From Dioscorea cayenensis subsp. rotundata (Eukaryota; Streptophyta; Magnoliopsida; Dioscoreales; Dioscoreaceae): 64,000 bases of DNA. Position 1 is the stretch's first letter, and each line of letters begins with the position of its first letter. The position numbers and the translations under genes are program-made. The notes below the pieces were generated by a model. That model was not told the DNA's origin, made no database searches, and was given only the letters and a program-made list of their open reading frames with translations. This document shows positions 1-64,000 of this stretch, piece by piece. The stretch is taken from assembly GCF_009730915.1 (NCBI RefSeq), contig NC_052496.1, positions 667,875-731,874 on the forward strand, written 5' to 3'.

Positions 1-909
1 TTGTCTCTTGTATATTGCCATTATTTTAAGTTAATACAGTTATGGTGGTCTTATATGTGCATATAATGCATTATTATCTGTTAAATTTGAATTTGTAGAC
101 TGGATGATGTAAAGTGATATGTGGAGTATTGCCTCTCACTAATAAATTATGCCTTCATTGCATTTCATTTTGGCTTTGTACTGCTTGCTTGTAATGTTTT
201 GTCGCATTAAAAGTACGGAATATATCTTCTACTTCCGTGATCACTTCAAAGCTTTGTTGGGTGCTAGCTAATGGTGATTTGCTCCTTTTGGATGTTGGAC
301 CAGCTACAAATTCTCTTTCCCGAACTTCTTCCCCTTACTGTTTAGGACTCTAAGTCAAAAATGCTAATCTGACAGATACTGTCAACCGCATCACTGTAAA
401 GGTTGTTAAATGACAGTGAATCTCAAGGTTTTAGAGCCTCAGATGAGATGCCCCATGGTAAACACCACTTGGATTTACCAGTTTACTATATTGATTAACT
501 CTTAGGTTCCTTGTAGTTGACAGCCATTTGAAATTGGTGAAGTCATGTATTTAGATAGCTACTTTTTGATCTTCTGTTTTCAACTCTTGGTTAAACAGTT
601 TTCACTTGGTAGAATCTTTCATATTAACCTTTTTCTTGAGATAATGTTTTGATCTCTGAGTTTGTCTGTGGAATAGCTCCTATTCCCTGATTCATAAGGA
701 TAAACTTATTTTTCTCTTAAGCATTCTTGCAATATAATTTGTAGATGGTTTGCACCACAATTTTTTGTTATGTGATTTTGCAAACATTGTAGGTTGTGGG
801 TGAACACCACTTGAAAGTCCTTTTTATTTATTTGGAAGTTACTCCGCTTTAAAATTGCAAACTTTATTTTGAACTCCATTCTAAACATGCTTCAACTGTT
901 GCGCTTCAG
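1..909 (+). other. 5' flank: intron(s) upstream of the CWC27 exons
   Basis: No coding exon could be supported here. The stretch is T-rich and ends in a good acceptor (cag at 907-909) feeding the first recognisable exon at 910. It is therefore most likely intron sequence of the gene that continues to 1628. The earlier exons, including the cyclophilin domain, would lie outside the window. Confidence 0.6.
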
Positions 910-1628
910 GAGAGACACTGAAGAGGATGAGCGACGGAAATTGAAGATCGAAAAACTGTCTATGAAGAAGAAAGGTATAGGTTCTGAAGCTATATCTGAG
1001 CAGCTGGCGAAAGCAGATGCTGACTTGCAACTATTGAACCATGCGGAGCAAGAAAGACAGATGCAGAAACAGAAGAAACGTAGACTCCATGGCCGTGAGG
1101 AAGATGTAAGTTTTGTGAAATTTGTTTTCATATTACTTGAGAAACATTTGTCATCTTCCGGGAAATTAAATCTCTTAAGAAATCAGAAACAACATTTATT
1201 TTACTTGATAAATTACTCTGCTGATCTATTTATTACAGACGCTAGCAAGGCTGGATAAGTTTAGCAAGACCTTAAGTACAAAGCTATCTGTACCTGGTAG
1301 CAGTAAAAATTCCATGGAGACTGATGAGGATAATGAGCCAGGGTGGATGACAAATCAGTTGAAGTTCATTCCTGATTCTTCTGAAAAGGTGTGTGTTACT
1401 ATTGTTCACCGGTTCCTTTCTTAGATGCCCATTGCCATTGCTCTTTCTCTTCTGCCATGATGCTACATTCTGATGGTCATGTTTCAGGATGGTATGGCCC
1501 GGAAAGATGATCCAAACGAATATGTTGTGCTCGATCCTCTTTTAGAGAAGGGGAAAGAAAAGTTCAATAGAATGCAAGCAAAGCTTAAGCGTCGGGAACG
1601 TGAATGGGCTGGAAAGTCTCTTACCTGA
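910..1628 (+). CDS. CWC27: CWC27/CYP57-type spliceosome-associated cyclophilin, C-terminal exons (5' partial)
   Basis: Three exons: 910-1105, 1239-1388 and 1488-1628 (stop 1626-1628), all with GT-AG borders and compatible phases. Together they encode the charged, coiled-coil-like C-terminus of the CWC27/CYP57 family. The first part is Arg/Lys/Glu-rich (RRDTEEDERRKLKIEKL). Next comes TLARLDKFSKTL, then a short acidic linker and a GWM...LKF patch. The last part is KDDPNEYVVLDPLLEKGKEKF, ending REREWAGKSLT. In the family these segments follow an N-terminal peptidyl-prolyl isomerase domain, and the protein belongs to activated spliceosomes. The isomerase domain is not in the window. The call rests on the order TL..L..F, GWM..LKF, then the DP-containing C-terminus, which matches human CWC27 and plant CYP57. 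The ortholog assignment is made from memory of these proteins. Confidence 0.8.
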
Positions 1629-2495
1629 TGGTTCACTTCAATGTCATAGATCCATGGTAACTATGAATTATTGGTTAGTGGAAGCAAGCACACTCATCTA
1701 CTCATAATTTTCACTAAACTAGAGGGTTGGACTTTGTGGGCTCTATGTGAGATTTGAATACCATTAATTCCTGGTTCTTAGTTTCAAGCTGTTATTTTCC
1801 CATCAACTAGTCTTTGCCGGTTTTGATTACTTTAATCTGTCAATAATAATAAACAAATAATTAGATGATTACTCTCTTTTCCAAAATCAGGAAAAAAAAA
1901 AAGTTTTGTCATTTGATCATGCTTGAACAAATTTGACTAGAAATTTTTCTTGTCCTTCCCTTTGATTATGCTGCTGTTTGTTCTAATATTCTTGTTATTC
2001 AGTACTTAATGATTTACTGTTAACATTGTGTTTTTCAATTTTTGGCAGATGATGAAGATGGACTCATTAATTATATCTGTTCATCAAACGCTGGGGAAAG
2101 ATCTCACATCTGCCAATTGTATAATGACCATGTACCATAAGTTGCGGTTTACGCCAAGGCCTCATATATCATAACCAGTTTAATGAGATTATATTGCAAG
2201 AAACGCTTTTGGTTATATTAGTGTATATGTACATCCCTGGTATGTTTCATGTTTCTGGCTTGTTTAAGCTCTTTACTTTTAGGCTACAATGTCCCTTTAT
2301 TCTATGCATATCAAACTCCTTTCATCCCAAACAATTCATCTCTGCTCTTATATATCATTCAAAGATGTTAAACATTGAGAGGGGGAAAAGAAAAGGAAAA
2401 AAAAAGAAAAGAAAAAAAGGTTCAATGGTCGACATGCCCATTTAGGCAATTACTAAAGAGGTCAATAATCCTTGTATACATGTACTGTCTGTAAG
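1629..2495 (+). other. 3' UTR of the CWC27-like gene with a probable UTR intron (1657-2048)
   Basis: Directly after the stop the sequence has a donor-like site (ccatg then gtaact, intron from 1657) and a strong acceptor (tttttggcag ending at 2048). An intron of about 392 bp inside the 3' UTR is therefore likely. The exon junction would lie only 28 nt after the stop, too close to trigger classical nonsense-mediated decay. The rest is AT-rich with an A-rich purine tract near 2388-2420 and no further coding potential. Confidence 0.45.
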
Positions 2496-2507
2496 TGAAA
2501 ACCCATT
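2496..2507. repeat. Target-site duplication, 3' side of LINE
   Basis: The 12-mer tgaaaacccatt here is repeated exactly at 4265-4276, flanking the LINE. This is a typical target duplication for LINE target-primed insertion. Confidence 0.88.
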
Positions 2508-4264
2508 TATTTATTTATTATTTTTTTTTTTGATGAAAAGAGCTCAAAAGCTATTTATTAAAATGGAGAGGCAGTACAGAAAAACTGAAAGGAACTAAAC
2601 AACTAGGAAGACAAGACAGTGGAGAAATTAGGAAGAAGCTACAAGAAGATTAAAAAGAAAAGCCATTGTCAACGACTAGCTTCATGATCCAACGAGGGAG
2701 ATCACGACCAGTTAGGAAGAGGTTCAAGTTGTGAAGATTAGCGCTGGTAGCCGAAAGAGCAAAAACAAGAGCACCCCAAAACCAGGAGAAGATGTTTGAT
2801 ATCAGTGACAGTTTGATCGAATCTCCAAGCGAGAGGGTTGTTGGTAACTGACAGAAGATGAGGTAATTCCTGGTTGCTGTGAAGAATACAACGAATGACG
2901 AGCTGCCTGTCTAGGGATGATATGAGGGCAATACCCAATGCTTTAATCTCTGATTCAAGAGCTGATTCAGCATCAAATTTGTAGCACCCTGCAAAAGAGA
3001 TGACATAAGTCGAGCTGGAGAAAAAGAACCCAAGATGTCCTACCTTGTTGGATTGTGTCCAGTTTGACACATAAAAAAGGAAATGACCATCCGTGTGCGA
3101 GAAATTGTTGAGGAGAAGACGTTGCCTGGTAAGAGAAGCCGAATCCGTCATGAAATCCTTGACATGAGCAATAGCTTTGCTGACAACTCTAGGGAAATTA
3201 GGTGAAGAATTCTGAAAAATTGCCTCACACCTGGATTTCCACAGAAACCAAATCGTAGCGGCAATGATGGAAATTGTATACATTGAGAAACCATAATCAG
3301 AGATCCACGCACCAGTAGAGATGTAATCAGGGAAGGAAATGTTGCAGCCCAGGATGTGATTAATAAGATTCCAGACCAATTGGGCTTTGCAACAATCCAA
3401 AAAGATATGATCAATGGATTTCAGTTCAAGGTTGCAGAAAATACAAAGAGATCTAGGACCAAGATTAATGCTGTTAAGATAATCTGTGGTAGAGATTCTA
3501 CCATGCGGCAAGAGCCAGATGAAATGTTTAATACGCGGAGCAATACGAAGGGACCAGAGTTTTTGCTAGCCTTCCCAGTTCAAAACAAAAGTAGGTTCAT
3601 GGTTAAGATAATGATATATTGCAGAGGAAATTTTCATTCTCTTGGGGCTAGGATGCCAGACCCAAAAGTTGTTGCCACCCTAGTCTATAGAGCAGTTGGT
3701 CTTAACCAGGGAACACAGACTATCCCCAAAGATGGTATTAAGAAGATCAAAATCCCAATGTTCACCAACAAAAAAACGCAGATAAATTGTTGCCAGGCAA
3801 ATCGGCGAAGACATTCAAGTAAGTGGGCTTATATGCTAAAGGAACCTCAAAGAGCCAAGGATCCTGAAGAAAAGATGTTTTTAAAGGATTGAAAGATTTG
3901 ATTCAAAGATTGGGCTTTAAAATAAAAGCAGTTTTACAAATGCCCCGAAAAAACCAAGAACACTTAGGAGGAAAGGAGTAACTCCAAAAGTTCAGGTGAT
4001 CATATTTTTGGCGAACAATGTCAACCCAAATTACATTATCAGCATTCAGATATTTAAAACCGTTCTTCGCCATAAGTGAGTGTTTAGCAAGAAGAAGATT
4101 ACGAAAGCCTAATCCCCCTCAGTTTTGTTATCAGTAACATTACGCCAAACGACAGCATGGATGCCATTTCCATTGCCTCCTTTGAACCAAAAGAAATCCC
4201 TAATCATTCTAGAAATTTCCTGAAGAACATTGTCTGGCATCGGATAGGCTGATAGGTAATTTCC
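2508..4264 (-). mobile_element. 5'-truncated plant L1-like LINE
   Basis: About 1.76 kb, read on the minus strand. The 3' end is an A-rich tail with TAAA repeats (T-rich on the plus strand at 2508-2532). The 5' end stops abruptly at 4264 inside the reverse transcriptase C-terminal region. Coding traces in order are: LSAYPMPDNVLQEISRMI and DFFWFKG (end of RT, about 4260-4130); a zf-RVT module with CIFCNLELKSIDHIFLDC and W..I (about 3470-3360); and an RNase H-like (RVT_3) stretch near 3060-2740 (GFFFSSS, KFDAESALESEIKAL). The upstream two-thirds of a full element (ORF1, endonuclease, most of RT) is missing, so it was dead on arrival. A 12-bp duplication flanks it. It lies in the same orientation as the kinase gene and now forms part of that gene's 3' downstream region. 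Confidence 0.9.
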
Positions 4265-4276
4265 TGAAAACCCATT
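4265..4276. repeat. Target-site duplication, 5' side of LINE
   Basis: Exact copy of the 12-mer at 2496-2507. In kinase orientation it begins 11 nt after the stop codon (4288-4290), which places the LINE insertion in the kinase 3' UTR. Confidence 0.88.
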
Positions 4277-4287
4277 CTTCCATTCAA

Positions 4288-7200
4288 TTACAGCCACCCC
4301 ATGCTTTTAGCCTGATGCTCCAGCCCAAGAGTCCTCAGCCTATTAAGCTCCGGCAATACAACAGTGGCCAAGTCTGGCCTATCCTTCTTCCTGAGCTCCG
4401 AGCATTTCAGCGCAAGGTGTGCAAAGCCTTCGACGTCCTCCATCGGCCAGTCTGTGACAGTGGGATCAAGCATCTCCTGAAACGTCCCTTTGTTAAGTGC
4501 TCTCTCCACAATGTGGGTGAGTCCCATGGGTGGCTTCGCCGTAATGATCTGCAAAAGCAGAACACCCAAAGAGTAAATGTCTGACTTGGTTCCCAGCATT
4601 CCTGTTTGCTGGTACTCCGGGTCTATGTAGCAAAACGTTCCGGCCGTGGATGTCATGCGATACTGTGTCACACTATCAGCTACTGAGGGTGGCACAAGCC
4701 TGGCCAGTCCCACATCACTGATCTTGCTCACATAATTGCGGTCTAACAGAATGTTCGCCGGTTTGAGATCACGGTGGACTAGTGGCTCGGGTTTTGTTTG
4801 ATGCAGGAAGAGCAAGGCCGTGGCCACTTCTGCGGCAATCTTGAACCGTATCGGCCATGGGATTGATGGTGTGTCACCTCGCCGACATAGCCGGTCTTCT
4901 AAGCTCCCATTGTCCATGAATTCATATACTAGACACCCATATTCTGGACATGCCCCTAGTAGTAACACCATGTTTGGGTGCCTGATGCAACTCAACACCT
5001 CAACCTACATATTTGGTAAGTAATATTCTACTGTGAGTATCAAAATTCCAGTTTTAAAAATTTAAATTTTGGAATGAAAGAAGAAGTTAAAAGACCTCTT
5101 GCTGAAACTGCTTCTTTCCTTGTTGAGCATCAGGTCTGAGAACTTTGATAGCAACAGCAGTGTGATTGAGAGAAGCTCTATAAACAGGGCCATAACCACC
5201 TTCTCCGATGAGCTGTGTCGGCGAGAAGTGGCCGGTGGCCAATTCTATCTCATCTATATCATACTTGCGGTAACGCACGTCGTTGTGAGCTAATGCATTT
5301 AAAGCTCTCTGCTTCTCCTCACCCTCCTTCTTCGCTTTTATCTCCGCATCATGCCTTCTTCTGGCTTCCATCTCCGCCAGCTTCTTTGAAGCTTCCGCTG
5401 CTTGCATTGCAGCAATGCACCTTGTTTTCTCCATCTCTGCCATTGCCAATGCTGCTTCCTCTGCCTGTCTCACCTCTTCGAACTTTCTCGTCTCTACAAC
5501 TTTCCATTCATGTAGTTCTTTAGCCTGCTTCAACAATATACATGTAAGTTTTAATCACAATTTTTTTAAAAAGTGATGAATTAATATTTAAGTTATTTGA
5601 TTTCAATGATATTATATATAAATGTACGTTCTCACCTTTTGTTTGGCTGAGATTGCTTCTTTGCATGCAGTGCTATACATGTCCATGGTTTGCTTCAGCT
5701 CAAGCTTTAGCCTTTTCATCTCAACTTCCCAATCTCTTGGAATCTAATTTAAAAATTAACACTAAGATATAACTTAAATCTTAGAAGCAAAGCAAATGTA
5801 AATTATATTATGTTAACATTATATTAGAGTACATACTCCACCAGTGAAAGAGTTCTTTGAGAAGGAGGACTCATCAGAGATGTCTGGAGGGCCATCTGGG
5901 GGACAATGGTTCCCTAAAAGTTCCCCATCTTCTGGGAAGGTCTCCCGGGACAGAACCCGGTTGGAAGGACGGTAAACTGGTTCAGTGCTAATAATATTGG
6001 TGTTGTTGTGGCTGGTTGCCATTGCTTTAGTAGCCATGGGTTGTATTCTATTAACCAAATATGATGGTGGTGGTGATGGTGATGGTGATGGTATTACTGA
6101 TCCTCTTCCATTTCCTCTCTTGAATGCTTTTCTGCTGAAACTCAAGAAAGAAACAAACACATGCAATGAAATGAAAATAGCAGTAGTAGTAATATTATGA
6201 ATTTTCTTATGGAAAGATAAATTTAAAAAAAAAAAAAATTTTAAACAAAGAGAGGTTAAAGTAATACTTGGGAGCGTCTTGATCAGTTTCAAGGACGTCA
6301 GGGAGAAAATGGGGAATAAATGGAGGGAGAGGACTGGCAATGGCAGGTGTGGGTGTGGGTGTGGGTGTGGGTGTGGGTGCAGGTGCAGGGCCTTTTGCTG
6401 ATCTGACGTTTATGGCCTTTCCTTTTGTTATGACATAAACAGCACAAAAATCTGGTGTTGTTTTTGATAGTATTGAAGCCACATCTGGAGGCTTGAATTT
6501 CCTGCATCATTTGGTAGTATTTATTGAACCCATAAATAATAAGTTTTTTTACCTATCATAAATTAAAAAAATTTATTAACATAATTATTATTTATGTTAT
6601 TGTAATAATTACTATTTATCAATGTTAACCGTTGGATCGTGATCCAATAGTCGATAATTGAACGTCCATAAATTTCTTATATATGGACGCCCACGGAGAA
6701 ATAGTTCTATATATATATACTCTTGTTTTTATTTATTATAGTAAAAAATTCAACAACTTTTTGTTGTGTACTTGTGTGTATATATGCTATCTTTGGATGT
6801 ATATATATATATATATATCTTATTGAGAAATGTTAGATTTATCCAATAAAATTTCAATAAAAATAATAACTTACATTGTATATTTAAACTAACTTTTTAT
6901 TTACATAACCCGTAAAAACTTGGCAATATGTGTGTATATATAATAAATATTGATTTAAATATGTAAACTTTAGCATTTATATAAACATAATATATACATT
7001 AAGTTGGGATTCGAATTAAACCTTGTAATGAGATTTCTGCTACCAGCACCAACAACCAAGTTGTGAATATTGTGGGAGGCAATATAATCAGAGATGGCCT
7101 TTGCAACATCAATTTCTTCTATCAAAACCTCTTTTGTCTGTATCTGAAGGCTTCAAAAATCAGACCATATGAGATACTTATTGTGTAAATTTATTAGAGC

Positions 7201-7851
7201 TTTATAATACATACATACATACATACATACATATACATATATATTATTTTAAAAATTATAATTTTTTTAAAAAAGATATAAAATAAATTCTTACCCCTTT
7301 ACGAGCACAAAATGTTCTGTACGGAAGAAAAACATGTTCCGCCATTGACTCGGATGTGCTACCACCGAAGTCGCTTATTGCAAACCCATCTACATTCCAA
7401 TTACATCCATTATATTTTAATCAAATATTTAAAATTTTTTATTATTAAATGTGATAAACTAACGTCAATTAAAGGGTGTATGTGCACGAATTAAAAATTA
7501 ATTATTTAACCTAAACCCATAACCGGGAATGCGTTCAACAGGATTTTTGAATTCATGTTTGATAAATCCCCACACCATATCCTTATTATTGGTTTTTTTT
7601 TATGAATATGATTACCAAATCAACTGAACTGAACTTAAAATTTTTTGAGAGTTAAAAAAAAAAAAAATCAAACAAATAATAATAAAAAAGAGAGTTTGGA
7701 GGTACCTACTGTTAGACTTGCTCCTGACATGGAGAAGAAGAAGAAGTTGATTGGAGTTAGCAATGAGAAGATGATCAGTGGCCCATTTCACAGCATACTG
7801 GCTGTTCTTATCCCGGTCCACCGCCACCGCTGTCATTACCTGTGTCTCCAT
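4288..7851 (-). CDS. Receptor-like cytoplasmic kinase with N-terminal USP domain (no U-box)
   Basis: Eight exons (minus strand): 7851-7710, 7389-7295, 7143-7022, 6501-6268, 6134-5837, 5743-5636, 5524-5096 and 5004-4288. All phases agree and give 714 aa. Residues 1-150 form a universal-stress-protein fold (METQVMTAVAVDRDKNSQYA, FLPYRTFCARKG, NLVVGAGSRN, TPDFCAVYVI). A low-complexity Pro/Thr and Ser/Pro linker follows, partly encoded by a hexanucleotide repeat. A Glu/Ala/Lys coiled coil spans about 310-415. The Ser/Thr kinase domain has the Gly loop GEGGYGPVYRA at about 440, ATP-binding Lys460, HRDLKPAN (Asp555) and SDVG (Asp573) in place of DFG, a change I recall as usual in this subfamily. 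Relatives with this layout often end in a U-box E3 domain; here the protein stops shortly after the kinase (KSMGWL). The start ATG at 7851 matches the usual beginning of the USP domain. Role inferred: cytoplasmic stress or defence signalling kinase. A LINE lies just downstream of the stop. Confidence 0.9.
6346..6379. repeat. (GTGTGG)n hexanucleotide repeat inside kinase exon 4
   Basis: Repeated gtgggt units on the plus strand encode a (Pro-Thr)n run in the USP-kinase linker. Length changes in steps of 6 bp would keep the reading frame. Confidence 0.85.
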
Positions 7852-8141
7852 TCAATAACCCAATATAAATAATCCCACCTTTTCCTTTCCCTAATCCTCT
7901 CTTATTACAAACATAATCATATATTATAAGCTAATAATATGAAAGTTGAATAACAAGTCTTTCATATATATATATATATATAATATCAAAAGAGAGAGAG
8001 GAGAATGAAGAAGGATGAATAGAGAGAGATGGAGAGGGAGGAGATGGATGGATATATCCTAGTCCTTCCAACCTCCTCCCTTCCACTCTCTTGATGTTTG
8101 TTTTTGTGTGTATATATATATACACAAATTAAATAAATAAA

Positions 8142-8172
<31 letters not shown>

Positions 8173-9348
8173 TTGTGGGATATGTATTTATGTAGCTCCT
8201 CCTCCTTCTCATTCTTGTTATTCTTCCTGTCTCTATAATTAAGTGTTTTGAAGGTAATCAGGAGATGGTCAGAGGCTTAACAGCTTCTAACGGACCAGCG
8301 TGTTCTTCTCGTCCAAACAGGTTGTACTTTCTACTTTCTGAACCACCACCGCTGGACATGACCCTGTCAAACCTCTCTGAACATGGGATTTGGGAATTGG
8401 GATTTTTTTTGAAAAAGGCTTTTTAGTTGTTTTTATTTATATATTTGTTATGTTTGATGTGGAATTATGATTGGAATATTTATTATTTTACTTATATTTT
8501 TTGTTATATAATTGAATTTCTTTTTTTAAGCTCAAAAACCACATTGAATCATAGGTGAGGTTCGTTTATATGGCAAAAGTGCATTTCTACCTAGAAAATT
8601 CTTTAATTATTGGCATATCTTTTTGTTTTTTTTTCAATAAATCAATAAATAAATAATATCCTAGCCTTATTTAGTATGATTTTTTTTCCCCAAATAAACT
8701 AATGCTAGCAAAAAATAATATGCTTTTCTTTTTAACAAATATGGATAAGCTATGTAAGAGATATGCATAAACACCTCCTCAACGTAGTTATGCTCTAATT
8801 TTAAATATACAAATATTTGAATCCGTCTATTAATAATACACAAACACTCTACAGAGAAAATAACATGCTCTAATTTTAAAGTTGTCCCCAAATCAATATG
8901 AGAGAATATATATATATATATATTTATATACACACACACGTTGGATCTCAGTCCACTCTAATCTACAATCTAAAAATTAGACTTTATTTAGGATGAATTG
9001 TCAAAATCCGCTAACATTGGCTAGTTGCAAAACATAATATATTCTTGTGAAATACCATGTCGCCTGTACAACAACGCTAGCTCAGAAGTAATAACCTCAC
9101 ATTAATAAATACTAAACAGTCTTAAGTTTTACAAAAGATTTACTCCGGATGACACTAGATGATCTATATTTGTATAATTGTAACCGAAACTGTAAACAAA
9201 GAATGCATTATGCATCTTACTCTTGCTTCCACAGTCAAGAGGATCAGCTTAGAACATCAACAAGTCAGTGCAGCATGAAGAGAACAGATGCACACATCCT
9301 TTATAAGAAACAATTAATCAAACAACTAAAAAATTTTAAAAAGAAAAC
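7852..9348. other. Kinase 5' region and intergenic spacer
   Basis: No gene recognised. It contains the upstream side of the kinase (minus), with a GA-rich tract near 7988-8046, (TA)n runs at about 7963-7982, 8107-8122, 8143-8171 and 8906-8923, and the 3' flank of COG8 near 9130-9348. A short more GC-balanced patch at 8255-8370 could be kinase 5' UTR or promoter but shows no coding signal. Confidence 0.5.
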
Positions 9349-12300
9349 CTATTTACTGATTTGGGTGTCTGATTCTACAGGGCCTGCGTCGGTTTTGTCT
9401 ACAGTACGAACCTCTAATACTTCACCAACATCTGCATTTCCGTTATCAGTTAGCTTGGTTTCCCCGTTTGCTGTTTTATCTATAAGATGTGTTTTAAGTC
9501 CTCTTGCGGGAGACACTGCAACTAATTGGCTAAGACCGTCTAACACATTCCTATGGTCTGTGATTAAATTGGCCCCGTTGGGATAGCACCGACCGAAGCA
9601 TGTTGCACAATAAGGATAAGCGACCTGAAAATGATCAAAAGAAGCCGGTTACGTATTTGGTAAATCCAGGCAGTCAGAATACAGGTCTGGAACATAGATC
9701 AGAGATGACCTCCAGAAATGCTTGGCAAAGTGAGAAGAAGAGGGTAGACTCATTTCCACGGAGAGAGCGGATAGAATTGTATCTTAATAATGAGTCGGAA
9801 ACAGATTGTAGTCCCTTGATAACCTCCTGGGCCAAAACATGTCTTAAGCTTAAAGGTGCACAAGGTCGTAATTCGTTCATAGCTGCTGAGAAACCTGCAG
9901 AGGACAAAGGAAAAGAATTAGACAATTCAGGATAATTATTTTACAGATTAGTTGAAATATTTTATTGAACGATCATCTTCTGTAAAGGCTAATATTAAAT
10001 GAACAAATACCTCCCCCTGAATGACATACAGTTGTCTTCTACAATAGCAACAAATTCAGAATGAGATCAAGAGTTCAGATACAGTGTGCTTCAACAATTT
10101 TGTTCTTACTTGTATCTGTATCTTCATTTTACAGCATTTGTGGTTTATCCACTTTTAAAAATGGAGAAGAAAAGTGGTACATATACAAGATTTTAATAGT
10201 TGGAATAGGGAGATGAGAATAATAAATGTCACCAGGAAAAACATTTTAGCAGCATAGCAATGTCTTAAACAGATGGCTATCTTGATTGCACATTGTCTCA
10301 AAATCAAACAACATGAGTAGAGATCATCAAAAGAAACAAAAATATATAGCCACTAAAGGAGGTACTCGGGAGAAAACTCACCATTAACAAACACAGCAAC
10401 AGGAGGGTGCTCCATCAAAATAGAAGGTGGAGTTACATCATCATTGCTTTCATCAATTGCACCATTGGCTGTGAAGCCCACAGGTGGCAAAGGAACCCAA
10501 CGATGTGAATCCAAAACCACCTACAAAAGGTGAATTTGAGTATGGGAAACTGAAAAAAAAAAAAAGTTGCATTCGCCAAACAACTTTGTTTCTAAACTCT
10601 GGATAATAGCCAGGAAACAAAAAGACTTCAAACATATTAGAATATAAATATAGGGCCAATAAACTTCAATGCAACCTTAGGATAAGTAGTAGTCTAAAAC
10701 AAATTACAGTTCAGCTAAAATGTAGCAAGGAAACGAAGAGACCTGCCAAAATATTTTAGAATGTAAATCATTGAGGGCCAATAAACTTCAATACAACTTT
10801 AGCCGAAGTAATGGTCTACAACAAATTACAGTTCTGCTAAAATGTAACCACGAAACGAAGAGACTTGGCAGAAATTTAAGAATATAAATGGCATTAAGGA
10901 CCAATAAACTTCAATGCAACTTTTGGCAACATAATTACAACAAATTATAGTTCAGCTAAAATGAAGCCAAATACGGAAAGACCTGGCAAACATTATAAAA
11001 TATATATGACATGGAAGAAAGACAAACAAACTTCAATGCGACTTTATGCTTAGTACTGGTCTATGGCACTTTAGAAGATATTCAAGAAGTGAACTATTAC
11101 CAATAATCATATTTTAAAAAATATATATTTAAGAATCTAAGATTTTTATAAACTCTCATACCTGAAAATTCTCAACAGCTGTGTTCATATTCTTTGAGAA
11201 TAATTTGAAAACTGCACTGCAAATAACCAAGTAATCTTAGTAAAAGAATAGATAAAACAAAAAAGTTATCCCACCAAATTGAAATAGAAATGACTGTTTA
11301 CTCTTCAAATAGAGGTGGGAGCAATCCTCGGAAATCCAAGCCAACCAACCCAAGCCCCATTGCACAATACTGTAAAGAATGGAATTAAAAATAAATTAAT
11401 ATGACATAAATACACACAATAGAATGGAAGAAGAAGAACAAGAGTTATGAACAGAACTAGGTCAGTGACCAAGAAACATAACTTTTTGTCAACAGGGAAA
11501 TTTATAGTGACCAAGAAACATAACTTTTTGTCAACAGGGAAATTTATAATACAAGACATGAGCTTGGACACGATTTCAACAAAAAAGTTCTTTAATTCTT
11601 GAAGTCATATAGCAGACCTATCACAAGAATGAACACAATGGACAACTATGGTAAATGTACCATGCATTGATCTAGTATATTTGACAGTGATCCACCATCG
11701 GTAATCCTCGGTAACATGGCTTCAAGAGTAATCAGGTGGTTTTTAATCTGATGCATTGCCCAACTGAAGAGAAGTCCGCCATCATAGTTTTCCTCACTCC
11801 CAGATTTATCATTGTTGAATATTGCTCTGTATTGATTAACAACATCAAATAAATGCATCCTATGGCAGTTTACCATCCCTTTTAAATAGTCATAAACATT
11901 TCTTTGGTCCAGGTCATCGAGGATGCCTGAGAGCCATGCCTCTCTGCACCTTAAGAACTGCACACAGATAAGATTAAATATCAGAAATAATGTTTGAAGG
12001 CCAAACAAATTATATAGATGGATTAATTCATAAATGGATGTGGCATAAATCATTCCCCTCTCCTTTAAATCAACATTGGTCCAGTAGAATCTTTTATATT
12101 CAAAATTGACAAAATATACTGAAAATATCAGCCATTGACCTCTTGATTCAAGTCTCAATGCCTAGTAAGTGTTAGACTAGAAGTCCAGAGCCAAATATCT
12201 GATGTGTAAACTCAACAATTTAATGATCATCCAAATATGCAAAAACAGAAAGCATATAATACAGTAATTTATTATAAAATTTTATCAAACTTAAATTAAA

Positions 12301-13360
12301 TCAAAAATTCAACGTCTCAACAAGCAGAAGTAGACTGCAGATTTTGGAAAAAAAGGGGGTTGCCCATAAAATTATAAAAGACAAACCAAAAGATCATGTA
12401 ACCAAATATCAAGCATACCTGCAGACGCATTTCAGATTCTGTGAATACTCCAATGCGTCTCAGGTGGCCAACAATACGGAGACATTCTGGCAACTGCAGA
12501 TGATCAAGATAACATCAACGATAAGTTACATACATATTCAGGGAAAGGGAATGGGGGGCCATTGCTTTTAGAAAGCAAATTTTGAAGCTCAGGATCACTT
12601 GATAAACCAGCACGGACTATTTAGAATACTGATTCTTAACAAGGATGAAACAATGGTCATAATATTATGAGCAAATACATAAAATATTTCATATGTTTAT
12701 ATAAAAAACAAACTACATCAAACAACTTCTGAAAATACTTGTAATTACCTGAATATTTGATCTAAGTTTCTGAAGAAGCTGAGAAAGCATAGATTGTGTT
12801 GTCTGCTTGACTTCTGCTGCTAGTGCCTGAATGACAGGTAACCTTGATTCCAAGAATCAAATGCTTGATAATGTTATGAATCTACGGCTCAATTGTAACA
12901 GAAACTGTTTATCAAAGTAAATAACAACAATAGCAACAAAAATGATAGTGAACTTACTCTGTATGCATCTTTGACAGTTTGTTGACAAAAGCTTCTAAAT
13001 CAAGAGCTTCATCATAATTTCCATTACGTATGCATCTAAGAAGAAAATAATGAAAGCAACTTTAAGAAAATTCTCAACAGAACCAAGTTAAAGGAAAATT
13101 TTATTATGACATCAAAAATTTATGCGCAACAGAGGTTTCAAAGCAACAAATAATAGAAGTTATAAATTTACGTTTACTCCAAGTGTGGATAATTCAAACC
13201 ATCTACTGTGACCATTTCATTAACCAAGGAGGGCTCTACAAACATATGTGGCTAATGGAATCCTCAAGTTGGGCAAAAAAATCAAGCAATTGACACGAAT
13301 TACACTGTTGTAAGTAAATTCTAGAAATCAGCAATGAGTCCAAGATCCCAAGAAAAAATG

Positions 13361-13393
<33 letters not shown>

Positions 13394-14838
13394 CTTTAAC
13401 TCAATAAAGCAGCTGATGTGATGAATAATGCAGCTTAAATTCAAATATATCATCAACAAGCAGAAACAGAATAGCAACTTATTGACTAAATAAATACAAC
13501 GGAAACCCCCTTTAGAATTACATAAGTCATTCAAATTAAAAACTTTATCTTAATGCTCGATCAAGACATACGTATCCATAAGCTGTGGTATTTCAAGCAA
13601 GTCAAGCAACGTGCTATGATTGGCTAATAATGTCTGATTAATTTTTCGCTCCTCCAGAATTTGTTGGGCAGATTCAACAAACTCAGTACAACCAGAAGTG
13701 AGATTTGGAATCTCAGTTATCTGCAATGGAACAAAGAAATGGTCAAACAGAACTGCTTCCAGGCCACTGCTAAACATAATTCTAACATCTAATGTGCATT
13801 CACAAAAATATTGCAGTCCAAAATGAAATGCAGTCATAAGTGCAAGGGCATTTCATGATTGAAAAATTATAATAATAATAAAGTGGGAGAAATTCAGAAC
13901 AAAGAGAAATAACATGTCTGGAAGTGACTAAAAAAACAAAAATGTGGTCTGCCACATCTCACAAAACCATAGGTTCAAAACACAGAACTCATGTAAGAAC
14001 ACAATATGGCTAAAAATTTCTCAACAATTGAATGCATCATCAGCTAAATCACGACAATAGAAACAGAAAAACACTTTATGTTAGAGCAAATGACAATATA
14101 ACAAACCTAAATACAAACTCTACCACGGATATCAGTAAAAAAGGATCCATTCTCTGAGAATAATTTCAGTTTATTTTATAACATGCACTGCATGAAAAAA
14201 GTTAGATGCCAAACAAATTGGGCGTCCTACAGAGAATAGTCCTTATGTTCAGATGCATTGAAATCCAAACTCTCAATATCTAATCACAGAACACAAGAAC
14301 AACACTAGCACAAGCTAATGCTATCCAGCCTGAACGTATAATACAACACTTCCATTTCTAGATTAAGGATTGCTTGAAGTCAATTATTCTATTTCAACTA
14401 ACAAGAGAACAGAGTTTCTGATCAAAGAGACAGAGAGAAGAGAGCGAGAATACCAGTGACTCGAGGTGCTTGTCAAAGTCCGTAAGCTTCTCACGAATGA
14501 ACGATAAAGCTTCCGACGCAGATATGAAAGCCCCGTAGTTCCCGACGGCCACCTCCTGCATCTGCCTCCGGATCCGCTCAGCGTCCACGCGGAGGAGCTC
14601 CGGCTCCTGCAATGACAACGATAGATCCACAACCCAGAATATCTAAACAACGAATCACAAAGCCAGAGAGAAAGGGAAGAGAATGGAAGAATACTTTGTG
14701 CAGGCGATCAAGGGTGAAGGAGAGGAGCTCCGAGACGTAAGGCTGTTGGACAGCGCTGGAGAGAGTGAGAAGTCCCGCTATCGCCATGGCTGCTTCCTCG
14801 TCCTCTCCTCCTCCTGGATTCCTCTTCTCGATCTCCAT
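9349..14838 (-). CDS. COG8: Conserved oligomeric Golgi complex subunit 8 (COG8/Dor1)
   Basis: Twelve exons on the minus strand: 14838-14695, 14606-14454, 13720-13572, 13035-12958, 12842-12749, 12493-12419, 11957-11661, 11369-11302, 11216-11162, 10520-10382, 9894-9710 and 9624-9349. Phases are consistent and give 570 aa, the usual length for plant COG8. Diagnostic stretches are [20 protein letters not shown] near the N-terminus, [85 protein letters not shown] and [11 protein letters not shown]. The C-terminal tail (after about residue 510) is low-complexity and poorly conserved. COG8 is a lobe B subunit of the eight-subunit complex that tethers retrograde vesicles at the Golgi. The gene is head-to-head with the SUVH gene, with 566 bp between the start codons. 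The start ATG (14838) fits because nothing upstream in frame resembles the family. Confidence 0.93.
10600..11070. repeat. About four diverged ~122-bp tandem copies in a COG8 intron
   Basis: The landmark ccaataaacttcaat recurs at 10656, 10778 and 10901, with a weaker fourth copy near 11022. Each is followed by related blocks (acaaattacagttcagctaaaatg, then a gaaacgaagagac-like block). The period is about 122 bp. The array lies wholly in the intron between 10521 and 11161. Confidence 0.85.
11464..11547. repeat. Perfect 42-bp tandem duplication in a COG8 intron
   Basis: The unit beginning agtgaccaagaaacataac occurs at 11464-11505 and again identically at 11506-11547, inside the intron between exons 11957-11661 and 11369-11302. 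Confidence 0.9.
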
Positions 14839-14872
14839 GGGAGCAAGCCCAAGCTCGAGATCTATAGATCTA

Positions 14873-14909
<37 letters not shown>

Positions 14910-15404
14910 GAGACCCCAGTCTAATAGGATCGGGTTGTTAGCTTTCGGATCCGACCCGTTTAGAATTAATTAAAAATTTATATTTATAGTATTTTTTTTT
15001 TTCTCTATGAATAGATTAATAATTATTATGTATAGAATATACAAAGTTAAAAATAAATTTGATCTTTTTAATTTGATTTTTGTAGGACCATTTAATTCTA
15101 TTATAAATATAATCTCTTGTGGTATAATATGATATTAGATATAAAATATTTAAAAAATTATACCATTTTTAAAGTTAATTATTATTTAATAAAAATTTGG
15201 GAAAAAGGATTTCGCTGTTTTTCAAGGGGCGGGAAGTAAAAACTCCATCACTTAATTGGCTTCAGATGAAACGAATTTGGGGAAGAACGCCCTCTAAATT
15301 CGTCTCTTGGAACCCTAGCGACCACTGGTTTCTCGTTTGATTCTAGGTTTGCATCGTTTCTCCATCTCCTATCGAATTTGGGAAGGAATTGAGGAGTTTG
15401 AATC
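14839..15404. promoter_or_regulatory. Shared divergent promoter region COG8 / SUVH
   Basis: 566 bp separate two start codons on opposite strands. The COG8 side carries a (CT)n tract at 14879-14907, which is (GA)n in COG8 leader orientation. The centre is AT-rich (14960-15190). The SUVH side has a more GC-rich leader (15225-15404). No clear TATA box was found for either gene, consistent with a housekeeping bidirectional promoter. This is an inference from spacing. Confidence 0.55.
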
Positions 15405-18400
15405 ATGGCGGATGATCCTCCGGTCAAGTACAAGCGGAGGAGAGTGTCAGCCATTAGGCACTTCCCCAAGGGTTGCGGTCCTCACGCCCCGAAGCTTGCC
15501 GATTTGGTGAATCCCGCGGAAGAAATTCATCCAACTTCTGTTCCAGATGATCCGGTTTTAGTATCCGCTACTAAGGAAGTGTCGCTTCCCCAGGAATTTG
15601 AGAAGGCGGCTTCGGATCGGACGGGGCTTGATGAGTCTTTGAAGGTATTTAATGGAGAATCCGTGGATTTGATTGTTGGTGATGGAGGTGCTCCATCGGA
15701 GGCTGTTGGAGGTGAAGAAAAGATGGATGTGGAGGTCGGTAAGGCGAAAGAGCTTGTTTTGAAGATGTATCCTCCTCCCAGGAGACGGAAAGTCTCGGCG
15801 ATTAGGACTTTTCCTGCTGGTTGTGGAAGCAAAGCTCCTCCGCTGATGAAGGCTTTGGAAGATGAGAGTTTGATTGTGAGAGGAAATGAGAATGTTGAAT
15901 TAGATGGAAGAATTGTGGAAAACACTGGAAGCAGACTTGTTGATCCAGCTCCAGCTACTCATGTGGGCAAAAGCATGGAAGCGGAGGAGAAGCACAATGG
16001 GAAGGAAATTGAATGTGTTGAGAAGGTTAACAAAGATGATGAGATTGGTCTGGACACTAATGATTCTCCAAAAGCCAAGAGTGCAGAGGGTGTTCAAAAG
16101 CTTGTGGTGAAGCCAAGGGATAATAGCAGGGAGTTTGGTTCTTCTTCTGTTGTTCTGAAGGTTGGTGATGTGGATGGCCGGAAGCTTGAGAGCGACAGTG
16201 AGATTGGTCGGGATGGTTCTGAGTCTCCAAAGGTCAGCAATGTGGATGGTGACCAGAAGCTTGATGTGAAACCAGGGGATAATGAGAAGGTCGTTGAGTC
16301 TGCTTCTGTTGTTCAGAAGGATGCTAATGTGGATGTTCTGAAGAAGCTTGCATTGAAGCAGAAAGTAGTGGATAAAAGCTCAAACCAGGTTGTTGTTCCT
16401 GTTGGTGAGGTTGAGGTTGAGGAAAAGGGGAATGCCACCAAACAAGCCAAAGAGAGAACTATAGAAAATATGGGCCTGGTTTGTGTCCGGTCTTTGGAAA
16501 ACATTCATTCGAGAGAGAATGTTGCTGAAGGAGAAGGCAAGAAGATGACTTTAAATAGGTCAGTTTCGGAGAAGAAGATGGAAGTGGATAACTTGAAACA
16601 TGATGCCAAGAGTACTAAATTTGGATTACAAGAGAACAGGCCTTTTCAGCTAGATGCCACATCCCCATCTAGAATTAAAATAGTTGACAGAGATGGTTCT
16701 AGTTTGCCAGAAAGAGAAGAAGACAGCAGATGTTTGATGATTCGAAAAAACACTAAGAAGCTCGCCCGTAAGTCCTTGGTTAGATCCCAGGAGAAAAGTA
16801 TTGTTCTGTCTGCCCAAGAGCAGGAGGATTTGGTAAGTTATGCGGATAGGTTGATTGTTCAGGCTCTAACGTCCGCTGAAAACTGCCCATGGAAGCAGGG
16901 CAAGAAACCTATAAAAAGTGGATCTCAGACTGTTCAGGCTCTTACGACCGCTGAAAACTGCCCATGGAAGCAGGGCAAGAAACCTATAAAAAGTAGATCT
17001 CAGACTGTTACCCCAAAGAACAAAGTGAAGAGAAATGGAAAAGCGTCTGGCAAGCTCTCTGCTGGAGTGGCTAGTTCTCAGGGTACGAGTTTAGTAGCTG
17101 TAAATGATGAAAATGGTTCATTGCATTGGGAGGATGAAATTAGACAAGCACTTGTTGCACATAAAAAAACTCGCCAATTTGATGTCACCTTGACTCCATT
17201 GGGTCCTTCCATGCCGTGTCCTCCTGAAAGTGGTGGTAATGAAGGGGTTGTCACTCGAAACAGTGTGAAGAAAACGCTGCGATTATTTCAGGTGATTGTC
17301 CGGAAGCTCTTGCAGAGAGAAGAATCCAAAAGAGCGGACCCAAACCGGGGTAACAGGATTGATTTGATGGCAGCTAATATTCTTAAGGAGCATAATGAGT
17401 GGGTGAACAAAGGGAAGAATTTTGTTGGAGTGGTTCCTGGAGTGGAAGTCGGTGATGAATTCCACTACAGGGTTGAACTATCCATTATTGGTCTCCACCG
17501 ACCATTTCAAGGTGGGATAGATGCGACCAAGTTGGGTGATATAAATGTTGCAACAAGTATTGTGGCTTCTGGTGGCTATCCTGATGATTTAGACAGTTCA
17601 GAATCTTCAGATGTCTTGATTTATTCTGGTTCTGGAGGGAATCCTCAGAAAGGTGAGATACAGGGTAGTGATCAAAAGCTTGAGCGTGGTAATCTGGCAC
17701 TAAAGAACAGTATAGAGACCAAGACACCAGTTCGAGTGATCTATGGTTTTAAGGAGACTAAGGCAAGCGAGTCTCACGATTCAAAACCAAAGTTAGTCTC
17801 GACGTTTACATATGATGGCTTGTACCTTGTGGAGAGTTACTGGAAAGAGAGAGGCAAACATGGTGATGTTTTTAAGTTCAGGCTGAGAAGGATACCTGGA
17901 CAACCAGACATTGGTCTGAAAGAAGTGAAGAAATCAAAGAAATTGAAAGAACGTGAAGGACTATGTGTTAAAGACATATCCAATGGGAAGGAGATCATCC
18001 CCATTTGTGTTATTAATAATATTGATAGTGACCAGCCACTGCCTTTCAAGTACATCACCAAGGTCATAGCTCCTTCATGGTATATCCCGACCCCTCCAGT
18101 TGGCTGTGAATGCACTAATGGGTGCTTAGATTCAGTTAACTGTGCTTGTGCGATTAAGAATGGAGGGGAAATTCCTTATAACTTCAGTGGTGCCATTATC
18201 CAAGCAAAGCCTCTTGTTTATGAGTGCGGCCCCTCCTGCAAGTGTCCTCCATCCTGCAGTAACAGGGTTAGTCAGCATGGTATCAAAATACCTCTTGAGG
18301 TCTTCAAAACCAGATCAAGAGGCTGGGGAGTGAGATCCTTGTCTTCCATACAATCAGGTAGTTTCATCTGTGAGTACATTGGAGAGCTACTCCAGGAATC

Positions 18401-18812
18401 AGAAGCTGAACAACGGTGCAACGATGAGTATCTTTTTGATATTGGCCATAACTATGATGATCAGGCTCTCTGGGAGGGCCTGCCAACTCTCATTCCGGCC
18501 TTGCAGTCTAACCCTCTTGGTGAAGTCAAGGAAGATTCTGGCTTTACTATTGATGCAGCTGACTGTGGAAATGTTGGGCGATTCATCAATCACAGCTGCT
18601 CTCCAAACCTCTATGCCCAAAATGTCCTCTATGACCATGATGACAAGAGAATTCCTCACATAATGTTTTTTGCTGCTGATAATATCCCACCACTTCAAGA
18701 GTTGACATATCACTACAACTACACAATCGATCAGGTTCGTGATTCTGAGGGTAACATAAAACGAAAAGATTGCTATTGTGGCGCTCCTGATTGCACTGGC
18801 AGACTTTACTAA
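15405..18812 (+). CDS. SUVH-type histone H3K9 methyltransferase (SRA-preSET-SET), SUVH5/6-like
   Basis: A single 1135-aa reading frame without introns, as in many SUVH genes. The long, basic and acidic N-terminus carries two copies of an RR.VSAIR.FP.GCG motif (about residues 12-25 and 129-143) and a 25-residue tandem duplication (nt 16857-16931 and 16932-17006). The SRA/YDG domain is at about 668-815 (GVVPGVEVGDEFHYRVEL, TFTYDGLYLVESYW). The Cys-rich pre-SET begins with CECTNGC at about 901. The SET domain contains SRGWGVRSL, FICEYIGELL and NHSCSPN at 1062-1068. The post-SET ends CYCGAPDCTGRLY at 1123-1135. All catalytic and zinc-binding elements are present, so the enzyme looks functional. 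Known role of the family: binds methylated DNA through SRA and writes H3K9me1/2, in a loop with CMT3-type DNA methyltransferases. The length and N-terminal motif favour the SUVH5/6 branch over SUVH1/3 or SUVH4. Confidence 0.95.
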   Translation: MADDPPVKYKRRRVSAIRHFPKGCGPHAPKLADLVNPAEEIHPTSVPDDPVLVSATKEVSLPQEFEKAASDRTGLDESLKVFNGESVDLIVGDGGAPSEAVGGEEKMDVEVGKAKELVLKMYPPPRRRKVSAIRTFPAGCGSKAPPLMKALEDESLIVRGNENVELDGRIVENTGSRLVDPAPATHVGKSMEAEEKHNGKEIECVEKVNKDDEIGLDTNDSPKAKSAEGVQKLVVKPRDNSREFGSSSVVLKVGDVDGRKLESDSEIGRDGSESPKVSNVDGDQKLDVKPGDNEKVVESASVVQKDANVDVLKKLALKQKVVDKSSNQVVVPVGEVEVEEKGNATKQAKERTIENMGLVCVRSLENIHSRENVAEGEGKKMTLNRSVSEKKMEVDNLKHDAKSTKFGLQENRPFQLDATSPSRIKIVDRDGSSLPEREEDSRCLMIRKNTKKLARKSLVRSQEKSIVLSAQEQEDLVSYADRLIVQALTSAENCPWKQGKKPIKSGSQTVQALTTAENCPWKQGKKPIKSRSQTVTPKNKVKRNGKASGKLSAGVASSQGTSLVAVNDENGSLHWEDEIRQALVAHKKTRQFDVTLTPLGPSMPCPPESGGNEGVVTRNSVKKTLRLFQVIVRKLLQREESKRADPNRGNRIDLMAANILKEHNEWVNKGKNFVGVVPGVEVGDEFHYRVELSIIGLHRPFQGGIDATKLGDINVATSIVASGGYPDDLDSSESSDVLIYSGSGGNPQKGEIQGSDQKLERGNLALKNSIETKTPVRVIYGFKETKASESHDSKPKLVSTFTYDGLYLVESYWKERGKHGDVFKFRLRRIPGQPDIGLKEVKKSKKLKEREGLCVKDISNGKEIIPICVINNIDSDQPLPFKYITKVIAPSWYIPTPPVGCECTNGCLDSVNCACAIKNGGEIPYNFSGAIIQAKPLVYECGPSCKCPPSCSNRVSQHGIKIPLEVFKTRSRGWGVRSLSSIQSGSFICEYIGELLQESEAEQRCNDEYLFDIGHNYDDQALWEGLPTLIPALQSNPLGEVKEDSGFTIDAADCGNVGRFINHSCSPNLYAQNVLYDHDDKRIPHIMFFAADNIPPLQELTYHYNYTIDQVRDSEGNIKRKDCYCGAPDCTGRLY
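16857..17006 (+). repeat. 75-bp in-frame tandem duplication within SUVH
   Basis: Two adjacent 75-bp units (16857-16931 and 16932-17006) differ at only about three bases and encode two copies of a 25-residue block containing AENCPWKQGKKPIKS. They lie just before the basic linker that precedes the SRA domain. Confidence 0.95.
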
Positions 18813-20427
18813 GACTTGACTCTAGATGTGAATCAACTTCCGTACTTTGGGATATTGGAGAGCTTCTTATGATGATGGCATGTTGATGTATCTTTCCAAG
18901 ATGAGCCTGAAAGGTAACTTGTTTATGTGAAATGTCTTCTTGATGTAGCCTTAACTAACCTCTCATTTTATCAACTTAAGCTTTTGACTTTAATTGGTTT
19001 CCTTGCAATATGACTATCTAAAATAGACTTGGTTGTATCAAAGGGTGTATTGTAATTACTAATAGTCTAACATCTGGGTTAATGAGTTTGAACTTGAATG
19101 TATACATATATATCTAAGTCTTTCTTGCCATCAAAAGCTTTTGCGTTGCATTTGATTTAAATAATATGTTTGGTTTACATCGAAGTATCATAGCTTGTGT
19201 CATTAATTCTGCCTCATGTACATAAACTTTCCAGTTTAACTCGAATTGTTTATTGAATCACTTTAACTCACAAGCTAGGAACATAATAGGTTTTGCATAA
19301 CCAAATTGTTTGTTATGTATCTCTTATCAATTTCTCAGCACTGAAAATTTTATGTATCATTTCTTTTGTTTCTTTTATAATGCATCAACTAAGCATTGCT
19401 GTGTTGTTCCTGCTCTGTTTTATTTTGGGTAAATATGCAAGTCATCAAACTGCATTGTTTCCCCTTTTTCCTATGAGCTTGCAAAACTATTGACATTCTT
19501 GATGAGCATTTCTTCTGTAACATTGAAAATACCATGTCTTTGCAGTGACCAACATATATCTGTTACCTGGGTACTCTGGAGGTGTAGATGTTTCGTTTTT
19601 CTGCTTATCCATTTGGATCAGTAACTTTTGATACAATTACAATGAAGTTTGTAAACTCAAGAGTTGCTTCTTACCTGCTCTGACTGTATCATCCTACTTC
19701 TGGTTTTGTTGTAGTCAAATGGTTTTAATAGAACATCTAGCAAAGAAGATTTGTTCACATCTCATGTCTATTTATTCAGTGTGGTTTGCTTTTGTTTAAC
19801 TAACTAGTTCTTTGATCTTGCGCTAAATTTGCAGAAATCTCATTTGATATGTTTGTTCAATGTTAGAATGATTGAATGGACATTGAATGTTAGCACGTTT
19901 TCACCTGCCAAGCTGTGATCATAACCATTCCTGTTGGTAAGTGCATGTGCTTGAAAAATCTTTTCTTGTTGGTGACAAAGTTGGAACCTCTTGATAATTA
20001 TTGTTATCACCCATAATAAAAGACTCATTTATAATCAATATAATTGCACTTTTGATCCTGAAAACATTCTTTATTTTAGTTTAAGATTGGACAACATTTT
20101 TCAGTATATAGGTCTAAATTCGAGACCACTTTATTTTTTTTTTTTTAGGTTGAATGACCAAAGCCAAAAATATGGATATAATATTCATCACCAAAAGTGT
20201 GGTGTCACAGTTATTATCTGATTCATTTTCTTCTGCTATATTTTTCCCTTCGTCCAGACAAGAAAGTCAGGAAATAAGTGCAATATAACTTTCGCAACAA
20301 AATAAACTCGACACTTTCTGATGAACATATATATATATACACAATCAAAACTTTATTTATTGTATGTAACAAAATCAAATAAGGATAGCCTAATTACATG
20401 CAGAAAATAGTAGAGAAAGAAAGATAC
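18813..20427. other. SUVH 3' UTR and convergent spacer
   Basis: AT-rich, T-biased sequence without coding signal. The first part should be the SUVH 3' UTR; gaaag then gtaacttg at 18910-18921 could be a UTR donor. The last part (about 20280-20427) is the LCYE 3' UTR on the other strand. The two genes converge here. No RNA gene was recognised. Confidence 0.5.
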
Positions 20428-23400
20428 TTAGAGAGTGAAGTATGTCTTCAGCATGGTAGCTCCAGTAGGATCAGAAACCAGATGTCTGACAAGGCACATT
20501 CTCAAACTGTTCGGTGCTATGACAAACATATAGAAAGCAAAATATATGAGATCTACTGATGAAAGAGTGGAGCCAAGAAAACCCTGCCACATCCTGCAAA
20601 AACAATTTCTGGATCTAAGAAAGCAGCGAAGAATAGAGTTTGGTTGGTGTTGAAGTTCAGAGTTCATTAGCATCAAACTCACCAACTCGGTAAGCGGAAA
20701 AATGTTTGAAAGAATATTCTGATGCCTTCGATGTCCAATTGTGTGATCAATGCTAAACCAAAAAGAAAAAATGCTCTCTGACGTTTCCTTTCTTGTGGCC
20801 ATAGAGTTTTCCAGGCTAATTTCAAACAAAGTATATTAGTATGAAATCATAACAATGTATGTGCAGGCCACGTATTGTAAGTAGATTGAATTTCTATATG
20901 CCATTCCTAGATACTGTATATGACAAGATTTAAATTGTATGAATGAAATAAAAGTGTGTTCAGTAGCTTCAATATGGCAAGATTCTATTTTATGTTCATT
21001 ATTTGGCATCAAGTTTATACACAAGGCTAGGAGATTTTGTTCGAAATATACTGGCAAAGAAAACTGTATAAACACTAGATTTATTGGAGCTTCATACCTA
21101 GTGTTGAAGGGTTAATTGTACTTCCAATCAGACTATTTTGTTCGGAATAGAGCTTCCTAGTTAATATATTTGCTATTGCGGAAGCATAAGCAGGTGCTTC
21201 AGATAAGGATCGCACAACTGAATATCCTGTTATCAGACACCTGATTAATCATGGTTGCCAGTTAAGTCAGAAGGATATGGATTGAAACATGGAGTAGACA
21301 TACCTGTTGCTGGATGCACCATGCTTGCTGCAGCGCCAAATGCAAGGTTTTTTTGTTCTGTGTTTGGCAGTGATCCACCAACAGGGATGTAAGACCATTC
21401 CTGGAAATATGTTAGATATTTCAATCATCCAAGTTTTCAGAGTCTTGACTGCTTTAAAGAAAGACTAGAATCCAGGTTGAAAGTCTAATTTATAAACTCA
21501 AGATTAAGCATTTGGTAAAACAGATGCATCACGAAAACGCCTTGATATTAAAACTTTGCCATGACAAGTCACGCAGAAGAAAATATGTTAGTATTAAGAA
21601 AAGCTTGATGTTATTTGAACATTGGATGTTACAGTGATTGATGTGATACAGTTGAATATTATCTTCTAAATGGATCTTGTAACTTGCTTTCCCCAATAGA
21701 TTAGAAATAAGTTTTTCACATTAGAAACGTGATAATGGTCCCATTGCTCCTATGATAATATTTTACCTCCTCATAGACTTTTGTTATTCGAATACCCATG
21801 GTATCCAACCGCAACATGAGTTTTTCCTTGAGAAGATCAAAAGGCATGGCATCTCTGGATGCCAAACATGTTTCCTGTATCAGAACTTTCAAATATGAAC
21901 ACTACAGCCCAAACAAAGAGAAAGCTTGAAGGATTTAGATTGAAATGACAACAAACCTCAAAAAAAACTTTTGTGGCTGTCATGGGCATGACGTAAAGAA
22001 ATGTGGGATATATTTCCTCCGGCAATTCTTTTTTCTCTTTCACACAGTCTCTGTAGTCCATGAAAACCATTAAGCTGGGATCATATGGATTGTTTTCCAC
22101 CTGAAAATAGAAAATGGGAACTGAAAGAATGGATAGCTAATAATGGAAGGAAATTATCAGGAATAAATGTTTTGATCATAATTTGTGAAATGAAGTAACA
22201 GTTTCATTGTTTCACATACTGCTTGTTTCAACGAAATGAGTTTTCTTCAGGGCAGTATAATCCATAACACTGTGAATAGTATGATCAAAGATAATATTAC
22301 TTAAGATTTGTTTTTTATATGTCCTGTTGCATGTTATGTTATATGCTGGAAAAGGAACTGCCAAACACGGAGGAGAAATGCAGTGTATGATGAAAAGACA
22401 AAAATGCAAAAAACATGAAAGACTTGCTAATAAAGATCATTATGCTGACACATTGAAATTGCTAGAGAGTGAGCATGTGTCCTACCTCAACTTCAACACC
22501 ATATGCAGTCTGCACAGAAACACGTGGCCCGCCTACCTCATACTGGAGAAGCTTTCCAGAAGCTGCTCCAGAAGCAACAGTAGCAAGCCTGTAAATTCTG
22601 ATGTTAGGCATGTGTAATTAGCAACTAAAATTCACAATAACCAACCAACCTGCAAGGAATATTCAAGCCTCCTTCACAGACCACAACACTACAACCATCA
22701 TTTGCTTCAATGATCTTATCCACTTTTGAGTCAAGGTAGTGAACACCAAACTCATGACACCTAGATGGATTTGGCACAACAGCTTTTACAAGAGCAACCA
22801 GCATTGTGAAACTTAAGAAATTGAGTAAAAGAAGGAAGGATGATGTTTACCTTCTTATCAACTCTTCATGCAACAGATGCCGACTGACTCTTCCATATGC
22901 ACGGCCAATTAGGATTGGATCGTTACTGTCAAGATACACAATTGTATCTCTCCAAACATGCTCAATACAGTTTTCTAATCCAAGATCTGAAGGAAGAGTT
23001 TAAGATCATAATGAATGCAACATGAATGGGCCCCTCTAATAGAAGCAAAATTTAGAAGTTCATCATGCAACACTATGAAAAACACCACAGTGCCTCTTCC
23101 ACTGATGAAGTTCATCACTTCATCATGTAACATAGCTGAACGTATTCCAGTTGTTGTACATGTGTATATGAAGTGATGAACGGATTAACTCATTCCCAAC
23201 ATTAGAATATAATGTCATGTTAGTTAATTGTCATTTCATTAGCTTCTAATTTGGAAGAGCACAGTTGCAGCTGGTTTCCTAACCCGCAAAACCTTTCAAT
23301 TTTCCAAATTATGACTCCACCAAGCTTTTTTAATAAAATAATGAATAGATAAGGCTCTGCTTTCCACTTGACAAAGAAGTTGGAGATCCTTCCTGTTAGA

Positions 23401-25147
23401 AAGACTTGACAAGAAAAAAGAAAGCCCTTTTTTATTGCTTTATATAGTATTGTGACGAGAAAATGTACATAATTATTCTTGGCAGAGAAGATGACTAATT
23501 CACACTTGTCAGAATTGAAAAGATAAAAATAGGATCAAAAGTCAGATCTATGAATTTAATGCAACCAGCTTTAACCATTTTAATAGCAATATCATCTGTT
23601 TATCACTTGTCACAATCAAATCAACTTGTGTATGAATTGATAGTCAACAATACACCATCGCCAAAGAATTGGATAGTTCCTCCAAATTATTTTTATTTTT
23701 ATATTTATAAATGTGACTAGTACAATTAATCCGGCATGAATGTACAAACCAAATATTAATAAATTAAATTATATATTTTCACCACATGATATAAATTTGG
23801 GCTCAGAGTTTACATTCACAATCGGTGATCTGTTACTAAAACTATATCTAATGGAACTTAAACTCATATTATTTGAAAGTTATATACCATAATTTTAAAA
23901 AAGTGATTTCATATCAATATTTGATCTTAAAATTATTCTTAAAAAAAAATGCTTTCAAAGTTTAACACATTAATTAGAATATAATATTAATGTACGGCAG
24001 ATACCACTGAAAAAAAAAAACAAAAAAAACAAAAAATGCAAATTAAGTACCTTTGAATTCATCTTCCCACACGCCATAATTATTTGTGAAAGGGAGATCA
24101 GGACCAATAAGTCCAACTTTCAGGCCCGTCTTAGCAGACTCAGCGGCCAGAGAAAGACCAGCAGGGCCGCAACCAATCACCACCATATCCAAGGCAGGAC
24201 CTGAAGAAGATATAGGTTGCAGCTGCACAAAACAAACCCATGGCTTAACAAAAATAAATTTGCATTTTTTTTGTCCAAATTACTCTTCTGAAGAAGTAAG
24301 GTGAATCAATGGCAGCAAAATTCTGAACACTGGCCAATCAAAAAGAGCTGCCTGATTTGCATTACCAAATCTTCAATAACCCTGTAAATTTCCAGTTTAT
24401 TCCTTTACTTGTCAAACAATATGCCACATTTCAGTAAGCTAAAAATCTGAGACACAGACTCCTGATTCTCTAACTACATACAATGGACAACATGGAATTA
24501 ATTCCCAAATTTTGCACTTTTACTGCAATTCCCTCCCCCGGATGAGGGAGAAAACCACAATAACAACTAGTTCTTTTGCAACCACTATGATTCAGAGAAG
24601 TGTTTTTAGTGGATCCCTAATGTGGAAAAAAAAATCACTAAATAATTAGAAAATTGTGATTCACTACATTGCTAAATTCGAAAGCATTAGCCATAGTACA
24701 CAACAATGGGAAGCACACATAGCATTTGAATCTCTAAACCAAAACCCCAAAATAGAAGCCAACCAGAGAACAATAGAAAACAATGCAAAATTAACCATAG
24801 ATAACAAAAGAAAGGCATTGGAACTAAGAATGAAGTACCGTATCAGCGATCTTGGTCTGCATCTCCATAGGCTTCCTCTCCTGCATCCTCACAAACAAAA
24901 GTTCACTCCCTCCTGCCTTAACGAAATCCTCATCATCCGCAAACTCTAGCTCCTCATCCTCCACTTTCACAGTCGCCGGCATAGCGGGTCTAGTGGCACG
25001 ACTACCTCCGACTAATCGGAGAGGTCCCCGTTGCCCTCCCTGATGAAACCTCTGCTCTGAAGATGCCACCACTCTCCTCCTCCGTGACCTCCATCCATGG
25101 AAAGCTACAGAGAGCGCCGCCGAGCTACCACACCCGAAACACTCCAT
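20428..25147 (-). CDS. LCYE: Lycopene epsilon-cyclase
   Basis: Eleven exons on the minus strand: 25147-24839, 24222-24051, 22986-22851, 22760-22650, 22588-22486, 22100-21957, 21874-21767, 21400-21304, 21226-21098, 20815-20683 and 20593-20428. Phases agree and give 535 aa (family about 520-540). The start MECFGCGSS is chosen by similarity to known LCYE beginnings; the frame stays open 58 codons further upstream. Residues 1 to about 60 are Ser/Arg-rich, as in a plastid transit peptide. The dinucleotide-binding motif VVIGCGPAGLSLAAES is at about 117-132. Further family blocks are NNYGVWEDEF, FLYVMPMTATKVFFEETCLA, EEWSYIPVGGSLPNTEQKN, GAAASMVHPATGYSVVRSL, FFLFGLAL and WMWQGFLGSTLSS. The enzyme forms epsilon rings on lycopene in plastids, opening the alpha-carotene/lutein branch, in competition with LCYB. 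The intron at 22987-24050 is the longest. No defect is seen. Confidence 0.96.
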
Positions 25148-27594
25148 CACCACACTCCTGGCCTTCTGTGGTTCCAGAGAAGCTTCAATGGCGGCAAGAA
25201 GAGAGATTGGTTCTAGGGTTTTGGAGAGAAGAGGAGGTTTGTCGAAGAGAACGAGCAAAGGAGTGACGTCCGCGCGAAGAGAGGATGGTGAACGGTTTGC
25301 CTTCAATGATAGATATGACACGTGGTGGATGATGATTGGTCCAACATGTCTTGCTCTCGGATATGGCTCTCGTTCTTGCCCGGGATGGTTATACGATATT
25401 TGGCGGGCAAATCTTGGCCTTTGGATCTGCCTAGAGATGCATCACTGACAACCTAATATTTTCAATAATATTCAAAAGAAATTTTATTATTATTATTTAT
25501 TGTGAAAATTAAATAATTAATTCTATTTGTGTTTAGAAGACTTTTTTTTAAAATGTTTTTATGAATATTAATTTTTTATTTTTAAATAAGAACAGATGGA
25601 AACATATATATATATGTGTGTGTCTGTGAGAATTAAAAAATATATATGTATAATTTTACTTTTTTTTTTTTTTTCTCTCATCCTTAATTGTGGAGTTTTA
25701 TTGGCACTTCTTGTTATAAGTTTAGTTGTTGAATTTTCATTAATTTTGAGAAAAAAATCAATTGACAAGTTAGAGGATATATAAACATTTCATGGACTAT
25801 ATTTTTAGTAATTGAACTGAGTTTTTATCCTTTAAATGATGCAGTTTTGTTATTAAAATAATTTAGAATGTTGATATAATGTTTTGAAATTTAAATTTGT
25901 ATATATATATATATTATTCTTCCAAATTATTTTAATTAAATTAATAATAAGTAAAATAAATTTATTTCAATTCAAACATATATATCATTTTGATTAATAA
26001 TATTATTTATTTATTTTATAATATTTATTAAAATTAACAATTTCAAGATATTCCATTCAGTTGGGTAAATTAGAAATTATATCTATGCATCATCTTAATT
26101 TGTTTTTATGTTCATAAGTCAAGAATAAAATAAAAAAAAATTGTGAATTCAATTGTTATCATTAATCACGATTTAAACATCACTTAAGCTTTATTTCAAT
26201 AACAAAAGAGAGTGCACCTAAGAACTCACATGAAGAACCGGGTACTCTTTTGTCAGTTCTACTATAAATGAATGATTTTCTTTTATGGTTGTTTCTAAAA
26301 ATAAAATAGCAAAATGATTCCTGAAAACTAATTTGTTGTCTTTTTTTCTATTTTGTCAGGATTCTAATTAATTATAATTGGTGGTTGTTTGCGTTTTTTT
26401 TCTTTTTTTTCTTTTTTTCTCCGAGTTGTTGTAACTCTTGAATCTTTCTTTTTTTTAAAAAAAAAATAATATATGCTCATGATTCATCCACTTTATTCGA
26501 AATATTTTTTTTTTTGACAAAAAAAAATATATCCGAAATATATATATACAATTCAATTTCATTAGCTAATTTTACACTGATTTAGTTATGATAGTTTTGA
26601 GTATTTTTCTGTTTGAAGAATTAGAGCTACCAAAGCCGGCAATTTAGCCACTATATTTGACATTCTTTGAATGCATCTAATCTATCATGAATATAAACTA
26701 TTCAATAAGAATATTAATAAAGGATGGGTTCTCTTGAACAAAGTTTTCAACTTTTCATTCTTATTGCCCACACTGAGAAAAGAAAAATTCTCAATGCTTT
26801 TTCTAGAGATGCATGTACTGTCCCCCACCGAAAAGGGAAATGTTTCACAATATATATATATATATATGGATAAAAACTAATAAGAGTGGTTTGTGATGAA
26901 GTATATATATATAAATGTTAATTTGTTATACATGAACTATTAGCTTAGTTTTATATATATATATATATATATAATGAAAAGCATGCATGCTTGATAAGAA
27001 GTATCAACCAACCGGAATAAAGACGTCATGACATCAAAAACATGAAAGACTTTTTTTTTTTTAACTTTGTTTAATTAATTTAATAGAGATATTAATTTTA
27101 GGAGAATTTTTCACCTAATTATTTGCTTTCCAAACAATGTTCTTTAGAATCCATTTTCCTCATCTCCTTGATTCTCTTTCTCTAGCTCCCTCCAATAAGT
27201 TCATAATAATTGAAGATAGACCAATATAATAAGCATGCAGTGCTACATAGTGCCATCCGTATTGATACTTCTGATGACTCTCCCTTCTCAAAAGAGAAGC
27301 CATTTTCAAGTTCATGTATATTTATGTTTATTCTCCAACATCTTTATAGAGAGGAAAAGATGCATCATATATAGCGCCCTTTTGTTCTTCACTCTCTTTT
27401 TCCAAAATTTTATGATTTATCTACAAACACAAAAGAAAAGGGAACAAAAAAAAGAAAGAAAAACAGAATGCATCAAAGAGGTGAATAATTGAGAGAGAAA
27501 AGTACTGTGGGATTATGAAATGCATGGAAAAAAAAATGGTTGTTTTTTAAATGATAAAGAGAACTCAGTTGAGATGCAAATCACTTGATTATTC
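25148..27594. other. Divergent intergenic region, LCYE to MIR156
   Basis: No protein gene recognised. The LCYE side is GC-rich to about 25450, then very AT-rich with poly-T tracts (25660-25676, 26396-26456) and (TA)n runs (25898-25912, 26850-26868, 26953-26972). On the MIR156 side, CATGCA/TGCATG (RY) motifs occur at 26981-26990 (overlapping pair), 27234-27239 and 27521-27526. Confidence 0.5.
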
Positions 27595-27643
27595 CATGCA
27601 AATAGATTTGGCCATTTAAGTCCTCATTCTCCTCCTATATAAA
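27595..27643 (+). promoter_or_regulatory. MIR156 core promoter: RY motif and TATA box
   Basis: A perfect TATATAAA box lies at 27636-27643, and an RY core CATGCA at 27595-27600 about 36 bp upstream. Transcription is expected to begin near 27670, in the CT/CA-rich leader that runs to about 27800. This fits the Pol II, TATA-driven promoters known for plant MIR genes. Confidence 0.75.
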
Positions 27644-27825
27644 CACCATCTAACCTTCTTCCATTCCATCCATCCACTCAACTACTTACAACTGAATTAA
27701 TCTCTCTGTCTCTCTCTCCCTCTCTCACACACACTCTCTCACTCACTCATTCACTCACTCTCACCCATACACATGTACACACACACACAAAGAGAGAGTT
27801 AGGAAGAATAGTGGAAGGGGTTTAA

Positions 27826-27928
27826 AGGAGGGTGACAGAAGAGAGTGAGCACAAATGGTGTTTTCTTTGCATGGGAGGGAGTCATGCATGGGACTATGTG
27901 TGCTCATTTCTCTATCTGTCACCCACTA
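27826..27928 (+). ncRNA. MIR156: MIR156 precursor, copy 1 (intact hairpin)
   Basis: The mature miR156 sequence TGACAGAAGAGAGTGAGCAC lies at 27833-27852 on the 5' arm. The opposite arm at about 27899-27924 (tgtgctcatttctctatctg then tcaccc) pairs with it. GGGTGACAG at 27830-27838 pairs with CTGTCACCC at 27916-27924, and GAGCACA at 27847-27853 pairs with TGTGCTC at 27899-27905. The middle has the small bulges typical of this family. The loop is about 45 nt. miR156 targets SPL transcription-factor mRNAs and maintains the juvenile phase. A short reading frame overlaps the hairpin but has no coding signature. Confidence 0.95.
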
Positions 27929-28849
27929 CCAATTCCCTTATGGATTTTTTCTTTTATTTTCTTTTCTTTTCTCTTCTTTTCTTTTGCATTTTTTTTAAGC
28001 CTAATCTTGTCGGTGTTTTAAGTTTTCTTGTTAATCCTCCTCCATTGCATGCTAGAGTTTTCTTTACTTGCATGTAAGTTTAGGTGTAAAATTTGACTAC
28101 CAAAAGATTTCAGTTAACCAAATTACATTAGTTTGACTAATAATATGAGTTTTATTTTTTATTTTTTTATTTTTTATTTTTTTTCTTTGACATGTTAATT
28201 TTATAGGAGTCACGGGTTAAATCAATATGGATGAACTATTTTCAAACTATTTTTCTTAGCGAATGTTTTTTGCTTATACAAGTATTCAAACTATTTTCAC
28301 TTCTAATTTTTTTAATAACTATATATAATAAGATCATTTTATTTTTTCATTATTAGGATCAAAATTATATTAAAATATTGATTTTTATAAATTAAGGTTT
28401 TTGTTTGTAATCCCTTGTAATAATTACATGCTATTGTGAAATGTTTTTGTTTATAAACCTCGCTCCATAAATCATTGTAATTTGTATTTTTATTCTCTCA
28501 TATCAGAAGTTAACTAAAAAGTTTTATAAAAAAGGCCTAAACTATTTTTTATCTTTTTCTTTATATTTATTTTGAGAAAAAAAAATCAATATATATTTTC
28601 GTAAAATTCGTAAGTTCGGTATATAAGCAAATATGATTTTTATGACAATATATCACCAATTATCCACTTAGGGCTTGCAACCAATATGCTCTCTTCATAA
28701 ATTCATAACTAAATTGACTTAATTATAATTACATTAATTTATACAAGACATGTTCTCTCCCGCTAATCTCCGATGTTTATCACTTCGTTACTCATCAATA
28801 TGTAGCTTGTGTGCTAATTAATTATATATAGGAAAAGAGATAGAAGTGG
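27929..28849 (+). other. Spacer between the two MIR156 precursors
   Basis: AT- and T-rich sequence with a pyrimidine tract at 27946-27997 and no reading frame of note. Its start (tttaagcctaatcttgtcgg near 27996) resembles the sequence 3' of the second precursor (ttttaagttcagtcttgttgg), pointing to a shared origin of both units. Confidence 0.6.
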
Positions 28850-28896
28850 AAGAAGGATGACAGAAGAGAGTGAGCACACATGGTGTTTTCATGCAT

Positions 28897-28901
28897 GGGA
28901 G
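28897..28901. repeat. 5-bp target-site duplication, left side of Copia
   Basis: gggag immediately precedes the TG of the 5' LTR and is repeated at 33934-33938 after the CA of the 3' LTR. Five bp is the usual Copia duplication length. Confidence 0.95.
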
Positions 28902-29392
28902 TGTTGGAGATTTCTGATCAGATCCCAATGAACGCACTACCGCAGCTCCAGGTCGCTTCCAGGATTCCAGGTTTTGGTGCCCATCTTGTCTCCAGGAATT
29001 TAGCTTTCTTGCGTTGCTTGTCAGGACCGAAAACGAGGAAGAATTGGAAGTTGTTTAACTGAATGCATTTGTTTGTATTGCATCTGGGGATGCTTAAATA
29101 TATATGTAATTGTGTTTGTCTGTAATGTTGAGTTAATTTTGAGTGTTCTCTTGCTCTGTACTGTGCGGCCATGATGGTTGGTCTGCTAGGTGTTTGTATA
29201 AATGCCTGATGTTTAATTGAATGAAATGCAGTGAATTATTGAGTGTGAAATACATCAGTCTTCTTTCTCATTCACTTTGTTATCATTGTATGATTATGTT
29301 GTGATACAATTAAGTGAGAATTGAGTGTCAATTCTAGAAATCAGGTCCATCCCAAGTGTGCTGGTTGCTCATCCTTGCTCTCGATCCAAACA
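28902..29392 (+). repeat. Copia 5' LTR
   Basis: 491 bp, starts TGTTGGAGATTTC and ends GATCCAAACA. It contains a TATAAAT promoter-like motif at 29197-29203. Same length as the 3' LTR and about 99% identical. Confidence 0.96.
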
Positions 29393-29393
29393 G

Positions 29394-29404
29394 TGGTATC
29401 AGAG
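29394..29404 (+). other. Copia primer-binding site
   Basis: TGGTATCAGAG, one base after the 5' LTR. This is the standard plant Copia site complementary to the 3' end of initiator methionine tRNA. Confidence 0.92.
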
Positions 29405-32400
29405 ATAGTTATTAAATTCAGACAAGGATGTCTAGCTCCTCTTCAGCAAAAGATTCTGAAGTTCCTTATTTCAAAGGTGAAAACTACAACCTTTGGGCAT
29501 TGATGATGAAAACCATGTTTAGATCAAAGGATCTATGGAAATTGGTGGAGAAGGGATTCAGTGAAGAAGGAGATGCTACTACTAGAATCAATGATAGCCT
29601 CAAAAAGGATGCCAAAGCCATGTATTTAATCCAGCGAGCACTTGATGCAAGGATACTGGTAAGGATCTCTGAAGCCAAGACAGCTAAGGAGGCATGGGAC
29701 ACTATAAAGACTGAGTTCCAGGGAGACTCAGACAACTCCACTATGCAGCTTCATGCTCTTCAAAGGGAGTTTGATGTCATCAAAATGAAGCATGGTGAGA
29801 GTGTTCAGGACTTCGTGAGCAGGGTATTAGACATAGTCTACCAAATCAGAGTCTTGAAGCAGGACCTCCCTCAAAAGGCAGTAGTATCCAAAATACTTAG
29901 AAGTTTGACTCCCAAGTTCTCACAGGCCATTCACTCGATCATAGAAGCAAAGGACTTAAATACAATATCAGTTGAGCAATTGAGAAGCTCACTGAAAAAT
30001 CATGAAACTATATTAAATATTGAAGCAAATCAACATGAAGGAGAGAAGGCATTGTATGCAGGCAGAGGAAGTGCTCATGTTACTGAGCATTCAAATAGAG
30101 GGAGAGGAAGAGGCCGAGGCTTCTCTCCCAGAGGAAGGGGACGCGGGCGTGGTAGAAGCAGTGACCCAGCTCGCACTGAACCCAGTTTCTCTGCAGAATT
30201 TAACAAATCCCATAAGGGAGTACAATGCTTTGTTTGCAAGAAGTTTGGGCATGTAAAAGCCCAATGTTGGTATAGAAACAGGGAAGCTAATGTTGTGAAG
30301 GAAGAGAAGCCAAAGGAAGGAGAAGAAGTGGCTTTTATGGCTATCGGTGAAGAACTAAAACAAAAAGGAGGATTATGGCTAATTGACAGTGGTTGCTCTA
30401 ACCATATGTCAGGCGAGAAAGACTTGTTCCAGAGCATAGCTACCACACCAAGTCATTCCATCAGAGTCGGGGATGGAAAGGTTCTCAAAGTCGAAGGCAT
30501 CGGCAAGGTAACACTCTGTTCAAGCAGAGGAAAGACTACTATCTTGAACGATGTCCAGTATGTACCAAATTTAACTCATAATCTTTTGAGTGTCGGTCAA
30601 ATGATGAATGCTGGGTTTGACATCGAGTTTGCTAGAGGAATCTGTAATATCAAGGAGACTGAAACCAAGGCACAAGTCGCTCAGGTGGCCATGACTCCTA
30701 ACAGGTTGTTTCCTCTACAAGCTAATGACGTTGATTTTGCAAACTTAGCACAAGGGGAAGATGAAGCCTCTGATCTCTGGCATAAGAGGTATGGGCACAT
30801 AAACAAGAAGTACCTGAAACAAATATCAGAATAGGGTCTGGTGTCTGGCTTATCGAAGATCACAAGTGTGAACTCATGTGAAGCATGCTCACAAGGGAAG
30901 CAAGCTCGCTCTGTGTTTCCCAAAGGCCAAGCAAAGTGAGCATCCGTACCATTAGAATTAATCCATGGCGACCTTGTAGGCCCAATCAAAGCAACATCCA
31001 TCGGAGGTAACTCTTACTTTCTCCTACTGACTGATGACTTCTCTAGGTACAGTTGGGTGTACTTTATTCACCGAAAATCAGAAACCTTTCAGCTCTTCAA
31101 GCAGTTTAAGCTTCTGGTGGAGAAACAATACTCATCCCAAGTCAAGGTTCTGCGCACTGATCGCGGAGGCGAATTTATATCCAATGAATTTGAAGCTTTC
31201 TGCAAGCTCGCCGGAGTACACCACCAACTATTAGCTCCACAAACCCCCAGCAAAATGGCGTCGCCGAACGCAAGAACAGAATAGTGACGGAAATGGCTCG
31301 AACCATGCTGAAAGAGAAGAAGGTGCCGTCAGAGTACTGGGCAGAGGCTGTGGCAATGGCGGTTTACATCCTTAATTGATCTACAACATCGGCGGTGAAG
31401 TTCCGAACTCCGTTTGAAGCTTTGACCGGTGAGAAGCCATCAGTTGACCATTTCAGGGTGTTTGGTTGTCTGGTCTACGCCTTTGTTGACCCGATGCAGC
31501 GGTCCAAGTTTGACGCCAAGTCACGACCCGGAGTGCTGATTGGATACTGCGATCGGTCGAAGGCCTATCGGATCATTGATCCTGATTCAAAGCGCGTACA
31601 CGTCAGCAAGGATATCCGGTTCTTTGAAGAAAAGAGCTGGGATTGGTCCAGCTGTGCTGACTCAGCTACCTCAACTTATGCAGCAGCAGCACGTGAGGAG
31701 CGAGTGACATCTCTTAACAGAAAAGAAAATATACCTCAACCGTTCGATCAGACTGATGAACGGGCTGATTCACATCTTCAGTTCTCTTCTAATTTCAGAG
31801 AAGAAGAATCAGTGGTCGGAGAAGACGGTGGCGCTCCAACGAGGTATAGAAATCTCAGTGATCTCTATAGCTCTTGCTCTCTAGCCCTTTCTGGAGGGGA
31901 CCCTTCATCTTACGAAGAAGCTGCAAGGAGTGAGGAATGGATTACGGCCATGAAGGAGGAGATGAATGCCATAACAAAGAATCAAACATGGCATCTAACT
32001 GCTCTTCCAGAAGGAAAGAAAGCAATAGGACTGAAGTGGATCTTCAAGTCAAAATTCAATCCAGATGGCTCACTATTAAAAAGAAAAGCTCGTATCGTGG
32101 CTAAAGGCTACTCACAGCGAGAGGGAATTGATTTCGAAGAAGTTTTCTCTCCAGTCGCTCGAATGGAGACTGTGCGACTGTTCTTATCCATAGGAGCACA
32201 AAAGGAATGGAGAATTTATCAACTGGATGTAAAATCCGCATTTCTAAACGGAGATCTCATGGAAGAGGTGTACGTTATGCAACCAGAGGGGTTCGCTGTA
32301 AGTGAGAAGAAGGAAGACGTGTATCGTCTTCATAAAGCTCTATATGGATTACGTCAAGCACCCAGGGCTTGGTATAGTCGTATAGACACTCATTTTTCAC

Positions 32401-33430
32401 AATTGGGTTTCACTCGAAGTAGCAATGAACCCACTGTATACTCCAAGATGCAAGGTAATTCTGATGTTCTCTTACTTTGCTTATATGTTGATGACATTTT
32501 ATACATGGGGTCTTCAAAGGAGTCTTTGATTGAGTTCAAAGAAAATATGTTGAAGACTTTTGAGATGACTGATATGGGACCGATGAGGTTCTTTCTCGGG
32601 TTGGAGGTGATATAGAGGAATGGATATGTTTTCATATCACAAAAGAAGTATGCAGGGGATCTCTTGCTCAGGTCAGGGATGGAAAATTGCAGGGAAGTGG
32701 ATACCCCAATGAATTCAAATGAAAAGCTCTGTCTTCAGGACAACTCTGAGAAAACAGATCCACAGAGATATAGAAAATTAGTTGGTGCTCTGCTCTACTT
32801 CACCCACTCACGGCCCGATATTATGTTTGCTGTTTCAATGGTTGCTCGGTTCATGCATTCACCGAGTGTACATCATTTAGGGGCAGTAAAGCGAATCCTT
32901 AGTTATGTTAAAGGAACGATCGGCTTTGGGATTCATTACAAGAAGGGAGAAAATTTCAAATTGTTGGGGTACTCTGACAATGACTGGGGAGGATCTCAAG
33001 ATGACCGGAAAAGCACCTCAGGGTGGGTATTTTCACTAGGCTCTGGTGTTATAGCTTGGTGTTCGAAGAAGCAGTCAATCACTGCTCTTTCAAGCACTGA
33101 AGCAGAGTACATTTCATTGACGGCTGCCACATGCGAGGTTGTGTGGCTTCGTCGTCTTCTAGAAGATCTAAATGAGAAGTAGGAGGACTCAAGTGTGATT
33201 CTCTGTGACAATTCATCAGCACTTTCTATCGCCAGGAATCCTATACACCATGGGCGAACGAAACACATTGATACCCATTTTCATTTTATTCGGGACCTTA
33301 TAAAGAGTGGCTTAATTAATGTGAAGCATTGTGGTACTGACGATCAGTTAGCAGATGTATTTACTAAAGCCCTGTCCAGAATCAAGTTTAGTTCATTCAC
33401 ATAGAAGCTAGGAGTTGGAGAATTATCTGA

Positions 33431-33442
33431 TCAAGGGGAGTA
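33431..33442 (+). other. Copia polypurine tract
   Basis: The purine-rich tcaaggggagta directly precedes the 3' LTR and is the expected plus-strand primer site. Confidence 0.85.
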
Positions 33443-33933
33443 TGTTGGAGATTTCTGATCAGATCCCAATGAACGCACTACCGCAGCTCCAGGTCGCTTC
33501 CAGGATTCCAGGTTTTGGTGCGCATCTTGTCTCCAGGAATTCAGCTTTCTTGCGTTGCTTGTCAGGACCGAAAATGAGGAAGAATTGGAAGTTGTTTAAC
33601 TGAATGCATTTGTTTGTATTGCATCTGGGGATGCTTAAATATATATGTAATTGTGTTTGTCTGTAATGTTGAGTTAATTTTGAGTGTTCTCTTGCTCTGT
33701 ACTGTGCGACCATGATGGTTGGTCTGCTAGGTGTTTGTATAAATGCCTGATGTTTAATTGAATGAAATGCAGTGAATTATTGAGTGTGAAATACATCAGT
33801 CTTCTTTCTCATTCACTTTGTTATCATTGTATGATTATGTTGTAATACAATTAAGTGAGAATTGAGTGTCAATTCTAGAAATCAGGTCCATCCCAAGTGT
33901 GCTGGTTGCTCATCCTTGCTCTCGATCCAAACA
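33443..33933 (+). repeat. Copia 3' LTR
   Basis: 491 bp, co-terminal with the 5' LTR and differing at about five sites. Its own TATAAAT-like promoter motif lies about 0.2 kb upstream of the stranded MIR156 star arm, reading toward it. Confidence 0.96.
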
Positions 33934-33938
33934 GGGAG
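33934..33938. repeat. 5-bp target-site duplication, right side of Copia
   Basis: gggag, identical to 28897-28901. Confidence 0.95.
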
Positions 33939-33983
33939 ATCTTGGGAGTTCATGCTTGAACCTATGTGTGCTCACTTCTCTGT

Positions 33984-34215
33984 CTGTCATCTTATTCATC
34001 ACTAACTCTCTTCTTCTTCTTCTCCTTCTCCTTCTTCTATGTTTTAAGTTCAGTCTTTTTAATGTTCTCTTAATTCTGTACTCTTCTTTCCCTTCTATAT
34101 TTTTTTTTTGGTGTGTCATCTTATATATATATCACTAACTCTCTTCTTCTTCTTCTACATATATTTTTTAAGTTCAGTCTTGTTGGTGTTCCAATTAAGT
34201 ACTATTCTTTCACTT
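33984..34215. repeat. Diverged ~130-bp tandem duplication 3' of MIR156 copy 2
   Basis: tgtcatcttat...atcactaactctcttcttcttcttc at about 33986-34023 recurs at about 34115-34157. Each copy is followed by ttttaagttcagtctt (34042 and 34168) and a ttctttc-containing tail. The copies are clearly related but differ by several indels. The first copy includes the very end of the hairpin; the second carries no miR156 sequence. Confidence 0.75.
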
Positions 34216-34637
34216 ATAATATTGTTTTGATTGCATGAATGTTATCTCACTCATGTTCTATATATATATATATATATATATGTGCTTGTTGGTTGTAGAG
34301 TTTTATATAACTCTTTCTTCTTGTACCAGCCAAAGATGCCAACTTTGTTGTATATATGATTTATTTGTCTATTTTTATTTTTATTTTTAAATAAATAAAT
34401 CACTTGGAGTTTCTTAGAAAAGATGAGTACAAATTTTTAGAAAAATGTTCAAAATAACAAAATTTGGATGCATCATAGCCACAAGAGGAGATTAGGCATC
34501 CTTACAAAAGATGAAGAAGGATCAAGGAAAAGAAGAAAAAAAAGTGGTGTTAATCAAACCACGGTGCATGCTTTAAGAAGATGACATTTATAATTAAAAA
34601 GCCATCAAACCGTGTTTGCTGATCTGTTAGACTAGGT

Positions 34638-34717
34638 TTTCAAATATTGTTAGCTGATATATGTGATTTATATTGTGTTTCAAATATTGTTAGCTGATAT
34701 ATGTGATTTATATTGTG
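34638..34717. repeat. Perfect 40-bp tandem duplication
   Basis: The unit starting tttcaaatattgttagctg occupies 34638-34677 and 34678-34717 without difference. Confidence 0.9.
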
Positions 34718-34774
34718 TGTATTATATATAAAACTATTGAATAAATATAATATATTAATAAAATATATCAAAAT

Positions 34775-34808
34775 GTATTGTCATGTTAAAATTTTAACAT
34801 GACAATAC
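34775..34808. repeat. 34-bp perfect palindrome
   Basis: gtattgtcatgttaaaa is followed directly by its exact reverse complement, with no spacer. It could extrude as a cruciform or be the remnant of a small inverted-repeat element. Confidence 0.9.
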
Positions 34809-35753
34809 TTATTCCTATAAATCTTATACTGTGACAATTATGTTCTCAAACATGTAAGTTGAGTTGAGCCGTGTATTATAAATTGATTGGTAGATAATTT
34901 TTTTCTTACCTTTTGAATTATTTTCTTCTTCTATAGAAGTAAGTACCTTAATAAATATATATTTTTTCTTTTCAGAGTATATCCATCTATACAATCACTC
35001 TCTTAAAAGTCATAATTAACAGCAAGTTTTTATTGACTATTCTCGCTAGCAAGCAGTAATTCCAACTATTTTGGATCAATTATATGAATCTTTTCTGAAA
35101 TTCTAAATAAAATTTAAATTTTATTAAACCCTTAAAAATGTTTATAAAAAATAAGTTTATGATTAGAAGTTAGTTTGTAAGGACACCAAATACAAGAAAA
35201 ACTTGCAAATTTATTTATTACTCAAAGACTTTGAGCTGATTTTGAGAAACTCCAGCCAATCAAGTTAATTTCTAAACATTTAATGCAGATTATGAACAAT
35301 GTTCATGAATGCATCAGAGAGCAGCAGTCCCAGTCTCACTAGAAGGCCAATGAACAATCTGGAATTCACTATTACCACTAATTAACTAGGACCACTAATT
35401 AATTCATTTGATTATCTAACTTGGCACGCTAATTAATACCACGTACAACTCCTTTTTCCTTCAGTCATTAGTACATTCTCAAGTGTCATTGTCAGTGAGT
35501 TCAATCAATCTTTAATTGTGTGTTTATATACATATATACAAGTGGCATTCTCAGTGAGTTCAAGGCCATTCATCATCTACTGATGCATAGAGCGTCCACA
35601 AATGACTAATCTAAATAGGAGGGGGAGTGTACTCTTCTATATATTAGCATAGTGCTTATGTTCTCTAATATTTAATTTATATATGATAAATATAATAATA
35701 AGTTTTTACAATAAAAACTAAATAAAACAAACAACCAAATCACTAGTTGGAGG

Positions 35754-35755
<2 letters not shown>

Positions 35756-35810
<55 letters not shown>
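35756..35810. repeat. (TA)n microsatellite, about 55 bp
   Basis: Uninterrupted AT dinucleotides. Other long (TA)n tracts in the window lie at 45264-45306, 57037-57064, 57521-57549 and 57697-57724. Confidence 0.95.
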
Positions 35811-35813
<3 letters not shown>

Positions 35814-37485
35814 AATAAAGAGATTGTTTTTTTAGAGTAATATTTATTGTGGATTATTTCGTGAATGTCATTGATATTTACTATTCTTTTGTTGTTTTCT
35901 TTTGTATTGTTAGCCTGTTGTCACCTCTGTATAAGGCGGTTTTATCTTGTATGTGCAATATTTTGAAATAACTAATAAAGACAATAATTCACACCCCTAG
36001 TGGAGGAGGCAATTTACTCTATTTTTAATTTGTAAGTTTTATAACTGTTTACATCTTAATCATGAAAGTTTATTCACTTTCATCCAAAAAAAAATCACAA
36101 CATTAATAAAAAATATCATTTACAAAACTTTTATTCTATTCCTCACTGATGGTGAGAGGATTTATCTTCTATTTCATATTGTGCCTTTAATTCAATAAAA
36201 TAATGGTTTATCCACATTTATTTAAAAAAAAAACTTAAAAAATTACTCTTTAATTAGAAATAAAAAATAAAAATTATCTGTTTTTTAACTTATTGATTTC
36301 TCAGGGTAAAATACCAGGAGTGTATAAAATGATAGATTTTTTCAATCATGTGTTTTTTTTACATATACAAGTTTAAACTCGAAATTTCTTAATTAAGAAA
36401 CCTAAATCTACATCACTTTAACCAACCTTTAGATTGATAAGTTAATTATCACATTAATATATAACATAAATCTTAATCTATTTAAAATGTGCAAATTAAA
36501 AATATTTAAAAAAGAAAGAAGAACAAAATAAACGTTTTTTGGGTTGGCGAGGTGCTCGTGAGGGAGAAAGGGAAATAAAAGAGACATAGAACGACCAAAC
36601 ATGAGACAATTATTGGTCCACTTCATCTCATTTAAATTTTTTTTTTTGATTAAATAAATAAATGATTCGAATATTTAGAAATAATTAATTGATTAAATAA
36701 ATAAATAAATGCTTCCTTTTTGTTGTTTTGTCTGATGTCTCTCAAACCTCCACGCGACACGGCCCACCATTAAAGTCCAAAACCTAACACAAGTTCACAC
36801 ACATAATTAGATATCACATCATCAAATTCTTATAGAAACAACCTCACAGAATTTTATAATATCAAAATTATTTATTTATTTTTCTTAAATTTAGCAAACA
36901 TATGCATTCCAATATTTATAATATTTTTTTTTAACAAGCACTATTAGATAACAGATAAATCACTTTTGTCATATAATTTTTGAAATAAGGAAACATTATT
37001 CTTTTGACAGATGATCTATACTATGACTAATAAATGATACTAATAAACTATATTTAATCTTAGTATAAAATACGTAAATAATGTTGTAGGAGCAAAGTAA
37101 CAAACTCTCACCTTTTTATTTATATTATAATAAATTACTACTAAACTATTAGTGATTTTTTTTTAAAATAATAAAGTTAGCAAATCACTTATTATGTGTG
37201 AGACAGGATTTGAACATGTACCCTCCTTATAATGTTCCATATAATATCTAAAAGTAAAAACAATATTGCTCCAAGATTTAAAAGAAAATTGGTTTGATTT
37301 TGATTGGCACTATGATTCTATGAAGAATGCAATCATAAAATTATTTTCATTTTTTAGTGGGGGTTGTATATAATTATTAAGTTTTATAAGGGTGTATCTA
37401 TAAAAAAAAATCCTATTCATGTTCCTTGCTTGCCTTGCCACCATTGACTACGATATGAAAAGAGCGTGACCTCCGCTGCCAAGCT

Positions 37486-37557
37486 ATGAGCTCTGATCAT
37501 CGATTAGCATCGCCATGGAGGTCACCATCACCATGGAGGAGGAGATGCTCTCTCTAG
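37486..37557 (+). promoter_or_regulatory. Overlapping upstream ORF on the CHUP1-like leader
   Basis: An ATG at 37486 opens a 23-codon frame (stop 37555-37557) that overlaps the main start (37515) in another frame. A 4-codon uORF also sits at 37455-37469. If the transcript starts upstream of these, they should lower translation of the main frame. The leader start is not known. Confidence 0.4.
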
Positions 37558-39798
37558 GGTTCCCTTCTTCTTCTTCTTCTTCTTCTCTTTCTTCTTCTTC
37601 AAGTGTTCATAGGAGTGCAGGGATGGAGGTTTTGTTGGCGAGAGGCAAGAGGGACATGCAACCATTGATTCTCAAATTGGGATTAGGTTTGGCGCTGACC
37701 GTCGCCGGATTCCTATTCACTCAGCTCAGACCTCGTCGCCGTTGTCCTCGAAGACCTTCATCTCCAGGTATGCATCACTATTGAATTATCACTCCTCGAA
37801 TTCCTCTTTGTGTGATTGGTTTTGATCCTTGATCGATGGATTTGATAGGTGGTGTTGGTGGGTTGAAGGATGAGATCTTTGCATCCAATAGTGTAAGGAA
37901 TCAATCCCCTTTTGAGTTCGGGTTGTTGATTTATCAAAGTTTCATGCTGAATTTTTGATGATTTTGTTCCTTTGATTTTTCTAGGGCGAAGAACAAGTGA
38001 AGATGCTCAAGTGTGCAGCCATGGAGACTGGTGTTACTACTACAGTGGTTAGTCTAATTCCAGAAGACAAGAAGAGTTGTGAGGATGATGAAGGATTTCT
38101 CTTGCCTGAATTCAATGAGCTTGTGACAGAGGAATTTGAGACTCAGAAAGAGGATTACTCTGGAATTAGCCCTGTTAATCCAACATTGAAGAGTTTGGAG
38201 AGTGAAGAGTATATTGCTTTGAAGCAAGAAATTGATGATCTTAAGAACTTGGTGAATGCTTACAAAGAAAGGGAAAGGGATCTTGAGACTCAGTTGATTG
38301 AGTACTATGGATTGAAGGAACAGAATGCTGTCATTGGAGAGCTTGAAAACCGGCTGAAGATAAGCACTGTTGAGGCTCAGTTATTGTCTCTTAAGATTGA
38401 ATCTTTGCAGGATGAGAAGAAGAACCTCCGGGAGGAGTTATCGGATTATTCGATAGTGATGAATGAGCTCAAGGCGGCCGAGGCTAAGATTAACTTGTTG
38501 GAAAAGAAGCTGAGATTAGATGGAGAGGTGGCTAAGGAGAAGATTGCTGAACTTCTTAGAAGGGTTACCATGCTTCAAGAGAAAGAGCTCAAGGATGGGG
38601 GAAAGGATCCAGAGATTGAGAAGAGATTGAAGGATTTAGAAGATGAAGTAGCTGATCTAAAAAGAGTGAATTCAATGCTGGCTCAGGAGAATTCTGACTT
38701 GGTGAAGAGATTGGAGTCCTCACAAATGGTTCAATCTTCCAGTCAAGATAGTCTAGTTGTGAGTTCTTTGCACTTTCATTGCTAACCAGTTGAACTTATC
38801 TTGATTATTTGAGTGATTTCTACTGAGGTTCATGACTAAAAGTAGTATTGCCTATATACCTTGTGACTTTTCTTGTTTATCATATAATTCAATACATTTG
38901 ACTTCAGGAATTGAATGAGAAATTGAAGAACGAAATTGAGCAGCTCCAAACAGATCGCTGCGCCGATGTAGAGGAACTGGTGTACCTAAAATGGATAAAT
39001 GCATGCCTGCGGTATGAGATGAGAAATTTTCAACCCTCGCCGGGGAGAACGGTAGCAAGGGATCTGAGCAAGTGTTTGAGTCCAAAGTCAGAAGAGAAAG
39101 CCAAACAACTTATACTCGAATATGGAAATGGACATGACACTAACATGAGCCTCTTAGACTTTGATTCAGATTGCTGTTCATCATCACAAACATCCACTGG
39201 TGAATGTGATGATGCTTCTTCGATGGATATCTCCCCAACAACAAAAACTAGACATCCGAGCAAATCGAAGCTTTTCAGCAAGCTGAAGAAGCTGGTGTTA
39301 GGTAATGATAGCCCTGAGAACAAGGTTGCTTCAGCGGATAGATCTGCTGCAAGCTGTAACAATTCTGAGAGAAGAGGTTCCATTTCAATTTGCTCGTTAG
39401 AGGACTTGTTTAGAAGAGACTCATATGATAGTATATCTTCATGTATCACTGCAGAACATTCAGATGGCAGTCAATTAACATGGAAGGAATCACATGCAGA
39501 TGAAAAACATCAGAAACATGCAGTTAGGGCCTCTATGGATATATCTAATTCAAGGAGACTTGATTTTGAAAGACTTAAAGAACGCTGTAAGAGTGATGTC
39601 GGAACATCTCATTTCTTCAACCGAAAGACATTCGGGGACTATAATTCAATTGATTCATATAGAACTGACCACCAACCCGGTGATGAAGAGAATGAAATTC
39701 CTGAGAAGACTAAGCTGAAGAAATTAGCTAAAGCCTTGAAGAGTCCCTATGGAAAATCTAAGTCAAGTAGGAGAACAGCATCTCTCAGTATTATATGA
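37515..39798 (+). CDS. CHUP1-like coiled-coil actin-binding family protein
   Basis: Four exons: 37515-37767, 37849-37892, 37985-38758 and 38908-39798; 653 aa. The N-terminus has a poly-Ser run (from a TTC repeat) and then a hydrophobic segment, LILKLGLGLALTVAGFLF, at about 52-69. It is followed by an Arg-rich stop (RPRRRCPRR), suggesting a membrane anchor as in CHUP1. Long Glu/Lys/Leu-rich coiled coils run from about 160 to 370. The block VEELVYLKWINACLRYEMRN, then GRTVARDLSK and LSPKSEEKAKQLILEY, is the signature of the CHUP1/IPGA1/AR791 family. The proline-rich and the large C-terminal conserved region of true CHUP1 are absent, so this is more like the shorter AR791 type. Family role: linking membranes, such as the chloroplast envelope, to actin. 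The start at 37515 is preceded by two short upstream ATGs; in-frame Met7 or Met36 are alternative starts. Confidence 0.82.
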
Positions 39799-40599
39799 TA
39801 GTCTATACCTTTTACTAGGAACCATGTTGCTTATATCAGTGATACTTACTTACATAGGCCTTATATATATGTACATAGTTGGTCAGAGTATGATAGAGGT
39901 GACTAGTTGGATGTATACTCAGATAGCATGACAAGCAATTGTGAACAGTGTGTCCCATAATGCAACTTGAAAGAACTTTATATGGCTTGATAGATTTATG
40001 GATTGCTCTGTATGTGATAGTAAATTTGCTATAAATTGCACTCAAAATTGAAAATATAGGAAATACAGACACATTTACTATATAAATTTATTTATTTTAA
40101 AAAAAATACTAAATGAACCAAGTCTGCTTGTAAACTAAACCAAGTCTTTATTCATTGATTCAAGGATCAGAAAATAAAGATTAAATCATTATAATATGGA
40201 ACTTTTGTCCAAATGGAAAACATGCTATCAATCTAAATACAAGATAAACCTGACACCTTGTTTTGCCTACCTTCCCTTGTTCATCTTCTTGCACCGTAAA
40301 ATGCATATACTGCTGAAACTGCCTCTGAGTAAATGCAAGATAGATGGTCCTCCACTTGATAAAACTATTCCATTTCAGTGAATAACCGTTGACATCTGAA
40401 ATAGTATAGCAAAAAAACAAAAAAAAAACTAATTTTTCGCCTTCCATTGGCATATCAGTTCTTTCACAAATCTTATTAGTATATATTCAGAACCAATTAT
40501 AGCACATACATCCCCATGTCAGCATTTGAATATGAAATTATTCAGACCACAAAGGAGATTGTCATCAGAGATCATTGGACAAAGTTTTCACAAGGGTTC
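39799..40599. other. Convergent 3' UTRs of the CHUP1-like and FUS3-like genes
   Basis: 801 bp between the two stop codons. No gene or RNA recognised. Several A-rich and T-rich tracts (near 40090-40110 and 40410-40432) are suitable for 3' ends of either gene. Confidence 0.5.
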
Positions 40600-43500
40600 C
40601 TATTCATCCTGATAACCCATAGAGAAGTCTGACAAGAATGCACAATTTAAGTCATATCCCGGGTATACTCCATCTGAGCATGGCTGAAACAGTTCTGAGT
40701 ACCGCACTGTTGGAGCAGGGATCTCAGGCACAATGGTATCAAAAACTCCATCATAATCAGCGTTGGCAGATGGTTCTTGATGGATTTCCTTCTTCGCTCG
40801 AATAACCTTGATCTCAAAACACAAACAAGTCAATCAACAAGAAATGATAATTTAACGCTTCTGGGTAAATATTATAGGAAATCAACAAAAGCTTTTGAAG
40901 GCCGGGGAGTACAAAGCCATCCTTCTCTTCATTTTTGTATATCATGATAACATCACCCGGCTGAAGACCATGTTTCTTGATAAAGTCCCCTGATATATTA
41001 TGCACGGATTAGCTCACAATGGACAGATGGAAGGCGTCCATGCCTAAAAGTCAAGAATGATTGATAAGAGCTTACCTGCATTCTCCAGTATGTACATTCT
41101 GCTTTTGTTGTTTGGCCAAAACCTACAGGAGGCAAGAACCAAAAAACAAATTTAAACTGCAAGAAGAACTGCAAAATAATAATAATAATTAAAAAAAAAA
41201 AACACTGAACGCTAGAGATAATTTTAGTAATGATCTAATTTAGGGACTAGCATAATATAATACAAACACATGAGGAAACGTTCTAATATATTCATCATCC
41301 CCACTTAAACTCAAAGTATGGTAGCCATAGCGAGTATAAGTAGGATATGGTAAAGTAACAACAGACAACTATATTAAGCAGCCATGTAATATAGGGACTA
41401 GCCTAATATAATACAAACACATAAGGTAGCATCCTCATATATCTAACAATTTTAATTAAGAGGAAGTATGTTGCACCATAACTGCTTCAGTATTTCTGCA
41501 GTTCCACCAAATATAAAGAAGATATCAAATGAAAATAAGACATCATCCTCTCGTAATAACAAGGTCCTATTCTAAATTCTCTTCAATAAAAAGGTCATAA
41601 AAAGCATAAACTGATGGATTAAACCTGTATTTGAAAGCCCAGACTTGTTTGGTATGAATATCTTCCATCATCAATGAGATGCCTCCCCTCGCAACAAGTG
41701 ATGGGAGGCGAGTTTCAGCTTCTCTCTGGGGCAGAATTTCTTATGATTAAGAATAGTAACGGAATGCATATTTTGTTAGGTGATATTCAAGAAATTATAG
41801 TACTTTAACCATATGAAGCGATATATTTATGGGTGTCAACAAACTGCAGACCTTCGGGAGCACAATCCTTCCCAGTGAACCAACATCGCTATTTTTAAGT
41901 TCCTTTTGCAGGACAAATCTCAATCCGTCCACATTTTGCTACAAGAAATATTTGCAATAATTAACCAAATAACACAGTAAGACCAACATCTTTGAATATT
42001 TCATGCAGTTAAATGTTATGTCAGAAACAGTTCCCACTCTGTTCATATCAAGAATTGAATCCTGCCAGAAGGGTAAGCCGTAAGCAGATTCTTAGGCTAA
42101 TGAATGAAAGCATTGAGCTCTTTATTGCCATTACTAAATAAAAACAAACATCAATATATTGAACCAAAAAATTCAAGACTATTTCAATGAAACCTAAGCA
42201 TCTGTATTTGCATAACCGCATTTGTTTATGTGCATCCCATTATTTCCATGGTTTTTCAAATTCAATGACAAAGTTCCTGACCTTGTAGATTCTAAAATCA
42301 AGGGCATAACTTGAAGTAACCAACTATTGTACTGTATTATAAATAAATAAATAGGAGTTTAACTATCCTCCCAAGGTTAGCAATGTCAATGTATCATATC
42401 AAAGACTTAGGCCTATGATGGCGGACTGTTTTTCTTTATTTTAAATGATAGATGATAAATGCAAAAATATATCTTAGAATGATTTTTCTCTCAGATTTTT
42501 CAGAGAAAAGCTGCCATTAATAGGTCCTAAGCACTCATGAAATCTTCAATGCGTCCATTTCTATATGTATACGTGATGAGTTCTCCTGAAAGGCTTTTCT
42601 GTTTTCCGTAGAGTTGTGACAGCAATAGCAAGATGAATAAAAGTTCAAAGTATTGCAGGTACACCCTCAAATTATATAAACAAGGTGAGAATTAAAATCT
42701 GTGTTTTGTGTGTGGATATAAGTTTTTGAGTGACTATATTGAATTCTCCTAATATCATATACTAAAGCCATCTTTCTTCACCCTCTTCACCGCATGATAA
42801 TGCAAGCAAACACATTTTTCCTACTTCAACCACACAGTAATTCTTAGTTGTGTGAAAGATGACTCATACATAGGAGATCATTCAAAATGCAAACTCATAC
42901 ATTTAACTTCACATCTTAAAACCAGCAGATTCAATTTCGCATTTTTGTTAAACCTCTAATACTTTTTACATTTAGTGCAGTCCATTTTGAGAGATTTTAA
43001 TTGGATAAGAAAAGGACTCTGAACTTGTATGCATTTTGCTCTAAAGCTGTTTGTCACAGAGTAAAGTAGATCAAGTATTGGTTAGATCTTAGCTTTGAAA
43101 CTATTAATAAAACGGTGAAAAACAACCAGTAGCATCCATTCATGCTTGAATCCTTCCTGGTCATAGTTCTCTCCCTTTCACTATCCCTCTTATCTATCTA
43201 ACAAAGACCATGAAAGAAAACAGTAAAAAAAACAGTGGAAGAGCTCATTGGAAAGGCCAAGAGTTCTCTTCTGGCCTAGCAATCTTGAAACACCAAGAAC
43301 TAAATGAAGAATAACTAATAGAGTGAGAATCCTTCTTCTCATCATTCATTGAAAATAAAAGACGAAACAACACCCGGGAGGAGCTTTACATAGTACAACT
43401 AACTAAAGGGCGGGAGTTGGCATTACAACTAAATAAAAGATTGGCTATACAACTGTGCAGCAGAGAGCAAATAAAAGAAGTGGAAATTGAGATTACAACT

Positions 43501-44561
43501 GAGAGAGCAAACAAAACAAGATAACAAAGATAAAACTGCTGGAGGTCCAGGAGATGGGAGGTAGTCACCAAATGTGCTCCACACTACACAATAGCCAAAT
43601 GTTTATTGTTATTCCTCAACAAAAAAATCATTTTAATCCTGAATTATATAAAAAAAATCTACTTTTGCTTCTTATAAACTAAACAGATCTATTCATCTTT
43701 GTACTCTCCTACCACCTCAACTGAGTCAAAAACTACAAAAACTTTGTCAAAAAGAATTTCCACTATGCCTTTATAACAATAAGATTGTTTTCTTCATATC
43801 CTTAAATCCCCATTCACTTATCAAAATATATACAAATTTATTTCTTAAGATTGATTTTAAAATAAGCAAATTGTTTAAAAAGTTAAAAAAAGTTTTGAAA
43901 AAATAAAAGTTAAAAAGTTGCGCATTTAAATCAACATAAAAAAAAAAAAGAGTTTTGAGCAATTAAAAACCTGATTTTTAGTCATTTAATGCATCAAAAT
44001 ATAATTTTAATAAGTGAATGTGACTCAAGTGCAAACAAAAATAATCCGAGCACGGTATATATACCTGCAGCCACGTGTTGTAAAGAGGATCAAAGTGAAG
44101 CTTTCTTAAAAAGTACACCCAAAAAAAAATCAATAAACCGACTAACTAAATATTATTTATTAATATTACCAAATTTTAAAAATAATTAAAAATAACATTT
44201 TTATAAAAATAAGAATAATATTTATTTCCAATTAATTTTGTTAGTGCAGCGTTTTTAAAAAATTACACTACACCAGAACAAAAATTCATGAATATTTTGA
44301 GGGCTAATTGTGGATTTTTACTAACAAATAAACAATAATAGTAATAATAATAATAATAATAATAGAAAAGGAAAAAAGGAAAAAGGAATTTGTGAAGAAG
44401 AAGAAGAAGAGGAGGCGGAGTCTTACAAAAGGATCAGTGCGATCGGCGGCCATCGCCGACGCATTCGCACGTTTCGCATCAGCAATCTTGATGCGGTGGA
44501 GGAACTGGCGCTCATTGATGTCCATCTCGGAGCTCTCAGCGCTTGGTCTCATCGCATCCAT
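40600..44561 (-). CDS. FUS3: B3-domain transcription factor, FUS3-like
   Basis: Six exons on the minus strand: 44561-44427, 41938-41852, 41725-41625, 41122-41076, 40989-40913 and 40806-40600; 217 aa. The last exon may instead start at 40812, adding two residues (both AGs are usable). The B3 domain spans about residues 51-150: LRFVLQKELKNSDVGSLGRI, VLPKREAETRLPSL, QVWAFKYRFWPNNKSRMYIL, GDFIKKHGLQPGDVIMIYKN. VIRAKKE after the domain resembles the exit of FUS3, and FKYRFW with KELKNSDV argues for FUS3/LEC2 rather than ABI3. The C-terminus (ending MGYQDE) is acidic and aromatic, compatible with an activation domain. FUS3 binds RY (CATGCA) motifs and controls seed maturation. Intron 1 is 2.49 kb, holding most of the gene length. 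At 217 aa it is shorter than Arabidopsis FUS3; a further upstream exon cannot be excluded. Confidence 0.85.
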
Positions 44562-44776
44562 GGCGTCCCACCAGATGGGGAGGATCTGGGGATGAATAGG
44601 GCTTATATAGGGAGAAAGGGGCGGAAAAATCCATGAGGGGAGTGGTGAGAGACGCCATTAATGAAGTGAATTGAGAGAAGATGCTCAGAGAGAGAGAGAG
44701 AGAAATGAGATGGGGTTTGGGAGCTCCAGGTGTTAGAAAAGCTCTGATTGCGGTGCAGTGTGTTATGAAGGCAGTG

Positions 44777-44784
44777 TTTATATA
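44777..44784 (-). promoter_or_regulatory. TATA box, FUS3-like gene
   Basis: TATATAAA on the minus strand, about 216 bp upstream of the ATG. A (GA)n tract on the plus strand (about 44688-44701) would fall in the leader. A second TATATAA at 44604-44610 is only about 45 bp from the ATG and is a less likely alternative. Confidence 0.6.
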
Positions 44785-44799
44785 GACTTCCGTTGTTAG

Positions 44800-45260
44800 C
44801 GCTCTGTGAATCCCAAGGACTAGTTTTTTTCCTTTTTTTTTAAATTTGTCTTTTTTGGAGGACTTAAATGCGAAAAGTTTATGGAGAATTTTTTTTTTTT
44901 ATTTTATTTTTATTTAGGTCTCTTTGCATTAAGAATTATATATTTTCATGATTAGCATTCTGTTTTTTTTAAAAAAAAAATAATAAATTACTTGTATTAA
45001 AAACATAGAGAACAACCATAATTTACTAACATTATATTATATTTGTTTAAAAAAAACAACTGATTTTTGAAGAGTTATTGGCTTTAAACTAATTTGGACA
45101 AAAATTCGAGGAGATTTAAAGAATAAACCTCTTTGGAATCACTTGCTTAAGTTGGACCAATTTCAGTTAATAAGAGGATGTATATTTAATGTTATATGGT
45201 AATTTCGGGCTTTTAAATGGATAAATTTAAAACTAAATAAATAAATAAATGCAATTTAGC

Positions 45261-45308
<48 letters not shown>

Positions 45309-45665
45309 CATTGGCCTCTTGGATTATTGGTACCCCGATCTCTTATGTAAAGTGTTCATTTTGGTGAGAACCGAATGTGGAATATCAAAAACCACACAAT
45401 ATAAGAGTATAAATATTTACTGAACTTGTGGATACATTCCATACATGTATATGACCTTAACTTCATTTAAGGGTGCTTGTGGCCTATTTTGTCATATATA
45501 TATATAATTTATTGTTTTGTTTATACTTAATCCACATATTAGTGAACTCGAGGCCAGTCCAAAGTTTCCAACTCCGAGCCCAACCCACTCACTAGTCCAA
45601 CGAATGCAGGCTGGGTTTAAATTTAGTTTCAGGCCCTGATTTAGCCTATCATAAGTTTAGTTAAA
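44800..45665. other. Upstream flank of FUS3-like gene
   Basis: AT-rich with poly-T/poly-A tracts and a (TA)n run at 45264-45306. No gene recognised. Confidence 0.5.
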
Positions 45666-46318
45666 GGGTGTGTTTGATTTACGCATAGGTACAACACAGC
45701 ACAAATACCAAAGTACAGCACAAACGCTTGTATTGTTCTTTGTTTGATATTTTGTGGACATCACAAAAAATTTTGTATTGTTTTCTGTTTGATTTACATA
45801 AGTACTGTGCTAAAAATTATAAAATTACTACAATACCTTTTGTATAATATTTTGTTATTGTGAGGAAAAAAATTAACAGGACAAAATATTTTAAAATTTC
45901 TTCTCATTTTTTATAGCCATCACTTAATTTTTTATAATTTGTAAAATTATTAGAGTATAATTATATTTTTTTAATTTCTAAAATATAATCATTAGGGTAT
46001 AATTATATATTTTTTTAATTCATAAAAAAATAATTAATTATTTTTTACCAAATATAATTTTTTATTTTCAAAATTTTTTATTGGGTAAAGATTCGGTGTT
46101 GTAATTTTTAATTTTAACTAGGGGCAAAATTGTTTTTTGGTTGTGCTGTATCACACTTAAAAAATTGTACCATGGTTTTGGCGAGACAAAATTTTTAACA
46201 ATTTATGTTGTACTCAACTAATTTCTTGTGTTGTACTTCAATTTATTTACAAAACAAATAGGGGACAAAGGACTTTGTACTGTATTGCCCCTCATTTTTT
46301 TACGCATCAAACGCACCC
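45666..46318. mobile_element. Probable MITE (non-autonomous DNA transposon), 653 bp
   Basis: Terminal inverted repeats: GGGTGTGTTTGAT at 45666-45678 against the reverse complement of ATCAAACGCACCC at 46306-46318, 12 of 13 matching. Subterminal gtacaacac-type motifs appear inverted on both sides. AAA flanks both ends (45663-45665 and 46319-46321), a possible 3-bp target duplication. The interior is AT-rich with no coding capacity. GGG-starting termini and a 3-bp duplication fit a PIF/Harbinger (Tourist-like) MITE, but the superfamily is uncertain. Confidence 0.7.
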
Positions 46319-47126
46319 AAAGTGTTTATATAGTCTGACCAAGTCCCACCATGTACTAACTGTTAATATATAAAGCATGGTAAAAATGCAGCAAACCTTT
46401 TGTTACAACTTGGGATCGTTTATTAAGGACCATTATTCATCATTCTTTTCTGTACATCATCATCATCAATAATGCAAAACACTGACATCAGCTTTATTAC
46501 TTTTTACATGTGGTCCATATGTAATGACTTAAATCCAGTGTTAAATATGACCAGGGAGATGTTAGCATGAATTGCCTGAATCTGTGCTTATGTCTGTTAT
46601 ATAAATCATGCATGCTTGTTTCTGATTGTATATCATATAACATACACAACAATATATAAATTCAACACACTAAATATGAGAAACTCATCAATTTCATTCC
46701 TTTCAATATAACATGGTTCTTACAAGGACCAGACTAAGCAGACAAGTTCAACCCTTATAAACCAATGATACTAAAACCCAATTGAATTTTCAATCATTTG
46801 AAAGCCAAGGGGTTTGCCCCAGTGAGCTCTCAAACTGCTTGAATTTGCAAATGGACTCAAAATATAAGCAGAGTCTCATTTGCTCTATACCACCAATCAA
46901 TACCCATACAATCTTCGCTTGTATAGTCAACAAGCTGTTTCTAATTTAAGAGGCTGTCATACTAAACTAAATATCATTCACCTTCGACCGATCTTGATGT
47001 TGTTGTTTCTGCAACTTCGAGAATCTGCTGAAGGAAAAATAATTGAACACGGAGGGAGTTGTGTATGGCACCAAAAACGGAAATGTTGATCGCCTTCTTT
47101 ACTTATTATAGGGTGACTTAGTGCCA
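46319..47126. other. Spacer between the MITE and beta-galactosidase 3' end
   Basis: No gene recognised. An RY repeat CATGCATG lies at 46608-46615. The part from about 46680 is likely the 3' UTR of the beta-galactosidase gene (minus). Confidence 0.5.
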
Positions 47127-50100
47127 TTATTCACAAATAGCCTCCACTGCGACACTCTTCATTGTTCCAGGACACGGGTCCCCTCCAAATACCTCAGGCA
47201 CTACAATTACAGCACAGGATTGCTCCCCAATACACTTCTGTGAAGAACCGGTCATTTGAATGTGAGATCATGAAATAGTTTACGAAATCAAGGAACCTAT
47301 GGTTCATGGTATAGTGATTTACCTTCTCGAAAATGTCATATGATTTATGAGCATGGCACTTGCCTTCAGAAAAGCTTCCACATGTTCCTTGTGGAGTGCC
47401 AAAACTGGCAAATTTTATATTTGTTATCTTCTGTCCAGGATCACAAGATAGATGGACTTTTGCTTTCCCGTAATCTTTAGTTCGCCAGTTGCTCATTGAT
47501 GGTTGCCACTCTGAAACATCAGCACAAATGCTTCCTGTCTTTCTCCTCACCATAGAAATCCCATTTGGATCACCACCCCACTCTTCGAACACTACCAAGA
47601 AATTCCCGGTCGGATATAGCCAGGATCGAGGGACATGGTACCTGAGGTCGGCGTCACAAGCTTACAATTCAGCTAAATTTTAAAGACAAAATTTAGATAC
47701 AAGAATTTAATTCAAGTGAAGGAGTTAATTTACCATCTTTGAGAGGCTTCCCCGCAATTAATTTGACATTTCTTCTCATCATATGTTCCTCGATAATCAC
47801 AGCTGCCACAGGTACCAGAAGCTTTATAACCAGGCCAGTGCCGACCGATACTTTGCCCATTTACCCATATTTGACCTTTTCCCATGCTGTTCATGTCTAA
47901 AGCCAATGGTTCACTACCTTCCGGCGCATTGAAGGTAGTCTAGAAAAAATAATCAGTGTTGTTAGTTATAATGAAAATTTAAATGATGAGAATAAAATGC
48001 AACACAAAAAGTGGAAGCTGGAAAAGAGTACTAACCTTGTACCATGATAGCGCCTGGTTTTGAAAGGCTTCACCCCACTCAACAGATGAACTTCCACTGA
48101 GCGAATGGAGACCCAAAGCTTCACCGTATAGACCAACCTGCATGAGATAATTAAGTTCAGCAGCCTACGGAAGCAGTCACTAATGATGGCATACACATTG
48201 TTAGGATAATAAACCTTGTAAGTCCAATTCTGCCACGTTAGATCTCTTCTTCCCTCATTAAGACCATTCAAGGTCACCGGACCAAGAACACCAGCATTCC
48301 ATGTCTCAAAATGCTCACCAACATTCTAGAACACATGGACAAAGAAAATTAATTATAAGGCCTACCTTATATATGATGCATGTGAACACAAAGCACAACA
48401 TTCGAACAAAATATACTCACAGGGAGCCCAACAGATATACTGAGAATGGAGATCTTGTTGCTGCCTGCCCACAGCTTTGCACTTCCAGCGTAAGTCAACT
48501 TTGGATTATCTATACCACCATATGCCGTTCCTACCAAAATAAGGAAAAAGTTAATAATCAGGAGTTGACATGCAAAGGACATTAGCCAAAAGTGAGACTT
48601 TGAGAGTTCAGGATAATGACTTGAAGTCTAACCTGCTAATTGACCGTTAATATAAACATGCAAAGAGTGACCAGCTGATAAAACTGTAAGTACAGGATAC
48701 TGCTTGTTCTTCAAAAATTCTTCATCTTGGTCTATGTCAACACTGAAAGTAGAAAAAAGGTAGTTAATGAAAGAGCCGTAAGTATTAAGTTCAGTCTCAA
48801 GAACTACAATAATAGTCGAATACTTACTATGTCGTGTACCACAAATAGTCTGTCTGATCTCTAGTTATATTTATTTGTTCTAACAACCCGACTGTTGTAA
48901 AAGAGTTATCATCATAAGAATTAACATCTTCATTGTATGACTCCCAAGAAAACCCGCCTATCCAATCCATTTTCATTTGTGCAGTCTGCACTCCAACCTG
49001 CTCCGGCAAGACCAACTTGATTTTTTCAGCACAATTTTTATGAGGGAAAGAACTTCAGTCTCAGGATTTATGATTGATTATCGTCAGTTATGCTCACCCT
49101 TGCCGTGTTGAAAACCGTGTTTTTGCAATCGGGTAGTATGCTGATAGACCAAGGAGGAAGATCATAGTGCATTCCATTGAAAGCTACTCTTGAAAATGAA
49201 CTTGTATCATAGTTGGCAAGGAATGCAGCACAAGCTCCGGAGCTTGACCTATAAACATGAGACTGGATACAAACAAAGTAAAAGTCGAGTTTGAGCAAGT
49301 CCTCTTCGAGTTTCTACAAATTTTTTTCAAAAGAACATGACATTTGAACAAAGCTCTACCTCTTGATAATTTCCTAGAGAAGTCACGATCGGATCACCAG
49401 AAACCAAAGCTGGTTCACAAAACTTGATAGCTCTATGCAAGTCTTTCAAATGGCCCCATTTTGGTTGTCTTAGCAAACCTGAGAATAAGAAATGATCATT
49501 CAGTGTATTCCAAGGCAGAGAAACTGATATGTAGTACCTATAAATTTATAAAACTTTTTGCACAATATTTCAGAATAAAGACTGCATCATACACATGTAT
49601 ATCTAAATATGTAGCAATCAATATCAATTAACTGAAAATTGCTGTATCATTTATTTCACTACATGGTAATACTAAAAATCAACATATTAAACCAAACAGG
49701 ATCATGAGGTACTTGTGAGATTAAGCAACAAAAATAAAAACTTCTGTAGAACATGCAAAGTTTTTGAATACCATATTCATCAAGGGGCGCATCATAGTCA
49801 TAGCTTGTTGCTATGAAAGGGCCACCAGCAGTCCTCCCAAAGTTCGTTCCTCCATGAAACTGAAGGTAGCAAACAAATAAAAACCATTGGATTTACGAAT
49901 TCTATGTCATTTACAAGAACTTTAGTACACAAAAATCCTTACCATGTAATAGTTGACAAAAGAGCCACCTTTTTGTATGAACTTTGCAACCGAGAAGGCA
50001 ACATCCTCGGCTGGGCGGGTAGGAACTGGCCCACCAAATCCTGTAAACCTGTATAAATCAAAGAGGCCAAAAAAGTGTATTAGTAATATAAGAAATAGTC

Positions 50101-51784
50101 AGAACAACGTGCGAGTATCAAAAAGACCTGAGTAGATTTATTTAACATCAAACATAAGCCTAATTTGGTATAAGAGAAATTACCATCCAGTCCAATTCTC
50201 GGTCCACATTGTAGGTTTTTCTGGTGAATTTGGAGAGAAGTAATCACAGTAGAAGCCATTGCATGTATTGATCTGTCAAACAACGCTTGGTATTTTAGTA
50301 ACAAAAACCAATAATAAAAGTTATCAAAATCAAGAACTCTCAAAGTCTTCACGTTTGATAAGAACAGGTCAAGAACAGTCTTGAGCATCTCAATAATAGC
50401 CACTAATTAATGAACTAAGAATGATCTTGATAGATAAGATATCAATTCAATTACCCCAAAGTCATCATAGAGATAGAACAAAGGTTTTGAGTGTGTCAAT
50501 TAGAAACATAAAAGAAACAAATCCAATGAAACATGAGAGACTCAGCCATGTGAAGTGGGGCCTCAAATCAGAAGCATAAAAAGATTAAAATTGCACCAAT
50601 GAGTTCTAAGGGAATCCCAAATGTGAAGAAATGAAGTGGCAAACGTACAACTGGATCAGGAGCATCATCTTCCTTGCACATGATCCACGGAACCCCGGTG
50701 TTGAGGCTGACTGCCATTTGCGCTGCCCAGTTTGCATAGGCCTTTGCTGGTTCCCCTTGATCCCACTCCAATGGCCCGAATTCATTCTCAATCTGCGAAA
50801 ATTAAGCACAAACTGTAAATAAAAGAGATTGATGGATTTCTATGAGCAAACTCTCTAACAGAGAAAGAAGAGTATGAACAAACCTGAGAAAGAATGATGG
50901 GGCCACCTTGCCCCTCAAACAGTTGTTCAGATTTCATCATGGAGACGATCTTTTCGGTGAAGTTTTGCATTGCTGCCTGTTTTTACAACCAATCTAAGTC
51001 TCATAAATGAAACTAGTGATCAAATTGAATGTAAATGTTGAAATGAAAATAGATTCTTCAAGCAAAGTGCTACCTTGAAAGGCTCATTGTCTGTGCGAAA
51101 TCTAATCCCAGGAACATACTTCAGCCAAACAGGAAACCCCCTATACATCAAATGAAAAACCATGAACAAAAAATCAAAGGAAAGACAAGCAAAGGATTTC
51201 TTGAGAGAAAAAGAAGAAATCTTTACCCAAAATTCCATTCAGCACAAACATAGGGACCAATGCGGAGATTGACATAGAGACCAGCCTGCTGCACTAGCTT
51301 GATGAACCGAATCAAATCATACCTCTCTTCAAAATAATACTGCAAATTCAAAAGAAACAAAACACTCAACCATCCGATAAATCCACAAAAGAAAAAAAAA
51401 CCAAGGATTAAACAAGAGAAAAGCACCTCTCCAGGAGAAGGTTCATGGCCATTCCAGAAGACATAGGTCTGAATAACATCCAAGCCACCATCTTTGGCCT
51501 TCTGGATGAGATCCGGCCACATCTAGAAACCCAAACCCAAAGATCAACCAAGAAAAGATGAGAAATTTATCAAGAAAAAAACAAAAAAGGAGGCGCATTT
51601 CGCAAAGGAAACAGACCTCAGGAACGCTACGCGGGTAGTGGATGGAGCCAGAGATGAGGATCCTCCGCTGCCCATTGATAGTGATAGCCTTATGGTCGTA
51701 CCAAACCGACCCTCCAGCGAACGGCGACGCCGCCGCCAGCACCACCACTACCAAGAGAAGCAAAGACAGCACCTTGGCAACCAT
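47127..51784 (-). CDS. BGAL: Beta-galactosidase, GH35, with C-terminal SUEL-type lectin domain
   Basis: Nineteen exons on the minus strand: 51784-51617, 51522-51427, 51339-51227, 51140-51074, 50976-50884, 50792-50649, 50272-50184, 50048-49943, 49859-49772, 49478-49360, 49262-49098, 48997-48828, 48742-48633, 48530-48421, 48325-48215, 48137-48036, 47939-47734, 47641-47323 and 47234-47127. Phases all agree; 827 aa. Residues 1-26 are a signal peptide ([12 protein letters not shown]). The GH35 domain includes [39 protein letters not shown] and the active-site motif [13 protein letters not shown] (172-184, acid/base Glu183). The nucleophile Glu252 is in MWTENWTGW, and [15 protein letters not shown] follows. 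A beta-sandwich region precedes a C-terminal galactose-binding lectin domain (about 748-827, with [11 protein letters not shown]). The enzyme is secreted and trims galactose from cell-wall polymers. The lectin tail and length place it near BGAL1/BGAL3. It appears intact. Confidence 0.95.
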
Positions 51785-52262
51785 GGAAAGCTATCACCTT
51801 TCTTCCTCTTCACCAGCTCTCTCTTTATCTCTTCAAAGAAGAAGAAAGCAACACAGCTAAGCACCTGAGTTTTCTCTGATTCTTTTCTTTGTTTTTCTTA
51901 ATTTTCTTTTGTCTTTTTGCTTCTTTTTTTTTCTCTCACTTCAGCCTACAGCCTTCAATGATATACAACCTTAAAAGAAAACAATATACATATAAAAATA
52001 CGATTTTTATTTCCTATTCGGCATCTTTTTAGCGGGAGCGAAACAGAGAATGGGCAAGAGAGAAAGAAAAAGAGAGATAGAAAGAGAGAAAGAAAGCGTT
52101 AGTGGGTTTGGTGAGAGGAGAGGAGAGGAGAGGAGAGGAGATAGAAAGAGAGAAATGGGTGTGTGAAGAGAAAGAAAGAAAGAAGGGGATATTAATACTG
52201 GAAGCTAAGTAAAGTGGGGCCCATTCAGAGGCAGTGATGACGTGGCAACACCATCTAGACAC
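51785..52262 (-). promoter_or_regulatory. Beta-galactosidase leader and proximal promoter
   Basis: On the minus strand this is strongly pyrimidine-rich: CT tracts and a repeated tcctc unit (gagga repeats on the plus strand, about 52112-52141) up to about 52190. CT-rich leaders are common at plant core promoters. No convincing TATA box was found. Confidence 0.45.
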
Positions 52263-55200
52263 TCTATAATGAGAATTATGTTTTTATTTTATTTTTATTT
52301 TTATTTTTTTGAGAAATTTTTTGAGAGTTTGAAAATTTGAAAATTGATTTTTATTGTTTTTTTTTCCAAAGGAAAGTTTAGTGCTAGGATTATTTTTATT
52401 TGGTTATTAGTAAATAGTGGAGTTATGGATTTTTTTTTTTTTAAAGTAGGTTTTATATAGCCTAATTCTAAAATTAAATGTTAGATTTATGTTTTAGTTT
52501 TTTTTCCTTAATTTATTTATATAATAAATTTTAATATATATATATATAACATGTGTTGAACAATTCTTTTGCATTAGATGAGTGATCCTATTATTATGGT
52601 TTTTTTTATTTGTTGTTTTGATTTTTTTTTTTAACTAAAATTTTTGACATAAGCCATTAAAATTAATATTTTATAATTTTATATAATAAAATAAATACTT
52701 ACCTAATTTTAGGCACCACCTGATTATTTCAATAACTTTATATATCACCTTTTTTTGTGCCCTAGTCATATAATATGACTTTTTTTTATTGAATTTGGGG
52801 GTCTAAGATTCCAACATATTTCAAGTTGGTTAACAAACCACAACTTTGAAATTTGCAATGTTTGTTAAACTTGTTTTTATACACTAAAAATATTAAACAT
52901 GTTTGAAGTATAATTGAGAGAAAAAAAAAGAGTATATTAAAGTTGGCAGTGCATGAATGTTGAATAATAATTAATACATTATATATATCAAAAAAATGCT
53001 AACAAGCACATGCATCATCTTGTCAACAATGACCTAAAGCTGGCATAGCATGAGAATTTCATACATTATAGAATCCAATGTGAGGAAGCAAACTAGCAAT
53101 GCATATATATAATAAGGAGGTGACAGGGATATGTACCATTAACACTAATCATATGGATTTAGAGTGATTTCCCATTTTTCTAACATTGGTTTGTTTTATT
53201 TATTTATAAATAACTTCTGCATTAACTTGTTGCATGTTCTTAGTGCAGAATAAATTAATTACAAATTCTCTCATATGCATTTTTGATCAAGTTTGAAAAT
53301 ATTCAACGTTGGAAGGAAATCAATGGTTGATCCTTCAGAAGTGCATATATAGAATTAACTCTCCATCTCCCCTCCGTCTCCCCTAGATGAGAGCACATAC
53401 GATTTGGGTTAAGAGATTAACTTCACGTATATACATATATGCCCATTTAATCAGGTTAATTAGCAAATATACCACCAGTGCGGTCGCCCAAATTAAGTGT
53501 TGAGATAACTAAATTCATTGACCCACAATATTTTGTCCATCTTGTAAAAAGAAATTGATTTTTAACCATATTGAAATACAAAACAGAATTTATGACAACC
53601 ATACCCATGACATTAATCCATTACTTGGTACTCATCCAAAACACACCAACTTAACTAACATATAAGAGTGGTATAAACCTCAAATTTCAAAGCTTGATGT
53701 GTGGAAAGGGGTACTTGTTATAAGTTTGACAACAATATTAGTTTAGATGAGAAGAGGGTCCCCTTAAAAAGAAGCTTATCATTGACCATTAATACTGATG
53801 GATGTATGGATCACACTGCCAACCCAAAAAATCCACCTAATTTTGTATTATAAGAACTCTTTGTTGACTATAGTTACCAAAAACTCTATATTTTTTATAT
53901 GGATTATTTCTCCCAATATCTATAAACAATCTCAATGCTATTGTGTGTATCTTGCTGGAGTCCTAAGCTAACATGATTGAAACAATTAAATTAATCTAGT
54001 AATTAATAATTTAAAAGAGAAAATTGAGTTTCAAGTTGAAGCAATCTACATTGACTGTTTTTACTTCATTAATTGATACTAATAGTATATATAAATCATT
54101 CTTAATTTGCGTATTATTGAATCACTTGAAGCACAAGCCAGACAGATTCCAATTCCATCTTATCATTTGGAGTAAAATTTAACCTTTCTTTGGATGTCAT
54201 GGTCCAAATGAATCTATTGACATTTGCTTTTCTTAACAACTAGACCTCCAATTTGACAAAATAAAGTGATTTAACACTAAAAGAAAAGAAAAGAAAACTT
54301 GCTTTTATCTTTAGCAGTGATAACAAAAGCATTTTGAAAGAAATAACAAATGAAATTTTGGGGGGAAAAAAAAACAAATATGAACTCTTAGATTTACATG
54401 AAACTTAAAACATAAAAATATATATATAAGTATAATTAATGACTACTTAGTTTGCTAAAGTTATGTTATCATAATAAAACAAAAAAATATGTTTAAATTT
54501 GTTTAAATTCTATTGCAAATTGAATTGACCTAGATTCAATCTTAGATGTGGCCTGATTTTATTGCTTCTTAAGTGCAGTTTCATTCCAAAAATTCTTTAA
54601 GCAAATTTATTTGCAACACCCTACAAAATATTTCCATTACCATGACATACCAAAAAAAAAAAAAGAAATTGCTCATAATATAACAAAAACCTATATAAGT
54701 TAATTTTTTCAATTCGGGTCATACAAAATTTGAGTCAAAAAGTCTAGCACATTTAATTCTTTGCATAGTTTGGATAATATAATTTTTTACAACCAACAAA
54801 TTCTTTGTGTTTTTTTTAAACGAATAAGCAAATCACAATTGCTTGGAAAACTAAGGCCATGAAAAAACTTGTAACACCAAGTTGTTGTTTTTCATTTTCT
54901 ATGTCTAAACTCACGTCATAACATCATGAACATGATCATGATAAATTTCAAGTATGAAATAATTATAATATATATATAATATAAGTGGTGCAATAGTTAA
55001 TTCTACTTCTTCTTGAAGAGTTGTTAAAGAGTTCCACTCATTATAAATACATGAAGAGAGAGACTTGTGGATTTAATCATAAAACCATAAAAAGGGACTG
55101 ATGTGGTAGTGTTTGGCTTGCAAAATGCAAAGCATGGGATAAGGAAAAGGAGCTAAAAAAGAAAGCTCAACTTGCTTTGAAGTTTGGTTTGTTCTTCAAG

Positions 55201-55744
55201 GGAAGCAAGCATTTATTTATTTATTTATTTATTATCATTATTATTATTATTATTATTATTATTTTATTTTTATAAAATTATATATAGCTTCTTACTCTTT
55301 TTCCTTTCAAATATAAACGCTAACTAGAATTAGAGAAGGGCTACATATATTGCCAACACCTTCCATTCTGTCTTCCAATTAAATTTTCCGTCATGATTGT
55401 GCATCCCCCACCAACTTATTACAAGTCCTTTTTAGCTGGAATTTGTTTAAAATTTTAATTATATCATTTATATATGTTTAACGAATATAGTGGTGGCAAA
55501 TAAAAATTTAATTTATTGCAAAATCTATGTAATTTAAAATTTACACAATAATCTATGTTAACTTTTACTACTTTTGGTATACATACTATGCTTCTACGTT
55601 GGATGGATTTAATTTAAGTTAAAAAGTTATTTGATTAATTCACTTGATATAATTAGATAATTCATATTCTTATTTCACATTTAGTATCTTTTCAGATAAC
55701 TTATGACATTGATGGAAGGAGAGAATTAGTTGGGAGAATCCACA

Positions 55745-55826
55745 TTGAATGAAAAGAGTCAGGGAAAATTTCACAATTGAATGGAAAGAGTCAGGGAAAA
55801 TTTCACAATTGAATGGAAAGAATGCA
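55745..55826. repeat. 32-bp tandem repeat, about 2.5 copies
   Basis: Units beginning ttgaatg(a/g)aaagagtcag start at 55745, 55777 and 55809 (partial). The first two differ by one base. Confidence 0.9.
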
Positions 55827-57033
55827 ATTAATGCATATTTACTAATAAAAAAATATTAAATATTTAAAATAATATATATATACTCCATATAATTGAATTT
55901 TTAAAGGATAAGTGTCATTGGACTGTCATTCACGCAAACATCCATGCACAACTTTCAAGGGACGGCTGGAAATATGTTGTCCTTTTCACTTCTTTTCTTT
56001 TAATTATAATAATTCTGTTTTATGTATTCCACATAATATTATTGTTTATTATCTTGTATTTATTTAATTTCAGACAATTATATATATATATTAATATTAT
56101 CATATGGTATATATGTTTTTCATAACAATAATAGTAATTTTTTTATTAAAAAAAAAGAAGATTCTCATCCTTAACCAATGAAAAGTGGAAGATATAATAA
56201 ATTTATTAAATAACAGACAATTAAGTTGGTTTATTTTTCTATGCTTTCTCACCTCTTTGTTCCATCATGATAAAATCAAAACTCATGTACTGAATTGGTT
56301 TTCATATCATCACTTTCTTTAGACTTAACTACAATTTTTTTGTGGCTTATAATTATATACCAAACATTTTTTTAATTTTTAATATCTCTATAACTTACTT
56401 TAATTTCTTCTTCAAACTTGGATCATTTCGCTAATTGTTGTTTTTTGAGCAATTAAATTTTTAATTTCAAATTTGCAGATACTATAGGTATTTCCATGCG
56501 AAGTATTTGTACTATTGCAATATATGATGTACGAACTTATACATCTTTTAATCATAATTATATTTTTTAAATATATATTTATTAAAATAAATAAATAAAA
56601 AGAAAATATATAAATACGGAGTTAATATCTCAACGTGCTTGTGTTTTTCATTCTGCGTTAATTAAATGTTAAATTTGCTTCATCGGTTAAACACACAAAT
56701 ACCCTACAAATATATGGGTGGTTATTGATTTAATTTTTTTTTAAAAAAACATACAAAAAAAAAAAAATACATAAATCACAATAAGTGGGATGTTTACTAT
56801 ATAAATACTTAAAAAATGAGTTTGCATGGGACCTCTTCAAATCAAAACTGCGTACAAAGTCCATGCATGGATTTGCTTTTTGTTAGCTTAAGCATAAAGA
56901 TATCGACTCTATATATTAGCCATTATACACCCTAATTTACATTTAATCAAGATAAGAATAACACATCATGACTGACATTAAATGGCGGCCAATAAACATG
57001 GTAGCAAATGATACACTCATGTGGATGACAAAC

Positions 57034-57067
<34 letters not shown>

Positions 57068-57516
57068 TTGAATAAATAGATTAACCATGAACTCATTAGA
57101 ATAACTCATGATATCAAATAAATATTTTATTATGTGTATTGATAACTCACAACAATAAAATCACTCATAACAATTATACTAGTTTGTTAAATTTGATCCC
57201 ACTTCAATTATGTATAATTAAAAATAAATAATTAAAAAAGAACATATATATATATATATATGATCATAATCCTAGTCATCAAGAAAAGGGTTGTTTGTCC
57301 TCCTTATCTCTTGGATAGAAAGATGAGTCAGCCACACTTATCACATGGTATATATTCATTGATGTCAGCCGCATCCAAATAACTCATACATCAAACATGA
57401 GTCAGCCTAGTGCTATCCGAAACCCAAGTCCAAGACATGCATGTTTGTGGGGGCATGCGCATGCATTCACAGCTCATCCAACAGATATACCGTATTGAGC
57501 TGCAAACCCGCACTCA

Positions 57517-57552
<36 letters not shown>

Positions 57553-57692
57553 TCTACTTCAATTTTTATTATATTTGATTTATTTTGAAGAATAATATAA
57601 GTCTTTGTTTTTGTTTTCTTTACCAAAACCAGTACTATTAGACCAAAATTTTTTTATTATTCACAACTTATCATTTGATTAATTCTCGATCA

Positions 57693-57727
<35 letters not shown>

Positions 57728-58090
57728 TTTGTGTATATTAGTGGCAATGCATAGCCCGGCCACAAACCGAGAAGATTATAACCTTTATGGATAACAATGA
57801 ATGAGTAGGACTATATTCTTATCCAAAGTATTGAAATGCCATGCAAAATATAAATATTGATTGACGATAAACAATTCAGTGATTATGAAGCCTTATAAGA
57901 TGTATGAGTTTTTGTTTGATTAACTAGTTTAGATTTTATTAAAAGTGCTTAGAATGTATAACAATGATTCGATTAGGCAAAAAGAGACAAAAAGAAAGAT
58001 ACCTTGTTTTGTGTTTATCCTCAAATAACGAACATGCTTGGCTTCTGGCCATTCTGGGCCACAACCAATCCACATCAACCTCCAACTTGG

Positions 58091-58150
58091 CTTTAATTTT
58101 TTATAAAAATAAACCTTTAATTTTTTATAAAAATAAACCTTTAATTTTTT
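58091..58150. repeat. 24-bp tandem repeat, about 2.5 copies
   Basis: ctttaattttttataaaaa starts at 58091 and 58115 with a partial third copy at 58139. Confidence 0.9.
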
Positions 58151-58599
58151 TTCTCAAAAATGAACTGCTAAAAACATAGGAACTCACATAAACCTAGACG
58201 GAGTAAGTAAGGATATACCTGACTCATACATAAGCACTGCCTACACTCAAAAAAAATTCTCTTATCCATAATTCAAACTCTCACCATTTGTGAAGGGTTC
58301 TAACAAGAACCCGACTATCAATAGATCACTTATTCATTGGTAGCCACAGAGGTTGATTTAAATAATAGATATTTGAATTACTTAAACAAACAGTTTTAAG
58401 AAAAAAAAAATACTTAGAGAAATCTATCAATAATGTTATGATCTCTCAAAAATCAGTAAGTTTATAACCTAAGAAAGAACTAATTAACCAGCATCAACAA
58501 CATTTTGATTAATTAATTAACTTAAAAAAATTAATTTATTTACAAATTATTATTTTGTTTGAAAATTTTATTTTAATTTAGAATCAGTGTGAAAATGTT

Positions 58600-58960
58600 G
58601 TTTAGGTGTAGCCCAATAGTTAAAGACAAAAAGCCCAACTCGTTAATGGCCCAGATCACCACTCATCCTCTTTTCTCCTTCTAGAGATGCGATCATCGAT
58701 ACTATCAAACTCTCTCAATCTAAGCCATCGTCGTTTTAGTGCTGAAAAGGTGGATAAACCACTTCAATTCGTCTTAGTGCTTTTGATCCGCCTTCTCATG
58801 AATCTCGTTTAATGTTATTCCCTCATTGAGATCAGGGTTTAGTGATCTCGAATTTCAAAGGCCCATTTATTCAAGTTCTAACAGGCCTTCCTTTGTGCAG
58901 CCTTGCTCAAGATCCTTTGCTTGAATGGCGTCAAGGTATGAATCGAACTCTCCCCTAGTT
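58600..58960 (+). other. Orphan promoter-like island with possible first exon
   Basis: Carries agcccaa/ggcccag motifs (58611-58653), which resemble the site II/UP1 elements near housekeeping promoters. A long non-repetitive leader-like stretch follows, then an ATG GCG TCA AG followed by gtatga (about 58926-58936), which looks like a four-codon first exon with a splice donor. No matching downstream exons could be found. It may be a gene remnant, a transposon-captured 5' end or a non-coding transcript. Confidence 0.3.
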
Positions 58961-60880
58961 TAGATGGTTTTTTTTATAAGTTTTTATTTATTTATAAAAA
59001 TCTAAATAGTAATTTGTTTGATTTTTTTAGTGATATAATTTAATTGACTCCTGGGGTTTATGATAATGTTTTTAATATTTTCAAACTAAAAAATCCAAAA
59101 ATAAATAAATTTTTTTAATCATTATAATCATAGTTGAAAAATATCAAAAGTTTTATAATTTAATGGTATAGTAATATTGTCTCTATCAGGAAAAATATGT
59201 GTAAGACGTTTAAAAAATCTCAAATTCAAATTTTACTAAACACAATAGTGATATCGGGTATTTGACTGTGAGTGTGGATTTGTTGCCTAAATCCATGCCA
59301 CTGGGTGATGAGTGATAACTCAATTTACAGTATGTGCTTATGTTGTTAATATATATATATATTATAAAATGCTTGGTATTTAAAAAAAATAAAATAAAAA
59401 TAGTGATATTTATTATTTTCTCTGAATAAGAAGTTGAGGTTCTAATTATACTCGTGGTTTATCTATAATTATATATATAAAAAATTATAGTTGAAAGTTA
59501 GAGAATGGCTTGATCTCAGAAGCAATCTCACAAGCAAAGACAAAGTAGCCATGTAATCATTTAATAAAAGTTGGATAACTTAGCGCTTTCTTTTTGTCTT
59601 TGGCGATGGTTATGTGCTAAGATAGCCTAGCATGCAAGCAAAGCATCTTGGAATACTACCATATTCACTAGACATCCGCAACTTGGTATACATCAATTGA
59701 AGCACATCATTCTTTTTCTTCTGGATATAAACAAATGCAGAATGATATTTGATTTTTCTTTTTTTTTTAAATATAGATAAATCACGCCTATCCTATATAA
59801 AGGGAAGTAAATAAATACATATATAAATAATCTTTTAATATTAGTAATGAGTAAGATGTTGGTTTCCAAATGGAAATATGCAAAGCATGAAAAAAACAAT
59901 GTGATTGCTCATTCAAATGACATCTTGGTATGAATTAAACTAGAGTTATCTAGTCAATGGTGACGTCAAACACTATTTATGGTTTTAGAAAAAAAAAAAT
60001 TAAACCTAAAAAAGATTAATGTAAAAATCATAATAGTTTAAAAGATTTGTCTGAAAGTACAAATATTTTTACTTGAGTTGAATTATGAAATTCATTTAAA
60101 ATCTAACCTTTGCAATCAAACATTGGGTTTTTAAAAATAAAGTAGCTTTGATATCATCATATTAGACTACAGTAATTTGATTAGATTTAAAACTGCTAAA
60201 TTATTAAAAAAAAATCATGTGAAAAATATTTTCAAAATATTAAAAAAAAAAAATCAAAATATCGGCACCTGGCATTGCAAAGGAGTAATCCTCATTCTTT
60301 TTAACCCTGACGGACCTCATGACTCAGGGACGACGCCTTTCGTCGATCCAGAGTATTTTTCGATGATTGTTCTTTGCAGCTTCTTTGTTTTGTAATATTT
60401 GTCTTTTCTCACTTCTGGTAAGGTCTTCTCTGATCTTTGCTTTTCTCTACATCGTTGTCTTTTTAATTTTTCAATAAATATGTAATTTATCCATATTTAC
60501 TTTTTTTTAAAAAAACATCATGCAATAGCTCCTCAATCAAAGATCAACATTGTTTTCTATTTGGATGGATCGAATGACAGCAAGGCCACTCACTGACACT
60601 GACCTACCAAAGCTATCCTTGGCATTTTGGTTAAGCTAGGCATTATATCTAATAGTCATGAGTTTTGAGAGACAATTAAAATTAATTATTTCATAACTTA
60701 TAAGTAAGGTAAGTTCCACTTCATCTTTATTTTAAAATTAATTTTTATTTATCAAACTACTTAAAAAAAAAGTAAGTAATTACGTCTACCTATTAAATAT
60801 CATCTAAACTACGTGAGGACAGGACACCCTTCCCCCCTGCTTTCATAGAGACAAGGTTGCAATTCATTTAGCCATACCTC

Positions 60881-61780
60881 ATGGATGCGCCGCCACCGAC
60901 CAAATCAACGGCTGAGAATGCATCACCCGCACGCTTCGTGATCGACGTCGAGGAAGCGGAGAACATGATGAAAGCGCAGGGGTTGTCGTCGGTGATGGAC
61001 CTTCTGCCGGTGCTGGTCCCGGCGGCGAAGAGGCTAGCAAGAGCTCCAATCTCCGGCCATCTCGTCGGCGCCGTTGGATTGGGTGAGAGTGGACGGATCT
61101 ACTTTGGAGCTAACTTGGAGTTCCCCGGACTCCCGCTCCACCACTCGGTCCACGCCGAGCAGTTCCTCATCACCAATGCCGCAGCTCACCGAGAACGAGC
61201 CATTCGCTGCATCGCGGTCTCCTCCGCTCCTTGTGGTCACTGCCGCCAGTTTTTCCAGGAGATCCGCAATGCTTCTCAGATCCAGATCCTCATCACTGGC
61301 TCCGGCTCAGATCTCGCCTTCCGCCCTCTCTCCTACTACATCCCGGAGCCCTTTGGCCCTTCCGATCTCCTCCACGACGACTCTCCGTTCCTCCTTGAGC
61401 CCCATAACAACCGAATCGAGATCATCGACGACGGGCACGAGGCTCCCAATAGGATCCTCGGAGCGGCGGTGAACGGAGCGAGATCAGCTCACGCGCCCTA
61501 CAGTGGGTGCGCGGCGGGGTTTGCGGTGGGGGATGGGAAGGGGAGGGTGGGAGGAGGAGGTTACATGGAGTCCGCGGCGTACAACCCGGGGATGGGGCCG
61601 GTGGCGGCGGCGCTGGTGGCATACCTGATGGCCGGAGGTGGCGCGTGGGAGGACATCGTGGAGGCGGCGCTGGTGGAGAAGGAGAAGGCGGTGGTGCCTC
61701 AGGAGGCGACGGCGAGGGTCGTTCTCGCCGCCGTGGCTCCCAAAGCCCGCCTTCAAGTCTCTCATTACCGCCAGGCTTAA
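60881..61780 (+). CDS. CDA1: Cytidine deaminase (two-domain, plant CDA1-type)
   Basis: Intronless, 299 aa, close to Arabidopsis CDA1 (about 301 aa). The N-terminal deaminase domain contains the zinc-binding catalytic motifs HAE (91-93, in HHSVHAEQ) and PCGHC (117-121), plus GAVGLGESGRIYFGANLEF. The C-terminal domain (about 190-290; APYSGCAAGFAVGDGKGR, YNPGMGPVAAALVAY) repeats the fold without the zinc ligands, as in plant and E. coli enzymes. It converts cytidine and deoxycytidine to uridine and deoxyuridine in pyrimidine salvage and catabolism, in the cytosol. The coding sequence is far more GC-rich than its surroundings, especially 61490-61740, typical of intronless monocot genes. No defect is seen. 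Confidence 0.95.
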   Translation: MDAPPPTKSTAENASPARFVIDVEEAENMMKAQGLSSVMDLLPVLVPAAKRLARAPISGHLVGAVGLGESGRIYFGANLEFPGLPLHHSVHAEQFLITNAAAHRERAIRCIAVSSAPCGHCRQFFQEIRNASQIQILITGSGSDLAFRPLSYYIPEPFGPSDLLHDDSPFLLEPHNNRIEIIDDGHEAPNRILGAAVNGARSAHAPYSGCAAGFAVGDGKGRVGGGGYMESAAYNPGMGPVAAALVAYLMAGGGAWEDIVEAALVEKEKAVVPQEATARVVLAAVAPKARLQVSHYRQA

Positions 61781-62064
61781 TAGAAATAGATTTGATCTGA
61801 ATGAACGGTGGAGATTTGATCTCGTTGATGATCAATCAATCAATCAATCACCTCCTTATGAATAAAAAGTTAGTTTTGTGATAACACCCTTAAAATTTTT
61901 CTATTTTAATAAATGAAATTTTTAAGGGCTTATTTGGAACAACTTTGAACCAGTAATGTTTTCTTTCTATACTATACATTCGTGTGAGTCTGTGACCACG
62001 AACCCGCCACGCAAAGCTTCGAAACCCTCTCTAAAATGGCGTCTTCTCGAGGATCTCCATCTTC
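61781..62064. other. Cytidine deaminase 3' UTR and methyltransferase leader
   Basis: 284 bp between the stop and the next start on the same strand. Tetranucleotide aatc repeats (61830-61850) follow the deaminase stop. The leader of the next gene contains an upstream ATG at 62036. Confidence 0.55.
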
Positions 62065-62104
62065 ATGGCTGCCATTGCTTCGCCCCCGTTGCTTCTTCGT
62101 CTAG
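62036..62104 (+). promoter_or_regulatory. Overlapping upstream ORF on the methyltransferase leader
   Basis: ATG at 62036 in strong context (aaaatggc) opens 22 codons ending at tag 62102-62104. It overlaps the main start (62065) in a different frame. It would repress translation unless transcription starts downstream of it. Confidence 0.45.
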
Positions 62105-63862
62105 GGAGAGCCCATTCCCTTTGGTCTCGCTCCCCATTTGCAGCTGTTTTCTCTAAGCCTTCTTCACGACGTATTTTCTTTGGTTTTGGGGCCTCTGTTC
62201 TAGATCAGCTCGGCCGCATGACCTCTCTCGGAAGCCGCTTCTCCACCGCTTCAGCGAGGCCTCAGCAGGATGTGTCTCCGGTCGAGCAGGTTTGCCTTTG
62301 ATCTTGGATGTTCTTGTAGGGATTTTATATGGTTAGAAGGATGGGATTGGGAATTAGAGGTTGAGATGCCGTTTTCTGTTTTTGTTGTTTGGATTTTGCG
62401 TTTTAGGTTTTGAAGAATGTGGAATGGCCAGAGGTGTTCCCATTCAAGGCTGAGGATTTCAGCCGATTCGATGAGTACTCTCTTGGACACTCCTTTCGCC
62501 ATTTTGCTTTAATTTCTGCTTTTGATTCGAGAGAAATTATTGTGAAAAGTCACACTAAACACTATTTTGGAATCAATTGAATATGTTTAGATCATCGGAT
62601 TCTTTGTTCTACTCGGAACCTCGATTTGTTACGCATATTGATGATCCAGCTATCGCTGCGCTTACGAGGTACTATTCAAAGGTTTTTCCACCGAGTAACA
62701 CTCCTGGCGTGTCTCTCTTAGATTTGTGCAGCAGCTGGGTAGGCCATTCTGATTTCATTTTTGGCCTCAAGAGCTTAGTTTTGCTCATATGATTTGTGTA
62801 TTTTGATTGAACTCCTTTGGTGTTGTGTTGTACATTTAGGTTAGCCACTATCCTCCTGGGTACAAGCAAGATAGAATTGTGGGAATGGGCATGAACGAAG
62901 AAGAGCTCAAGCTGAATCCGGTACTTGGAAATGTTAATTTATATAGGATGCAGGCATTAATAGATCCTTGTTCATTTGCTATTTGTGAGAATTAATATTC
63001 AATCATATCAAATTTCACTCAATTTTATTTAAGCATGTTTCAAACCCACACCTCAATGCCAGTTATGAGTGAAGGAGAAATCTCTGCTTGTGAGCAATTC
63101 TCATAACTGCTTCACTAAGGTACTTATGTGTATAGCTAACTTCAGTTTGATGCATTTTCAGATATTGACTGACTATATTGTGCAAGATCTAAATGAGAAC
63201 CCCAAACTTCCATTTGCTGATGATTCTTTTGATGTCATAACCAATGTGGTATGATGCCCTTTCTTTGTGTTCATTACAAGGGTTCCTTTTTCTTATTTTG
63301 TTGCTATGTTCTATTTCGTCTCTTTTTTATTGTAATTCTGTTATTTCTTTTCCATTTTGGCTAGCGGCTACTGACAGTGAAATTTCTGTTTATCTTTATC
63401 ACCTAGTCTCAGCATGCTAATATTTGTGGAGCATTTTGTTAACGTCTCTAGGATTGGTGTAGAGGCCTACTAAGGTCTGGGTTTTGAGCTCACTGCTATT
63501 TGCTTTGTCCACATTTTATACTTATCACTGTCACTGTCTTCTGATTTTGTTTTTATTTTGGCTGTTTTATTTATTTATTTATTTTTATGAGAAGCAATTT
63601 AGCTGCAAATTTTGTCCTATAACTTGTGTTTTTCCTAATTAGCCGTGGAGGAAAGGTTTTACTTGAATGCATTTTGTTCGTTTTTTCTTTTTTTGGGCAT
63701 CTTCATTGCATATGGATTCAATGTTACATGATATTGCTTGCCATTTTCATATTCTGGAATCTGAGAAATATTGCAGGTAAGTGTTGACTACCTGACCAAA
63801 CCGATCGAAGTTTTCAAGGAGATGCAACGGATACTCAAACCAGGTGGTCTAGCTGTAATGAG
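62065..63862 (+). CDS. SAM-dependent methyltransferase, organelle-targeted (3' partial)
   Basis: Six exons in the window: 62065-62289, 62407-62474, 62591-62738, 62840-62920, 63162-63248 and 63777-63862, the last ending at a donor with more exons beyond the window. The first about 60 residues (LLLRLGRAHSLWSRSPFAAV, SSRRIFFGFG) are Arg/Ser-rich and hydrophobic, like a plastid or mitochondrial transit peptide. The Rossmann core shows SLLDLCSSWVSHYPP (motif I region), VGMGMNEEELKLNP, LPFADDSFDVITNVVSVDYL and the post-motif block EMQRILKPGGLAVM, typical of Methyltransf_11 (UbiE-like) enzymes. It matches an uncharacterised plant family of S-adenosylmethionine-dependent methyltransferases that I recognise by sequence but cannot assign a substrate. 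Start chosen at MAAIASPP. Confidence 0.8.
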
Positions 63863-64000
63863 GTATTAAGTTATTTCACTGCATTTTTTTTTTAATATTA
63901 TCTGTTCACGTTCCTTATATGCTGTTCCATTAATTTCAATAGAACAATGTTCTGTCTTTTAACATTTACTGTAATCAATAAGCGCCACAACCTTACAAAA
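63863..64000 (+). other. Start of next methyltransferase intron
   Basis: Begins gtatta after exon 6, T-rich, no coding signal up to the window edge. Confidence 0.6.

Follow-up and report, generated by a model that had tools for sequence, protein, structure and literature searches.

Can a MIR156 gene still supply miR156 when a retrotransposon has landed in its hairpin? This yam locus raises the question in the microRNA family that sets the juvenile-to-adult switch in plants. The host comes out as a Dioscorea near D. alata; the deaminase listed for D. cayenensis subsp. rotundata shows just 71% identity, though it may be a paralogue. Two MIR156 hairpins lie ~1 kb apart on the + strand of the window (the whole 64 kb stretch of DNA analysed here). 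The upstream one (copy 1) is whole, and the downstream one (copy 2) has been hit near its apex by a Copia-type retrotransposon. The reading that we favour, with good confidence, is that one of two tandem MIR156 copies carries a young insertion whose effect is probably null or nearly so.

That one member of a tandem pair had been hit was part of the original prediction, and a search of both strands of the 64 kb allowing <=3 mismatches gave two exact matches to the miR156 20-mer TGACAGAAGAGAGTGAGCAC, at 27833-27852 and 28858-28877. None was found in 100 shuffles of the sequence. The features of copy 1 are:

27832..27922, + strand: MIR156 copy 1, intact hairpin (Rfam RF00073, fold)
27833..27852, + strand: mature miR156 of copy 1 (exact match)
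27902..27921, + strand: star arm of copy 1 (exact search)

Copy 1 scores 69.1 bits against Rfam RF00073 (gathering score 62), and its fold (27815-27940) reaches -61.1 kcal/mol, with a z value of -7.55 and 0/200 shuffles as good. The star sequences of the two copies differ at two bases. With its hairpin kept, copy 1 probably still supplies miR156.

The two halves of copy 2 comprise the following features:

28854..28901, + strand: 5' arm and left loop half (full-length fold pairing; alignment with copy 1)
28858..28877, + strand: mature miR156 of copy 2 (exact match)
33939..33993, + strand: right loop half and 3' arm (full-length fold pairing; alignment with copy 1)
33970..33991, + strand: predicted miR156 star, with 2-nt 3' overhangs (pairing in fold)

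A separation of ~5.1 kb between the mature sequence and the star arm had been proposed, and both the exact match and the pairing agree with it. The distance is 5,092 nt, made up of 5,032 nt of inserted element and 60 nt of host sequence (55 if one copy of the target-site duplication is left out of the count). The insertion was correctly predicted to spare the bases of the duplex, as all 20 miR positions pair with 33968-33989. Perfect complementarity of the flanks of the miR, also proposed, holds; the duplex itself contains two star-side 1-nt bulges, at 33976 and 33982. In the minimum-energy fold of the entire 28830-34010 stretch, the arm duplex is still present: 28854-28897 pairs with 33951-33993, and sixteen pairs of the upper stem adjoining the duplex are kept. 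The insertion thus spares the mature, star, lower-stem and most of the upper-stem sequence of copy 2.

Only joining the flanks, or folding all 5.2 kb, puts the miR and its star in opposite arms of one hairpin, and in its split form copy 2 gives no match to RF00073 at the gathering score. The miR-star distance also exceeds the size of ordinary plant foldbacks, 98% of which are up to slightly above 300 nt according to a figure quoted in an excerpt of PMC11706861.

Could the arms be unrelated half-sites that pair by coincidence? When the flanks of copy 2 are joined, the fold reaches -66.9 kcal/mol (z -7.67; 0/200 shuffles as good), and alignment with the paralogue shows them to be co-linear with copy 1, with 5' arm, loop and 3' arm in the same order. 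We also compared the duplex energy of the 5' arm with 12,788 60-nt windows from both strands, arm-overlapping + strand windows being excluded. The background has a mean of -16.8 and a standard deviation of 5.3 kcal/mol, values that include a few antisense-of-arm windows, and the 3' arm of copy 2 gives -57.8 kcal/mol. Each of the 14 best windows overlaps an arm of either MIR156 copy or is its antisense. Coincidental pairing, which the original prediction had named as what would undo it, is strongly contradicted by the copy 1 alignment and ruled out by the scan together with the shuffles; we give it practically no weight.

The sequence between the two loop halves has the following features:

28897..28901, + strand: target-site duplication GGGAG, left copy (sequence)
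28902..33933, + strand: Ty1/copia-type LTR element, sense to MIR156, 5,032 bp (LTRs, duplication, Pfam domains)
28902..29392, + strand: 5' LTR, 491 bp (LTR comparison)
29394..29405, + strand: primer-binding site TGGTATCAGAGA (sequence)
29428..30834, + strand: ORF with gag (PF14223), Pol beta-barrel (PF22936) and partial GAG-pre-integrase (PF13976) domains (Pfam; in-frame TAG at 30832)
31395..32615, + strand: ORF with SH3-like (PF25597) and reverse transcriptase RVT_2 (PF07727, profile 1-209 of 244) domains (Pfam; frame differs from the gag ORF)
32664..33182, + strand: putative RNase H ORF, sharing the frame of the reverse transcriptase ORF (named from its position)
33433..33440, + strand: purine tract AAGGGGAG beside the 3' LTR, likely the polypurine tract (sequence)
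33443..33933, + strand: 3' LTR, 491 bp (LTR comparison)
33934..33938, + strand: target-site duplication GGGAG, right copy (sequence)

This confirms that all but ~55 nt between the arms belongs to one LTR element with TG...CA ends, flanked by a GGGAG duplication. The LTRs show five differences (four transitions and one transversion) over 491 bp, which, with the Pfam domains and the duplication, bears out the proposal that a Copia-type element entered the terminal loop recently. We take TGGTATCAGAGA to be a primer-binding site of the initiator-Met-tRNA type. The near-identical LTRs, the 5-bp duplication, the domains, the primer site and the polypurine tract place the element in Ty1/copia. On the + strand, the domains run in the order PF14223, PF22936, PF13976, then PF25597 and PF07727; the scan covered the ORFs on either side of 30835-31394, the stretch where the integrase core would be expected. 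The PF13976 match, at 29.1 bits, is barely over its cut-off of 28.4, and a Pfam search of the ORF at 32664..33182 gave no match. The element is defective and its own genes are broken: the three long ORFs stop at 30832, 32613 and 33180, and the gag and reverse transcriptase frames differ, which leaves it short of autonomous coding capacity. A 14-mer search of the window for a further LTR copy returned just two overlapping matches, at 13317-13318.

Near-identical LTRs can mislead assemblers, and the element might have been misjoined between the halves of an intact gene. However, the 5-bp duplication is present on both sides and is not expected from a mis-join, the LTR ends are exact, the primer site and purine tract are in place, and the halves are co-linear with copy 1. 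An assembly error is therefore extremely unlikely.

The divergence between the LTRs (K2P 0.0103) corresponds to ages of 0.40, 0.73 and 0.79 My at assumed substitution rates of 1.3e-8, 7e-9 and 6.5e-9, respectively, with limits of 0.13-1.83 My over all three. On these assumed rates, the insertion dates to roughly the last 0.1-1.8 million years. At the LTR age, 60 nt of arm would be expected to have gathered 0.31 substitutions without selection, and the probability of none is 0.73 (limits 0.49-0.91), or 0.81 to 0.61 for arm lengths of 40 to 95 nt. The arms of copy 2 look perfect because the insertion event is young. The original prediction was right that the arms are spared, but their intactness has little significance. 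We ruled out reading function from it, as selection is not needed to preserve arms at such a young age.

Does copy 2 still yield miR156? The insertion has probably stopped its output, because the sense 5' LTR may end the transcript, the arms lie ~5 kb apart and cutting would be expected to start at the loop. The 5' LTR contains the motifs TATAAA (29197) and AATGAA (29220); canonical AATAAA is absent from both LTRs, the AATGAA variant alone being present. These motifs hint at promoter and poly(A) roles, and the 5' LTR might perhaps terminate transcripts. Transcripts started on the MIR156 side would then often stop at poly(A) signals in that LTR and lack the star arm. If readthrough occurred, the arms would be made ~5 kb apart, while precursors of the miR156a type undergo loop-first cutting on the nascent RNA. 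In Arabidopsis, pri-miR156a is processed from loop to base, nearly all tested upper-stem variants reduced miR156, and the upper stem next to the duplex is the most sensitive region according to Kim et al. (PMC4973740). For Arabidopsis loop-to-base precursors, an excerpt of PMC9023350 describes both cuts as being finished co-transcriptionally. For yam copy 2, loop-to-base processing is assumed by analogy with Arabidopsis.

Some observations count against loss. The full fold still predicts the arm duplex, so that a transcript running through without a break might in principle be a substrate for cutting, and sixteen upper-stem pairs of the sensitive region remain there.

Copy 2 might work through readthrough, or through splicing of the element to form an intron-split miRNA, with the arms pairing and DCL1 cutting despite the large loop. 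In addition to the duplex predicted in the full-stretch fold, intron-split miRNAs are known: in Solanaceae miRtop14 and monocot miR444, the miRNA and star arms are genomically distant and the split lies within the hairpin, as described in an excerpt of PMC11706861. Because GGGAG has G as both its first and its last base, the exact junctions with the element read GT...AG. However, on a crude matrix, the 2,960 GT sites of the window place this donor at the 37th percentile, and its 3,892 AG sites place the acceptor at the 80th. Nearby sites rank better, with donors at 28883 (90th percentile), 28952 (95th) and 28971 (91st) and an acceptor at 33885 (92nd). The intron of miRtop14 is a true one that is spliced out; in contrast, copy 2 of yam holds a young retrotransposon with poorly ranked exact-junction splice sites. 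Tomato MIRtop14 with a mutated 5' splice site, and hence an unspliced loop, gave almost undetectable miRNA in Arabidopsis, the products of 752 versus 184 nt indicating an intron of ~568 nt (same excerpt of PMC11706861). That miRNA belongs to a different family and was assayed in Arabidopsis, and it bears on yam MIR156 by analogy. The sense LTR would, moreover, probably cut short at least part of the transcripts, if not all of them. On balance, a functional copy 2 of this kind is unlikely.

A half transcript ending in the 5' LTR and another started by a 3' LTR promoter might instead form a duplex in trans that a dicer could process. Cofolding 28830-29245 with 33770-34010 gains 46.4 kcal/mol over the separate halves and pairs 20/20 miR bases in trans. 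The transcript ends in this cofold are assumed, however, 15/20 miR bases pair elsewhere in the 5' half alone, and the element is probably methylated. We know of no precedent for a trans-assembled miR156 and hold this route to be very unlikely. That copy 2, though split, goes on producing miR156 from arms separated by 5 kb, be it by readthrough, splicing or pairing of LTR-bounded half-transcripts, seems to us distinctly improbable; if it did, a retrotransposon would have been caught converting a conserved miRNA gene to an intron-split one.

The locus had also been proposed as a natural test of the loop size tolerated by DCL1. It is one natural case, and it is confounded because the sense LTR element may carry its own terminator and promoter; a smaller version of the test has already been done experimentally, as reported in the excerpt of PMC11706861.

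The locus also shows how a miRNA gene that was hit recently can seem perfect when judged by its arms although it is probably lost, and annotation that relies on arm homology can be misled by such a case. Should the insertion segregate in yams, this natural hit in one copy of a tandem pair would be useful as a dosage allele. Ty1/copia elements inserted in plant genes ordinarily have LTRs, a 5-bp duplication, a Met-tRNA-type primer site and Copia domains. The yam element shares all of these; it differs in its target, a miRNA loop, and in its broken genes. Apple miR172p and maize tasselseed4 alleles may offer parallels. Among the matches listed, which covered titles and abstract openings of open-access papers and do not speak for print as a whole, none described a plant miRNA whose loop holds an LTR element.

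Maize Corngrass1 was reportedly described by Chuck in 2007. That locus and the rice MIR156b/c tandem precursor (both in an excerpt of PMC2607281) are likewise monocot pairs of tandem MIR156 hairpins, but the yam copies are 1 kb apart with one split, and the likeness is one of arrangement that does not imply orthology or a shared transcript. The Corngrass1 phenotype, moreover, comes from over-expression. Rice Bdt1 also has a transposable element at a MIR156 gene: an excerpt of PMC4585910 describes nDart1 at MIR156d, a DNA transposon that sits 38 bp ahead of the start site and causes a gain of function. In copy 2 of yam, by contrast, an LTR element lies within the hairpin and loss is expected.

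The 20-nt miR156 sequence occurs twice in the window, both times on the + strand and with a spacing of 1,025 bp. The upstream occurrence (copy 1) belongs to a MIR156 hairpin that is complete by Rfam (69.1 bits; nothing else in the window reaches an Rfam gathering score) and is itself untouched by the insertion. The hairpin of the downstream occurrence (copy 2) is split by an LTR element.

27636: TATATAAA motif upstream of copy 1 (motif match only)
27832-27922, + strand: copy 1
28858-28877, + strand: miR of copy 2 (5' arm)
28902-33933, sense to MIR156: LTR element of 5,032 bp, the single element separating the copy 2 arms
33970-33991: star of copy 2 (3' arm)

Tandem MIR156 precursors are reported in rice and maize (PMC2607281), and the two copies in the yam window resemble them in this arrangement.

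The original prediction of a Copia insertion with TG...CA LTRs and a gggag duplication was borne out. The LTRs are 491 bp long with TG...CA ends and five differences, and GGGAG borders the element on both sides. Behind the 5' LTR comes TGGTATCAGAGA, and ahead of the 3' LTR is a purine tract. The domain order is Copia-type gag, Pol beta-barrel, GAG-pre-integrase, SH3-like and RVT_2; the domain scan covered nine of the 23 ORFs in the window, three of them from the element, and found domains in five of the nine, with no match in the element's third ORF. Stops end the gag ORF at 30832, the RT ORF, which uses a different frame, at 32613, and the last ORF at 33180. With its genes broken in this way, the element in its present state is not autonomous. 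The 99% identity of its LTRs contrasts with this disruption of the coding region by stops and a change of frame; mobilisation in trans, or rapid decay through cytosine deamination, may account for it.

The flanks of copy 2, joined with the duplication counted once, align with copy 1 across both arms and the loop, and their predicted hairpin has a folding energy of -66.9 kcal/mol (z -7.67). In this fold, the element has inserted ~4 nt from the terminal loop, within a small interior loop adjoining the top stem and tetraloop. The upper stem retains 16 pairs, reaching 28897/33951, and all 20 miR positions still pair across the element, the star strand having two bulges of one base each, in agreement with the claim that the insertion spares the miRNA duplex. 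The minimum-energy fold of 28830-34010 (5,181 nt, element included) contains the same duplex, which shows only that thermodynamics permits it.

With assumed substitution rates, the LTR divergence (K 0.0103) places the insertion at 0.40-0.79 My, or 0.13-1.83 My once the small number of differences is allowed for. In the absence of selection, 60 nt of arm would since have acquired 0.31 substitutions, and the probability of none is 0.73 (0.49-0.91); the pre-insertion arm sequence is assumed, so that even zero arm changes is an assumption. Since zero changes are likely at this age without selection, the intactness of the arms does not mean function.

For Arabidopsis pri-miR156a, the first cut is described as falling above the duplex; nearly every variant of the upper stem that was tested lowered miR156, with stronger effects near the duplex (PMC4973740). 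Loop-to-base precursors are reported to be fully cut while still attached to their locus (PMC9023350). In copy 2, the star arm follows the miR arm ~5 kb downstream, past a sense-oriented LTR in which a motif search found TATAAA and AATGAA but no AATAAA. In the tomato genome, 700 bp separate the arms of miRtop14, and an unspliceable version reportedly left the miRNA almost undetectable in Arabidopsis plants (PMC11706861). Given loop-first cutting in Arabidopsis, the distance between the arms behind the LTR and the miRtop14 result, we infer that copy 2 would yield little or no miR156.

Intron-split miRNAs are already described (PMC11706861), and the rice Bdt1 mutant is attributed to a transposon at MIR156d (PMC4585910). 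The yam case shares with Bdt1 a transposable element at a MIR156 gene, here a Copia element near the hairpin apex, and is a new example of such an element in a MIR gene; we found no report of a comparable insertion among the papers listed from the open-access literature.

Next to the 3' arm of copy 2, on its downstream side, is a local duplication (33989-34067 and 34122-34191; 80-82% identical, spacing 124-133 bp), and a weak, gapped, A+T-rich match also follows copy 1. Further repeats are a 40-bp unit duplicated exactly in tandem (34638-34718), a tandem array of a 122-bp unit (10629-11004; 3.2 copies, 78% matches) and a 42-bp exact duplication (11464-11548).

Two protein matches place the window in Dioscorea. 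Among the eight proteins listed for the ORF at 15405-18812, a histone H3-K9 methyltransferase of D. alata shares 94% identity with it over its full length, the scored set being the 7,991 candidates with the most words in common. This ORF carries a 75-bp (25-aa) in-frame tandem duplication at 16856-17009; D. alata protein P0001 has two occurrences of the repeat word, P0002 has one and P0003 none. A cytidine deaminase ORF (60881-61780) has 93% identity with a protein of D. alata, and 100% with one entry that is probably the window's own. Its exact protein is represented by two member sequences on four contigs, which may be haplotigs or belong to several assemblies and could harbour an allele without the insertion. 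The ORF at 2738-3511 (- strand) has a zf-RVT domain and is probably a LINE-like reverse transcriptase remnant.
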